49,000 nt of DNA from Fimbriimonadia bacterium (GTDB taxonomy: Bacteria > Armatimonadota > Fimbriimonadia > Fimbriimonadales > JABRVX01). Positions 1 to 49,000 of the stretch are shown here, piece by piece; within the stretch, counting starts at the first letter, position 1, and each line of letters opens with the position of its first letter. The stretch covers positions 1 through 49,000 of the forward strand of contig JABRVX010000064.1 in assembly GCA_039961735.1 (NCBI GenBank). The letters are read 5' to 3'. Position numbers and translations under genes: made by a program. The notes below the pieces were generated by a model. The model searched no databases. It saw only the letters and a list, made by a program, of their open reading frames with translations, and had not been told where the DNA came from.

Positions 1-1
1 C

Positions 2-1879
2 TACCCACCCGTGCCCTCCCTCCCATCCACGGCCGACCGGCTCGGCCTGTACGTAGAGGCGGAAGCTCCCTTCTGTTGGGTGGGTGCTGCGGACGACCTG
101 CGGTTCGCTCCCCGCATCCTGCAGCTAGAGGCAGAGACGGTCGCACGTGACAGGAATCACCCATCGGTCTTCATGTGGTCCCTGTGTAACGAGAGCCGGT
201 TCGGCTGGGCCTTCGAGCGGGCACACGAGTGGGTGAAGAAGTGGGACCCCTCACGGCCGTGTGGTGCGGCCACCAGTGCCGACCTCGAGATAGCTACCTT
301 GCACAACCCGATGAGCGTCCAGCGCATCGAAGAACACGAAGGGCGCAACCTGCCGCTATTCTTCGACGAGAGCCTGTGCATCTTCCAAGGCATCTGGGGG
401 GACTTCGGGGAGCTTTGGGTAGACCCCGGGCTGCGAGACCTATATGGCGTGCCGCTGATCGAGGTGATGCGCCGCTTCCTGGACAGCAAGACTACGCAAG
501 GGTCCTTCATCTGGTGTTGGTCCGATGACCTAACCTGTATTCCGGGGCGCGGCTACGAGTATGGACGAGGCGCCCCACCCACGCTGTTCCTCGACGCCGA
601 CTACAAGATGCAGGGACGCGGGATCGTCGGCGACGCCCCGTGGGGCGTTGTGGATGGATGGAGGCGGGAGAAGCCCGAGTTCTTCCACGTTCGCAAACTG
701 CACTCGCCCATCGCCGTGCTCGGCGGGCCGTATGTGATGGAAGGTAATCGCGTGGAAGTGGAGGTCGAGAACCGATACGACTTCACCGACCTCTCCGAGT
801 TGTCCGTCCGCTGGAAGATGGGTGAGGAAATCGTCACTGCCACCCATCCTCTGCCCCCCCACTCACGCGGACGGATCGGTGTTCAGCTACCTCGCCGCCT
901 CACTGACGGCGAGGCCATCAGCCTCGTGTTCGTAAAGGATTCGGTGGAGGTGGACAGGGTCACGCTCGTCGTCGGCGGGTCCGCAAGGCCCCAGCCGCCG
1001 GTGACGCGCGGCTTTGGCGAGCGGCTGGTCTTGACAGAAGAGGCCGCCCTGAACAGCGATTCCTACCGCATCACCGGTGATGGGTTCGACCTCGCCATTG
1101 GCAAGGGTGCGCCCGGTTCATACGGCCATATGGGTGGACGGCTGAGACGCTGCACGGTAGACGGCGAGACGGTGTTGCTTGAACTGCCTTCTCTTCACGT
1201 TCTGCCAACGGGGAGACCGCTCGCGCCGCTACTGGACGAGCGCTCGTGGCGATTGTCGAGCCTGAGCGTGTCGCCGGAAGGGGCGGGTGTGCGCATCCGA
1301 ATCGAAGGCGAGTATCAGGACCTAAAAGGGGGCTACGACTACCTAGTGCAACCCAACGGTGAGGTCGAGTGCTCCGCCGAGTTCATCTACTCGGGGCCCG
1401 ACATACTCGCCCGCGAGGTGGGCCTACGCCTCTCCGTACCGCGCGATTGCGACACACTGGATTGGGAGCGCAGGGCCGAGTGGACGGACTATCCAGAGGA
1501 TCACATCGGCAGGCCGCGTGGTTCGTCGCTGGCGTTCCGTAAGAGTGGAGACGGCGTGCCGCCGGAGAGGCCCTGGTCTTGGGACAATACGCCTCTCGGC
1601 TGCAACGACTTCCGCTCCACGAAGCGCAGCGTCTATTGGGCCTCGCTGCGTGCCGAGGGAGACCAAGGCGTCGCGGTATTGTCTGATGGAACGCAATCCG
1701 TCCGCGCCATGGTCGAGCCCGACCGTATCACCCTACACATCCTGCAGTGGTCGGGTGGCACGGGTGCGCGACTCTGGGAGTGGACCCAAAACTACGGCGA
1801 GGGGTCCCGTCTCGCTACCGGCGACATTATTCGGGTGCATGCCAAGCTTCGACTGCTGCGAGCGAGTGGCAACTCATAG
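2..1879 (+). CDS. Glycoside hydrolase family 2 (beta-galactosidase/glucuronidase-like), 5' end missing
   Basis: Cleaves terminal beta-linked sugars if it behaves like other GH2 enzymes; the exact substrate cannot be told. The reading frame is open from the window edge and reads YPP into the first candidate start (GTG at 11), so the N-terminal sugar-binding and immunoglobulin-like domains lie upstream. Counting from that GTG, residues 15-130 match the end of the GH2 barrel. The acid/base Glu is in SLCNES (about residue 61) and the nucleophile Glu probably in PLFFDES (about residue 120). The rest is beta-rich and fits the LacZ-type domain 4 and the C-terminal galactose-mutarotase-like domain. 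The stop overlaps the convergent gene by 6 bases. No terminator is visible. The family call is secure; the substrate is not. Confidence 0.85.
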   Translation, partial: YPPVPSLPSTADRLGLYVEAEAPFCWVGAADDLRFAPRILQLEAETVARDRNHPSVFMWSLCNESRFGWAFERAHEWVKKWDPSRPCGAATSADLEIATLHNPMSVQRIEEHEGRNLPLFFDESLCIFQGIWGDFGELWVDPGLRDLYGVPLIEVMRRFLDSKTTQGSFIWCWSDDLTCIPGRGYEYGRGAPPTLFLDADYKMQGRGIVGDAPWGVVDGWRREKPEFFHVRKLHSPIAVLGGPYVMEGNRVEVEVENRYDFTDLSELSVRWKMGEEIVTATHPLPPHSRGRIGVQLPRRLTDGEAISLVFVKDSVEVDRVTLVVGGSARPQPPVTRGFGERLVLTEEAALNSDSYRITGDGFDLAIGKGAPGSYGHMGGRLRRCTVDGETVLLELPSLHVLPTGRPLAPLLDERSWRLSSLSVSPEGAGVRIRIEGEYQDLKGGYDYLVQPNGEVECSAEFIYSGPDILAREVGLRLSVPRDCDTLDWERRAEWTDYPEDHIGRPRGSSLAFRKSGDGVPPERPWSWDNTPLGCNDFRSTKRSVYWASLRAEGDQGVAVLSDGTQSVRAMVEPDRITLHILQWSGGTGARLWEWTQNYGEGSRLATGDIIRVHAKLRLLRASGNS

Positions 1880-3274
1880 ATCGCCCTGCAGGCCGAAGTT
1901 GGTCAGCACGATGTTCAGGTCCACCAGGTCCACGGAGCCGTTCCACGTGAGGTCTCCCATCCCTCCGGGATTCCCGAAGTAGGTAAGTACTGTGTTCAGA
2001 TCGGCCAGGTCCACGGCGTTGTTGCCATCGGCATCTCCGTTGCGCAGCGTGAAGTCCACGCCCGTGGTCGTCGGTCCGACTATGACCCGACTGGGTAGCA
2101 CCTGACGCAGCCAATTCGGGAACTTCACGGCAACGTCGTACGTGCCTGCAGGCACGCCGCTGAGGCTGTAATCGCCAGAGGCGCCCAACGTGGCAAGGTC
2201 CGAGTGGAGAACCGTCTGCGTGCCGGGAGCGCGGAACTGCATCAGTGCCATCAAGCCGGCAGGCCCCACATAGTTTTCCAGCGTCACGCGGCCGGTCACG
2301 GTCGCCAGTCCTGCACCTGCGGTCACATCCAGTACGGTCCACACGGCATGATGATCCGAGGCGTTTGCGCTGTCTCCCGCGAACACCCCGGGCGGCGTGT
2401 TCTGTGCGCTGTTGAACACGCCTTTGCTGAGAACCGTCACGTTGTCCCTCACCCCGTTGTTCGGGGACACCATGATGTAGTCGAACCGCTGCGACGGCGT
2501 GGTGGAGCGCCAGGTTCGCTTGTCGCCGAACGGCTGCAGCGGGACTAGATCGTAGGTGGGCGTCTGAAGAACCGTCGTAATGGGCCAGTAAGTGTGTCCG
2601 TTAGGAAGCGTGGTGCCGAGCGGGTAAACCTTCGGCAAGTCGGCATCCTCGTTCTCATTGAAGTCGCCGGTAAGTACGATGGCGCTACCAGGATACAGCG
2701 AGGCCATGTAGTTCACGGTGTCCCGCGCGCCTTCCGCGTTGACTTGGCGGTTCTGAGCGTCCGTGGTAGTCCCGCCCGAGTCGAAGTGACCGGTGAACAC
2801 TAGCAAGCCGTTCGTGCCGGGAACGTTGATTCGTGTCGAGGTAAACCCACGGCCGGGAGAGCCGATGTACACGTCCGTCGCACTATAGAACGGGTACTTG
2901 CTCACCACCGCACAGCTCGTGTAGCCGTCGGATCGGGTGTTCACGTACACGTAGTAGTTCACATCCCGCTGCGGCGAGGGTCCGTAGATGGTCAGGTAGG
3001 TCTGGATGAAAGTGTCTAGCGCCGCGCGCTGGTTGACCCAGTTCCAGCCAGAGGTGTTGCCACCTAGTTCCTGGATCAGCCAGATGTCGGGATCGAGGTA
3101 GTTGACGATCCGCGCCATGTACGGCTGAGCGGCCGAATTGGGGCTGTTGGCGCCGACCGCCCGCTTGATGTTCCAGTCGAGTATCTTGACTTCAGTCGCC
3201 CAAGCCGATGCGACAAGAGCTGCAAAGGCCAAAAACAGCGTAGCAATCCGATAAGTCCCCATCTCGTCCCCCAT
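1874..3274 (-). CDS. Secreted endonuclease/exonuclease/phosphatase-fold protein with dockerin-like C-terminus
   Basis: 466 residues. A signal peptide (about residues 1-26, hydrophobic core followed by ASAWA) is followed by an EEP-fold catalytic domain. Its family hallmarks are LDWNIKR near the start, IQELGG (metal-binding Glu), TGHFDSGG, TGDFNEN and the terminal SDHHAVW. The domain family covers DNases, phosphodiesterases and sphingomyelinases, so the substrate is open. A carboxypeptidase-regulatory-like beta domain follows (about 330-400). The C-terminus has two dockerin-type repeats, DADGNNAVDLADLN and WNGSVDLVDLN, with the Asp/Asn calcium-loop pattern. Such tails are common on exported proteins of Planctomycetota and Armatimonadota, where a cohesin partner is often unknown. 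A second ATG at 3262 has a closer purine-rich stretch and may be the true start. Confidence 0.85.
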   Translation of the reverse strand: MGDEMGTYRIATLFLAFAALVASAWATEVKILDWNIKRAVGANSPNSAAQPYMARIVNYLDPDIWLIQELGGNTSGWNWVNQRAALDTFIQTYLTIYGPSPQRDVNYYVYVNTRSDGYTSCAVVSKYPFYSATDVYIGSPGRGFTSTRINVPGTNGLLVFTGHFDSGGTTTDAQNRQVNAEGARDTVNYMASLYPGSAIVLTGDFNENEDADLPKVYPLGTTLPNGHTYWPITTVLQTPTYDLVPLQPFGDKRTWRSTTPSQRFDYIMVSPNNGVRDNVTVLSKGVFNSAQNTPPGVFAGDSANASDHHAVWTVLDVTAGAGLATVTGRVTLENYVGPAGLMALMQFRAPGTQTVLHSDLATLGASGDYSLSGVPAGTYDVAVKFPNWLRQVLPSRVIVGPTTTGVDFTLRNGDADGNNAVDLADLNTVLTYFGNPGGMGDLTWNGSVDLVDLNIVLTNFGLQGDL

Positions 3275-3493
3275 GACCTTACCAACGAGGAATGCGCCTA
3301 TGTGGCGCTGGATGTAGTATGGCCTGTCGGGTGCCGATTCGTCACCGGTCCGGTGCCGATATCGTGCGGGTTGACAGACTCCCAGTCGAACGTGAACAAT
3401 CTGCTAACACTTTTGCCGGCGCAACCGGACCGGTATCTCCACCGTAGGTTTATGGCTTAGCGATTACACCGATAGGGGGGTTTGACGACGGGA

Positions 3494-3817
3494 ATGCTTC
3501 TTGTTATGGGAGTTTTGGGCCTGCTGATCTGTGTCGTCGGTCTGCCGCTCGCCGCCGGACGGGTCAAGCGCAATCCCTGGTACGGGTTCCGCACACCTAA
3601 GACACTTTCATCGGACGAGGTCTGGTACCCAGCTAACCGCTATGCGGGTCGTGCGCTCGCGGCAGCGGGAATCGCGACTGCCGGGCTCTCTGTTCTGACG
3701 CTCCCCCTGGCTTGGCTGCTGCCCGTCGAAATGGTGAACTGGTTCGCCTTGGTCATCCTCATGGTGCCGCTCGGTTGGGCAGTGGTCCGCTGCTTCGTAT
3801 ACCTCAGCAAGCTTTAG
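3494..3817 (+). CDS. SdpI/YhfL-like small membrane protein
   Basis: About 107 residues with three hydrophobic segments (roughly residues 1-20, 52-72 and 78-98). Between the first two lies the conserved cytoplasmic motif of the SdpI family: RNPWYGFRTPKTLSS followed by VWYPANRYAG. SdpI itself is the immunity protein against the SdpC toxin in Bacillus, but most family members have no known role, and no sdpC-like gene is nearby. I chose ATG 3494. A TTG at 3482 is possible but sits directly against the G-run, leaving no room for a Shine-Dalgarno spacer. It is convergent with phhA, 3 bases apart. Confidence 0.75.
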   Translation: MLLVMGVLGLLICVVGLPLAAGRVKRNPWYGFRTPKTLSSDEVWYPANRYAGRALAAAGIATAGLSVLTLPLAWLLPVEMVNWFALVILMVPLGWAVVRCFVYLSKL

Positions 3818-3820
3818 CGC

Positions 3821-4537
3821 CTATTGCAGCGCCGCAAGTCGCCCCAACTGCTCCTCCAAGGCCTCGTACACCTGCTCGAACGAGTCCACCACGAAGAGCA
3901 GCGGTTGATAGTGGTCAATCTCGAACGGCTGGTTCATCACCCGCTCTGCGTCGAAGGGCAGCTTCTCGACCGCGTCCGTTAGTGCATAGGCGCCTTCGCC
4001 CGGCGAGGAGCATAGCCCGGAGCCGTAGATCTTGATGCGACCGTCCTCAGAGATAAGGCCGAACTCGACGGTGAACCAGAAGAGGCGAGCCAGCCTCGTG
4101 CGCTCCTCTTCGCTCAAGTCCCCCATCCCCAGCTCGCCGAACTTCTGCAGGAAGTCTGCGAAAACGGGGTCCGTGTGCATCGGCACGTGTCCGAACACGT
4201 CGTGAAACATGTCCGGTTCCGGCAGGTAGTCGAGCTGGTCCTCCGGCCGGATGCTGATGGTGGTGGGGAACTTGCGCTGCGAAAGCGAAGTGAAGAACTC
4301 CTTCGCCGGGAGGTACCCGCCGACCGGAGCGGCCTGCCAGCCCGTCAGCGGCTCCAGCTTCGCGTTCACATCGCCAATCCGGGGCATGTGCATTGGGTCA
4401 AAACCAATGATATCGAGGCCACGGAGGAACGCGGCGCAGGCTTGGTCTGGAAGCGTCGCCATTCTGCGCTCGAATAACGTTGCCCAAGTGCGGTGGTGTG
4501 CCTCGGTGTACGCGCTGTAGTCCTGCTCGATGTACAC
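3821..4537 (-). CDS. phhA: Phenylalanine 4-monooxygenase
   Basis: Hydroxylates phenylalanine to tyrosine using O2, Fe(II) and tetrahydrobiopterin. 238 residues, the size of single-domain bacterial enzymes without the eukaryotic regulatory domain. The iron ligands are visible: His112 and His117 in FHDVFGHVP and Glu158 in FTVEFGL. SIRPEDQLDYLPEPD is the family's pterin/substrate region. It starts with GTG preceded by a G-rich Shine-Dalgarno about 8 bases upstream. It is divergent from genes for pterin synthesis (4641-6036), which fits cofactor supply. No pterin-4a-carbinolamine dehydratase gene (needed for cofactor recycling) is in the window. Confidence 0.95.
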   Translation of the reverse strand: MYIEQDYSAYTEAHHRTWATLFERRMATLPDQACAAFLRGLDIIGFDPMHMPRIGDVNAKLEPLTGWQAAPVGGYLPAKEFFTSLSQRKFPTTISIRPEDQLDYLPEPDMFHDVFGHVPMHTDPVFADFLQKFGELGMGDLSEEERTRLARLFWFTVEFGLISEDGRIKIYGSGLCSSPGEGAYALTDAVEKLPFDAERVMNQPFEIDHYQPLLFVVDSFEQVYEALEEQLGRLAALQ

Positions 4538-4571
4538 GGTGATCGCCCTCCCCTTCGCGAACGCTCGACAT

Positions 4572-4600
4572 TATTTAGCATAATAAAAGAAAGAATGCAA
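4572..4600 (-). promoter_or_regulatory. Probable sigma-70 promoter of phhA
   Basis: On the minus strand TTGCAT (4595-4600) and TAAATA (4572-4577) are separated by exactly 17 bases, in an AT-rich island unlike its surroundings. Transcription would begin near 4565, giving a leader of about 27 bases that just holds the Shine-Dalgarno. Inferred from spacing and composition only. Confidence 0.5.
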
Positions 4601-4640
4601 GTCACGTGCCCCGTCGGCCACTGCGTTCGAGGATCACTAC

Positions 4641-5468
4641 ATGGCAATGCACCGGGTTACACGCGCTGTGCACTTCAGCGCCGCCCACAACTTTTGGCTC
4701 GATGCACTTAGCGAAGCGGACAACCGGGCCGTCTTCGGGTCCACGGCGTCGCCCTGGCCGCACGGGCACGACTATCGCGTGGAACTGACCGTCGAGGGCG
4801 GTGTCTGCTCGAACACCGGCATGGTGGTGAACCTGGCGAACCTCGACGCATTGCTCCGAGAGCGCGTGGTCAACCCGCTGAACGGCACTTGGCTCAACAA
4901 GCAGGTGCCCGAGTTCGGCCAACGTCCTCCGTCTTTGGAGGTCCTCGCTCCCTACCTGTACGCCCGTCTTGCGGAGGGCGTGGGACCGCTGACCATCACT
5001 CGGCTTCGGCTGGTCGAGTCCCCCTATCTATCTCTGGATTACCTGCCGCATGAGGAGGAGAAGATGCTGATGACCCGAAGGTACGACTTCTGCGCGGCGC
5101 ATCGGCTGCACAACCCGGCTCTGAGCGACGAAGAAAATGTCGCCATCTTCGGCTCGTGCAACAACCCCTATGGTCACGGGCACAACTACGTGCTCGAGGT
5201 CACGTTGGCAGGAAGCCCCGATCCTGTGACGGGACTGATGTTGGACCTGGACACTCTGGACCGCGTGGTCCACGAGGAGGTCGTCGAAGTCTTGGACCAC
5301 CGCTACCTGAACGTGGAAGTCCCCGAGTTCCACGATTTGGTCCCCACCACCGAGAACCTGTGCAGAGTGATCTGGGATCGCCTCGTGGGGAAGGTCCCGG
5401 GCAGGCTGCACAAGGTCGGCATCCACGAGACGCCGAACAACTTCTTCGAATACGTGGGGGACGAGTGA
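4641..5468 (+). CDS. Tandem two-domain 6-pyruvoyltetrahydropterin synthase/QueD-like protein
   Basis: 275 residues, twice the normal family length (about 120-140), made of two PTPS domains (about 1-140 and 142-275). The second has every hallmark: zinc ligands His154, His179 and His181, catalytic Cys173 (GSCNNPYGHGH), Asp219-His220 (LDHRYLN) and pterin-anchoring Glu263 (IHETPNN). The first keeps the zinc histidines (His16, His41, His43) and Glu126, but has Thr35 for the Cys and Asn81-Gly82 for Asp-His, so it is probably catalytically dead. With folE one base downstream and phhA divergent, the likely job is 6-pyruvoyltetrahydropterin formation for tetrahydrobiopterin. A QueD-type activity for queuosine is the alternative. 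Confidence 0.9.
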   Translation: MAMHRVTRAVHFSAAHNFWLDALSEADNRAVFGSTASPWPHGHDYRVELTVEGGVCSNTGMVVNLANLDALLRERVVNPLNGTWLNKQVPEFGQRPPSLEVLAPYLYARLAEGVGPLTITRLRLVESPYLSLDYLPHEEEKMLMTRRYDFCAAHRLHNPALSDEENVAIFGSCNNPYGHGHNYVLEVTLAGSPDPVTGLMLDLDTLDRVVHEEVVEVLDHRYLNVEVPEFHDLVPTTENLCRVIWDRLVGKVPGRLHKVGIHETPNNFFEYVGDE

Positions 5469-5469
5469 G

Positions 5470-6036
5470 ATGGGAGACAACTTGGAGCAGATCTATCGCA
5501 ACCTGCTGACCGAGATCGGAGAGAACCCGTCGCGAGAAGGCCTGCTGCTGACCCCCGGCCGCGCTGCCGAGGCCATGAGATACCTCACCCGCGGCTACTC
5601 GATGGACCTGCGCGAAGTGCTGAACGACGCTTTCTTCGAGGCAACCGGAGACGGCATGGTGATCGTGCGCAACGTAGAGTATTTCAGCCTGTGCGAGCAC
5701 CATCTGTTGCCGTTCTTCGGGCGCGTTCATGTGGGCTATATCCCGCGTGAGAAGATCATCGGGCTGAGCAAGATAGGGCGCGTGGTGGACGTCTTCGCCC
5801 GGCGCCTACAAGTTCAGGAGCGCATGACGACCCAGATCGCCGAGGCGATTGACTACGCTATTCGGCCCGAGGGCGTGGCTGTGGTAGCCGAGGGAAGGCA
5901 CCTGTGCATGATGGCGCGAGGCATCGAAAAGCAGCACTCCAGCGTGATGACCAGCCACGTCATCGGCGTCTTTCGCGACGACTCCGCGACTCGAAACGAG
6001 TTCCTTTCGCTCATCCGCCGCGACCCGGACGAGTAG
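5470..6036 (+). CDS. folE: GTP cyclohydrolase I
   Basis: Converts GTP to 7,8-dihydroneopterin triphosphate, the first step of folate and tetrahydrobiopterin synthesis. 188 residues, full length. Zinc ligands Cys75 and His78 (SLCEHHLLPF) and Cys146 (GRHLCMMARG) are present. The GLSKIGRVVDVFARRLQVQERMT region is the characteristic core, and KQHSSVMTSH follows. The ATG lies one base after the stop of the PTPS gene, so the two are almost certainly one operon feeding the pterin pathway next to phhA. A separate folE elsewhere for folate cannot be excluded. Confidence 0.96.
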   Translation: MGDNLEQIYRNLLTEIGENPSREGLLLTPGRAAEAMRYLTRGYSMDLREVLNDAFFEATGDGMVIVRNVEYFSLCEHHLLPFFGRVHVGYIPREKIIGLSKIGRVVDVFARRLQVQERMTTQIAEAIDYAIRPEGVAVVAEGRHLCMMARGIEKQHSSVMTSHVIGVFRDDSATRNEFLSLIRRDPDE

Positions 6037-6071
6037 TCTTAGGGTCCAATCCCCAACCCGCCTAGCCGACA

Positions 6072-6251
6072 ATGGTGCTTGGTGAAGCAGCAATGATGGT
6101 TGCCGTGATCCTCTACGCCCTAACGGCGTTCATCTTCTACATCGTTCTTACGCGCGTCGCCGCCCGCGAGCCCGATGCGATGTCCTCGGCCGATACCAAG
6201 TGGCCCGACCGCCTCGGGCTGGACGCGGAATCCACGAAGCGCGCCGCATAA
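6072..6251 (+). CDS. Small single-span membrane protein, unknown
   Basis: A 59-residue frame beginning MVLGEAAMMVAVILY, with one hydrophobic segment (about residues 8-29) and a charged tail ending STKRAA. It follows folE by 35 bases on the same strand and uses G/C-ending codons like its neighbours. No family recognised. The start is uncertain because two further ATGs lie at residues 8 and 9. It could be a chance frame, but the membrane-span-plus-charged-tail layout looks real. Confidence 0.45.
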   Translation: MVLGEAAMMVAVILYALTAFIFYIVLTRVAAREPDAMSSADTKWPDRLGLDAESTKRAA

Positions 6252-6589
6252 CCCCGCCGCGCCACACCTCCGCTACAACCCCACTGTCACTTTGAGGCGA
6301 AGTCGGGAAGCCCCTTTCTGAACACGCCTTCGGCTGTCCCCTTTGGTGCTTCGGCATTGCTGGCTCGCATCGATAACTTAGCATGCCACTTGCCAATATA
6401 AATGGTGAGGGATAAGAAGCATTGACTCACCTGTGCTTGTGCCTCGCTTGCTTCTCTCGAGGTCACTTCGACGGCCACGCCGATCATAGGCCTTAAGTCC
6501 TATTTGCCAAGGTAATGAACGGGCACTCCGTGGAGAACCTTATAGTTGTGTTGGCAATCCAGATTGCAGGCTGAAGGTGGTGGCGGGCA
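6252..6589. other. Intergenic stretch without convincing gene
   Basis: 338 bases. Short frames on the minus strand have no recognisable content. Close to the next gene is TATAGT near 6541 and a TGGCA...TTGC pair (6552-6567) that resembles a sigma-54 site but has one base too many between its halves. Nothing else stands out. Confidence 0.4.
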
Positions 6590-7015
6590 ATGAACCGGTG
6601 GTCCATAATTCATCCTCAGGTACAGATTAGTGCCATAGCATGGGCGTTTGCGCTGCTTGCTACAGCCTCTGCCCAAGTCAACTCCGACATGGCAGCCGGG
6701 GGGCTGCCCGACCCTGATCCGCTAACGACAGGCCTCCGCGATGCCGTCGGATGGCCACCAACCGACAGTGAGGCGGGACACCGTGTGGTGGTGTTTCCCG
6801 GCGAACTCCTGTTCCTGATGACGGATACGCCGCATGACTCAGGGTACGCGCCATGGGTCCCGCCGACTCCCGGGGCGGAAATCGTGACTCCGGGTGAGGC
6901 TTTCGTAAGCTATTGGCACGCCTACGGCGGCGAAGTCCTTGCGGTTGATCATGAGAGTATTCTTTATCGCGCCCCCACCGAGCCAGGCATCGCTTTCTTT
7001 GGGAGGCTCGTATGA
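6590..7015 (+). CDS. Exported protein of unknown function, first of a related pair
   Basis: 141 residues. The N-terminus has a signal-peptide-like hydrophobic stretch (about 14-28, ending ATASA). The mature part is Pro/Gly-rich and predicted mostly beta. No known family recognised. Its pattern FPGELLFLM ... ESILYRAPTEPG ... FFGRLV parallels EPGTEVLFEL ... NQVLYVAPDAPA ... WFGDLLV in the next gene, so the two look like diverged copies. The stop overlaps the next start (ATGA), implying translational coupling. Confidence 0.7.
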   Translation: MNRWSIIHPQVQISAIAWAFALLATASAQVNSDMAAGGLPDPDPLTTGLRDAVGWPPTDSEAGHRVVVFPGELLFLMTDTPHDSGYAPWVPPTPGAEIVTPGEAFVSYWHAYGGEVLAVDHESILYRAPTEPGIAFFGRLV

Positions 7016-7710
7016 AGCGAAGATGGTTTGCACCGCTCGTGATTGCGGTAGTGGGTGTGGTCATCGTGGGTACGGTGACCTGGGCGCTTCGTGGCCGCGG
7101 CACCACTGATGAAACACAAACTGCTCAGCCCGTGGCCTCGTGGCTGGTGCTGGAGCCTGGGACCGAAGTTCTATTCGAGCTGAGCCGTCCAGTCGATCCG
7201 AGCGATTATCCGCCCGCTCGCACTCTACCGGACGGAACGGAATACATTCCCCCTCCTCGACCAAAGGATGGGAAGTATTGGGCGAGGAGTGGTCTGATGT
7301 TGCGGTGGTTGGGGATGGGCGTCGTCTGGGCTACCAAAAACCAAGTGCTCTACGTGGCGCCTGATGCCCCCGCGGTTTTGGACGGGCTAGAGCTCTACCG
7401 TGCTTGGTTCGGCGATCTGCTTGTAGATACTTCCGCAAAAGCATCGCCCGTGATTGAGCGAAAGCCGGAAGCCCGGCTGTTCGTTGTAACCAAAGGCAAT
7501 CCTTCTTTGGAGGCCCGTGGGATGACACCGGAACAGGCAGGTCCGGACTACTGGTGGGGAGAAGGCTCTGTGCGCCTGCGCATCGTTTCGATGCGATCCA
7601 AGGAACAAGCCGGCACGGACAGAGGCGTTCCTGCATGGCACGGCGGAAGCGAGTCTACGAAAAATCCCGACGGCAGCACCGAAGTGAGACCACTGTATCA
7701 CGACCACTGA
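7012..7710 (+). CDS. Membrane-anchored or exported protein of unknown function, second of a related pair
   Basis: 232 residues. A short positive N-terminus (MKRRWF) is followed by one hydrophobic segment (about 7-25), then an extracytoplasmic domain. Residues about 44-140 resemble the preceding protein (PGTEVLFEL, LPDGTEYIPPP, QVLYVAPDAPA). A further 90 residues are unique and end in a His-rich YHDH. No family recognised. It overlaps the upstream gene by 4 bases. No terminator is visible downstream. The pair may act together at the cell surface, but nothing here shows how. Confidence 0.7.
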   Translation: MKRRWFAPLVIAVVGVVIVGTVTWALRGRGTTDETQTAQPVASWLVLEPGTEVLFELSRPVDPSDYPPARTLPDGTEYIPPPRPKDGKYWARSGLMLRWLGMGVVWATKNQVLYVAPDAPAVLDGLELYRAWFGDLLVDTSAKASPVIERKPEARLFVVTKGNPSLEARGMTPEQAGPDYWWGEGSVRLRIVSMRSKEQAGTDRGVPAWHGGSESTKNPDGSTEVRPLYHDH

Positions 7711-7895
7711 CCACGGGAGTCGAGCCTGCTCCGCTGCTGTAGCAACGGCGACCCACTCGGTTACCGGAGATCGAGGCCTCGACCCGCAATCGTCCGGTGA
7801 CCTCGTCGGCTGCCAGCCGCAGGGCTGAGGCTAGGACAGTGCCAAACACCCCTCCCTGAATCGGTCTGGCCGAGCCACTCTGGGGCTTGGAGCGC

Positions 7896-8147
7896 CTACG
7901 CGCCGAGCTTGATGCGGGCGGCGATGATCTGCATCACCAGCGTCACCACCATAAACGCGATACCCGTACCGAGCGTGATGCGCGAGATGAAGTCATCGAA
8001 GCCGGGCTTGCCCTTGTAGGTTGTCCGGACCGCCGCCGAGGCGCCCGTCAACCCCCCGGCCTTCGCTCCCTGGAAGGTGACCAGGACGGTGAAGATGACC
8101 GCTATCAGGACGTCAATCCACAGAAGAAAAGAGTAAACGTGCTGCAA
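7896..8147 (-). CDS. secG: Preprotein translocase subunit SecG
   Basis: 83 residues with two membrane segments (about 6-25 and 57-77) and the conserved SecG loop: VTFQGAKAGGLTGASAA, then the second helix. It partners SecYE in protein export. The frame stays open upstream, but the family begins at the first helix. A TTG at 8147 has GGGAG placed 6 bases upstream on the minus strand, so I take TTG as the start. Divergent from tRNA-Leu. No clear terminator downstream. Confidence 0.88.
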   Translation of the reverse strand: MQHVYSFLLWIDVLIAVIFTVLVTFQGAKAGGLTGASAAVRTTYKGKPGFDDFISRITLGTGIAFMVVTLVMQIIAARIKLGA

Positions 8148-8246
8148 ATCTCGCTCCCAGAATGGGCCGCCGTCTGCCGGCAAGGAACCCGCCGAAAAAG
8201 CAGTGTACCCCAGCCTCGCCCCCGCCGTCCGACGAACCCGGCCCAC

Positions 8247-8275
8247 TTGACTTCTACGGCGTGGTCGGGTACCTT
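8247..8275 (+). promoter_or_regulatory. Probable promoter of tRNA-Leu
   Basis: TTGACT (8247-8252) and TACCTT (8270-8275) with exactly 17 bases between. Transcription would begin about 4 bases before the tRNA. The -35 match is good, the -10 match moderate. Confidence 0.55.
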
Positions 8276-8285
8276 TTTTATTCCC

Positions 8286-8372
8286 GCCGACCTGGTGAAA
8301 TTGGTAAACACGCTGGCTTCAGGTGCCAGTGCTCGCAAGGGCTTGGGGGTTCGAGTCCCCCGGTCGGCACCA
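8286..8372 (+). tRNA. tRNA-Leu (anticodon CAG)
   Basis: Acceptor arm GCCGACC (8286-8292) pairs with GGTCGGC (8362-8368), followed by A and an encoded CCA. The anticodon stem CTGGC/GCCAG encloses loop TTCAGGT, giving anticodon CAG for CUG leucine codons. A long variable arm (type II, as expected for leucine) and T-loop GGTTCGAGTCC are present. Confidence 0.95.
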
Positions 8373-8417
8373 CCTTCCTCCCTCTGCGCCCTCGCAACGC
8401 GCCGCTGGGTGGACGGG

Positions 8418-8423
8418 TATAAT
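8418..8423 (+). promoter_or_regulatory. -10 box (TATAAT) of the rpmH operon
   Basis: A perfect TATAAT 23 bases before the rpmH start. The sequence at the expected -35 position is poor. Transcription would start near 8430, leaving a short leader with GGGCGGA before the ATG. Confidence 0.5.
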
Positions 8424-8446
8424 GCGCGGGCAATCAAGGGCGGAAT

Positions 8447-8605
8447 ATGAAGCGAACGTACCAACCGAACAACCGACACCGGCATCGCACGCACGGCTTT
8501 ATGGTGCGGATGCGAACCAAAGACGGGCAGAGCGTCCTGAAGGCGCGGCGGCGTAAGGGACGGCATGAGATTGCCGTCGTGCGCAAGAAAAAGCTCGTCA
8601 AGTAA
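8447..8605 (+). CDS. rpmH: 50S ribosomal protein L34
   Basis: 52 residues, highly basic. It begins [14 protein letters not shown] and continues HGFMVRM ... KARRRKGR, the L34 signature. L34 is usually about 44-47 residues; this one has a slightly longer C-terminal tail ([12 protein letters not shown]). It heads the usual rpmH-rnpA-yidD-yidC-jag block. dnaA, often found on the other side, is absent here; secG and tRNA-Leu lie there instead. Confidence 0.97.
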
Positions 8606-8613
8606 GCGACATT

Positions 8614-8958
8614 GTGCTTCCCCGACACGCTCGTCTGCGGAAGCGGTCGGACTTCGCGAAGGTATATGCGGAAGGCCGGTTCGCACATTCCCCGATCCTT
8701 ACCCTTCACATCCGCAGACGAGCGGACGCGGAGGGGCCGCGTATTGGGGTTGTTGCCAGTCGGAGGTTGGGCAAGTTGGCCAGGAGGGTGTTGTGGAAAC
8801 GGCGCGTGAGGGCGGCGCTCGAAAAGCGCCTGGGCAAGATCGCAGCAGGACTAGACCTGATCTTCGTCCTTCGCCCGGCGATCCTCATGGCGGAGTTCGA
8901 GCAGATCGACTCCAGCGTGGAGGATCTGCTAAAGCGGATGGGGGCGATGAGCGCATGA
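8614..8958 (+). CDS. rnpA: Ribonuclease P protein component
   Basis: Protein subunit of RNase P, which trims tRNA 5' leaders. 114 residues from a GTG start. RLRKRSDFAKVYAEGRF is the classic N-terminal helix, and ASRRLGKL...KRRVRAALE the RNA-binding helix. In most RnpA proteins that helix reads RNRxKR; here the middle is RVLWKR, so the usual Asn is missing. The stop overlaps yidD by 4 bases (ATGA). Downstream of rpmH by 8 bases. Confidence 0.94.
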   Translation: MLPRHARLRKRSDFAKVYAEGRFAHSPILTLHIRRRADAEGPRIGVVASRRLGKLARRVLWKRRVRAALEKRLGKIAAGLDLIFVLRPAILMAEFEQIDSSVEDLLKRMGAMSA

Positions 8959-9170
8959 CTTTGGCCCAACGGGCGCTGACCTCGACGATCCGAGGCTACC
9001 AGAAGGTCTCGCGCTTTACGCCACCCGTCTGCATCTATAGCCCGACGTGCTCGGAATACGCCGCGCAGGCCATACGGAAGTACGGAGCTCTGAAGGGCCT
9101 ATATCTCGCACTGCGCAGAGTCCTGCGCTGTCACCCGTTCGGCAAAGGAGGATACGACCCCGTCCCGTGA
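8955..9170 (+). CDS. yidD: Membrane protein insertion efficiency factor YidD
   Basis: 71 residues, ATG within the ATGA overlap with rnpA. Contains the family block CIYSPTCSEYAAQAIRKYG followed by RCHPFGKGGYDPVP. The family is membrane-associated and thought to assist YidC-dependent insertion. A longer frame exists upstream but only this part matches the family. Confidence 0.95.
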   Translation: MTLAQRALTSTIRGYQKVSRFTPPVCIYSPTCSEYAAQAIRKYGALKGLYLALRRVLRCHPFGKGGYDPVP

Positions 9171-9181
9171 TGCGGTCTTGA

Positions 9182-10381
9182 ATGATGAGCCAAAGGCCAC
9201 AGCAACAAGGTCCCAACTGGATGACGATGCTGCTCTTCTTCATCGTCGCCTATCTCGGCATCACCCTTTTGGTGGGCGGGCGCCAGCAGCCTCAGCAAGA
9301 GGTCCGCTCGGCGCAGGACATGCTCACGACGGTTCAGAAGGAGTTCGCCAAGCCAGCCCCGGACGATCTCGTCATCAAGCAGCATCTCGACAGCTTGGCT
9401 CGGCACTATCCGGAAAGCAAGGAGCGCGCCGAGGCTTGGTCCGTGTACGCTCGCGTCCTCGAGGACAAGGGCAACCTGAAGGATATCCCTAAGCGCAATC
9501 ACTACCTCGACCTTGCCGAACAGGAGTACACCAAGTTCCGCAGCACCATGCCCGAGCAGTATGAGCGCCTGGTGCCCAAAGGCAAGTTGGACGAGTTGCA
9601 TGCCGAGTTGAATCGGCGTTACCGGGTGGAGCCGACCTGGGGCATCGGTATCGGGTATCAGTTCATTGACGGGGTGGTCCGTGCAACGGGGCGCATTCCG
9701 TGGTTCTCCTATGCCTTCGCGACTTTGGTGATCGCCATCGTGGTGCGAGCTCTCACCTATCCGTTTGCGCAGTCGAGCTTCAAGATGATGCGTCAGATGC
9801 GGGCTCTGCAGCCGGTGTTGGAGAAGCTGAAGGAGCGATACGAGGGTAGGGAACTGCTCGAGAAGCAGCAGGAGGTTTTTCGCCAACAGGGGGTCAACCA
9901 GTTCTCCGGTTGCCTCGCTATGTTCCTCCCGCTCCCGTTCATGATCTGGGTGTACCACGTCATGCGGGCCTATCGGTTCGAGTTCGAGCAGGGCACGTTC
10001 CTTTGGATCAACCCCACGATCTCGAAGGCGACCGGTGGGCTGGTGGGCCCCAACCTCGGCACCCACGACCACCTGCTTCTGATTCTTTATGCGCTCAGCA
10101 TGTACGTCACGCAGCGGATGATGGTAACGGACAAGGCGCAGGAGAAGCAGCAGAAGGTTACCGCCCTGGTATTCAGCGCAGTCTTTCTGGTAATGATGTA
10201 CTTCTGGAGGTTGCCGAGCGCGTTTCTGCTCTATTGGCTCGCGTTCAACATCCTAAGCACCGCGCAGCAGGTATGGGTCAATAAGCAGCCTATGCCAGCG
10301 CCGGTGTTCGAGTTGCCGGAAGTCGTCGGTGGCGGAAAGGGTACGGGAGTGCCCAAGCAGCACAAGAAGAGGCGGCGCTAG
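9182..10381 (+). CDS. yidC: Membrane protein insertase YidC with helical N-terminal region
   Basis: Inserts proteins into the cytoplasmic membrane, alone or with SecYEG. 399 residues. TM1 at about 15-32. Residues about 45-150 are a charged, apparently all-helical region (TPR-like wording such as AEAWSVYARVLEDKG). The YidC/Oxa1 core spans about 170-370, with conserved RALTYPFAQSSFKMMRQM, LPLPFMIWVY and the final YWLAFNILSTAQQ. The tail is basic (PKQHKKRRR). Proteobacterial YidC has a beta-sandwich P1 domain at this place and Gram-positive forms have almost nothing, so the helical segment is unusual. Eleven bases after yidD. Confidence 0.95.
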   Translation: MMSQRPQQQGPNWMTMLLFFIVAYLGITLLVGGRQQPQQEVRSAQDMLTTVQKEFAKPAPDDLVIKQHLDSLARHYPESKERAEAWSVYARVLEDKGNLKDIPKRNHYLDLAEQEYTKFRSTMPEQYERLVPKGKLDELHAELNRRYRVEPTWGIGIGYQFIDGVVRATGRIPWFSYAFATLVIAIVVRALTYPFAQSSFKMMRQMRALQPVLEKLKERYEGRELLEKQQEVFRQQGVNQFSGCLAMFLPLPFMIWVYHVMRAYRFEFEQGTFLWINPTISKATGGLVGPNLGTHDHLLLILYALSMYVTQRMMVTDKAQEKQQKVTALVFSAVFLVMMYFWRLPSAFLLYWLAFNILSTAQQVWVNKQPMPAPVFELPEVVGGGKGTGVPKQHKKRRR

Positions 10382-10404
10382 AACCGCCCGGTTGGAGGGT
10401 TCTC

Positions 10405-11244
10405 GTGGAGCGAACAGTCGAAGCATCGGGCAAAACCCTGGAAGAAGCGAAGAACGCCGCGATGAAGTTGCTCGGCGTCACCGACCCCTCGCAGGTGGTC
10501 TTCGAGGAGCTGCCCGACAAAAAGGGTCTGTTCAACTTCGTGTACAAGCGTGTCAGAGCGACCGTCGGTGAGGCACGCCCCAAGGAAAGCATCGTAGCCC
10601 CAGCACCACCGCCCAAGACCCCAGAGCCGCACAAGCCGGCACAGCCGAAGGCGGCCCCGAAACCGGCTCCCCCCCCGGCGGCCAAGAAGTCGGAACTCCC
10701 ACCAGCGACCGATGCCGAGATTCAGGAACTCCTCGCCGTGGCCCTTGGCCCGGACGAGGATGCACCGCCGGTGTCAATACCAGAGACGGCTGTAGACGAG
10801 GCCGTCGCCCTGCTCAGCGCCATTGTTTCCGCTGCCGAGATGCAGGTGCAAGTCAGTCACTTGAAGACCGAAGGCCGGTACATCCACCTGAACCTATCGG
10901 GGCCTGATCTCCCGCACCTTATCGGGCGCAAGGGAGTGGTGATCGACTCTCTCCAGTACTTGGCTAACGTCATCTTCTGCAAAGAACATGTCGGGGTTCG
11001 GCTCGTGCTAGATGGCGACGGCTATCGCACCAAGCGTGCGCTGACGCTTAGAAAGCTGGCATTGGAGCTAGCTCAGCATGTGGCAAAGACCTCGGAGGAG
11101 GCAGAGCTGGAGCCGCTGCCGGCTCATGAGCGGCGAATCGTTCATAGGGTGCTGCGGGACGAGCAGGCTGTGACCACGTACAGCGAGGGTCTGGAGCCGG
11201 ATCGACGCGTGGTTATTTCACCGCGCAGCCTCTCCAGCAGCTAA
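10405..11244 (+). CDS. jag: RNA-binding protein Jag/KhpB (Jag-N, KH, R3H)
   Basis: 279 residues from GTG. Jag-N domain at 1-50 (ERTVEASGKTLEEAKNAAMKLLG). A Pro/Ala/Lys-rich linker occupies about 60-100. A type-II KH domain with LIGRKGVVIDSLQYL lies at about 170-185. The C-terminal R3H domain includes RRIVHRVL (Arg-x3-His). Homologues bind RNA and influence cell envelope growth. It ends the rpmH block, 24 bases after yidC. Confidence 0.94.
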   Translation: MERTVEASGKTLEEAKNAAMKLLGVTDPSQVVFEELPDKKGLFNFVYKRVRATVGEARPKESIVAPAPPPKTPEPHKPAQPKAAPKPAPPPAAKKSELPPATDAEIQELLAVALGPDEDAPPVSIPETAVDEAVALLSAIVSAAEMQVQVSHLKTEGRYIHLNLSGPDLPHLIGRKGVVIDSLQYLANVIFCKEHVGVRLVLDGDGYRTKRALTLRKLALELAQHVAKTSEEAELEPLPAHERRIVHRVLRDEQAVTTYSEGLEPDRRVVISPRSLSSS

Positions 11245-11384
11245 TGGCGCGAACCGGGCGAGCAAAGCTCGCAAAGTTGCCGCTAGCGAGCAGGCTATAG
11301 TCGGGTTATAAAGAGCATGCGTTCTACATAGGGACACAGTGAGTGAGGTTGACCCCTCGCTCCTCCCGACCTCTAACTGTGCTC

Positions 11385-11417
11385 GGCATACCGGCTGGCT
11401 GGTGTGCCTTTTTTTTT
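11385..11417 (+). terminator. Strong intrinsic terminator between jag and cdaA
   Basis: GGCATACC (11385-11392) pairs with GGTGTGCC (11401-11408) around an 8-base loop, followed by nine Ts. It lies 141 bases past jag and 138 bases before cdaA, so it ends the rpmH-jag transcript or attenuates a cdaA leader. The remaining 11245-11555 interval shows no gene. Confidence 0.8.
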
Positions 11418-11555
11418 GCCTCCGCCATCCGCTTCCCGGCCTACCCTATCCGAACCTACTCCGGGATATACTTGTACTCACCCGAAGACCATCGCCTAGC
11501 ATTCCGTCATGCTCGCGGCTGGGGGGTGTCGAGGGGCGCGCATGGGAGGCGCGGT

Positions 11556-12407
11556 TTGCAGGAGTTCTGGGAAGCAATCACGGGGCTGGGGGCGCGGTCG
11601 CTGCTGCGAGCCGTGGAGTTCCTGATTGTCTGGTACGTCATCTACCGCCTTCTGCTTCTCGTTCGCGGCACTCGGGCCTGGCCGATCATGGGCGGATTGC
11701 TGATCTTCGCCATCGTGTACGGGCTCAGCGCCTATCTCGAGATGACCACACTGCATTACATCCTGGAGAAAGCCACGGTCGTGGGTGGTCTGGCCCTAGT
11801 CGTTTTGTTCTTCCCTGAGCTTCGTCAGGTTCTCGAGCAATTCGGAAGCGTCGGTCCGTGGACGGGAAGCCGTCTGTTCAGCGGCACGGACACGCCGGCA
11901 GAAGTCGTTGAGGAAATCGTTTCTGCCACGGCCGAGATGTCCAAGAATCGTGTAGGTGCCTTGATCGTCGTGGAGCGCACCAGCCAGCTTGCAGATGTGG
12001 CCAAGACCGGAGTGGCGCTGGACGCCAAGGTGTCCGCGCCGGCAATCGCCAGCCTCTTCTTCTCGGGCAATCCCCTGCACGACGGGGCGGTGATTATCCG
12101 GGGTGCACGGATTGTGGCCGCGGCCTGCGAGCTACCCATGCCGGAGAGCCATCCGCATCCCGAGTACCATATGCGGCACCGGGCTGCAATCGGGGTGACC
12201 GAGCGCACCGACGCCGTGTCTATCGTGGTGTCCGAAGAAACGGGCCGAATATCGGTTGCACAGCACGGCGAGATGCAAAGCGGGCTACCAGTCGCCGCGC
12301 TTCGCACCTACTTGCTTGCTCACCTAATACCGTCTGGCAAAGTGTCATCGTTGTTAGGCGTGCGCCTGCAGGCCGCACGTCGCAAGTGGCTGAGGAAAGG
12401 AGCCTAA
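11556..12407 (+). CDS. cdaA: Diadenylate cyclase CdaA (DisA_N domain)
   Basis: Makes cyclic di-AMP from ATP at the membrane. 283 residues from TTG 11556, which has GGGAGG 6 bases upstream. A frame open further upstream has no membrane-protein character. Three hydrophobic segments (about 15-30, 40-55, 65-80) precede the catalytic domain, with the signatures LHDGAVIIRG (DGA motif) and RHRAAIGVTE (RHR motif). It is followed one base later by cdaR, its usual partner. The third member of the common trio, glmM, does not follow. Confidence 0.95.
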   Translation: MQEFWEAITGLGARSLLRAVEFLIVWYVIYRLLLLVRGTRAWPIMGGLLIFAIVYGLSAYLEMTTLHYILEKATVVGGLALVVLFFPELRQVLEQFGSVGPWTGSRLFSGTDTPAEVVEEIVSATAEMSKNRVGALIVVERTSQLADVAKTGVALDAKVSAPAIASLFFSGNPLHDGAVIIRGARIVAAACELPMPESHPHPEYHMRHRAAIGVTERTDAVSIVVSEETGRISVAQHGEMQSGLPVAALRTYLLAHLIPSGKVSSLLGVRLQAARRKWLRKGA

Positions 12408-12408
12408 A

Positions 12409-13356
12409 GTGAAATTCCTCAGGCATAACCTGGCCGAGAAGATGATGGCAATCGCGCTGACGTTCCTGCTGTTCTATACCGTAGACAGGGCACAGACCCC
12501 AGATAGGCAGATGTCGCTGACCAAGCGCGTGGAGTACGAGAACGTGCCGAAGGGCCTCAAGGTCGTACATGGCGATGATGTCACCATTCGACTGACAGTT
12601 ACAGGTGACCGAGCCAGTGTGGATGCCATCACCGCTTCCGACCTCGATAGTGTTAGAGTTTCGGTATCACTAGGGAACGGAAAGCGTGGTACCTCCTCCT
12701 ACCCCGTCTCGCTTTCTATCCCCCCGGATCTCCTCGAGAACCTTAGTTGGCAGGTGGACCGCCGTAGAGTGGATGTTACGCTCGTCGCCGAGACCGACAT
12801 CACGGTTCCGGTGGAAGCGGTGCCGACTAAGCCTATGCCCTCGGGGCTCGATCCGAGTGATTGGATTGCCGAGCCGGAGCAGGTGATCGTTTCGGGCAAC
12901 GAGCGCGATGTGGATCGTGTTGCACGCGCTCGAATTCTGTTTGACCCGACTGACCCGACGGGCGCTGCCGAACTACGCCCCATCGAGCTGGTCTCGCGCT
13001 CGGGGGCCACGGTGCGCGGTGACCTAACCGTCTCACCGGCTAAGGGGCGTGTGATCCCTGCTTCGGCCGAGCTGCGGACGAAGCGTGTGGCAGTCAGCCC
13101 ACGATGGAAGGGAAGATTGCCCTTTGGATACCGGCTGACAAGCTTTCGCATCACCCCTGGGCAGGCGTTGGTGCGTGGGCCGGGAGTAGCGTTGGCGAAA
13201 CTGGATGAACTCGCTACGGAGCCCATAGACCTGTGGGGCATAACATCCAGTCGCACCGTAACCGCATCCATCGCCACGCCGATCGGTGTGACGATTCTCG
13301 ACTCCACTACCGTGGAGATCCGAGTGGACGTGGAACAGACGGAGGGAACCGAATAG
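12409..13356 (+). CDS. cdaR: YbbR-domain regulator of diadenylate cyclase (CdaR-like)
   Basis: 315 residues from GTG, one base after cdaA. An N-terminal membrane anchor (about 10-28, KMMAIALTFLLFYTVD) is followed by repeated extracytoplasmic YbbR domains (LTKRVEYENVPKGL; VPVEAVPTKPM; KRVAVSPRWKG). CdaR binds CdaA and modulates its activity in Firmicutes; here the role is inferred from family and position. The 3' end overlaps the possible beginning of the next gene. Confidence 0.9.
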   Translation: MKFLRHNLAEKMMAIALTFLLFYTVDRAQTPDRQMSLTKRVEYENVPKGLKVVHGDDVTIRLTVTGDRASVDAITASDLDSVRVSVSLGNGKRGTSSYPVSLSIPPDLLENLSWQVDRRRVDVTLVAETDITVPVEAVPTKPMPSGLDPSDWIAEPEQVIVSGNERDVDRVARARILFDPTDPTGAAELRPIELVSRSGATVRGDLTVSPAKGRVIPASAELRTKRVAVSPRWKGRLPFGYRLTSFRITPGQALVRGPGVALAKLDELATEPIDLWGITSSRTVTASIATPIGVTILDSTTVEIRVDVEQTEGTE

Positions 13357-13397
13357 CTGCCCATCGGCTCGAGTCGCGTCCCGCGACATCCGGCACG

Positions 13398-14438
13398 GTG
13401 GGTGCCGTCCTGGAACTCATCTGCAAGGCATTCGATGTAGACAGACAAGCGGCCGAGCCGATCTTCTTTGCCGACCCCTTCTTCGATCTGTCCCACAAGT
13501 GGCTGCTCTTCGACGGAGAGCAACCTGTTTCTACTGCCACCGTGGTACCGCTGGAGATGCAGATGGGCGGTTGGTACATGCGATGCGCCGGCATCGCGGG
13601 AGTCGCCACCGACCCATCGCAGCAGGGCAAAGGATATGCTAGCAGACTCCTCCGCGATCTGTTAGTTGCCCTGCCCGAGATGGGCTATGTCGCTGCAGCT
13701 CTCGTTCCAAACCGTCGGCCAATCTACGAGCGTCTCGGATTCGTCATGGTAGGAGAGAGGATACGTGCCCGCCTGACTCCACCGATTCGTGGTATTGGGG
13801 GACCGGCACGTTGGGCATCGTGGGAGGACGCGGACTTGCTCGCTCGTCTCTACCGTCTGCACGGAGGTCACAGGCTGGGGGCACTGCGACGCGGTGAGGA
13901 GCGCTGGCACTATGTGCTATGGCAGAACCCAAGGATTGCGCTCTTCGGCGACCCACCGGCTGGCTATGCGGTGCTGTCCGAAGAGCCCGGTGCCCTGGTG
14001 GTGAAGGAGGTCATGCCGCCCGCGCCATATGCACTTCCACCCAGTCTGCTCGACCATCAGACCATCTCGATTACCGGGCGGGTGGAGGATCTCGACGGAT
14101 GGATTGCGGCCGGCTACGGGCTGATCGAGCCCCCCGTGTACGAGGACCACTTCATGGCACGCATCCTCGACCTCCCCGAGGTCATACGATGCCTGGCGCG
14201 TCTTCGCCCTGAGATGAGCAACGTGGTGGCAGCCGCCGACGACATCATCCCACGCAATTCGATCTCCCTCCGGTTCTCGGAGGGCACGGTCATGCAGAGC
14301 GACTCGGCCGCCGAGCAAGTCCCCATAGGCAATCTCACCCGCGCGCTCTTCTGCGGTGCGGAAAACGATCCTATTAGGTCACTTGGTCTCTTTCCGCCAA
14401 GGCGCTCCTTCAGCCTATACCCTTGCGACTACTTCTGA
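13398..14438 (+). CDS. GNAT-family acetyltransferase (Eis-like)
   Basis: About 346 residues. The N-terminal GNAT domain shows AGIAGVATDPSQQGKGYASRLL (acetyl-CoA loop) and RRPIYERLGF (motif B). The C-terminal half resembles the Eis layout: a second GNAT-like region, then a sterol-carrier-like tail. Substrate unknown. The start is unclear: in-frame GTG 13398 is the first ordinary start, but homology-like residues (SRPATSG...AVLELI) already occur before it. GGAGGG at 13341-13346 lies 6 bases before an in-frame ATA at 13353. It probably belongs to the cdaAR transcript. Confidence 0.75.
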   Translation: MGAVLELICKAFDVDRQAAEPIFFADPFFDLSHKWLLFDGEQPVSTATVVPLEMQMGGWYMRCAGIAGVATDPSQQGKGYASRLLRDLLVALPEMGYVAAALVPNRRPIYERLGFVMVGERIRARLTPPIRGIGGPARWASWEDADLLARLYRLHGGHRLGALRRGEERWHYVLWQNPRIALFGDPPAGYAVLSEEPGALVVKEVMPPAPYALPPSLLDHQTISITGRVEDLDGWIAAGYGLIEPPVYEDHFMARILDLPEVIRCLARLRPEMSNVVAAADDIIPRNSISLRFSEGTVMQSDSAAEQVPIGNLTRALFCGAENDPIRSLGLFPPRRSFSLYPCDYF

Positions 14439-14453
14439 TGCTAGACTTCGCCG

Positions 14454-16823
14454 GTGTCCGCAGAGCCGCAGCCGCTCAACCGTCACGAGGTGCTGCGCGG
14501 TATCCGGATGGCAAATCTGGATGCCGGGCTTTATACCGCCTTCATCGCCTTCTCCACCGGCGCATTCGTCATTGGGTTCGCCCGACATCTAGGGCTGAAC
14601 GACTTCTGGCTTGGCGTCCTGATCTCCATGCCCGCGCTCGTTGGCCTGTTTCACGTGCCTGGCTCCATCTGGGCGGACATGTTTCCGAGTCGGCGGACGC
14701 TCTGTGTGCCGATGGCGTTGGCGCACAGGGTTTTCTGGGCATGTATCGCAGTGCTGCCGTTCCTGCCGGCGCACTATCCGCGAGGCGCAATGCTCATGTT
14801 CTTCATGACGCTCGCGGCACTGTCCGTCACACTCATCAACTCGACTTTCCTCGCCTGGCTTGGCGACCTGGTCTCCGAGAAACACCGTGGGTGGTTCTTC
14901 GGGCGCAGGACCGCAGTCTGCGGCTGGGTGGCAGTGCTCGTCTCGATCCCCGCCGGCCTGTTGGTGGATACTGTCATCCGCGAGAAGGGCCCGTCCATCG
15001 GCTATGGTGTCACGTTCGGCATCGGAACGGTCGCCAGCTTGATGTCCTTTTACTTCTTCGCCCGCATCCCCGAGCCACCGCGCGCGACCAAGGTCAAGCG
15101 AACACTGCGTGAGGCGACCGAGTCTGTCCGGTCGGCGTTCCTGGATCGCAACTACCGCAGCGTGATCCTGTTCTCGTTAGCGTTCGCGTTCGCAGTAGGG
15201 TTCCCCTCGGCGTTCTTTGCGGACTACATGCTGAAACAACTCAAGATGTCCTTCACCATGATCCAGGTGATAGGGACGGTGACATCACTGTCGTCCATCT
15301 CCTCGACGAAGCTTTGGGGCTTTCTCAGCGACCGTTTCGGCAGCAAGCCTATCCTGATTATCTCCTGCGCCGGGATCACGCCGCTGCTTCTATTCTGGGT
15401 GGCGTGCAGCCCGGACCACTTGCAGCTCTCCTATATCTACCTGTTCATCGCGCACGTCTTGGGAGGGGTGTTCTGGGCCGGCGTCGGTATCGCACATACC
15501 AAGCTGATGATCGAGGCGGCGCCGAAGGAACACCAGACGGTGGCCGTGGGAGCGGTGTCCACGGTCAACGCCTTGGCCATGGGAATCGCACCTGCGCTGG
15601 CCGGTGCACTCATGCAGTCCATGAAAGGGGTCTTCGCCGACGAGTTTCGCTACGAGACCATCTTCCTTATCACCGTGGTGATGCGCACTGCGGTCTTCTT
15701 CTCCGCATTCCTCATCAGTGACCCCAGGGCTACTCGGGTGCGAGAGGTGATGTCGCAGCTAGGAGCAGTCCGCCCGAGCGGGATGTTGGCACTGCGAAAG
15801 CTGGGTACCCGTCATGACAAGCAGAGCCGCGAGGCTGCCATCGAGCAGCTCGGCCAGGTGAAGATGGGAATGGCAGTCGAGGAACTGGCGGTCGCACTGG
15901 ACGATCCTGAGCCTTCCGTCCGTAAGAAGGCGCTTGCTGCCCTCAGTCAGATCGGTGGAACCAAAGCGTCCGAGTTGATCCTACAGCACATGCGGGAGCA
16001 CCCGGAATACGCCGATGAGGACGCGGTCTCCGCACTAGCTGATATCGGGACCGAAGAGGGTGTCCAATCCATCGCACGATTGTTGTCGAGCCCGAGCCCG
16101 GGGCTTCGGCTTGCCGCCGCTCGTGCCCTCGGGCGGGCCGGAGGACCGATCGCAGTACAGGCTCTGAGCGAGGTAGCGGACAGTACCGAGGACCCGGACC
16201 TCCGACGGACGGCGTTGCGTGCCCTCGGGAACACGCAATCGCCTGAGGGCTATGCAGCCATTCAGCGCGGCCTTGAAGCCTCGGAGGCCAGTATCCGTCT
16301 CGTCGCCGCCGAGGCCGTAGCCACGTTGAATATACGCGCTGCGGCCGACACGCTGAGACGGCGACTCCTCGACGAAGAGGGATCGGTCGCAGCGGAGATG
16401 GCTTATGCCCTCGGCGTCGTCGGTGATACGAGCGACTTCGACACGATCGGTGATGTTGTCGCCCGCATGGAGCCCGGCATGGCACGACAGAGAGCTGTGC
16501 TCGGCTGGGCAAAACTTCTCGGGGTCGAGCGCGAACTGTACAAGCTACTTGTTCTGCGCGGGATGGACCGCGACGCTGCGGTCTTGCAGGCCCTGCGGGC
16601 CAAGCGACGCCATGAGCCTGCGTATCGCCTGGCGGCACATAGGTACGCTCAAGGCGACGAGGGGGGCGCGCTTCGAGCCCTTGCCGAAGCATCCGATGCT
16701 AACCCGTGGATTCGGCGGCTCTTGCGGTCGGAGACCACGGAGTCTTTCCTGCTTGCAGTCGGGCTGCTGGAACGAGAGGGCCGATCCGGCACGCATCTTG
16801 CAGGTAGCACGGCAGACCAATAG
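14454..16823 (+). CDS. MFS transporter fused to C-terminal HEAT repeats
   Basis: 789 residues from GTG. Residues about 20-430 form a 12-helix MFS transporter with the loop SDRFGSKPILI between helices. From about 450 to 690 come at least six HEAT/PBS-lyase-type helical repeats (AVEELAVALDDPEPSVRKKALAALSQIG; GVQSIARLLSSPSPGLRLAAARALGRAG; RRTALRALGN). The remainder is helical. HEAT repeats bind proteins, so the cytoplasmic tail may recruit a partner to the transporter. Fifteen bases after the acetyltransferase. The cargo cannot be told. Confidence 0.85.
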   Translation: MSAEPQPLNRHEVLRGIRMANLDAGLYTAFIAFSTGAFVIGFARHLGLNDFWLGVLISMPALVGLFHVPGSIWADMFPSRRTLCVPMALAHRVFWACIAVLPFLPAHYPRGAMLMFFMTLAALSVTLINSTFLAWLGDLVSEKHRGWFFGRRTAVCGWVAVLVSIPAGLLVDTVIREKGPSIGYGVTFGIGTVASLMSFYFFARIPEPPRATKVKRTLREATESVRSAFLDRNYRSVILFSLAFAFAVGFPSAFFADYMLKQLKMSFTMIQVIGTVTSLSSISSTKLWGFLSDRFGSKPILIISCAGITPLLLFWVACSPDHLQLSYIYLFIAHVLGGVFWAGVGIAHTKLMIEAAPKEHQTVAVGAVSTVNALAMGIAPALAGALMQSMKGVFADEFRYETIFLITVVMRTAVFFSAFLISDPRATRVREVMSQLGAVRPSGMLALRKLGTRHDKQSREAAIEQLGQVKMGMAVEELAVALDDPEPSVRKKALAALSQIGGTKASELILQHMREHPEYADEDAVSALADIGTEEGVQSIARLLSSPSPGLRLAAARALGRAGGPIAVQALSEVADSTEDPDLRRTALRALGNTQSPEGYAAIQRGLEASEASIRLVAAEAVATLNIRAAADTLRRRLLDEEGSVAAEMAYALGVVGDTSDFDTIGDVVARMEPGMARQRAVLGWAKLLGVERELYKLLVLRGMDRDAAVLQALRAKRRHEPAYRLAAHRYAQGDEGGALRALAEASDANPWIRRLLRSETTESFLLAVGLLEREGRSGTHLAGSTADQ

Positions 16824-16886
16824 CAGACATCGCCAATTACAAAGAAGAGACGATCAGGTCTCCTCTCAACCACCCAAACGGTTCTC

Positions 16887-16917
16887 GCCTCTGCGGGGTT
16901 CTGCAGAGGCCATTTTC
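16887..16917 (+). terminator. Intrinsic terminator after the MFS-HEAT gene
   Basis: GCCTCTGC (16887-16894) and GCAGAGGC (16903-16910) form a perfect 8-bp stem with an 8-base loop, followed by CATTTTCTT. The following stretch to 17234 holds no gene that I can recognise. Confidence 0.75.
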
Positions 16918-17234
16918 TTGCGTGCCGAGGGCGGCCTCCATCGCCCCCGGCGATCCTTTCGCAGAGAGCAGAGGACGGTCGTCCGTACGGGTTGTCGGCT
17001 AGTGGAGCAGGCTCGAGCACGTGTTATAAACCGCCACCTCCGATTGGCACGCCGTGTGCAGCATCCGCAGATCATACGAAATACCCACTTCTCCGGGGCA
17101 TGGTTGGCTACACAGCCTTCACATGCCATCCACCACCGCAATCCAGCCCTATCGTAAGCTATGCGACGGGGCACTTTCTTTTGCCCGAAGCCAGTCTGGA
17201 ATGGGTACTAAAGTAAGGGGTCTGTCTCGTGGAT

Positions 17235-17264
17235 TTGACAGTCCCGCACTAGACGGGGTAGCCT
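17235..17264 (+). promoter_or_regulatory. Possible promoter of the 3D-domain gene
   Basis: A perfect TTGACA at 17235-17240 and TAGCCT at 17259-17264, 18 bases apart. The start would be about 30 bases before the Shine-Dalgarno. The -10 match is weak. Confidence 0.4.
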
Positions 17265-17302
17265 AGCCAAACTTGCGCCAACGCAATAAGGAGGTGTCCC
17301 CA

Positions 17303-17971
17303 ATGCGTTTGACGACAGTGGTTGGTTTGGGAGTGGCGGCTCTGCTACTTCTCGCAAGCGCGAAATCCGCGGTGAACAGCGGAACCGGGACGAAGACGGA
17401 AGCAAAACCGAAGGAGAACTTGGCCCAAGTGCTTCTATGGGAAGCCAAGGAAATCCCCTTCATCAAGGAATACATCCGCGATACGAACATCCCTCGCGGA
17501 AGCATCAAGAAGCATCGCGAAGGGAAGCCCGGACGGATCGTCCGGCTCTATTGCAGGCTAATAGGCCCCAAGGGCGTAGTGAAGAACGAAGTGTTGTTCG
17601 AGAACATCACGCCTCCCCAAAGCGAGCTGTATCTAGTCGGTATAGAAGGGTACAAGACCTCGCGAGGCTCCTTCTCCGGGCGAAAGGTGCTGATCATGAA
17701 CGCCACGGCCTACGACCCGGGGCCGGCAAGCTGCGGGAAGTATGCGAGTGGCTATACCGCAACCGGCATTAAGGCCGAGTACGGCGTCGTCGCGGTGGAT
17801 CCGAAAGTGATCCCGCTGGGCACTAGGTTGTACGTCGAGGGTTACGGCTACGCCATTGCTGCCGATGTGGGTGCAAAGGTGGATGGCTACGACATTGACC
17901 TCTGCTTCCCGACGTATCAGCAGGCCAAGGCTTTCGGCCGTAAGAAGGTCAAGGTACACATTCTCGACTGA
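17303..17971 (+). CDS. Exported G5-like and 3D (Asp-Asp-Asp) domain protein
   Basis: 222 residues from ATG 17303, with AGGAGG 8 bases upstream. Signal or anchor segment at about 4-22. The middle part (RIVRLYCRLIGPKGVVKNEVLFENI) resembles a G5 domain. The C-terminal 3D domain carries its three Asp sites (VAVDPKVIPLGT, IAADVGAKV, YDIDLCFPT). The fold is related to MltA/RlpA-type wall hydrolases; family members such as YabE/Rpf-like proteins act on peptidoglycan. It lies four bases before rsmA, the same neighbour as yabE in Bacillus. Confidence 0.88.
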   Translation: MRLTTVVGLGVAALLLLASAKSAVNSGTGTKTEAKPKENLAQVLLWEAKEIPFIKEYIRDTNIPRGSIKKHREGKPGRIVRLYCRLIGPKGVVKNEVLFENITPPQSELYLVGIEGYKTSRGSFSGRKVLIMNATAYDPGPASCGKYASGYTATGIKAEYGVVAVDPKVIPLGTRLYVEGYGYAIAADVGAKVDGYDIDLCFPTYQQAKAFGRKKVKVHILD

Positions 17972-17975
17972 CGAT

Positions 17976-18803
17976 GTGAGTCGAACCTCGCCTACCGGAA
18001 TCCGCTCCCAACTTGCCGAGCTCGGTATTCGTCCGCGTAAGGCTTGGGGGCAACACTTCCTTTGTGATCGCAACGCGCTGCGCCGCATCGTGGACGCCGC
18101 AGAGCTGTTTGAGGGCCAGGCCGTGCTCGAGATTGGCCCCGGGTTAGGCGCTCTTACCGAGGAACTACTTGCCCGGGGGCACTCGGTGCTTGCCGTCGAG
18201 CGAGATCCCCATCTCGTGGACAGCCTGCGCGCCTGGGCGGTCCCTCGGCTCGAGATCGTGCATGCGGACTTTCTCCGGTATGACCTGGAAGAAGCCCTTG
18301 CAAAGGGCGTCTCAGCAGTGGTCAGCAACCTGCCCTACTGCATCACCACTCCGGTTCTGGAGCGGCTGCTGCCCGCGAAGCCCATCCGACGCATGGTGCT
18401 GACCGTGCAGAAGGAGGTTGCCGATCGGCTGACGGCCGTTCACGGCACCCGCGATTACGGCGCTCTCACCGTGTTCGCACAGCACCACGCGAATGTCCGG
18501 AAGCACTTTACGCTGTCGCCCGGCTGTTTCTACCCACCTCCTGAGGTCGAAAGCGCCGTGGTGCGCATGGACCGGCGCGATTCGTGGATGTCGGAAGTGG
18601 AGGAGCGTTGCCTGCGCGACGTGGTCCGAGCCGCCTTCGGGGGGCGCAGAAAGACCCTGAGGAATGCCCTTCAGACGCTCATGAGCCGCGAGCAAGCGGA
18701 AGCGCTGCTAGCCGAAGTGGGTGTGGACCCACAGAGAAGAGCTGAGACACTCTCGGTGCAGACGTTCGAGGAACTCGCTAGGCGGTTGGCGGCTACCAGT
18801 TGA
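17976..18803 (+). CDS. rsmA: 16S rRNA (adenine1518/1519-N6) dimethyltransferase
   Basis: Dimethylates two adenosines near the 3' end of 16S rRNA. 275 residues from GTG. Begins with the family signature RPRKAWGQHFLCD, then SAM motif I VLEIGPGLGALTEEL, VERD, and the catalytic SNLPYCITTPVL. LSPGCFYPPPEVESAVV and the C-terminal helical domain are complete. It overlaps the convergent membrane gene by 11 bases. Confidence 0.96.
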   Translation: MSRTSPTGIRSQLAELGIRPRKAWGQHFLCDRNALRRIVDAAELFEGQAVLEIGPGLGALTEELLARGHSVLAVERDPHLVDSLRAWAVPRLEIVHADFLRYDLEEALAKGVSAVVSNLPYCITTPVLERLLPAKPIRRMVLTVQKEVADRLTAVHGTRDYGALTVFAQHHANVRKHFTLSPGCFYPPPEVESAVVRMDRRDSWMSEVEERCLRDVVRAAFGGRRKTLRNALQTLMSREQAEALLAEVGVDPQRRAETLSVQTFEELARRLAATS

Positions 18804-19149
18804 GCAGGAACTCACCTACGGTGGCAGCGAGGTAGCTGGCCAGCACGATGACACCTAGGCAGGCCCACGGATTCGCGCCCAGCAGCCAGCACAGCGGCAA
18901 GTAGAAAGGCACGGCAAGGATCAGGCTGCAGGTTCCGATTACGGTGGCCTGCACCCAGCGCGCGTGAAGCGTCTGTGGGTAGAAGAGGGCAGTCAGAAGT
19001 TCCCGTTGCCGCTCGGGGATGCGGCTGATCCCCTCGAGTACGCGGTCACGATATGCCGCGTTCCTACGTTTCCGGCCGTCGAAGTAGGTCCAGCCCAGGC
19101 TCTGCAGAAATGTCAGAGCGAACGCAAGCAGAAGTGGGTCCAGTTTCAC
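18793..19149 (-). CDS. Small membrane protein, unknown
   Basis: 118 residues from GTG 19149. Three hydrophobic segments (about 4-20, 70-90, 93-112), with a basic/charged cytoplasmic stretch (FDGRKRRNAAYRDRVLEGISRIPERQRELL) between the first and second. No family recognised. The start overlaps the stop of the upstream hydrolase as GTGA, so the two are likely translated together. Confidence 0.65.
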   Translation of the reverse strand: MKLDPLLLAFALTFLQSLGWTYFDGRKRRNAAYRDRVLEGISRIPERQRELLTALFYPQTLHARWVQATVIGTCSLILAVPFYLPLCWLLGANPWACLGVIVLASYLAATVGEFLLNW

Positions 19150-20126
19150 GGTTTTCCATTGAGATGATCGGCAAACCAAGCCAAGAGTTCCCTGCGCACA
19201 AGATCTGGCGGGGCGAAGTGCCCGCCGGAATACCAGACGACCTTCTTGGGCTCCTTGGCTGCCGCATGTAGGGCCTTGTTGGCCTCGACAGGCACGATGT
19301 TGTCCAGGTCGCCGTTGATCATCAGCACGGGGCGCGGCGAGATGCGACCGACCCAGTGAACTGGGTCCAGCGGGTCCAGTGCGGTGACTACGGGCGCACG
19401 CACAGTCTTGTCCTTTAGGTTCTTATCCCCGGCCAACGACAGCAGCGACTTCTCCAGGAGTACGTTCCAGTCGCCTCCTCCCACGATCAGCACGACGGCG
19501 GCGATGCGGTCATCTACCCCTGCCGTGATGGAACCGAGGATAGCCCCCATGCTAACTCCTGCGTATCCGATCCGCTTCGTGTCAATCTCGTCTCGTGTCT
19601 GCAGAAAGTCGAGTCCCCGCCGAAGGTCAACAACCGTCTGGGCAAGGGCGTCCCGTCCGGAATACGGATACAGTAGCAGCGCTTGGCCGCCCGGCCCTTT
19701 CGGTCGCTCACCGTGGAACTTGGCGTCAATCGCGAAGCACGCGTAGCCGGCTTTCGTAAGCTCTACCCAAAACGGCTTCATGCCATCCTTCGAACCGCCC
19801 AGTCCGTGCATCAGCACCACGCAAGGCAGCGGCGATTTCGCTTCGGCAGGCACCGCCAGCAGGGCAGGCACACGCTCGCCATGAGTGCTCGAGTAGGTCA
19901 CGGAAAGCAACCTCACTCCGTCCTCCAGACTCTTTTCCTTCACCTCGGCATCGAGAGGGAGGGCACGATCGTAGGCAAGAAGCGCTTCCCCGACCGCCTG
20001 AGACAATACCGGCGCAGGGCTTTGGGCGGTGCACGACGCGAGCGCAAGGGGAGCGAACAGTGATAGGGCAAGAAGTCTAGCGTATCGGACCACGCTTTGC
20101 CTCCGGGAGAGCTTTTGGCTTCTCAT
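19146..20126 (-). CDS. Alpha/beta hydrolase, probable lipoprotein (dienelactone hydrolase/acetyl esterase type)
   Basis: 326 residues. N-terminal hydrophobic segment followed by LASC, a likely lipobox with lipidated Cys32. The catalytic triad is visible: Ser in GVSMG, Asp in NGDLDNIVP, His in SGGHFAPP. HGLGGSKDG is the oxyanion loop. It resembles the acetyl-xylan-esterase/prolyl-oligopeptidase-like group. Substrate unknown; probably acts at the outer face of the membrane. Upstream of and coupled to the small membrane protein. Confidence 0.85.
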   Translation of the reverse strand: MRSQKLSRRQSVVRYARLLALSLFAPLALASCTAQSPAPVLSQAVGEALLAYDRALPLDAEVKEKSLEDGVRLLSVTYSSTHGERVPALLAVPAEAKSPLPCVVLMHGLGGSKDGMKPFWVELTKAGYACFAIDAKFHGERPKGPGGQALLLYPYSGRDALAQTVVDLRRGLDFLQTRDEIDTKRIGYAGVSMGAILGSITAGVDDRIAAVVLIVGGGDWNVLLEKSLLSLAGDKNLKDKTVRAPVVTALDPLDPVHWVGRISPRPVLMINGDLDNIVPVEANKALHAAAKEPKKVVWYSGGHFAPPDLVRRELLAWFADHLNGKP

Positions 20127-20197
20127 TCGTGAGGCCAGTATACGCGAACCGGCGCCGATAATCCTATTCGGCGTCTAGGTATAATCGGACGCCGCGC

Positions 20198-20273
<76 letters not shown>

Positions 20274-20369
20274 TTCTCTTTTCACCCCTCTCGAAACACC
20301 CGAAGACTGCTGGATCGGACCCATCTCGACGCCAAGCACGTACCGCTGCGGGTTGGCCATCGGGCAAGG

Positions 20370-20535
20370 TGCGGAAAAACGCTACGGCACAGGAAACTCG
20401 CACATAGCGGCGGGGAGTGGATGCGGGCTCCGCAGCAGGGCGCAGTGGGGCAGCGGTCAAGGGACCGCGAATGGGATTCCTCCTACTCCTCCCTCCCTTT
20501 CGCCGCATGCCCCGGTACCCTCACCGGGGCTTTTT
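20370..20535 (+). ncRNA. Possible structured small RNA or tRNA-Trp 3' trailer
   Basis: No gene lies between tRNA-Trp and the minus-strand dehydrogenase, yet several hairpins follow each other: CGCTA/TAGCG (20380-20384, 20405-20409), TGCGG/CCGCA (20422-20426, 20430-20434) and GCGGTC/GACCGC (20453-20458, 20463-20468), then a strong terminator. I could not match it to SRP RNA, 6S RNA, tmRNA or RNase P RNA. It may only be tRNA trailer. Confidence 0.3.
20509..20535 (+). terminator. Strong intrinsic terminator downstream of tRNA-Trp
   Basis: GCCCCGGT (20509-20516) pairs perfectly with ACCGGGGC (20523-20530), 6-base loop, then TTTTT and a further CTTT. The T-run is on the plus strand, so it ends plus-strand transcription. 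The convergent dehydrogenase stops 23 bases further on. Confidence 0.8.
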
Positions 20536-20557
20536 CTTTGCCGAAGCGGCGCGGCTG

Positions 20558-21580
20558 TTACGGAATCTCCAATACCACCTTGCCGAAGACTGCGCGGTCC
20601 TCGAGCTTCTTGTGCGCTGCACGGGCCTCCGACAGCGGCAGCACGCTGTCCACGACGGGTTTCAGCTTGCCCGCGGCAAACAGCTCGGCCACCCTGTGCG
20701 ACTCGCGCAGACTCCCGAGCATGGAGCCCAGTACGTTGAGTTCCCTCGAGTAGAGCACGCGAATGTCGAAACCGCTGTCCGGTCCCGTCGTCGCCCCACA
20801 CGTGACCAGTCGTCCGCCTGGGCGCATCATTCGGACGCTCTCCGGGAAGGTCGCCTCGCCTACGTGTTCGACTACTACGTCCGGTCCCATGCCCTTGGTG
20901 AACGAGCGCACCTGCTTGCCCCAGTCCGGTTGCGTGTAGTTGACGCCGAAGTCCGCGCCGAGTTCGCGGGCGCGAGCCAGCTTCTGGTCACTTCCGGCGA
21001 TCGCGACTACCGTCGCCCCGGCAAGCTTTGCGATCTGAATGGCAGCGATTCCGACCCCGCTTCCTGCTGCCAGCACTGCGACCGTCTCGCCTGCCTGCAG
21101 CTTTGCGCGCTCCAACAGCATGTGGTGCGCAGTCAGAAACACCAGAGGAATGGACGCTGCTTCCACCCAGCTCAAACGTTCCGGCTTTCGCACCAGGTTT
21201 ATCGAGTCGACTGCCAGGTACTGCGCGTACCCGCCAGGAACGTGCGCCCCGAGGATGCCGAAGTTCCTGCAAATGTTATCGCGCCCGCTGATGCACATCT
21301 CGCACCGCCGACAGCTTAGCACTGGGTGCAGTATCACGGGGTCGCCCGCCTTGAACTCCCCGCAGTCCTCGGCCATCTCACCAGCGATGTCCGAGCCCAA
21401 GATGTGCGGGAGCGGCGTACGATAGGCGGGGACACCGTTCCTTACCCACAGATCGAGGTGGTTGAGCGCGCACGCTCGCACCCTTACCAACGCCTGGCCA
21501 GGGCTGGGAGTCGGCTCAGGAACATCTTCGAGAACGAGGTTGTCCACCGAACCAAACTGATGGATTCTTACCACCTTCAT
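20558..21580 (-). CDS. Zinc-binding MDR dehydrogenase (quinone oxidoreductase-like)
   Basis: 340 residues from ATG 21580, which has GGAGG 7 bases upstream; the frame extends 26 codons further without support. The N-terminal catalytic domain has the structural-zinc cluster CRRCEMCISGRDNIC. The cofactor domain has AAGSGVGIAAIQIAKLAGA (NAD(P)-binding Gly-rich loop). NHLDLWVRNG replaces the usual CxxCHTD of alcohol dehydrogenases, as in the quinone-reductase branch. Substrate unknown. Monocistronic. Confidence 0.88.
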   Translation of the reverse strand: MKVVRIHQFGSVDNLVLEDVPEPTPSPGQALVRVRACALNHLDLWVRNGVPAYRTPLPHILGSDIAGEMAEDCGEFKAGDPVILHPVLSCRRCEMCISGRDNICRNFGILGAHVPGGYAQYLAVDSINLVRKPERLSWVEAASIPLVFLTAHHMLLERAKLQAGETVAVLAAGSGVGIAAIQIAKLAGATVVAIAGSDQKLARARELGADFGVNYTQPDWGKQVRSFTKGMGPDVVVEHVGEATFPESVRMMRPGGRLVTCGATTGPDSGFDIRVLYSRELNVLGSMLGSLRESHRVAELFAAGKLKPVVDSVLPLSEARAAHKKLEDRAVFGKVVLEIP

Positions 21581-21792
21581 TGGCCCACCTCCAATAGCTT
21601 TGCCGTCTCGCATTGCTCCGCGCGTAGGAGCGCCGGTTTGCGGTCGCTCGCTTCGCATGACCGTACGAATGCATGACGGCCTCTTTCCGCCCGGTGGAAT
21701 GAGCCTACTGGACGAGATCGTTCAGCACCGGCGACCGCGTCCTCCAGTCACCAACCGGCTCACTGCCGACACGCACTGCCAACGCCACCGCT

Positions 21793-21823
21793 GCAGAGCC
21801 CCGATCACCGCTCGGGGCTCTGC
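21793..21823. other. Perfect 12-bp inverted repeat in an otherwise empty interval
   Basis: GCAGAGCCCCGA (21793-21804) and TCGGGGCTCTGC (21812-21823) around a 7-base loop. Only CCCGCTTT follows on the plus strand, so it is a poor terminator. The rest of 21581-21940 holds nothing I recognise. It could be a terminator, an attenuator for the small gene at 21941, or an operator. Confidence 0.5.
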
Positions 21824-21940
21824 CCGCTTTCGCACGCGGGCCCACAAACCCTGCGCCAGACGCATGCCTGACAAGGAGTATTCGCCCCGACGTCGTACCT
21901 TCCTGTTCCATACGAACCACTACTCTACTGGGGTGACGGA

Positions 21941-22177
21941 ATGTCTAGGGTTACTCTCATTATCGGCCTCACCAGCCGAGTCGAGTTGGACTGCCCTGTG
22001 AACTCTCGCGAGGAGGCGGAACAGGTGCTCGCGTCGCTCAAGGGGAGCGATCTGGTCAAAGTCCCACATCTCACCTACGCAAAGCTGCAGGGAGAGAGCG
22101 AGCTGGGATCGAAGGGCGTCACGTATGTGAATCCCGATGCCATCGCCTATAGCCAGATCCTGGGTGCTGAGGAGTAG
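21941..22177 (+). CDS. Small conserved-looking protein of unknown function
   Basis: 78 residues, soluble, beginning MSRVTLIIGLTSRVELD. The layout (beta strand, acidic helix NSREEAEQVLASLKGS, strand, ending AYSQILGAEE) looks like a compact alpha/beta fold. No family recognised. Preceded by GGGGTGACGGA, a weak Shine-Dalgarno. 60 bases upstream of cca on the same strand. Confidence 0.55.
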   Translation: MSRVTLIIGLTSRVELDCPVNSREEAEQVLASLKGSDLVKVPHLTYAKLQGESELGSKGVTYVNPDAIAYSQILGAEE

Positions 22178-22237
22178 TTAGATGGTTGGGCGTTGACTGG
22201 GTGCGAGCAACGCACCAACGGCTGCTACAATCTGGGA

Positions 22238-23608
22238 ATGAGCACCGCGCTGGATGAAGCGATCGCAAAACTCCGTGATGCCACCAGCGGAACGGAGTAC
22301 GAAAACTCGCTCTTCCTGGTAGGCGGCTACGTCCGCGACAAGCGACTCGGCATTCCCCCTGCCGACGATCTGGATTTGGTGTTGGAGGGCAACGCCTGCA
22401 CCCTTGCGTCCTTTTTGTTCCATAGGAGTGTCAGCTCGCATGCCCCCGTGCTTTACCCGCGCTTCGGCACCGCGCGAGTCCAAGTGGCGGGAGTGCCGGT
22501 GGAGATCGTCGGTGCCAGACGCGAGACCTATGACCCGTTCAGCCGAAAGCCGCACGTGGTGCAGACGGATCTGGCCACCGACGCGCTGCGCCGTGACTTC
22601 ACCGTGAACACCCTCCTGGAAAACTTGCACACCGGGGAGATGTTCGACCCGTTAGGGCGCGGGATGGAAGACCTATCGCAGAGAATCCTCCGCACCCCCC
22701 TCGAGCCGCAACGGACGTTTCGCGATGACCCGCTGCGAATGCTCCGCGCGGTTCGACTCGCCTGTAAACTCGGATTCGCCATTGCAGAGGACTGCGAGGA
22801 GGCGATACGAGTCGAGGCGGATCGCCTGCGAATCGTCAGCGGCGAGCGCATTCGCGACGAGCTCACGAAGATGCTGCTGCACGCATCTGCCGGTACCGCT
22901 CTTCGGCGACTGGAGAGGCTTGGGTTGCTTGCAGCTTTCGCTCCAGAACTTCAGGCTATGGTCGGATGCGAGCAGAACGGGGTGCATATCTGCGACGTGT
23001 GGGAGCATACCGTACTCGCAGTAGAAGGGCTTCCCCCCGATGCATCGCTGCCGCTGCGCCTAGCAACCGTATTGCACGACGTAGGGAAGCCTCTCACGAA
23101 GTCGGTGGACGAAGATGGCAGGATTCGATTCTATGACCACCAAGTGGCGGGGCTCGCGCCGGCGAAGGCCTTCCTACGAAGACTCAAGTTCCCGAACCAC
23201 GTGACCGCCGATACACTGAATCTCGTTCGGCTGCATATGCGCCCGGGAGGTTATTCGCCGCAATGGACGGACGGGGCTGTGCGCCGCCTATTGCGCGATG
23301 CAGGTCCGCTCTTCGATGACCTGCTCATCCTGTGTCGCGCCGATGCCGCTGCGCGAAGGGTGGACCTAGCCCCCCCGGACCTCGACGGTCTCGAGGAGCG
23401 TGCTCGCAAGGTGGCGACCGACTTTCACGCAGACGACGCGAAAAGCCCGCTGTCCGGGCGCGAGATTATGGACGCGCTCGGCATTCAACCGGGCGACGAG
23501 GTGGGACGACTCAAGAACGAGCTTACGGAGGCGGTGCTGGACGGACGGCTCGCGAAGGGAGATAAGGAAGGCGCCCTGCGCATGCTCCGGGCCATGCGAG
23601 AAGGTTAG
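22238..23608 (+). CDS. cca: CCA-adding/poly(A) polymerase family nucleotidyltransferase with HD domain
   Basis: 456 residues from ATG 22238. The class-II nucleotidyltransferase head has GGYVRDKRLG and the metal-binding DDLDLV. RRDFTVNTLL and the RFRDDPLRMLRAVRLACKLGF-like block (here FRDDPLRMLRAVR) bind the tRNA/NTP. A C-terminal HD phosphohydrolase domain (ATVLHDVGKPL) is present. It adds CCA to tRNA or, less likely here, tails RNA; both tRNAs in this window already encode CCA, so repair is the likely role. TACAAT lies only 6 bases before the ATG, so transcription may begin almost at the start codon. Confidence 0.9.
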   Translation: MSTALDEAIAKLRDATSGTEYENSLFLVGGYVRDKRLGIPPADDLDLVLEGNACTLASFLFHRSVSSHAPVLYPRFGTARVQVAGVPVEIVGARRETYDPFSRKPHVVQTDLATDALRRDFTVNTLLENLHTGEMFDPLGRGMEDLSQRILRTPLEPQRTFRDDPLRMLRAVRLACKLGFAIAEDCEEAIRVEADRLRIVSGERIRDELTKMLLHASAGTALRRLERLGLLAAFAPELQAMVGCEQNGVHICDVWEHTVLAVEGLPPDASLPLRLATVLHDVGKPLTKSVDEDGRIRFYDHQVAGLAPAKAFLRRLKFPNHVTADTLNLVRLHMRPGGYSPQWTDGAVRRLLRDAGPLFDDLLILCRADAAARRVDLAPPDLDGLEERARKVATDFHADDAKSPLSGREIMDALGIQPGDEVGRLKNELTEAVLDGRLAKGDKEGALRMLRAMREG

Positions 23609-23620
23609 CCCTCGCGCAGC

Positions 23621-26600
23621 GTGCTCCGTACCGGCTACATTGGCACCGATACCTTGAACCCGTTCTACCCACGCCCGACATTAGTCGTCGCCGCCGGTCT
23701 CCCCGGCTCTGGCAAGACGCGATACTGTCTGCAGCGCTTCCTCGATCGACCCGAGGACGTCGTACTGGTGCTGCCGGGCCGGGGGCACGTCGAGTCGGCC
23801 AAGTCCTTGCTACGCGGCGCGCCAGAGTTTGGCGAAACGCATGAGTTTCACCTCGACTCCGTGCAAGATTGGTCGCGTTTCATCGGAACAGTGGTTGACC
23901 TCTCGCGGGGCAAGCCGTTCTTACCGGCCTCGCGTTCCACTCGATTGGCAGTGGCGGCAACGGTTGCCGGCGAAGCGCGCAGCGGCTACTTCGGGAACGT
24001 CGTGGAGACCTTGGGCTTCCAGGAACGCCTCGCGGACATTATCGAGGAACTGACTTCATCGGGCCTGACGCCAGGAGAACTTCGGGAGGCGGGTGAGCGC
24101 GGGGAGGTCACCGACAAACGATTCCCGGAAAAGTGTCATGCGTTAGCAGGGCTGTGGGAGCGGTACGACGCTCTGTTGGCAGAGATGGGCATGCGAGGAC
24201 CGGCCGCGGCGGCTGTGGCCGCGTGTGACGTGATCCTTCGCGCGGGGGGGCTGTCGTTTCCCGAGGTGTGGCTGGACGGTTTCGGCTTGTTGTCGCAGGT
24301 GCAAGTGGAGCTGTTGTGCGCATTGGCGGAGCGCTCCCGCGTGGGCATTACTCTCACGTGGGTGCCGGGGTCCGAGGAGTTGTTTGCCGGTGCCAGTGCG
24401 TTGCTGCGGCGGCTGGAGGACCGCTTCGAAGTGGTGCGCGTGGACATCGAGGCGGACCCCGACGTTCGCCGAAGCCGGACCATGCAAACGTTGAGAGACA
24501 CGCTCTTTCTGGAACGGTCGGAAGTTGAAGGCTGGGACGAAGAGGTGCTGTTCGTGAGTTGTCCGAACCGCCTCGCCGAGGTGGAGGCTGCGGCGCGGTT
24601 CACACTGCGGCTACTGCGCGAGAAGCCGCTGGGCTTATCGGACATTCAGGTGGTGGTGCGCGACATGGAAGCGTACTGGCCCATGCTCGAGGCAGTGTGG
24701 CCGCGGTTCGGGCTGACACCGTCGCGCGCTGTGGAGCGCCCAATTGCGAACAACCCGTTCGTGCGTTTTTTGTTCTCCGTGCTGACGCTGTTTGCACGCG
24801 GGTGGCAGCGGGAGGACGTGCTGTCGCACCTGGAGAGCAGCTATGCGTTCCGACGTGAGGATGGTCGGCGGCTACGTCGTGCGTTGGGCGGCTTGCGGGG
24901 GGCGGGTGTGTCAACCTGGCTGCTGCGTGCCAAGGAACTGCAGGACGAGGGGGTGGAGTGTGCGGGGCAACTCGTAGAGCTGGCCGAATGGTCCCGCCGA
25001 TTCGAGGGGGCGGCGTCGCCCGCTGACTTCGCCGCGCTCACCCGAAACTTGGCAACGGAGATGGGCTGGGTCGGTCTCGCAGCGGAGGCGGACGACGCGC
25101 GGGCGAACGAAGACTTCTTGGCTACAGCGGCAGCATACCGAGTTGCGGAAGCTCTAGGTGTCGTGTCGAAAGTGCGAGGCGACGACAGGACGCGGCTCAG
25201 CCGCTTTCTCCCAAAGTGGATCGGCATGTGTCGGCTCATCCCGTATCGCGTACCCACGAAGCCCGGCATTCGTGTTCTGGAAGGCCCGGAAGAGAACACG
25301 CATCCGCCGCGAGTGGGACTGCTCCTCGGCGTGCTAGAAGGAGTGTTTCCACGGCGCCTGTCGGAGGATGCATTCCTGACTGACGAGGAGCGGCTGGAGC
25401 TTCGGCGAATCACCGGCTGCCAGCTGCCGACGGGATATGAGCGCGCGATGGACGAGCGTCGCCGCTTCTACCTAGCGGCGACGCAACCTACCGAGACGCT
25501 GTACGTGTTCTTTCCTAGGGCTGAGGAGGAGAGTGAGGCCTTGCCCAGCCTCTACCTGGACGAGGTGCGAAGCTGCTTCCCGGCTGGAGCGGTTCGGGAC
25601 GTGCTGGTAGCCTGTGGTAAGCCCCTGGAAACGGACGGTGAATCTCAGTTAGCCCCATCGAGCGAGCTCTGTTTCCTGGAAGAGGATAAGCTGTTGCGTG
25701 CGGCTGCATGCTTCGACAGGCTCAGCATGACGGATAAGTTTGGGCCGGGGTTTGGGCCGGATGGGCGCAGCATGACGGACCCCAATGCCACATCCTCATC
25801 GGATGCACCGTTCGACGAATGGTCTATACTGCCGCGGTTCCCCCGCATCCAACTCACCGAAGCTGCGATGCTCGCAGGTAGGCGACCGGGACCAATACCC
25901 ATAACCGAGCTAGAGACCCTAAACCGCTGTGCCTTCCAGCACTGGGCTCGCTATCGAGCAGGCCTTCGAGGTGCTGCAGGCGCGCTCTCTAGGGCGGACA
26001 CCGGGTCATTCCTTCATGAGATCCTGCGGGACGCCATGCGAGGCGCGAACGATGCCGACCTGCTCGATAGGCTCACCTCGGAACTGCAGAATCGCCTCGA
26101 AACGATTCGTTTGGATGTGCCGGATTGGGAAGTGCACGCACTGCATGCTATGGCGTTACGATTGCTCACGAGCCTGGCCGAGCGTGAGGTCGCCTATCGG
26201 CAAGCCGTGACAGCGCGCCCTGAGTTCCTCGAGTGGCGATTCGGCGAGCCGGAGATAGATGAGACCGCGAACCGTCAGCGGGACCCCCGTTCTACCTCGA
26301 AGCCGCTCCGCGTGCATGCAGCGGATGGTCGGCACGTAGACCTGGCAGGGAGCGTAGACCGTATTGACGTAGACCCCGACGGGCGTTCCATGCTGATACT
26401 CGACTACAAGCTTGGCTCGGACGCCACGCGTCGAATGCAGCGTATCGAAAACGCCGAGTCACTGCAACTGCCCCTATACGCCCTCGCAGCGCGCGAACTC
26501 CTAGGTGCCCGCGCTGTGAGCATGGGCTTCGATGCATTGGGCGGCGGCGAGCGGATGGTGCAGACCTCACCTTCGCAGCGAGATGTTTGGCGGCCCGAGG

Positions 26601-26830
26601 TCAAAGCCCCAGGGTATGCACATCGGTCATGGCCTGAAAGCCAGTGGGAGAAAACCCTGCTTACGGTACGAGAGAAGGTGCTGAAGCTGGTGGCGCGCTT
26701 GGAGCAGGCCTATGTGAAGCCCACGCCCTCCAGCGATCACTGCCCCACGTGCCCGTTCGGCGATTTGTGTCGGACGACGGAAGGTCGTTTTCACGATGGC
26801 GAGCCCTACCCGGAGGAGGCCAGTGACTAG
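23621..26830 (+). CDS. AddB-like helicase-nuclease subunit (PD-(D/E)XK, Fe-S)
   Basis: 1069 residues from GTG. Walker A AGLPGSGKT at about 25-33; the helicase-like core is degenerate as in AddB. The C-terminal RecB-type nuclease (about 765-1055) has VDRIDVDPDG...LILDYKLG, giving the Asp...DxK active site. Four Cys fit the AddB Fe-S clasp: Cys770, then Cys1041, Cys1044 and Cys1050 (CPTCPFGDLC). It would process DNA double-strand ends with the following gene. An odd low-complexity stretch at about residues 697-735 contains a dispersed DNA repeat (25710-25731). Overlaps the next gene by 8 bases. Confidence 0.85.
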   Translation: MLRTGYIGTDTLNPFYPRPTLVVAAGLPGSGKTRYCLQRFLDRPEDVVLVLPGRGHVESAKSLLRGAPEFGETHEFHLDSVQDWSRFIGTVVDLSRGKPFLPASRSTRLAVAATVAGEARSGYFGNVVETLGFQERLADIIEELTSSGLTPGELREAGERGEVTDKRFPEKCHALAGLWERYDALLAEMGMRGPAAAAVAACDVILRAGGLSFPEVWLDGFGLLSQVQVELLCALAERSRVGITLTWVPGSEELFAGASALLRRLEDRFEVVRVDIEADPDVRRSRTMQTLRDTLFLERSEVEGWDEEVLFVSCPNRLAEVEAAARFTLRLLREKPLGLSDIQVVVRDMEAYWPMLEAVWPRFGLTPSRAVERPIANNPFVRFLFSVLTLFARGWQREDVLSHLESSYAFRREDGRRLRRALGGLRGAGVSTWLLRAKELQDEGVECAGQLVELAEWSRRFEGAASPADFAALTRNLATEMGWVGLAAEADDARANEDFLATAAAYRVAEALGVVSKVRGDDRTRLSRFLPKWIGMCRLIPYRVPTKPGIRVLEGPEENTHPPRVGLLLGVLEGVFPRRLSEDAFLTDEERLELRRITGCQLPTGYERAMDERRRFYLAATQPTETLYVFFPRAEEESEALPSLYLDEVRSCFPAGAVRDVLVACGKPLETDGESQLAPSSELCFLEEDKLLRAAACFDRLSMTDKFGPGFGPDGRSMTDPNATSSSDAPFDEWSILPRFPRIQLTEAAMLAGRRPGPIPITELETLNRCAFQHWARYRAGLRGAAGALSRADTGSFLHEILRDAMRGANDADLLDRLTSELQNRLETIRLDVPDWEVHALHAMALRLLTSLAEREVAYRQAVTARPEFLEWRFGEPEIDETANRQRDPRSTSKPLRVHAADGRHVDLAGSVDRIDVDPDGRSMLILDYKLGSDATRRMQRIENAESLQLPLYALAARELLGARAVSMGFDALGGGERMVQTSPSQRDVWRPEVKAPGYAHRSWPESQWEKTLLTVREKVLKLVARLEQAYVKPTPSSDHCPTCPFGDLCRTTEGRFHDGEPYPEEASD
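25710..25731 (+). repeat. Dispersed repeat copy inside the AddB-like coding sequence
   Basis: GCTTCGACAGGCTCAGCATG plus AC at 25710-25731 matches, with one or two differences, the elements at 48834, 48901 and 48984. It is in frame and encodes CFDRLSMTD. CAGCATGACGGA recurs at 25768-25779 and TTTGGGCCGG is doubled in between, so the inserted segment is about 75 bases. Confidence 0.75.
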
Positions 26831-29351
26831 ACACGTCGTACTCACCGAACCGCAATCGCTCGCCGTTACGAGACCGAGAGGACTGGTCTGCGTAGAGGCG
26901 GGTGCGGGCACGGGCAAAACTGCGGTGATCGTGGAGCGTTACCTTCACCTACTTCAGGTGCGTGGGTTGCATCCGTCTGCCATTCTGGCCATCACATACA
27001 CGCGCAAGGCCGCTCAGGAGATGAAGCGACGGATTCTGAAGCGCCTGGGCGAAGTCGGGCTTGGCGCCATGCGCCGCGAGGTCGAGGCCGGCTACATTCA
27101 CACCATCCACGGATTCTGCGAGCGGCTCCTTCGAGAGAACCCCTTCGACGCAGGCATTGACCCTCGATTCAGTGTGCTGGCCTCAACGGACGCTGCACGG
27201 GAGGTGGAGCGTGCCTTTCGCGCCGCCTGCACTTCCTCTCTGAGCAAGACCGATCCGCTCGGGGACCTGTTACAAGCGGGTAGCACGCTGCAGGGTTGGC
27301 GCGATGCAGGAGAGCCGTTCGAAGTGTTGCGCCGTGAAGTGCGTCACTTGCTCGACCGCATTCGCTCCTACGGACTGACGCGCGAAGAGGTCGATCAGTG
27401 GATACAGGACCTGGAGGCGACTGCGGGTAACGCAGCAGGGATTGTCTGCCAACTGATGGCCGAGGTGCCATTAGCCCGCGCGCGCGAGGCATTGCAGAAG
27501 GCGGAGGGTGACCAGCTCCGGCAACTCATCGAGTTGCTTCCCGACTCGCTCGCGGCTGTGGATGCACGACAGGCACTCGCTCACTTCGTCCAGCAGGTAC
27601 TGGCTGTGCGGCCTCGGCAGGTACCACCTGAGGATGTGGCGCTGTGCAATGAGCTTCTGGGTATTGCAGGGGCGCTCGGCAAGTCGCTGGCCGACATAAC
27701 ACCCGAGCGCGAGGAGGTTGCAGCCCGACGCTCTGCTGCGATGCTTCGCCTGGCGTTGTCGACATGGACGATGTATGAGGAAGGCAAGACACGTGCCGCG
27801 GCGCTGGATTTCTCGGACCTCGAGTTGCTGTCCGTCCGACTCTTGGAGACCTGCGAGCCGTTGCGGGAGCGATGTCGCTTGCGCTTCCGGCAGATACTCG
27901 TGGACGAGTTCCAGGACGTGAATCCGCTACAGGCGCGATTGATCCGGTGCCTAGCAGAAGTGGAGAACGTGTGCTTCGTGGGAGACCCCCGACAGGCGAT
28001 CTTCGGGTTCCGGCACGGGGATGTGCGGCAATTCTCCGACTGGGCGGCGGAAACGCAGCGATTGGTCCCAGACGCAGCGTATATTCCCCTGACGGACAGC
28101 TTCCGCTCACGTCCAGGGATTCTGCGTTTCGTGTCGGAGGCGATGCGGCGCGGATGTGGCAAGGACTTCGGCCTCCTGCGCGCCCAACGCTCCAGCGACG
28201 AAAGCGCAGCCGGCGAGGTAGAGATATGGACCGGCGGACGGGACGAACTGCGGGATGCGGACGTGGTAGCCAGAGGCGTTCGACGACTGTTGGCTTCGGG
28301 CGCACTAGTGGGGGACGGGGCGGACCGCAGGCCGGTGCAGGCGGGCGATATCGCAGTGCTGTTCCGAGTAACGACGCCGATAGCCGCCTACAGGGATGCG
28401 CTGATGCGGGTGGGAGTGCCGGCAGTGATCATCCGTGCGGGGCGGTGGTACTGGGTGCAGCATGAGGTGCGCGACGTGCGGAACGGCCTGGCAGCCTTGG
28501 CGAACCCCCACGACGACTTTGCGCTGGCGTGCCTGCTGCGGTCGCCGATGGTGGGCCTCTCTCTGGACGCCTTGACCCTGCTGTGCGCTGACAGGAAAGG
28601 CTCATCCGTGTTCGAGCGGCTAACCGATGGGTCCGTGGAACTGCCTGCCGAGGATAGGGCGAAGGTAGAGGAGATGCTCGGTTGGTTCCAGCCCATCGGT
28701 CGCTTCGTGGACCGTCGTGAGGTTGGCGCCGTGATGGAGGAGATGCTGACTCGCACGCAGTATCGGCCGAAACTCCTCTGTCGAGCCGACGGCGCACGGC
28801 AATTGGCAAACGTGCGAAAGTTGCAGAGCCTGGCCTTCGCAGTGGGCGACGAGAGCATAGCGTCGTTCGTACGGCGGCTGGACAGGATGAAGCGCATCTC
28901 CGACCGGGAGGGCGATGCTCCTATCCACGACGAGGGCGCCGACGCGGTCGGTCTGATGACCATTCACGGCGCCAAAGGGCTAGAGTTTCCGGTAGTAATC
29001 GTTGCGGACGCAGGCAACCTGCCCGGGGCCCAGACCGCTCGTGTTTTCGTGGAGCCTGCCGAGCGGCTGCTCGCAGTGAACATGGACGACGAACCGAGCA
29101 CTATGTTCCGCGAGATGGAGCGTAGGCAACGCATGCGTGAACAGGAAGAGGAGTGGCGTCTGCTGTATGTTGCCATGACCCGGGCTAAGGACAAGCTGGT
29201 GCTGAGCCTGGGACGACCGCGAGGAAGGAGCAGCAACAGGCTGGACTTGCGCCGCGCTTTGGGGCTGAACGTGCAGGCGCCGAATCCTGGGATTCGATCA
29301 CTCCGAGAGGGGGCCGAATTCGTTGTAAGGGACATGTCCGCCGATGAGTGA
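26823..29351 (+). CDS. AddA-like UvrD-family helicase lacking a nuclease domain
   Basis: 842 residues from GTG 26823, inside the end of the AddB-like gene. SF1A helicase motifs run in order: Q-motif-like LTEPQSLAV, Walker A VEAGAGTGKT, Ia ITYTRKAAQEM, II VDEFQDVNPLQ, III FVGDPRQAIFGFR, IV SFRSRPGIL, V VGLMTIHGAKGLEFPVV, VI RLLYVAMTRAKDKL. Typical AddA/RecB proteins continue into a 300-residue nuclease; this one stops 50 residues after motif VI. The heterodimer would therefore have only the AddB-side nuclease. Chi-like sites cannot be told. Confidence 0.88.
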   Translation: MTRHVVLTEPQSLAVTRPRGLVCVEAGAGTGKTAVIVERYLHLLQVRGLHPSAILAITYTRKAAQEMKRRILKRLGEVGLGAMRREVEAGYIHTIHGFCERLLRENPFDAGIDPRFSVLASTDAAREVERAFRAACTSSLSKTDPLGDLLQAGSTLQGWRDAGEPFEVLRREVRHLLDRIRSYGLTREEVDQWIQDLEATAGNAAGIVCQLMAEVPLARAREALQKAEGDQLRQLIELLPDSLAAVDARQALAHFVQQVLAVRPRQVPPEDVALCNELLGIAGALGKSLADITPEREEVAARRSAAMLRLALSTWTMYEEGKTRAAALDFSDLELLSVRLLETCEPLRERCRLRFRQILVDEFQDVNPLQARLIRCLAEVENVCFVGDPRQAIFGFRHGDVRQFSDWAAETQRLVPDAAYIPLTDSFRSRPGILRFVSEAMRRGCGKDFGLLRAQRSSDESAAGEVEIWTGGRDELRDADVVARGVRRLLASGALVGDGADRRPVQAGDIAVLFRVTTPIAAYRDALMRVGVPAVIIRAGRWYWVQHEVRDVRNGLAALANPHDDFALACLLRSPMVGLSLDALTLLCADRKGSSVFERLTDGSVELPAEDRAKVEEMLGWFQPIGRFVDRREVGAVMEEMLTRTQYRPKLLCRADGARQLANVRKLQSLAFAVGDESIASFVRRLDRMKRISDREGDAPIHDEGADAVGLMTIHGAKGLEFPVVIVADAGNLPGAQTARVFVEPAERLLAVNMDDEPSTMFREMERRQRMREQEEEWRLLYVAMTRAKDKLVLSLGRPRGRSSNRLDLRRALGLNVQAPNPGIRSLREGAEFVVRDMSADE

Positions 29352-30261
29352 GGAGCAGTTCGCCGGACTGGTGGGGGGAGGGTCGGTCACCGAGTGTGTG
29401 TTGTGCAACGCGCAAGGCGAGGTGGTGGGTGTTGGGTGCGCTGGGCCGTGCAACACCAACTTCGTGCGCGAGTCGGAAGCGAGGGCCGCGATTCGCGAGG
29501 CAGTTTCGCAGGCATTCGCGAACGTCGGTAGATGCGTCGCTGCAGGCGTGGCGGTGGCCGGTGGGTTCTCCGAGGAGACGCCGGGATTGGAGGCGGCAGG
29601 GGCGGGTCTGTCGGAGCGATGCGGTCGCGTGGTCCGCTACGCCGAGCACCAGGCTGCCTTGGCAGCGTGTGGAGTGTATGAAGACGAGGGTGTGGCGGTG
29701 GTGGCGGGCACTGGCAGCAGTGCCGTTGCCTACAGAAATGGCCGTCATGCGAGTGCCGGTGGATGGGGCTCCTTGCTGGGGGACGAGGGTAGCGGTTGGG
29801 ACATCGCTGTGAAGGCGCTACGCGCAGCCACGCGCTCGCACGATGGCGCCGGTCCGAAGAGCGAGCCGCTGGAACGAGCAGTGAAGGAGCACTTCGGCGC
29901 AGACTGCCTGTGGGACTTGGTTCGGGTGGTGTATCGCGATGGGGTGCCTAGGGCGCGGATTGCGGCGCTGTGTAAACGGCTGGCGGTCGAGCAAGACGAC
30001 CCGGTGGTCGCAGGGTTGTTCTCCCGTGCGGCAGCCGACCTCGCGGCAGTTGCAGTGGCGGCTGCAGCCAAACTGTATGACAGAAGCGATCCAGTTACGT
30101 TCGCGCTGAGCGGCGGAGTGTGGAAGGCAGGCGACCCACTCTGCGAAACATTTCGAGAGATGGTGCGGGTGAGGTATGGAGGCGCGCGGTTTGTCTCTGA
30201 GCAACGCTCGCCCGCACATGGGTTGGCGATACGGACGATGACAGACTGGAGAAAGCGGTGA
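29344..30261 (+). CDS. BadF/BadG/NAGK-type ATPase, probable amino-sugar kinase
   Basis: 305 residues, overlapping the helicase gene by 8 bases. ASKHA-fold sugar-kinase features: N-terminal GGGSVTECVLCNAQGEVVG (phosphate-1 region, though the usual DGGGT Asp is absent), VVAGTGSSAVAY (phosphate-2), GGWGSLLGDEGSGWDIA (typical of N-acetylglucosamine kinases) and FALSGGVW (adenosine loop). With two SIS proteins next, amino-sugar phosphorylation, perhaps of recycled wall sugars, is the best guess. The N-terminus lacks the acidic residue, which may weaken ATP use or reflect a wrong start. Confidence 0.8.
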   Translation: MSEEQFAGLVGGGSVTECVLCNAQGEVVGVGCAGPCNTNFVRESEARAAIREAVSQAFANVGRCVAAGVAVAGGFSEETPGLEAAGAGLSERCGRVVRYAEHQAALAACGVYEDEGVAVVAGTGSSAVAYRNGRHASAGGWGSLLGDEGSGWDIAVKALRAATRSHDGAGPKSEPLERAVKEHFGADCLWDLVRVVYRDGVPRARIAALCKRLAVEQDDPVVAGLFSRAAADLAAVAVAAAAKLYDRSDPVTFALSGGVWKAGDPLCETFREMVRVRYGGARFVSEQRSPAHGLAIRTMTDWRKR

Positions 30262-31001
30262 GCGCACTGGATACCTACTTCGACACGGTGATGCAGCGTG
30301 TCGAGTCGTTGCGTGTTACCTCTGCCGAGGCGATCCGGGAGGTAGCAGATGCGTGCGTACGCTCACTGCTTGCCGGGGGCGCGATTCACGTGTACGACAC
30401 GGGTCACCTGGTCTCCCGCGAGATGATCAACCGGGCGGGTGGATTGGCGGCGTTCGTTCCGCTTAGCTTCGCACTCACTGTGGATAACCCGCATCCGTCG
30501 CGAGATAGCGAGGTGGACCTACGAGGCGACAAGCCTGCGACCACGGACTTGGTGCGAGCTGCCTTGGCACAGAGCAACCTGCGAGCCGGGGACGTGTTGG
30601 TCCTCGGCTCCGTGTCGGGTGTGTCCCCCACAGTGGTGGAACTGGCACTCCAGGCCAACGAGATGCAGGTGGTGACCGTAGCCCTCACGTCTTTCGAGTA
30701 CAGCGATAGATTGGAGTCGAGGCACCCGAGTGGCAAACGGCTGCGCGAGGTGACCACGTGGGCGATAGACAACGGTGCACCCTTCGGCGATGCCATGCTG
30801 ACAGTGGAGGGGCTCCGGCACCCTTGCTGTCCGTTTTCGGGGCTCGGTGCGGTGTTGTGCCTGTGGGCGTTAGTGGCCGAAGTCTGCGAACGACTGGGAG
30901 AAAAGGGAAGCGCTCCTACGGTGTACCCGAGCATCAATCTGCCGGACGGTCCCGCACTGTACGCGGAGGAAAGGAAGCGAGTTACAGAGCGTGGGTTCTA
31001 G
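30258..31001 (+). CDS. SIS-domain sugar-phosphate protein, UPF0309-like (copy 1)
   Basis: 247 residues from GTG in a GTGA overlap with the kinase. The SIS core has IHVYDTGHLVSREMINRAGG and LVLGSVSGVSPTVVELA (phosphosugar-binding Ser/Gly loops), then SGKRLREVTTWAIDNGAPFGDA, diagnostic of the UPF0309/SIS_2 branch. SIS proteins isomerise or bind phosphosugars. The reaction is unknown; an amino-sugar phosphate from the neighbouring kinase would be a natural ligand. Confidence 0.85.
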   Translation: MSALDTYFDTVMQRVESLRVTSAEAIREVADACVRSLLAGGAIHVYDTGHLVSREMINRAGGLAAFVPLSFALTVDNPHPSRDSEVDLRGDKPATTDLVRAALAQSNLRAGDVLVLGSVSGVSPTVVELALQANEMQVVTVALTSFEYSDRLESRHPSGKRLREVTTWAIDNGAPFGDAMLTVEGLRHPCCPFSGLGAVLCLWALVAEVCERLGEKGSAPTVYPSINLPDGPALYAEERKRVTERGF

Positions 31002-31737
31002 CGGCACATTGCCATATTTCGATGAGTTGCGAGTAGTGCTGGCCGAGATAGAGCGCCGTAGCGCGGGGGCCATTCGCACCGCTGGTGAGTGGGTGGCCGA
31101 GGCGGTGGGGCAGGATCATCTGGTATGGGTGTTCGGATCGGGCCACGCGGGCATCGTGACCGACGAGAGCTTCTATCGGGCAGGTGGTCCTGCGTGTGTA
31201 GGGCCGATTCACCTTCCCGGGTTGCTGACCACGGATAGGCCTATCACCGTCACCACCGAGAACGAGCGTCGAGACGGCTACGCGGCAGAGCGAATGGCCG
31301 AGGTGCCTGTTAGTGTGGGCGACGTGCTGATCGTACACTCGGTGTCAGGCCGCAACCCTGCGCCGGTGGAAGTCGCGGTAGAGGGCAAGCGTCGGAGCGC
31401 GAGAACAATCGGCATTCTCAGCGCCGAGTGGGCGAGCACCCTCACGCCACGAAGCATCACGGGGAAACGGTTGCAGGACGTGGTGGACCTTGTGATTGAC
31501 AACTGCGTGCCCGCGGGTGATGCGTGTGTGCGGCTGGAGGGAATGGCGGTGCGATGCTGCCCGCTGTCGTCCGCCGTAGGTATCGCGATTCTGCACTCGA
31601 TCTTTGCTGCAGCGTGGCAGGTGTTAGTCGCCAGAGGCATCGAGCCACCGGTATTCCGCTCGGCCAACGAGGAGGGCGGCGACGAGTGGAACCGCGCGCT
31701 ACTGGATCGGTACCGCGGACGGTTCGGCCATCTCTAA
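30991..31737 (+). CDS. SIS-domain sugar-phosphate protein, UPF0309-like (copy 2)
   Basis: 248 residues from GTG, overlapping copy 1 by 11 bases. Clearly paralogous to it: VFGSGHAGIVTDESFYRAGG, IVHSVSGRNPAPVEVAVEG and ITGKRLQDVVDLVIDNCVPAGDA align with the matching blocks. The pair may form a heteromer or act on two related sugars. Its 3' end overlaps the convergent sugar transferase by 39 bases. Confidence 0.85.
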   Translation: MGSSGTLPYFDELRVVLAEIERRSAGAIRTAGEWVAEAVGQDHLVWVFGSGHAGIVTDESFYRAGGPACVGPIHLPGLLTTDRPITVTTENERRDGYAAERMAEVPVSVGDVLIVHSVSGRNPAPVEVAVEGKRRSARTIGILSAEWASTLTPRSITGKRLQDVVDLVIDNCVPAGDACVRLEGMAVRCCPLSSAVGIAILHSIFAAAWQVLVARGIEPPVFRSANEEGGDEWNRALLDRYRGRFGHL

Positions 31738-32391
31738 GTCCGCGACATCGTCCGCTGTGGCCGAGTGCCCCTTCAACGGTCGAATGGGTAGGCAGACAAG
31801 CAGCGTGAGCAGTAGACAGCGAAGGTCGGTTAGGAATGTCGGGCGCTGTGCGTATGCCACGTCGGAAGCAATTTTCTTCGGCAGCAGCACGTGCTCGTAG
31901 AAGGCATCGGGATCGGAGGATGCCGCGAGCACCTCTTCCTCGTTACGGCACCAGATCTGCGTAGGCCCCGTGATGCCGGGGCGGATGCTTAGGATTACAC
32001 GCCGCTGCTCGTCGGGGTAGTTGTAGCGGATGTAATGCGGTGACTGCGGCCTCGGCCCGACCAGGCTCATGTCGCCGAGCAGCACGTTCCAGATTTGCGG
32101 CACCTCGTCCAGCTTGCTCTTGCGCAGGAACCGGCCAACGCGAGTGACACGTGGGTCGTCGGCCGTGGTCACTGCCGCGCCGATGCGGTCGGCGTTCATC
32201 TGCATGGTGCGGAACTTCAGCATGCGGAAACGGCGTCCCGCCTTGCCGCAGCGCACGTGGCGATAGAAGACCGGTCCAGGGGAGTCGAGCTTGATTGCGA
32301 CCGCGACCAGCGGCACCAACACCACGAGTAGCGACAGTGCCGGCACCGCTACGATAATGTCCATCATACGCTTGAGCCAGGCGTATGTCAC
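31699..32391 (-). CDS. Undecaprenyl-phosphate sugar phosphotransferase (bacterial sugar transferase)
   Basis: 230 residues from GTG 32391. One N-terminal membrane helix (KRMMDIIVAVPALSLLVVLVPLVAVAIKL) and the catalytic block MLKFRTMQ, RFLRKSKLDEVPQIWNVLLGDMSLVGPRP, then RPGITGPTQIW. Such enzymes start extracellular polysaccharide or glycan synthesis by loading a sugar phosphate onto the lipid carrier. The C-terminal tail (about 40 residues) is unremarkable. The frame runs upstream through a repeat but the family starts here. Probably transcribed with the glycosyltransferase 90 bases upstream. Confidence 0.88.
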   Translation of the reverse strand: MTYAWLKRMMDIIVAVPALSLLVVLVPLVAVAIKLDSPGPVFYRHVRCGKAGRRFRMLKFRTMQMNADRIGAAVTTADDPRVTRVGRFLRKSKLDEVPQIWNVLLGDMSLVGPRPQSPHYIRYNYPDEQRRVILSIRPGITGPTQIWCRNEEEVLAASSDPDAFYEHVLLPKKIASDVAYAQRPTFLTDLRCLLLTLLVCLPIRPLKGHSATADDVADLEMAEPSAVPIQ

Positions 32392-32405
32392 AGGGAACCA
32401 GCCTT

Positions 32406-32436
32406 CCTCCCCTTGTAGCGAAGCAGCAGGGGGAGG
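32406..32436. repeat. GC-rich inverted repeat between the two glycan genes
   Basis: CCTCCCCTTG (32406-32415) pairs with CAGGGGGAGG (32427-32436), one mismatch, around TAGCGAAGCAG. With the adjoining GGTTAGGGTGTGGGT it looks like one of the CCCTAACCCTCCCC-type dispersed repeats common in many bacterial genomes. As RNA on the minus strand it would fold upstream of the sugar-transferase start. Confidence 0.5.
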
Positions 32437-32480
32437 GTTAGGGTGTGGGTCAACATCCGCATACCAATCACTCCCGCCGA

Positions 32481-33557
32481 CTAAGCGGCGGCCTCCTCCA
32501 TGGCTTCGGTTACGGCTGTCAATTGGGGTGCCGGTCGCGCGGCAACCGCAGCGCCGGACCAACGGCGCGCGGTGAGCAGTCCTGCGATCACGCCGACACC
32601 ATGGCTAAAGTGGAGGATCGGGAACACGAGAGGTGTTAGTAATGCTTCCCATAGCCTACTGGTCGCCAACAACTCGACTGCGGCATTCGCGCCGCCCAAC
32701 AAGTAGAGAGCCGCGAGGACCACGAGTACGCCCAGAGGAACGGGAGACAGCACCGATCCCGCCGCGAGCAGTGACGCAACCGCGACCATGATTCCTGGCA
32801 CGGCATGCCGAAACGCGTAGGCCTCGGGGCAGACCAGCCACGAGTACACGCACCACTTGCCATCGGCATACTTTTGTCGCGCCAACGCCGAGAGCGAGGG
32901 CCGAGCGAAGTACTCGCACCGAATCTCGGGGTCCAAGTAGATGCGTCCTCCCGCCGAGCGGATGCGCGCGTTCAGCTCGTAGTCCTGGTGGCGCGTCAGG
33001 CATTCGCGGTAAAGGCCGGCCTTCTCGAACGCCTCGCGGCGGAAGGCTCCGAAAGGCACCGTGTCCACCCAGCCCGACTTCGCGCCGGTTCGGTAGGCCG
33101 AGCCCCCAACGCCGAAGCCGTGGGCGAGAGCAAGCGAGATCGCTCTCGCCCAAGCACCCCGCCCGCCGGGCCGTGTCACCCACACTCCACCGACATTCCA
33201 CGCCCCTGTCCTCCGCAGGGTCTCGACCGAACGGGCAATGTAGTCCGACGGATACATAGCGTGAGCGTCCACGCGCACGATAATCTCTCCGCGGGCCGCG
33301 CGTATGCACAGGTTCATCGCATAGGGAACCGTTCGATTGGGGTTCTCCATCAGCCTTATTCGCGGGTCCTCGGTGGCCACGCGAGACACGATCTCTGCGG
33401 TACGGTCTTCACTGGCACCGTTCGCCACGATAATCTCCATCCGCTCTGCCGGATAGTCGGAGCACAGCAGCGACCGCAGGCAGGACTCGATGAACCGCTC
33501 TTCGTTGCGCGCCGGAAGCACCACGCTCACGAAGGGCTGGGCGTCGGACTCGGACAT
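32481..33557 (-). CDS. Family 2 glycosyltransferase, membrane-bound
   Basis: 358 residues. The GT-A domain at about 8-235 shows VSVVLPARNEERFIESCL, the DxD-type VRVDAHAMYP, VPFGAFRREAFEKAG and TRHQDYELNARIRSAGG (acceptor-side ED-like motif). Three or four membrane helices follow (about 250-330). The layout matches succinoglycan/ExoA-type transferases. Together with the sugar transferase it suggests an exopolysaccharide or surface glycan; the rest of that pathway is not in the window. Confidence 0.88.
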   Translation of the reverse strand: MSESDAQPFVSVVLPARNEERFIESCLRSLLCSDYPAERMEIIVANGASEDRTAEIVSRVATEDPRIRLMENPNRTVPYAMNLCIRAARGEIIVRVDAHAMYPSDYIARSVETLRRTGAWNVGGVWVTRPGGRGAWARAISLALAHGFGVGGSAYRTGAKSGWVDTVPFGAFRREAFEKAGLYRECLTRHQDYELNARIRSAGGRIYLDPEIRCEYFARPSLSALARQKYADGKWCVYSWLVCPEAYAFRHAVPGIMVAVASLLAAGSVLSPVPLGVLVVLAALYLLGGANAAVELLATSRLWEALLTPLVFPILHFSHGVGVIAGLLTARRWSGAAVAARPAPQLTAVTEAMEEAAA

Positions 33558-33616
33558 TCGGGCGTCTCTCCTCGATGGCTATCTAATCTACTTATGGGCA
33601 ATCGGGAGACCGAGCT

Positions 33617-34369
33617 TTACCGAGTAAGCAAGTCCACCTCGTCTACAGCTTTCTCCAGTGCGGTTAACTCCGACTGGTGTCGCTGAAGGCTCTGGATCAA
33701 CTCGTCCGAGGGCATTTCGACCTTCGCACCAGTGACACGGTGGTCCAGGAGCCGCAAGCGGAGGTTGTCCAGGGAGCTGACGAGCAGGTCCACCTGTGCT
33801 TCGGTGCGCTCGACGCCCGCGAGCATCCTCTGGTATTGCTCACGGTAGTCGCTTCGGCTTTTGCGTGCGAGGTCGTAGAGAGTCCGCGCCTGCTCGTCCA
33901 ACGCAGGCGGCTCGATGCGGATGCCTCGTACCGGCACGTCCCTCGGCTCGAGCCCCTCCAGCATGTGACGCACCGCGTCGGCTCGGAGAAGGGCGAGGTA
34001 CATCGCGTCTACCAGGCGGTGCACGGAATCGGGCGTCTCGCTGAGGGTCTGCTTCAGAACGCGTGGGCTCTTCCGGTAGGCTCGCTCGAAGCGCCTCACA
34101 CGGTCCTGCACTCTATCCCACAGCTCCTTGTAGTGAAGGCTTCGGAAGCGGTAGTTCCCTCGGCTCAGCAGTGCGCTCAGTGTCCATCCAGAGAAACCAA
34201 GGGCGAGAGGGACCAGTAGCGCGACGATGGAGCCTCCCATCTGAACTGCCACCATGGGCACGATGCAGCTAGCGGGCAAGAGTGTTAGGGCGAGCCCCAG
34301 AACAATCGGCCCAGGCCGGCCCAGCGTGCGAAGAAACAGCTTCAGCTCTGCTCGTTCTCGCTCACTCAT
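33617..34369 (-). CDS. Two-helix membrane protein with long coiled coil, unknown
   Basis: 250 residues from ATG 34369, overlapping the gatA stop (ATGA). Two membrane segments (about 21-40 and 44-66) are followed by a highly charged, helical C-terminal domain (about 75-250; many Arg/Glu/Leu heptads such as VQDRVRRFERAYRK and SLQRHQSELTALEKAVDEVD). No family recognised. The coupling to gatCA is likely positional rather than functional. Confidence 0.7.
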   Translation of the reverse strand: MSERERAELKLFLRTLGRPGPIVLGLALTLLPASCIVPMVAVQMGGSIVALLVPLALGFSGWTLSALLSRGNYRFRSLHYKELWDRVQDRVRRFERAYRKSPRVLKQTLSETPDSVHRLVDAMYLALLRADAVRHMLEGLEPRDVPVRGIRIEPPALDEQARTLYDLARKSRSDYREQYQRMLAGVERTEAQVDLLVSSLDNLRLRLLDHRVTGAKVEMPSDELIQSLQRHQSELTALEKAVDEVDLLTR

Positions 34370-35832
34370 GCTGCCGCCGGCTCCGGTGGTCGCAGTCGGT
34401 GCCACTCCGTCCGCTGCTCATAAGCGTGGGCCACTCGCAGCAGCCCCGCCTCGTCGAAGGGTCGCGAGATGAACTGAAGGCCCACGGGCAGCCCATGGGC
34501 AAAGCCACATGGCACGCTGATTGCCGCCAGGCCCGCGAGGTTCGCCGGTATCGTCAGGATGTCCGCCATCTTCATCGCCAGCAGGTCATCCTGCAGCTCC
34601 CCGATCCCGAACGCCACGATGGGGCTGGTCGGACCCATGAGGTAATCATAGGTTCGGAGCCGCTCCTCGAACTCGTGTCGCATCCGTGTTCGCACCTTCT
34701 GGGCTTTCAGGTAGTAGGCGTCGTAGTAACCCGCTGACAACGCGTACGTACCTAACAGGATACGCCGTTTCACTTCGGGTCCGAAGCCTTCCTCGCGCGT
34801 CTGCTCGACCAGGCCGACGTGGCCCGCATTCCCTTCCGCCCGGTGTCCGTATCGGATGCCGTCGTAGCGCGCCAAGTTGGAGGATGCCTCGGCAGGCGCA
34901 ATGATGTAATACGTCTCTACACCGTATTGCACGCTGGGAACGCTCGTCTCCTCGACGATGGCCCCTGCATCCCCCAGCGCGCTTACAGCGGTTCGCACAA
35001 CCTCCGCCACAGCCGGGTCCACGCCTTCTCCCAGGAACTCGCTGGGCAGGCCGATGCGCCGACCGCGAAGAGCGTCGTCAGGATCGAGCGTGACCCTGGG
35101 CACCTCGGTGTCCACACTCGTCGCGTCTCGTCTGTCATAGCCCGCAATCGCCTCGAAAAGCATCGCTGCGTCCTGCACCTCGCGCGCGAGCGGGCCGATC
35201 TGGTCCAGAGAGCTGCTGAAAGCTACCAAGCCGTAGCGACTGACCCGGCCGTACGTCGGCTTCAAACCCACGACGCCGCACATCGCTGCAGGCTGCCGAA
35301 CGGAGCCGCCCGTGTCGGAACCGAGTGCCAAAGGCACCAAGCCTGCTGCCACCGCGGCTGCGGAACCGCCGCTCGACCCGCCGGGAACACGATCGAGGTC
35401 CCAAGGGTTCCGGGTGGGTTGCCATGCCGAGCTCTCAGTGCTTGAGCCCATCGCGAACTCGTCGCAGTTCGCTTTGCCGAACAGGACAGCCCCCGCGGCT
35501 CGCAGTTTCTCCACAACGGTCGCATCATAGGGCGGTCGGTACCCGCTCAGGATCCTCGAGGCGCAAGTCGTCGGCTCGTCCTTCACGCAGATGTTGTCTT
35601 TGATCGCCACTGGGACTCCCAGGAGGGTGGGGCGCTCTCCGGCATCCAGTCGTCTCTGTGCCTCGACCGCCTGGCTTCGCACCTCGTCTGGGTCGAGAAA
35701 GGTGAAAGTGCCGAGCCTCTCGTCGAGGCACTCGGTACGCTGAAGGAAGGCTTCGGCGACTTCCAGCACGGAGACCTCACGTCTCTGTAGCATTGCGGCC
35801 AGTCGGTGGGCAGGCAGTTCCCAGAGGTTCAT
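34366..35832 (-). CDS. gatA: Glutamyl-tRNA(Gln)/aspartyl-tRNA(Asn) amidotransferase subunit A
   Basis: 488 residues, full length. It liberates ammonia from glutamine for GatB to amidate misacylated tRNA. The amidase-signature triad is present: Lys in VAIKDNI, cis-Ser in GSDTGGSVRQP and nucleophile Ser just after, within the family block GGSSGGSAAAVAAG. Overlaps gatC by 4 bases. gatB is not in the window. Confidence 0.97.
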   Translation of the reverse strand: MNLWELPAHRLAAMLQRREVSVLEVAEAFLQRTECLDERLGTFTFLDPDEVRSQAVEAQRRLDAGERPTLLGVPVAIKDNICVKDEPTTCASRILSGYRPPYDATVVEKLRAAGAVLFGKANCDEFAMGSSTESSAWQPTRNPWDLDRVPGGSSGGSAAAVAAGLVPLALGSDTGGSVRQPAAMCGVVGLKPTYGRVSRYGLVAFSSSLDQIGPLAREVQDAAMLFEAIAGYDRRDATSVDTEVPRVTLDPDDALRGRRIGLPSEFLGEGVDPAVAEVVRTAVSALGDAGAIVEETSVPSVQYGVETYYIIAPAEASSNLARYDGIRYGHRAEGNAGHVGLVEQTREEGFGPEVKRRILLGTYALSAGYYDAYYLKAQKVRTRMRHEFEERLRTYDYLMGPTSPIVAFGIGELQDDLLAMKMADILTIPANLAGLAAISVPCGFAHGLPVGLQFISRPFDEAGLLRVAHAYEQRTEWHRLRPPEPAAA

Positions 35833-36128
35833 GCTTCGTCCTGTGTCAGGATGGCTGGAACCAGGAACAGACCGTTACGGGCTTCGGCAGCACCTTTTAG
35901 GATGGCGGAAGGCTCCCCTTGCGGAGATGGTTCGTCTTCTCGCCAGACGTTTTCCAGTGGTGCAGAATGCGAGGTTGGCTCGAGGCCCTCGGTGTCTACC
36001 TGGCTGAGACGACCGAACCGATCCACCATCTCCTGCAGGTGCGGAAGCATCGCCTCCATCTCTTCTTCTGTCATCTGTAGCCTAGCCAACTTAGCAATGT
36101 GACGTACCTGTTCGATACTCAGGGCCAT
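35829..36128 (-). CDS. gatC: Amidotransferase subunit C
   Basis: 99 residues from ATG 36128. Matches GatC: IEQVRHIAKLARLQMTEEEMEAMLPHLQEMVDRFGRLSQVDTEG is its helical beginning, split by the family's usual spacing. The C-terminal part with EDEPSP is the segment that lies between GatA and GatB. Translationally coupled to gatA. The frame is open 17 codons further, but homology starts here. Confidence 0.95.
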   Translation of the reverse strand: MALSIEQVRHIAKLARLQMTEEEMEAMLPHLQEMVDRFGRLSQVDTEGLEPTSHSAPLENVWREDEPSPQGEPSAILKGAAEARNGLFLVPAILTQDEA

Positions 36129-36265
36129 CTGCGCCTCCCGACCCGGTGATTCTAGCATTCGCTCTCGCCAAACCGGCAAAGCACGATATTAGCCTCGTGC
36201 CAAGAAAGGGCATACGATCTGTGCAAGTATGTACTTGCGGCTGTTCGGGAAAGGAGCACGAGCCC

Positions 36266-37630
36266 TTGCAGAACTCGCAGCGAGCCGAAGTTCAGGTTTC
36301 TACCCGTGTGGACCCCAAGCTGGTGCTTACCAGCACCCTCTTGCAGATGACCCAGGTCGAGCTGGAGCAGGCCGTCGAGGCGGAGCTGGCCGAAAACCCT
36401 GCTCTGGAGGTTATGGAGCAAGAGCAGGAGCCCCTCGACGAGGACACCATCGCCGACCAGTTGCTGCTGCGGGCGGGGGCGCGCTACTCCTTCGCGGAGG
36501 ATACCGTCCCGACCAAGCCCTACGACCCCGACGACAGCCAGGACTGGACGGACTTCGTCGTGGCCCCGGTGTCGCTGGCGGATCACCTCCGCGCTCAGCT
36601 CCTTCCCATGCTTCCAGAGCGGCTCCACGCACTTGGCGCGAACGTCGTGGATGCGGTCAACGACCGCGGCTATTTGGACATGCAGGTGGAAGAACTGGCG
36701 CTTAGCTTCGACGCTACTATGGAAGACGTCGAGGAGGTGCTGGAGAAGCTGCAGCAGTGTGAGCCGGCTGGAGTGGGGGCCAGGGACCTTCGCGAGTGCC
36801 TGCTGATCCAGCTCAGGCAGATGCCCTCGGAGCCGGTCCGCGACCTCGCCTTGCACATGGTCGCCGACTGCTGGGAGGAATTCACCAAACAACGCTACTC
36901 CCGGATCGGTCGGCGCTATGGGGCGCGCCCCTTCGTGGTTCAGGCCGCCGCATCTATGGTCGCGCACCTCAACCCGTTTCCCGGCGAGGCGTTTCGAGCC
37001 GAGTGGGACCACTTCTCGCCGTCGCCTGCACCGAGTGTGACGCCCGACGTCGTCATCCGCCGGACCGACAACGGCTATGAGGTGGAGATACGCGGGTTCG
37101 ATCCCTCCGCCTTGACCATCAATGAGCGCTATCGCCGCCTCCACCAGCAACGGGACCGCCTGTCCAGTGACGAGCGTTCGCACGTGGTGCAGTATGTGGA
37201 CCGCGCCCAGAACTTCATCGCGAGCATTCAGCAGCGCCGTCGCACGGTGCGTCGTATCGTGGACTATCTGCTGCAGACGCAATCCGGGTTCATCGCCACC
37301 GGCTCGTATCGCTTCCTGCGCCCACTCACACGCATGCAACTTGCCCGTGAGATCGGCGTGCACGAAAGCACGGTCTCACGCGCCACGATGGGGAAGTTCG
37401 TGCAGCTCCCAAGCCAGGAAGTGGTGCCTTTCGAAGTATTCTTCAAGCCCGCGCTCCGTGTGCAGAAGGCAATCGAAGAGATTCTCAGGCACGAAAACCC
37501 AGGTTGCCCTCTCAGCGACGAACGCATCTCCAAGATGTTAAAAGAGCAGGGTATCGAGGTCGCTCGTAGAACTATCAACAAGTACCGCGAGCGGCTGAAC
37601 ATCCTGTCCAGCCGGCGCAGGCGCGCATAA
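36266..37630 (+). CDS. rpoN: RNA polymerase sigma-54 factor
   Basis: 454 residues from TTG 36266, with AAGGAG 9 bases upstream; the open frame before it does not look like RpoN. Region I (LLQMTQVELEQAVEAELAENPALEV) binds activators. The core-binding domain (about 95-290) and a helix-turn-helix (LAREIGVHESTVSRA) follow. The RpoN box reads ARRTINKYRERLNI, close to the canonical ARRTVAKYRE. No enhancer-binding protein and no clear -24/-12 promoter are in the window, so its targets (pili are a common one) are unknown. Confidence 0.95.
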   Translation: MQNSQRAEVQVSTRVDPKLVLTSTLLQMTQVELEQAVEAELAENPALEVMEQEQEPLDEDTIADQLLLRAGARYSFAEDTVPTKPYDPDDSQDWTDFVVAPVSLADHLRAQLLPMLPERLHALGANVVDAVNDRGYLDMQVEELALSFDATMEDVEEVLEKLQQCEPAGVGARDLRECLLIQLRQMPSEPVRDLALHMVADCWEEFTKQRYSRIGRRYGARPFVVQAAASMVAHLNPFPGEAFRAEWDHFSPSPAPSVTPDVVIRRTDNGYEVEIRGFDPSALTINERYRRLHQQRDRLSSDERSHVVQYVDRAQNFIASIQQRRRTVRRIVDYLLQTQSGFIATGSYRFLRPLTRMQLAREIGVHESTVSRATMGKFVQLPSQEVVPFEVFFKPALRVQKAIEEILRHENPGCPLSDERISKMLKEQGIEVARRTINKYRERLNILSSRRRRA

Positions 37631-37649
37631 CATCATTCCGGGAGACAGC

Positions 37650-39038
37650 ATGAGGATCAAGTTCGGCACCGAGGGGTGGCGCGGTGTCATTGCAGACGAT
37701 TTCACCATTGCGAATGTCGAGATAGTGGCGGCGGCGACCGCCCGGTACCTTCTGGAGGCGAATCCCCCTGGCAAGCGGCTAGTCGTAGTGGGCCACGATT
37801 GCCGCATGATGTCCGAGCAGTTTGCCGAAGCGTGCGCCCGGACGCTCAACTCCTTCGGCTTCGACGTGGTGCTGAACGACAAACCGACAGCGACTCCGGC
37901 GCTGTCCGCCGGAGTGCTGGCGCACCAGGCACAGGGTGCATGCGTCTTCACCGCGAGCCACAACCCCGGCATCTTCCACGGTCTGAAGTTCAAGCCTTAC
38001 TACGGCGGCGCGGCGATCACCGAGATCACCGACGCTATCGAGAAGAAGCTCTATCAAGGCGATCCCCACGGGGCGGCAAGCGGGACCACCGAGGTTGTTG
38101 ACTTCGTGCCCGCATACTTCGACCGGCTCGGGCGACAGGTGGACGTGGATCGGATCCAGGCCTCGGGATTACGTCTCGCCTTCGACGCAATGTACGGGGC
38201 GGGTGCGGGCAACTTCGCGCGCCTTCTGCCGAAGATGGACATCGTCGCGATACGCGAAGAGCGTAATCCAATCTTCCCTGGCATTCACCCCGAGCCCATC
38301 TTCGAGATGCTGGGGCCGCTTGTCGAGACCGCGAAGGGCAGGGACCTGGGCATCGCGTTCGATGGGGACGCCGATAGGTTGGCCGCGATTGACGAGCGGG
38401 GTTCCTTCGTGGACAGCCATCGCATCTTCGCCATTGCCTTTAAACATCTTCGCGAGCGGCGGGGGCTGGATGGGGACGTGGTGAAGACGCTTACCACCAC
38501 CAGGATGATTGACAAGTTGGCCGCCCGCTATGGCGTCCGTTGTTACGTAACGCCCGTCGGCTTTAAGCACATCGTCGAGAAGATGCTGGAGGGCGGAGTG
38601 CTCATGGGAGGCGAAGAGTCGGGTGGCATGGGCGTTACGCAGAACCTACCAGAGCGTGATGCGATGCTGATGGCTCTGCTGCTGATGGAGGCCATCGTGA
38701 TGAGCGGCAAGTCGCTGAGCCAGCTAGTGGACGAGGTGTTTGCGGAAGTCGGGCCGCACTGGTATCACCGGATTGACGCGCAGTTCCAGCGCTCGGAGAT
38801 GGCAGCGCTCAAAGATGTCGTGAACGGGCTGAGTCTCGCCGAAGTGGGTGGTTTCGGAGTGCTCGAGACCAATCGGATGGATGGCATTCTGTTCGAACTC
38901 GAAGGTGGGCGCTTCCTGATGCTGCGTGCGTCGGGAACCGAGCCGGTGGTGCGCATCTACGCAGAGGCCGAAGAGCCGGCGGTGGCCGCCCGCCTTGCCG
39001 CCGAGGGGGAGAACCTGCTGCGCAAGGCGCTGGCATAA
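37650..39038 (+). CDS. Phosphohexomutase (phosphoglucomutase/phosphomannomutase family)
   Basis: 462 residues, four-domain alpha-D-phosphohexomutase. FGTEGWRGV at the start, catalytic Ser in TASHNP, Mg-binding FDGDADRLA, sugar-binding GGEESGG and phosphate-binding RASGTEPVVRIY are all present. It moves phosphate between C1 and C6 of glucose, mannose or glucosamine; which sugar is uncertain. It could serve as GlmM for wall synthesis, or supply the surface glycan genes. Preceded by GGGAGA, 19 bases after rpoN. Confidence 0.93.
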   Translation: MRIKFGTEGWRGVIADDFTIANVEIVAAATARYLLEANPPGKRLVVVGHDCRMMSEQFAEACARTLNSFGFDVVLNDKPTATPALSAGVLAHQAQGACVFTASHNPGIFHGLKFKPYYGGAAITEITDAIEKKLYQGDPHGAASGTTEVVDFVPAYFDRLGRQVDVDRIQASGLRLAFDAMYGAGAGNFARLLPKMDIVAIREERNPIFPGIHPEPIFEMLGPLVETAKGRDLGIAFDGDADRLAAIDERGSFVDSHRIFAIAFKHLRERRGLDGDVVKTLTTTRMIDKLAARYGVRCYVTPVGFKHIVEKMLEGGVLMGGEESGGMGVTQNLPERDAMLMALLLMEAIVMSGKSLSQLVDEVFAEVGPHWYHRIDAQFQRSEMAALKDVVNGLSLAEVGGFGVLETNRMDGILFELEGGRFLMLRASGTEPVVRIYAEAEEPAVAARLAAEGENLLRKALA

Positions 39039-39039
39039 T

Positions 39040-40026
39040 ATGGAACTGGTCCGGATCACGGCGCGACAGGCCCGTGAGCCGGCGGTGGAGTGGACGGTCC
39101 ACGCGTCGATGCTCTCCGCCCGTGACCCTCGCCTCGTTGTGCTCCCAGAGCTGACCGAGTACTTCGAATCGCAGATCTTGCGGTCCGTGGACGAGGGAGG
39201 GCTCGCCCTTGCACTTCGCGACGCCGCGGGCTGGCGTGCCATCGCCCAGGGCATCACTTGGAACCTTCGAAAAGACGACCCTGCTCAGGAGATCGTGTTT
39301 CGGTCGAGCCTCGTGTGGAACGTCGCGTGGCTTCGGCCGACCGACAGTTGTGATGCTCCTGAGTTATTCGAGGCGATGGACGAAGCTGCGAAGGAACGAA
39401 AGGTCGAGGCCACCTATGTGTGTTTCCATGTCTGTGATGCGGAGACCGCAGCGTTGGTTGCCCGTCACGGCTTCGAGCCCGCCTATGCGCACTGTGTACG
39501 CACTCAGCCTCTCGGCGAACTCCCAGCGCCGCCGCCGGGAGTCGAGATCCGGGTGGCGCAGCCGGGAGACGGGAGCCGCATAGTGGACTGCCATTTGGAG
39601 GAGCTACGTTACCACGCAGAGTGCGCGCCGTCTCAGCGCACGGACTACCCCAACGCGCGTGAGCGCCAGCTCAAGGGCTGTGAGGAGGTGATCCGCGACG
39701 CGAACGGCGTCTCGCTTTATGCCGAGGAAGCTGGCGAAGTGATCGCAGTTGCCGATGGACGAGTAGGGTATGCGATGCTTAGGCCGTCTCTGCTGCTACC
39801 GGAGGCTCGTATTGGTTTCCTGAGGTCCGTGGGCACCACCGAGAAGCACAGAGGCAGGGGCGTGGGTGGGGCGCTATGTCTCGCCCTGGCTGCAGAGCTA
39901 GCCAAAAGGGGTGCGCAGCGGTGGGAACTGGTGTACTGTCCGTGGAACCCCCTTTCTAGCCGGTTCTGGCCTCGCATGGGATGGGTGCCGGCATCCTTCG
40001 GGTTCGTGAAGAAGACAAGAAGATAG
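39040..40026 (+). CDS. GNAT-family acetyltransferase
   Basis: 328 residues from ATG 39040, one base after the mutase stop. Two halves: an N-terminal GNAT-like region (about 1-150) without a clear acetyl-CoA loop, and a C-terminal GNAT domain (about 165-325) with FLRSVGTTEKHRGRGVGGALCLAL (R/QxxGxG/A motif) and a PLSSRFWPRMGW ending typical of motif B. Substrate unknown. Likely in the rpoN-mutase transcript. Confidence 0.85.
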   Translation: MELVRITARQAREPAVEWTVHASMLSARDPRLVVLPELTEYFESQILRSVDEGGLALALRDAAGWRAIAQGITWNLRKDDPAQEIVFRSSLVWNVAWLRPTDSCDAPELFEAMDEAAKERKVEATYVCFHVCDAETAALVARHGFEPAYAHCVRTQPLGELPAPPPGVEIRVAQPGDGSRIVDCHLEELRYHAECAPSQRTDYPNARERQLKGCEEVIRDANGVSLYAEEAGEVIAVADGRVGYAMLRPSLLLPEARIGFLRSVGTTEKHRGRGVGGALCLALAAELAKRGAQRWELVYCPWNPLSSRFWPRMGWVPASFGFVKKTRR

Positions 40027-40028
40027 GA

Positions 40029-40046
40029 CCGCGCGGCTGGGCGCGG
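40029..40046. terminator. Weak, possibly bidirectional hairpin between convergent genes
   Basis: CCGCGC (40029-40034) and GCGCGG (40041-40046) with a 6-base loop, between the convergent GNAT and sigma-factor genes. On the minus strand it is followed by TCCTATCTTCTT, so it could end the pilC-sigma transcript. Weak T content. Confidence 0.35.
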
Positions 40047-40069
40047 CCCTGCCATCCAGGTTTCGTCTG

Positions 40070-41356
40070 TTAAGCAGCCTGATGCAATGCGGTGTCGTGC
40101 CTGTCTGCCGAGCGCAAGGCGGCGGCGAGGAGTTCTCGAAGGGTCGAGCCATCGTCTGGGAAGTCCGCACAGCCCACGTAGAATCCGACCTGGCCCTTCG
40201 CGGAGAAGAGGCGGTTAATCCACTCGGCCAGCTTCTCCTCGAGGAGGTCACCAATATCCACGCGCAGTCGGTCCACGTGAGGCAGAACCACCCCGAACGC
40301 GAACTCATCTGCGCGACAGAGCACGTCGAGCTTACGGATGTTGGCTCGGATGACGGACCCAGCTTGGGTGAGGAACTCCCCAACCGTCATATCCCCATAG
40401 AAACTGCGTAGTTGCTCTAGACCGTGGAAGCGCACGATAATCACCGACATCTTGGACCCGTCGAGCGACGCACGCTGGATCTCCTCGGATAACCGCGAAC
40501 GGAAGTAATCGGGTCCGTAGAGACCGGTCTGGTCATCCATCACGTCGCTCTCACAGTCGGGCGCATAACGTATACGCAGTTGACGATCCTTGATGTCCTC
40601 GGTGACCAGTATCTTCCGCAGTTTCTGGACGGAGTGCCTTAGGATGTGTGATACGTAGTTGCAAGAGATGTCGAGCGTGGCGGCGATTTCCGTTTGGTTG
40701 AGACCGTCATAGAAAAAGAGATGGATCACCTTCTGCTCCACCTCTTTGAGGTGAATCACGGCGGTTTCGAGGATCATCTTGTCCTCGATGGGAAGCTGGA
40801 ACGTAGCCTCTTCCTGAGACTCCATCTTGTCCAGGTCGTAAGGTTTGTCGCCGTCGTCTTCCTCGGTCGCACCGTCAATCGAGAGCACCTTGAACACGTC
40901 CCGCGTCATCAGCACCTCGGTGATCGCCTCTTCGGTCATGCGCATGTTCGCAGCGATCTCTGCGGCCGTGGGCTGACGTCCCAACTCCTGCGCGAGAGAC
41001 TGGGTGATACGGTTGATCCGCTGGTTCAGTTCCTGCAGCCATGCCGGCTCCTTGATGATCTTCCCCTTGTCACGCAAGTGGTGTTTGATCTCCCCTGCGA
41101 CTAAGTGTGTTGCGTAGGTGGAGAACTTGACCCCCTTGCTAGGGTCGAACAGCTCCAGTGCGTTGAGTAGGCCGATGAAACCGACCTGCGCCAGGTCCTC
41201 GATCGGTTCCGATGACCCCGCGAAGCGGCGCGCGATGCGTTCTACCATCCCGGCGTAGTGCAGGGTCACGGCGTCCCTCAGGTCGGGCTCCTTAGTCCGT
41301 GAATACAGCGCTACCATTTCTTCAGGCTCCAGCCTGATTCGAGCGCAATCTCCCAA
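40070..41356 (-). CDS. Sigma-70 family factor fused to a degenerate GGDEF domain
   Basis: 428 residues from TTG 41356, with AGGAGG 9 bases upstream. Sigma regions 2-4 occupy about 20-255: EDLAQVGFIGLLNALELFDPSKG, FSTYATHLVAGEIKHHLRDKG (2.4/3), then DGLNQTEIAATLDIS helix-turn-helix (4.2). The arrangement is that of SigB/SigF/SigG (group 3). Residues 274-428 are a GGDEF fold: DDQTGLYGPDYF start, VGFYVGCADFPDDGSTLRELLAAAL end. The active site is ruined: the metal/substrate stretch usually DxDxFKxIND reads RFHGLEQLRS, and the signature is RADEF with a two-residue gap. RKLD (341-344) matches the RxxD inhibitory c-di-GMP site. It may sense c-di-GMP rather than make it. pilC is 89 bases upstream on the same strand. 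Confidence 0.9.
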   Translation of the reverse strand: MGDCARIRLEPEEMVALYSRTKEPDLRDAVTLHYAGMVERIARRFAGSSEPIEDLAQVGFIGLLNALELFDPSKGVKFSTYATHLVAGEIKHHLRDKGKIIKEPAWLQELNQRINRITQSLAQELGRQPTAAEIAANMRMTEEAITEVLMTRDVFKVLSIDGATEEDDGDKPYDLDKMESQEEATFQLPIEDKMILETAVIHLKEVEQKVIHLFFYDGLNQTEIAATLDISCNYVSHILRHSVQKLRKILVTEDIKDRQLRIRYAPDCESDVMDDQTGLYGPDYFRSRLSEEIQRASLDGSKMSVIIVRFHGLEQLRSFYGDMTVGEFLTQAGSVIRANIRKLDVLCRADEFAFGVVLPHVDRLRVDIGDLLEEKLAEWINRLFSAKGQVGFYVGCADFPDDGSTLRELLAAALRSADRHDTALHQAA

Positions 41357-41376
41357 CGTGATGTTCCTCCTTGGTC

Positions 41377-41392
41377 CCCCGGTTCCCCGGGG
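41377..41392 (-). promoter_or_regulatory. Leader hairpin just before the sigma-GGDEF start
   Basis: CCCCGG (41377-41382) and CCGGGG (41387-41392) with loop TTCC on the plus strand (GGAA in the minus-strand RNA, a stable tetraloop). It ends 5 bases before the AGGAGG Shine-Dalgarno (41366-41371). It could affect translation or protect a processed end; no T-run, so not a terminator. Confidence 0.4.
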
Positions 41393-41445
41393 TCTGTTGG
41401 GCCTCGGCGCGCACATCCTATGCACGCCTGAGCTGTGACAGGTCG

Positions 41446-42657
41446 CTATTGAACCGAGTTGACCAGCTTGAAGATAGGTGTCATCACCGAGATAGCGATG
41501 AAGCCGACAATGCCACCCATGAACACGATGAGTAACGGCTCGATCATCGAGGTGAGACCTTTGACGGCTTGCGATACCTCGGTATCATAGAAGTCCGATA
41601 CTTTGATCAACATCTCGTTGAGACGCCCGCTTTCTTCACCGACGTCTATCATCTGAGTAACCATGGCAGGGAAAAGCCCGCTAGCAGCGAGTGGTGCACT
41701 CAGTTGCTTGCCCTCACGGATGCTTCCTCGTGCCACTTCGATCGCACCTGCGAGAACCGCGTTGCCAGTGGTCTCGCCGACGATCTCCAGTGAGCGCATC
41801 ATCGGGACGCCACTGGCGATGAGCGTGCCGAACGTCCTTGCGAATCTCGCGAGGGACATCTTGAGGCTCAGTTCGCCTACGATGGGCATGCGGAGCTTAA
41901 GGTAGTCGAACTGGTAGCGCCCTCTCTGCGTTCGCCCATAGAACTTCATCGCCACGAACATGCCAATCCCTGCGCCTATGATCACCCACCAGAACGCCTT
42001 CATGAAATCACCCATGGCGAACAACGCAGCGGTGACAGCTGGCAACTCTACGTCCATACCGGCGAAGATGTCCTTGAACTTAGGCAGCACGAAGCTGAAC
42101 AGCGCGAACAACATCACGCCGGATGCTATCAGTACCATCACCGGATACATCATGGCGGACTTGATCTTGGTGCGGATCTCCATCTCCGACTCGAGGAACT
42201 GTGCAAGCCTGTCCAAGATGGTGTCTAGGATGCCTCCCACCTCGGCAGCGCGGATCATGTTGACGTACAGGCGGTTGAACACCATTGGGTGCTTCGCCAT
42301 CGCCTCGTTCAGTGACTGACCGCCCTTCACGTCTGCGCGTACCTGGTTGAGGGAATCGCGTAGAGCCGGATCCTTCATCTGCCCTGCTAGGATATCGAGG
42401 CAGCGGAGAATGGGGATGCCTGCGTCAATCATGGTGGCGAACTGACGCGAAAAGATCACGAGCGACGTTAGTTTGGGCTTCTTTGGCTTTAGGAGGGCGC
42501 TGCGGGCGCCCGCTCCACCTCTTACCAGCTTGACGCTGGTCACATGCATCTGCTGCTCGTGCAGACGGCTTAGGACTAGCTCCTCCGAGTCGGCTTCGAT
42601 TACGCCTCGGACGTTGCGTCCTGCGGGGTCCACCGCGCTATAGGCAAAGCGTGGCAT
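41446..42657 (-). CDS. pilC: Type IV pilus/type II secretion inner-membrane protein PilC (GspF)
   Basis: 403 residues with two T2SSF domains (about 68-190 and 272-393) and three membrane helices, one near 168-190, one near 215-240 and one at the end. FSRQFATMIDAGIPILRCL and FARTFGTLIASGVPMMRSL are the repeated family motif, each followed by the GE(T/E)SG-type block (AAEVGGILD; VGEESGRLNEML). It is the platform protein for pilus assembly ATPases. PilB, PilT and pilins are not in the window. GGGAGG lies before the ATG. Confidence 0.95.
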   Translation of the reverse strand: MPRFAYSAVDPAGRNVRGVIEADSEELVLSRLHEQQMHVTSVKLVRGGAGARSALLKPKKPKLTSLVIFSRQFATMIDAGIPILRCLDILAGQMKDPALRDSLNQVRADVKGGQSLNEAMAKHPMVFNRLYVNMIRAAEVGGILDTILDRLAQFLESEMEIRTKIKSAMMYPVMVLIASGVMLFALFSFVLPKFKDIFAGMDVELPAVTAALFAMGDFMKAFWWVIIGAGIGMFVAMKFYGRTQRGRYQFDYLKLRMPIVGELSLKMSLARFARTFGTLIASGVPMMRSLEIVGETTGNAVLAGAIEVARGSIREGKQLSAPLAASGLFPAMVTQMIDVGEESGRLNEMLIKVSDFYDTEVSQAVKGLTSMIEPLLIVFMGGIVGFIAISVMTPIFKLVNSVQ

Positions 42658-42933
42658 ACCTACGACCTCCCTGTTCGATCATGGTCCGGACATCCTGTCC
42701 CTACCTTCGCCCAGGATTTTCGGACAGGTAGGCTGCCGGAGTGACCAAAACCTGCACTGGGTTTTCGGGTTGATGTGGAACCCGGCATTCCTGCTCGTAT
42801 ACGGCGCCCGAGGCAGGGGGAGCCGCGGCAGGCAGGTCAGTGTTCCACGAACGCGCATAGGGTCCAAGGACGGGGGTTCCACGCTCGACCGCTCCGCCTC
42901 GCCGGTAGAATCCGCGGAAAGGGAGGAGTGAGG

Positions 42934-44052
42934 ATGAAAGACCCGAGGATGACTAGGCTAGCGCAGCTGCTGGTCCGACACTCGACCCGGCTTCAGCCCG
43001 GCGAGAACCTGCTGGTGGAGGCGTTCGACATTCCGCCCGACTGTACGGCGGAATTAGTGCGCGTGGCGCAGGAAGCGGGCGCGAACGTATTCGTCGATAC
43101 GTACCACGCCATCGTGCAGCGGCGGTTCCTGTTGGGAGTGAATGAGAGCGTAGTCGAGGCGCAGGCTGAGTGGGACAGGGCGCGGATGGAACACATGCAG
43201 GCTTACGTGGGACTCCGGGGTGGTCACAACTATGCCGAGAGCTCCGACGTGCCTGACGACAAGCTCAAGATGTGGTTGACCCATTACGCACAACCGGTAC
43301 ATTTCCAGACGCGAGTGTCGAAGACCAAGTGGGTGGTGCTCCGTTGGCCTTCCCCCAGCATGGCCCAGCAAGCCGGCATGAGCACTGAGGCTTTCGAGGA
43401 CTTCTACTTCGAGGTGTGTACTGCGGATTACGCCAAGATGGCCAAGGCGGTCGAGCCGCTCCAGGAACTGATGTCCAGGACCGACCGTGTGCGGCTGGTC
43501 GGACCGGGCACGGACCTCACGTTCAGCATCAAGGACATCCCATGTGTGCCCTGCTGCGGCGAGATGAACATCCCGGACGGCGAAATCTTTACCGCGCCCG
43601 TGAAGGAGTCCGGAAACGGCGTCATCACATTCAATACGGAGAGTCTGCGAGACGGGACCGTGTTCTCGGGTGTCCGGCTGGTGGTGAAAGATGGCAAGGT
43701 GGTGGAGGCCGAGGCGCAGGCCAAGTCGGACAAACTCAACTCTATTCTGGATACCGACGAGGGCGCCAGGTATTTCGGCGAGTTCGCTATCGGCTTCAAC
43801 CCGTATGTGCTCCACCCGATGAAGGACACGCTGTTCGACGAGAAGATCGCCGGCTCATTCCACCTGACGCCCGGGAATGCTTACGACGAGGCGGACAATG
43901 GGAACAGGTCGTCTGTCCACTGGGACTTCGTGTGTATCCAGAGGGACGACTACGGTGGCGGCGAGATATTCTTCGACGATGTGCTGGTGCGCAAGGACGG
44001 CACCTTCGTCCTCCCCGAGCTACAACCTCTCAACCCGGAGAACCTGAAGTAG
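42934..44052 (+). CDS. M29 family metalloaminopeptidase
   Basis: 372 residues from ATG 42934, behind GGGAGGAG. Family M29 (thermophilic aminopeptidase T/AmpS type) removes N-terminal residues using two metal ions. The predicted metal and catalytic residues are visible in order: Glu in CCGEMNIPDGE, Glu and His in DEKIAGSFHLTPGNAY, the following Tyr, and His/Asp in SVHWDFV. Cytoplasmic, no signal peptide. Monocistronic; a weak hairpin CCGCCG/CGGCGG with TTT follows at 44070-44083. Confidence 0.93.
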   Translation: MKDPRMTRLAQLLVRHSTRLQPGENLLVEAFDIPPDCTAELVRVAQEAGANVFVDTYHAIVQRRFLLGVNESVVEAQAEWDRARMEHMQAYVGLRGGHNYAESSDVPDDKLKMWLTHYAQPVHFQTRVSKTKWVVLRWPSPSMAQQAGMSTEAFEDFYFEVCTADYAKMAKAVEPLQELMSRTDRVRLVGPGTDLTFSIKDIPCVPCCGEMNIPDGEIFTAPVKESGNGVITFNTESLRDGTVFSGVRLVVKDGKVVEAEAQAKSDKLNSILDTDEGARYFGEFAIGFNPYVLHPMKDTLFDEKIAGSFHLTPGNAYDEADNGNRSSVHWDFVCIQRDDYGGGEIFFDDVLVRKDGTFVLPELQPLNPENLK

Positions 44053-44182
44053 GAGTCTCTGCGATGCCTCCGCCGCTCGGCGGTTTCGGCCTCGACCTGT
44101 GAGGGTTGAAGGAATGCAGCTGAAGACCGCCAGCACGGGGAAGGACGAGGAAACGGACGGCGGATTGCTCGGGTAGGGCGGC

Positions 44183-45304
44183 CTACTCGTTCAGGTAAAT
44201 GCGGGGAACGCGCCCGGTGAGGCGGCAAGGGATTTCGTGCGGGGTCGTACCGACCCATTCAGCCAGGCGCTCGGCCGTGATAGGTCCTTCTACCAGCCCA
44301 ACGACGTCGCCCACGCGGGCCTCTGGAATGCGAGTGACGTCCACCATTGTCTGATCCATGCATACGATGCCGCGGATGGGCGCCTCTTGCCCGTGAATCA
44401 ACACGCAACCCTTGTTGCTCAGCTCGCGCGGGTAGCCGTCTGCGTAGCCCGTTCCCAGCGTGGCGATGCGGGTCCGCTTCTCGGTGGTCCACGTACCCCC
44501 ATAGCCCACGCGTCTACCTGCAGGTATCTCACGCAGCGCCATGATGCGTGTACGCCAGGTCAGTACCGGACGCAGGTCCACGTCGGGGCAGGGCACGTTG
44601 CGAATGCCGAAGGCCAGCAGCCCGCTTCGCACCAGAGCGTGCTGCACGTGCTTCGGCATGCGTATCAGCGCGGCGCTGTTGGCACAGTGCAGCAGAGGAA
44701 CATGGAGACCACGCCGCTCCAGTTCCTCCACGATGCGGATGAATCCCTCGTACTGCTTGTGGGTGTAAGGCAAGTCGACCGCACAACTGCTGAAGTGGGT
44801 TGCGATCCCTTCCAACACCAGGCAAGGGATGTCGGCGATGCTGCAGGCGAGGTCCACTGCCTCTTCGGGCTGCGCTCCGAAGCGGGCCATCCCCGTATCC
44901 ACTTTGAGATGCACGCGCACGCTTCGTCCCTGCCTTCGGGCGGCCACGGCCAGCGCCTGGGCCGCGGCAAGTTCCTCCACCAGATTTCGCAGGTCGTAGC
45001 GCACGAGCACGTCGCAGTCCAGCGATAGAATGGGCGCGAGGACGAGGATGGGGCAGGAGATGCCGGCCTGCCGCAGCGCGATACCCTCCGACACCGTGGC
45101 GACCGCAAGCCACTCCACACCCTCGTTCACGGCGCACTGAGCCACCGGCAGCAGGCCATGACCGTAGCCGTCGGCCTTGATCACGAAGCAGTGCTTGGCA
45201 CCGGGCGCGAGCAGGCCGCGCAGCGTCCGTAAGTTGTGCCGAAGGTTGTCGAGATCCACCTCGGCCCAGCAGCGAGAGTACTCGTGAATCATCGGGGAAG
45301 GCAC
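44183..45304 (-). CDS. alr: Alanine racemase
   Basis: 373 residues, PLP enzyme that makes D-alanine for peptidoglycan. PLP-Lys in FVIKADGYGHG, catalytic Tyr probably in RRVGYGGTW, and GTGYADGYPR and CMDQTMVDVT are conserved. Start either GTG 45304 or ATG 45292; neither has a strong Shine-Dalgarno, and the second fits the family's start (HEYSRCWAEVDLDNL) better. Convergent with the aminopeptidase. Confidence 0.95.
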   Translation of the reverse strand: MPSPMIHEYSRCWAEVDLDNLRHNLRTLRGLLAPGAKHCFVIKADGYGHGLLPVAQCAVNEGVEWLAVATVSEGIALRQAGISCPILVLAPILSLDCDVLVRYDLRNLVEELAAAQALAVAARRQGRSVRVHLKVDTGMARFGAQPEEAVDLACSIADIPCLVLEGIATHFSSCAVDLPYTHKQYEGFIRIVEELERRGLHVPLLHCANSAALIRMPKHVQHALVRSGLLAFGIRNVPCPDVDLRPVLTWRTRIMALREIPAGRRVGYGGTWTTEKRTRIATLGTGYADGYPRELSNKGCVLIHGQEAPIRGIVCMDQTMVDVTRIPEARVGDVVGLVEGPITAERLAEWVGTTPHEIPCRLTGRVPRIYLNE

Positions 45305-45340
45305 GGAACATTATGTCCGCTTCCTCGGTCTGAGAAGCAT

Positions 45341-45436
45341 CGGAGGCCCGAGGATCGACTCCATCGGGCCCCGAGAACCGCGGATCGCGCAGTGCTCTTT
45401 ATCTCTCGGCCCGGACTAGAGCCGGGCCGTTTTTTT
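45341..45436 (+). ncRNA. Candidate small RNA ending in a strong terminator
   Basis: Between the 5' end of alr and the 3' end of the NAGPA-like gene, both on the minus strand, the plus strand reads GGCCCGA/TCGGGCC (45345-45351, 45364-45370; 12-base loop) and then a strong terminator with seven Ts. No plus-strand gene precedes it within 1.2 kb. No promoter identified. It would be antisense to the alr leader region if it begins further upstream. Confidence 0.4.
45407..45436 (+). terminator. Strong intrinsic terminator on the plus strand
   Basis: CGGCCCGG (45407-45414) and CCGGGCCG (45422-45429) form a perfect 8-bp stem, followed by TTTTTTT. The stop codon of the minus-strand gene lies in its loop. 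On the minus strand it has only an A-run before the stem, so it serves plus-strand RNA. Confidence 0.75.
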
Positions 45437-46237
45437 CGCGTTGGGCGCCAAGACCGTTCTCCGAGCCTCGTACTGGACCGGATCCTCGTACACAATGAGC
45501 AGGTTCGTCAACGCCCGCGTCGGTCGGATCAACATCTTGCCTCGGTAGTAGAGCGAGGTCGAGGACCCTCCGTCCAAGCACACTGCCTCGCGCGCACCCA
45601 AGCTCTTTAGAATGCCACCGATGCCCGAAAGTGTCACGTTTTGTCGTGTCGCCACCATCACTAGCTTGTTCTGGGGCGTGATCCCTACGGCTGCGCGAGG
45701 GCTGGGCTTCAAGACGTGCTGGGTGTTGTGCCCGACTTCTGGAGCCACTTTTCCCGCCCGCATGAGCCGGATCAAGCCGCCGAGAGCGAACTCGTAGTTG
45801 CTCCAATCCACTATCTTTCCTAGCTTCGGCGTGATAACTTCCGCGCGGTTGTACCAGTCCACGGCAAGGCAACTGGGGAAGTGGCCTCGGTAAGCAGCAG
45901 AGCCGTCTATCACGATGTCGCCGATTGGCCGCTTTAGGATCGTGCCGTGGAAGGTCCCCGAGATCGCTACCGTAGGCTTTGCGCGGTTCACCAAGCTGTC
46001 GGCACTCTCGAGAACGCCGATGGACCGCGAGACGACGCCAGTGACCTTGATTCCCGGAGCGTTGAGGTTCACTCGTACTACATGGCACCAGACGCCTGAG
46101 ACCTTTCGGACCTCATAGGCGACGTGGCGTGCAACCGTGGTAGGTGGCGTGGCCAGGCACGCGGCGAGTACGAGATGGACGAGCACTGCCGACTTTTCTC
46201 CCTTTTGATCTGCGTCTCTCTGCACAATCCTTGCCAT
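45416..46237 (-). CDS. Exported phosphodiester-glycosidase-like protein (NAGPA domain)
   Basis: 273 residues from ATG 46237. N-terminal signal segment (SAVLVHLVLAACLATPP) after a short charged head. The NAGPA/DUF2233 domain follows: AISGTFHGTI, ALGGLIRLM, VGITPQNKLVMVATRQNVTLSGI and the conserved AVCLDGGSSTSLYYRGKM. The human namesake uncovers mannose-6-phosphate signals; bacterial members act on surface or wall glycans with unknown substrates. The gene ends inside the hairpin of the opposite-strand terminator. Confidence 0.85.
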   Translation of the reverse strand: MARIVQRDADQKGEKSAVLVHLVLAACLATPPTTVARHVAYEVRKVSGVWCHVVRVNLNAPGIKVTGVVSRSIGVLESADSLVNRAKPTVAISGTFHGTILKRPIGDIVIDGSAAYRGHFPSCLAVDWYNRAEVITPKLGKIVDWSNYEFALGGLIRLMRAGKVAPEVGHNTQHVLKPSPRAAVGITPQNKLVMVATRQNVTLSGIGGILKSLGAREAVCLDGGSSTSLYYRGKMLIRPTRALTNLLIVYEDPVQYEARRTVLAPNAKKTARL

Positions 46238-46270
46238 GATCCGCCGCGTCAGCCCCAAGCACAAACAACG

Positions 46271-46298
46271 GCGCCCCGGGGCGGAGGACCCGGGGCGC
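46271..46298 (-). terminator. Intrinsic terminator of the PEP-CTERM gene
   Basis: GCGCCCCGG (46271-46279) and CCGGGGCGC (46290-46298) form a perfect 9-bp stem. On the minus strand it is followed by CGTTGTTTGT, a T-rich tail. It lies 16 bases past the stop codon at 46315. Confidence 0.7.
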
Positions 46299-46314
46299 GT
46301 GTGGGTGATGGCGG

Positions 46315-47049
46315 CTAGGCGCGGCGCCTACGCGCGAGCAAACCGGCGACACCCACAGTCAAGGCGATCAGAGCCGACGGCTCGGGGACGATGCTGTAGT
46401 CAACGACCAGCGTCGGACCCGCATAACTGGAGTTGCTGAACCCCGCCCAAGTGGCCGCCGTGTCATTTGCGAGAGGAGTGATGACTAGGCGGAACGGGGC
46501 AGTCGGGGGCGAGATGAGCTTGCCCTTGATCACGTCCTTGGTAGCCGAATCCAGACCGCTGTAGAGGTCGAACACGTCCACAAAGCCGTTAGCCACTTTG
46601 GTGAAATAACCATCGGTGAGATGGTACTTGACCGGGAACTGGCCGCCCAGACCCTCGGGAATATCACTCGAGAGGAACACGAACGGGGAAATCCCGGGCT
46701 CGATGCTCGTGGTCGCATCCTCCACCAGGTAGATTCGGATGGGACCATCCTTGGTGAACGACGCGTTGGACTGGGTGCACTCCAGCCACAGACCGTGAAT
46801 GATCAGGTCTGCCGGATTGGCTACGCTGATCCCAAAGTCGGCGTTGTTGAAGTCGGCGGCACCCCACGAAGAGAAGTTGCCGTTATCCGAACCCTCGATG
46901 TTGAAGAAGTTCTTGCCGTTCGGGCCACTGCGCGGGCCGGCCGGCTGAATCGTCGCGTTGTTGAATGCCTCGACAGTGACTACGGTGGCGATGGCGTTAG
47001 GGACTAGAAGCACAGCCAGTGCCAGCGTCCCCCATGCTCGATGATGCAT
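46315..47049 (-). CDS. PEP-CTERM sorting-domain protein
   Basis: 244 residues. Signal peptide (about 1-21, LALAVLLVPNAIA). The mature domain is beta-rich with many Asn/Ser/Thr (NNATIQPAGPRSG, ANDTAATWAGF), and seems DNRLRE-like in length. The C-terminus VPEPSALIALTVGVAGLLARRRRA has the PEP motif, membrane helix and Arg cluster recognised by exosortase. It is probably exported and anchored or released at the surface. No exosortase gene is in the window. Followed by a good terminator. Confidence 0.9.
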   Translation of the reverse strand: MHHRAWGTLALAVLLVPNAIATVVTVEAFNNATIQPAGPRSGPNGKNFFNIEGSDNGNFSSWGAADFNNADFGISVANPADLIIHGLWLECTQSNASFTKDGPIRIYLVEDATTSIEPGISPFVFLSSDIPEGLGGQFPVKYHLTDGYFTKVANGFVDVFDLYSGLDSATKDVIKGKLISPPTAPFRLVITPLANDTAATWAGFSNSSYAGPTLVVDYSIVPEPSALIALTVGVAGLLARRRRA

Positions 47050-47208
47050 TCCGTCTATCCTTCCTTTCGCAATCAGGTTAGGCCACCCGGGTCAGGCATA
47101 GCATGCAGGAATAGGAGCACACTATCGGTCGGAAGCGTACCGGGATCGAAGTTCAGGCGCGGTTAGTGTTATCTAAGGATTGGACGAAAATCATGGAGCG
47201 CGAGCGGG

Positions 47209-47502
47209 ATGAGAATGCCAATGCCGATCCGCTATCTAAGCGTCCCTTCCGTCGAGCAGCCTGCAGTGGCACTCCAGCTCGCGTACCGAGGCTTCGAGAA
47301 CCCCGATGTCGGGGCCGTCGAGTACGACGTGCTGGTCGGGATGCATGCCGATCCGCTCAGTACCGGAGGCTCTCGTGTAAGCTGTCCGATGTTACGGTCT
47401 CCCGACGTCTTGCGTGGTCGCGTGATGCTAGTCGAAACTTGCGTTTGGCTTACATGGGAGTTCCCAGGCCAGGGATGGAAAGCCGATCCGGATCACTACT
47501 AA
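47209..47502 (+). CDS. Possible small protein, unknown
   Basis: 97-residue frame beginning MRMPMPIRYLSV, with mostly G/C at third codon positions. No family, no signal peptide. It faces the uracil-DNA glycosylase gene and their stops overlap. The upstream ATGAG is a poor Shine-Dalgarno. Coding is only moderately likely; the interval 47050-47208 before it shows nothing. Confidence 0.35.
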   Translation: MRMPMPIRYLSVPSVEQPAVALQLAYRGFENPDVGAVEYDVLVGMHADPLSTGGSRVSCPMLRSPDVLRGRVMLVETCVWLTWEFPGQGWKADPDHY

Positions 47503-48173
47503 AACAACGTCATCTGGCCAGTCTCGGCAGGCGGCGCCTCGACGGGAGCATGGGCTCTCTCCCAGGCGCGCTGAAGGTCCTCGCGCAACTGCTGCTCTGC
47601 GTCGGCGAAGCCCTCGTTCATGCGTCGGAGAACGTAGGCCGGGTGGAGTGCTGCAGTAGCCCACGGTGCCCAACGGCACGCATAAAACCCCCCCCGCATC
47701 TCGGTGATCTTGAACCCACGGTCTATGATGACCTTTGCAGCGGGGCCTCCCAAACAGCAGATGACGCGGGGTCGGATGGCTGCGAGCTGCGCATCGAGCC
47801 ACCGGGAACACGCTTGCACCTCGTCGGCTTCGGGGGCTCGGTTCTGCGCTCGCCCGTTCTCCAGCGTGAATGCCCGGCACTTCACGATGTTACAAATGTA
47901 TACGTCGCTTCTGGAAACCCCGAAGGAGTTTAGCGCCTTGTCCAGACATGCTCCTGCCCGGCCTACGAACGGCCTACCGCTGGCGTCCTCATGCTCGCCC
48001 GGGCCCTCTCCCACCAGCACCAGTGGGCTTCGGGGATTGCCCTCACCGAATACCACGTTCTGCCTGGTGTCGGCTAGGCGACAGGCGGTGCAGGTTGCGG
48101 CCTTGGCTGCCAGGGCGCTCAGCTCGTCCTCCGGGTTCATGTTCACCGCTGCCGTCGAGAAAAGGTCACTCAC
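47499..48173 (-). CDS. Uracil-DNA glycosylase, family 4 (Fe-S)
   Basis: 224 residues from GTG. Removes uracil from DNA. Cys28 and Cys31 (CTACRL) plus Cys in NIVKCR and in QACSRWL would hold the 4Fe-4S cluster. Motif A GEGPGEHEDASGRPFVGRAG and the motif HPAYVLRR (here LHPAYVLRR) are intact. It overlaps the HIT gene's stop by 8 bases. Confidence 0.93.
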   Translation of the reverse strand: MSDLFSTAAVNMNPEDELSALAAKAATCTACRLADTRQNVVFGEGNPRSPLVLVGEGPGEHEDASGRPFVGRAGACLDKALNSFGVSRSDVYICNIVKCRAFTLENGRAQNRAPEADEVQACSRWLDAQLAAIRPRVICCLGGPAAKVIIDRGFKITEMRGGFYACRWAPWATAALHPAYVLRRMNEGFADAEQQLREDLQRAWERAHAPVEAPPAETGQMTLF

Positions 48174-48648
48174 CGATGGCCTCCTTCAGCCTCTCATAGC
48201 TCCTGCGCAGTCCCTCTGGAATGACGCGGGTGTCCCCCAAGACTGCCATGAAGTTCGTGTCTCCAGCCCATCGGGGCACCACGTGCATGTGGATGTGGCC
48301 CTCGATGCCCGCCCCTGCGACGCGCCCCAGGTTCATCCCGATGTTCATGCCGCTGGGGTGATAGGCGCGCTTCAGCCACTCGGTGGCGTCCCGGGTCAGG
48401 GTTATCAACTCCAGAAGCTCCGGCTCGCTCAACTCGGTCAACGAGGCCGCGTGCTTGTAGGGAGCTACCATTAGGTGTCCGTTGGAGTAGGGGTACAGGT
48501 TGAGGATGACGAACGCGGTCTTTCCGCGGAACAGGATTAGGTTTTCCTCGTCCGCTTGAGCCGCTGGCTTTTCGCAGAAGATGCAGCCGTGCTGCTCTGC
48601 CGCGACCTCCACGTATTCCAGCCTCCACGGCGCCCAGATTCTCTCCAC
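48166..48648 (-). CDS. HIT-family hydrolase (AP4A phosphorylase-like)
   Basis: 160 residues from GTG 48648, with GGAGGG 6 bases upstream. The histidine triad HIHMHVVPRW is complete, and CIFCEKP at the front is a zinc-binding-type pair seen in the AP4A-phosphorylase/Fhit branch. APWRLEYVE is that group's usual N-terminus. It hydrolyses dinucleoside polyphosphates or nucleoside phosphoramidates. Transcribed ahead of the glycosylase gene. Confidence 0.9.
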   Translation of the reverse strand: MERIWAPWRLEYVEVAAEQHGCIFCEKPAAQADEENLILFRGKTAFVILNLYPYSNGHLMVAPYKHAASLTELSEPELLELITLTRDATEWLKRAYHPSGMNIGMNLGRVAGAGIEGHIHMHVVPRWAGDTNFMAVLGDTRVIPEGLRRSYERLKEAIGE

Positions 48649-48833
48649 CGGTGTCCCTCCTGGTCTCCCGGATGGGTTCGGTACTGCATGCACTGGCTCC
48701 TACCACCGTCCCGCCGGATGTGCATCATCGCCGGGACGGCGATGCCACGTTCACGAGCCGATTCCGCGGGAAGAGCCCTCCGCCGGGTCGAGTGTGGGGT
48801 GCGCAGTGCGTACCTGCCGGGGACTCCCCTCCC

Positions 48834-48856
48834 GTCACGCTGAGCCTGTCGAAGCG
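48834..48856 (-). repeat. Dispersed repeat copy
   Basis: GTCAC followed by GCTGAGCCTGTCGAAGCG; reverse complement of the element seen in the AddB-like gene. Lies in 48649-49000, which has no gene I can support. Confidence 0.75.
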
Positions 48857-48900
48857 CGGCCCAGGGCGTCCATGTCGGGGCGTGCGACCATTCATTATAA

Positions 48901-48923
48901 GTCACGCTGAGCTTGTCGAAGCG
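48901..48923 (-). repeat. Dispersed repeat copy
   Basis: Same element with one change (GAGCTTGTC instead of GAGCCTGTC), same orientation as the copy at 48834, 67 bases later. Confidence 0.75.
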
Positions 48924-48983
48924 TGCAATCGTGCGCCGCGAGCGTTGTGGCAAGAGATGACAGGGTGGCGGCAGGCGAGGTCA

Positions 48984-49000
48984 CGCTTCGACAGGCTCAG
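48984..49000 (+). repeat. Dispersed repeat copy, cut by the window end
   Basis: CGCTTCGACAGGCTCAG in the opposite orientation to the two copies before it, making an inverted pair with the one at 48901. It continues beyond the window. Confidence 0.7.

Follow-up and report, generated by a model that had tools for sequence, protein, structure and literature searches.

A sigma factor fused to a degenerate GGDEF domain in Armatimonadota, a candidate one-protein link between c-di-GMP and transcription

The window, the whole stretch of DNA analysed here (49,000 nucleotides from a Fimbriimonadia bacterium, contig JABRVX010000064.1, positions 1 to 49,000), carries on its reverse strand a gene in which a sigma factor and a GGDEF domain are joined in a single polypeptide (Table 1). 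The sequence GGAGGA lies a few bases ahead of the TTG codon assigned as its start, and the N-termini of related proteins agree with this assignment. The gene upstream, named as pilC in an earlier note on this DNA, is confirmed as such by a match to T2SSF over the positions tabulated. The gene for sigma-54, rpoN, is located at 36146-37630 (+), ~2.4 kb from the sigma-GGDEF gene and on the opposite strand.

Table 1. Positions in the window of the sigma-GGDEF gene, its parts and the adjacent pilC
Feature	Position	Strand	Details
sigma-GGDEF fusion gene	40070..41356	-	TTG start 41356, TAA stop 40070-40072, 428 aa
Sigma part, ~residues 11-248	40613..41326	-	SigB/SigF/SigG-like (Pfam, NCBIfam, AF2 model)
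Sigma regions			Region 2, residues 33-99; region 3, 109-183; region 4, 202-248
Degenerate GGDEF domain, residues 273-413	40118..40540	-	PF00990, 60.1 bits (cut-off 23.8)
R295, secondary I-site arginine	40472..40474	-	Equivalent to PleD R313; kept in 126/127 relatives
Primary I-site motif R341-K-L-D344	40325..40336	-	Equivalent to PleD R359/D362; R and D in 128/128 relatives
L371 (CTC) in the window copy	40244..40246	-	Arg in relatives, equivalent to PleD R390 and PelD R402
C-terminal Ala-Ala, candidate ClpXP degron	40073..40078	-	AA in 117/129 relatives
pilC (type II/IV inner-membrane platform, T2SSF)	41446..42657	-	89 bases upstream of the sigma-GGDEF gene, same strand

Sigma-70 regions 2, 3 and 4 are matched in order and above the Pfam cut-offs (70, 49.9 and 42.1 bits, respectively) and are followed in the same frame by PF00990, the arrangement that the earlier note had read from the translation. 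The top NCBIfam match of the sigma part is TIGR02980 (SigB/SigF/SigG), at 198 bits and so under its 234-bit cut-off; SigB/SigF/SigG is the nearest sigma subfamily, yet the protein lies outside the curated bound of that model. In an AF2 model of the full-length protein (mean pLDDT 86, pTM 0.45) the domains are confident and their mutual placement is uncertain. The sigma part mostly exceeds a pLDDT of 90, except for the loop 157-184, and an unbroken helix extends from region 4 (residue 232) to residue 264. The GGDEF domain modelled alone has a pTM of 0.82, and a VIA-align comparison of residues 267-424 of the model with diguanylate cyclases, PleD and WspR among them, gives Z scores of ~20-21.

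The fold is retained, whereas the residues for metal and substrate are replaced, as the earlier note had stated. R309, R317 and DEFAF occupy the positions of D327, N335 and GGEEF in PleD, the letters and numbering of which agree with the profile alignments. By spacing and profile alignment, R295, R309, R341, D344 and position 371 correspond to PleD R313, D327, R359, D362 and R390. The segment CRADEFAFGVVLP of the window protein aligns without gaps to the PleD segment CRYGGEEFVVIMP, which has equal length, and this places DEFAF at GGEEF. The description of the signature as RADEF with a two-residue gap was thus a misreading, and the likeness of RADEF to a shortened GGDEF is due to chance. Alignments of 128 relatives from many families reveal that the catalytic positions vary freely; the domain is degenerate in all of them, and GG(D/E)EF is absent from every aligned relative. 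Judged by these alignments, the catalytic residues are lost throughout the family. A working diguanylate cyclase under the control of sigma binding would have the GGDEF fold itself (PF00990, VIA-align) in its favour, but with these replacements, and with no aligned relative retaining the signature, such an activity is very improbable.

Full-length sigma-GGDEF relatives are present in ~189 of the 291 Armatimonadota genomes, some being counted by score alone and not by inspection of the sequence. The class, represented by 113 genomes, contributes 97 of them, and the rest of the phylum about 90. The count is 189 rather than 195, as matches at E 1e-60 alone overstated the number of fusions; family f17 and some others have the sigma part only. 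A search for this architecture across genomes had been proposed as a check, together with the caution that a sequencing frameshift might have joined two genes. The identical full-length frame in this many genomes refutes that origin, and the chance that the fusion reflects a frameshift or an assembly error is practically nil; the fusion is real and old. A tree of 66 members groups them largely by family, as vertical descent of the protein would give. The named records that contain the protein are from Fimbriimonadales and other Armatimonadota; other phyla were covered by a single contig scan with family-specific patterns, which leaves room for unrelated sigma-GGDEF fusions there.

In family f17 (L276, L277, L278), a close relative of the sigma part ends soon after region 4 and has no GGDEF domain, and these genomes hold only one or two GGDEF proteins. 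In L082 (G047:C1:2834308-2835294), an in-frame TGA ends the frame within the GGDEF domain, consistent with a pseudogene or a sequence error. The copies L238 (G110), L085 (G031) and L086/L088 (genus g30) are fast-evolving and form long branches. From the g30 copies, R371 and the Ala-Ala end have both disappeared, and their genomes, of 1.5 Mb, have one other GGDEF protein.

The motif RKLD had been assigned to the RxxD inhibitory site (I-site), and residues 341-344 do fall at the position of PleD R359xxD362. The alignment of this site in homologues, also suggested as a check, finds R341 and D344 in every sequence, and in a 61-member alignment E291, R341 and D344 are the sole invariant columns of the GGDEF half. 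The earlier note made no mention of the retention of R295, the loss of R371 in the window copy, the C-terminal Ala-Ala or the phylum-wide range. In PleD, R390 joins the primary I-site and R313 forms the secondary I-site (PMC8041772), and in PelD the equivalents of R341, D344 and R371 (R367, D370 and R402) are required for c-di-GMP binding (PMC2170427). R371 is kept in 122 of 127 relatives, the exceptions being the window copy, L058, L080, L086 and L088. With Leu at this position the window protein may bind c-di-GMP more weakly than its relatives and so is not the best member of the family for testing. Part of the RxxD conservation could be structural, because active GGDEF domains frequently carry the motif too (25 of 31 intact domains of the order). 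From the conservation as a whole we infer that the GGDEF domain binds c-di-GMP.

To relate the protein to c-di-GMP signalling, GGDEF domains were counted in the same 291 genomes, of which a near-complete subset comprised 147 with and 58 without sigma-GGDEF. None of the 147 is devoid of other GGDEF proteins, as compared with 11 of the 58 (Fisher P 4e-7, uncorrected for ancestry), and the median numbers of GGDEF proteins are 7 and 2, respectively. In families f3, f10, f12, f13, f32 and f35, the genomes without any other GGDEF protein are also without sigma-GGDEF, a pattern that favours repeated joint loss. Dependence in the opposite direction is not strict, as G037 (11), G178 and G186 (9) have many GGDEF proteins but no sigma-GGDEF. 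On comparative grounds the co-loss points strongly to a tie between sigma-GGDEF and c-di-GMP signalling. The genome of the window itself encodes five other GGDEF proteins with GG(D/E)EF, four of which also have RxxD, and two PilZ proteins.

Some near-complete genomes have no GGDEF domain at all, namely G012, G041 and G043 (genus g3), G140-G142 (g67), G167 (g84), G221 (g119), G236 and G237. These genomes are 2.1-6.1 Mb in size, and some belong to genera in which relatives hold ~ten GGDEF domains, an apparent case of repeated loss of c-di-GMP synthesis.

The Ala-Ala end is conserved in most relatives, and four more end in Val-Ala, whereas the residues preceding the end are not conserved. Other genes end in Ala-Ala in 1.8% of cases at the same loci (12/666) and 2.1% in the window's own genome (7/329), as counted with a simple gene caller in 449 kb of the contigs of the window assembly and the flanks of the relatives. 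Of the tmRNA tags of the phylum, 12 were examined and every one terminates in AA, one tag being ANSYAYAA, and ClpX is present. The Ala-Ala end is missing from families f29, f36-f38, f44, f22 and f18 and from the small-genome genus g30. CtrA of Caulobacter ends in NAA (PMC8138137), and the resemblance of the sigma-GGDEF terminus to this and to the SsrA tag of the lineage suggests a ClpXP degron; turnover by ClpXP is proposed. Among the other c-di-GMP proteins encoded in the window's own genome, L091 and L092 (GGDEF) and L097 (PilZ) also end in Ala-Ala, with the termini SAAA, TEAA and QAAA.

In 56 of 66 informative loci, pilC precedes the sigma gene by no more than 600 bases, often with pilB/pilT-like genes ahead of it. 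The ten loci without pilC are mostly from records labelled Chthonomonadales or plain Armatimonadetes/bacterium, probably outside the class. Genomes that lack sigma-GGDEF retain T2SSF genes and pilus gene clusters, and any role in pilus formation would therefore be regulatory and not essential. A promoter scan for gapped 4-mer pairs in 60 non-redundant regions upstream of the pilC-sigma operon found none above shuffled controls, and it is therefore only gene order that perhaps points to pilus control by sigma-GGDEF. Of the earlier suggestion that pilus genes are the target, the linkage to pilC stands, being conserved in the class, and a dependence of pilus genes on the protein is weakened by their persistence where it has been lost.

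These observations are probably best explained by a one-protein, c-di-GMP-responsive sigma factor, with c-di-GMP binding to the GGDEF domain and altering sigma activity or lifetime as the best supported reading of the sequences. The one-protein switch put forward in the earlier note is strengthened in this respect by the conserved fusion, the dead active site, the kept I-site and the co-loss with GGDEF proteins, its pilus component being the part that is weakened. Incapable of synthesis, the GGDEF domain would bind c-di-GMP through R341, D344 and R371 of its I-site and R295 of a partner domain, a site arranged as the Ip/Is of PleD, and the ligand would thereby cross-link two GGDEF domains. Cross-linking would change the way in which RNA polymerase is contacted by sigma region 4, which a single unbroken helix connects to the GGDEF domain, and the Ala-Ala end would allow ClpXP to remove the protein. 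The ligand-bound protein would be the off or degradable state, and a fall in c-di-GMP would free the sigma factor for its regulon, perhaps including type IV pilus genes. That the bound form is the inactive one appears the likelier direction by analogy with WhiG/RsiG, and we say so with low confidence.

It is alternatively possible, if a little short of an even chance, that c-di-GMP controls stability rather than activity, the GGDEF domain presenting or hiding the Ala-Ala end in the manner of PopA such that the destruction of the sigma factor by ClpXP would depend on c-di-GMP. The excess of this terminus over the ~2% background, the variability of the residues before it, the tmRNA tags and the presence of ClpX all favour such control, as does the precedent of CtrA, which with its NAA end is handed to ClpXP with the degenerate GGDEF receptor PopA (PMC12564702, PMC8138137). 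The I-site is, however, kept in the seven families named above that have no Ala-Ala end, so the two features are separable, and the absence of that end from g30 also weighs against it; proteolysis may, moreover, accompany allosteric control instead of replacing it. Degenerate GGDEF domains can also serve as scaffolds, and here the domain might be a mere protein-protein interaction or dimerisation module, for an anti-sigma factor for example, with RxxD kept for folding, as its frequency in intact GGDEF domains would allow. We regard this as unlikely, given that R341 and D344 are invariant and occur together with R295 and R371, the residues of the ligand site in PleD and PelD, and given the co-loss with other GGDEF proteins. 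Returning to the c-di-GMP-responsive sigma factor, its fullest form, in which ligand binding decides both sigma activity and a ClpXP-driven lifetime, with receptor, transcription factor and degron in one chain throughout the phylum, is offered tentatively, as conceivable but on balance doubtful.

A search of the open-access literature, with most subscription journals outside its scope, for GGDEF and sigma factor with Armatimonadetes or Armatimonadota returned no joint description; PMC9239204 mentions both domains, and the passages located in it describe no such fusion. The parts are known singly, and the open papers searched yielded no report of them combined in a single polypeptide throughout a phylum. 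Where c-di-GMP was seen to act on a sigma factor, a separate protein is the intermediary, RsiG in the case of WhiG, and a sigma factor with its own receptor would, if the proposal is correct, be the shortest known path from c-di-GMP to promoter choice. The phylum in which the protein is conserved has hardly any genetics, and the protein is small and defined, with named residues open to mutation. Natural controls are at hand in the genomes without the whole system, in the f17 sigma factor without a GGDEF domain, and in members that differ in whether they have R371 or the Ala-Ala end.

Among known systems, SigB/SigF/SigG sigma factors share regions 2, 3 and 4 with the window protein, but their chain stops after region 4 and they are controlled by the anti-sigma kinases RsbW/SpoIIAB. 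WhiG-RsiG of Streptomyces and Rubrobacter likewise places a sigma factor of the FliA/WhiG-SigB group under c-di-GMP control, and control of type IV pili by this switch is reported for Rubrobacter (PMC8325347); there, however, the ligand is sandwiched between the sigma factor and the coiled coil of a distinct anti-sigma protein, whereas here the GGDEF domain is within the sigma polypeptide. PelD of Pseudomonas is also a degenerate GGDEF receptor with its binding residues at the positions of R341, D344 and R371 (PMC2170427), but regulates polysaccharide export, is not a transcription factor and has a third residue that the window copy lacks. By analogy, the nearest functional parallel is PopA of Caulobacter, a c-di-GMP effector whose degenerate GGDEF domain has kept RxxD; it is associated with the breakdown by ClpXP of a transcription regulator that has Ala-Ala at its C-terminus (PMC12564702, PMC8138137). 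PopA is, however, a separate adaptor with receiver domains, whereas in sigma-GGDEF the putative receptor, the transcription factor and a possible degron lie on one chain.
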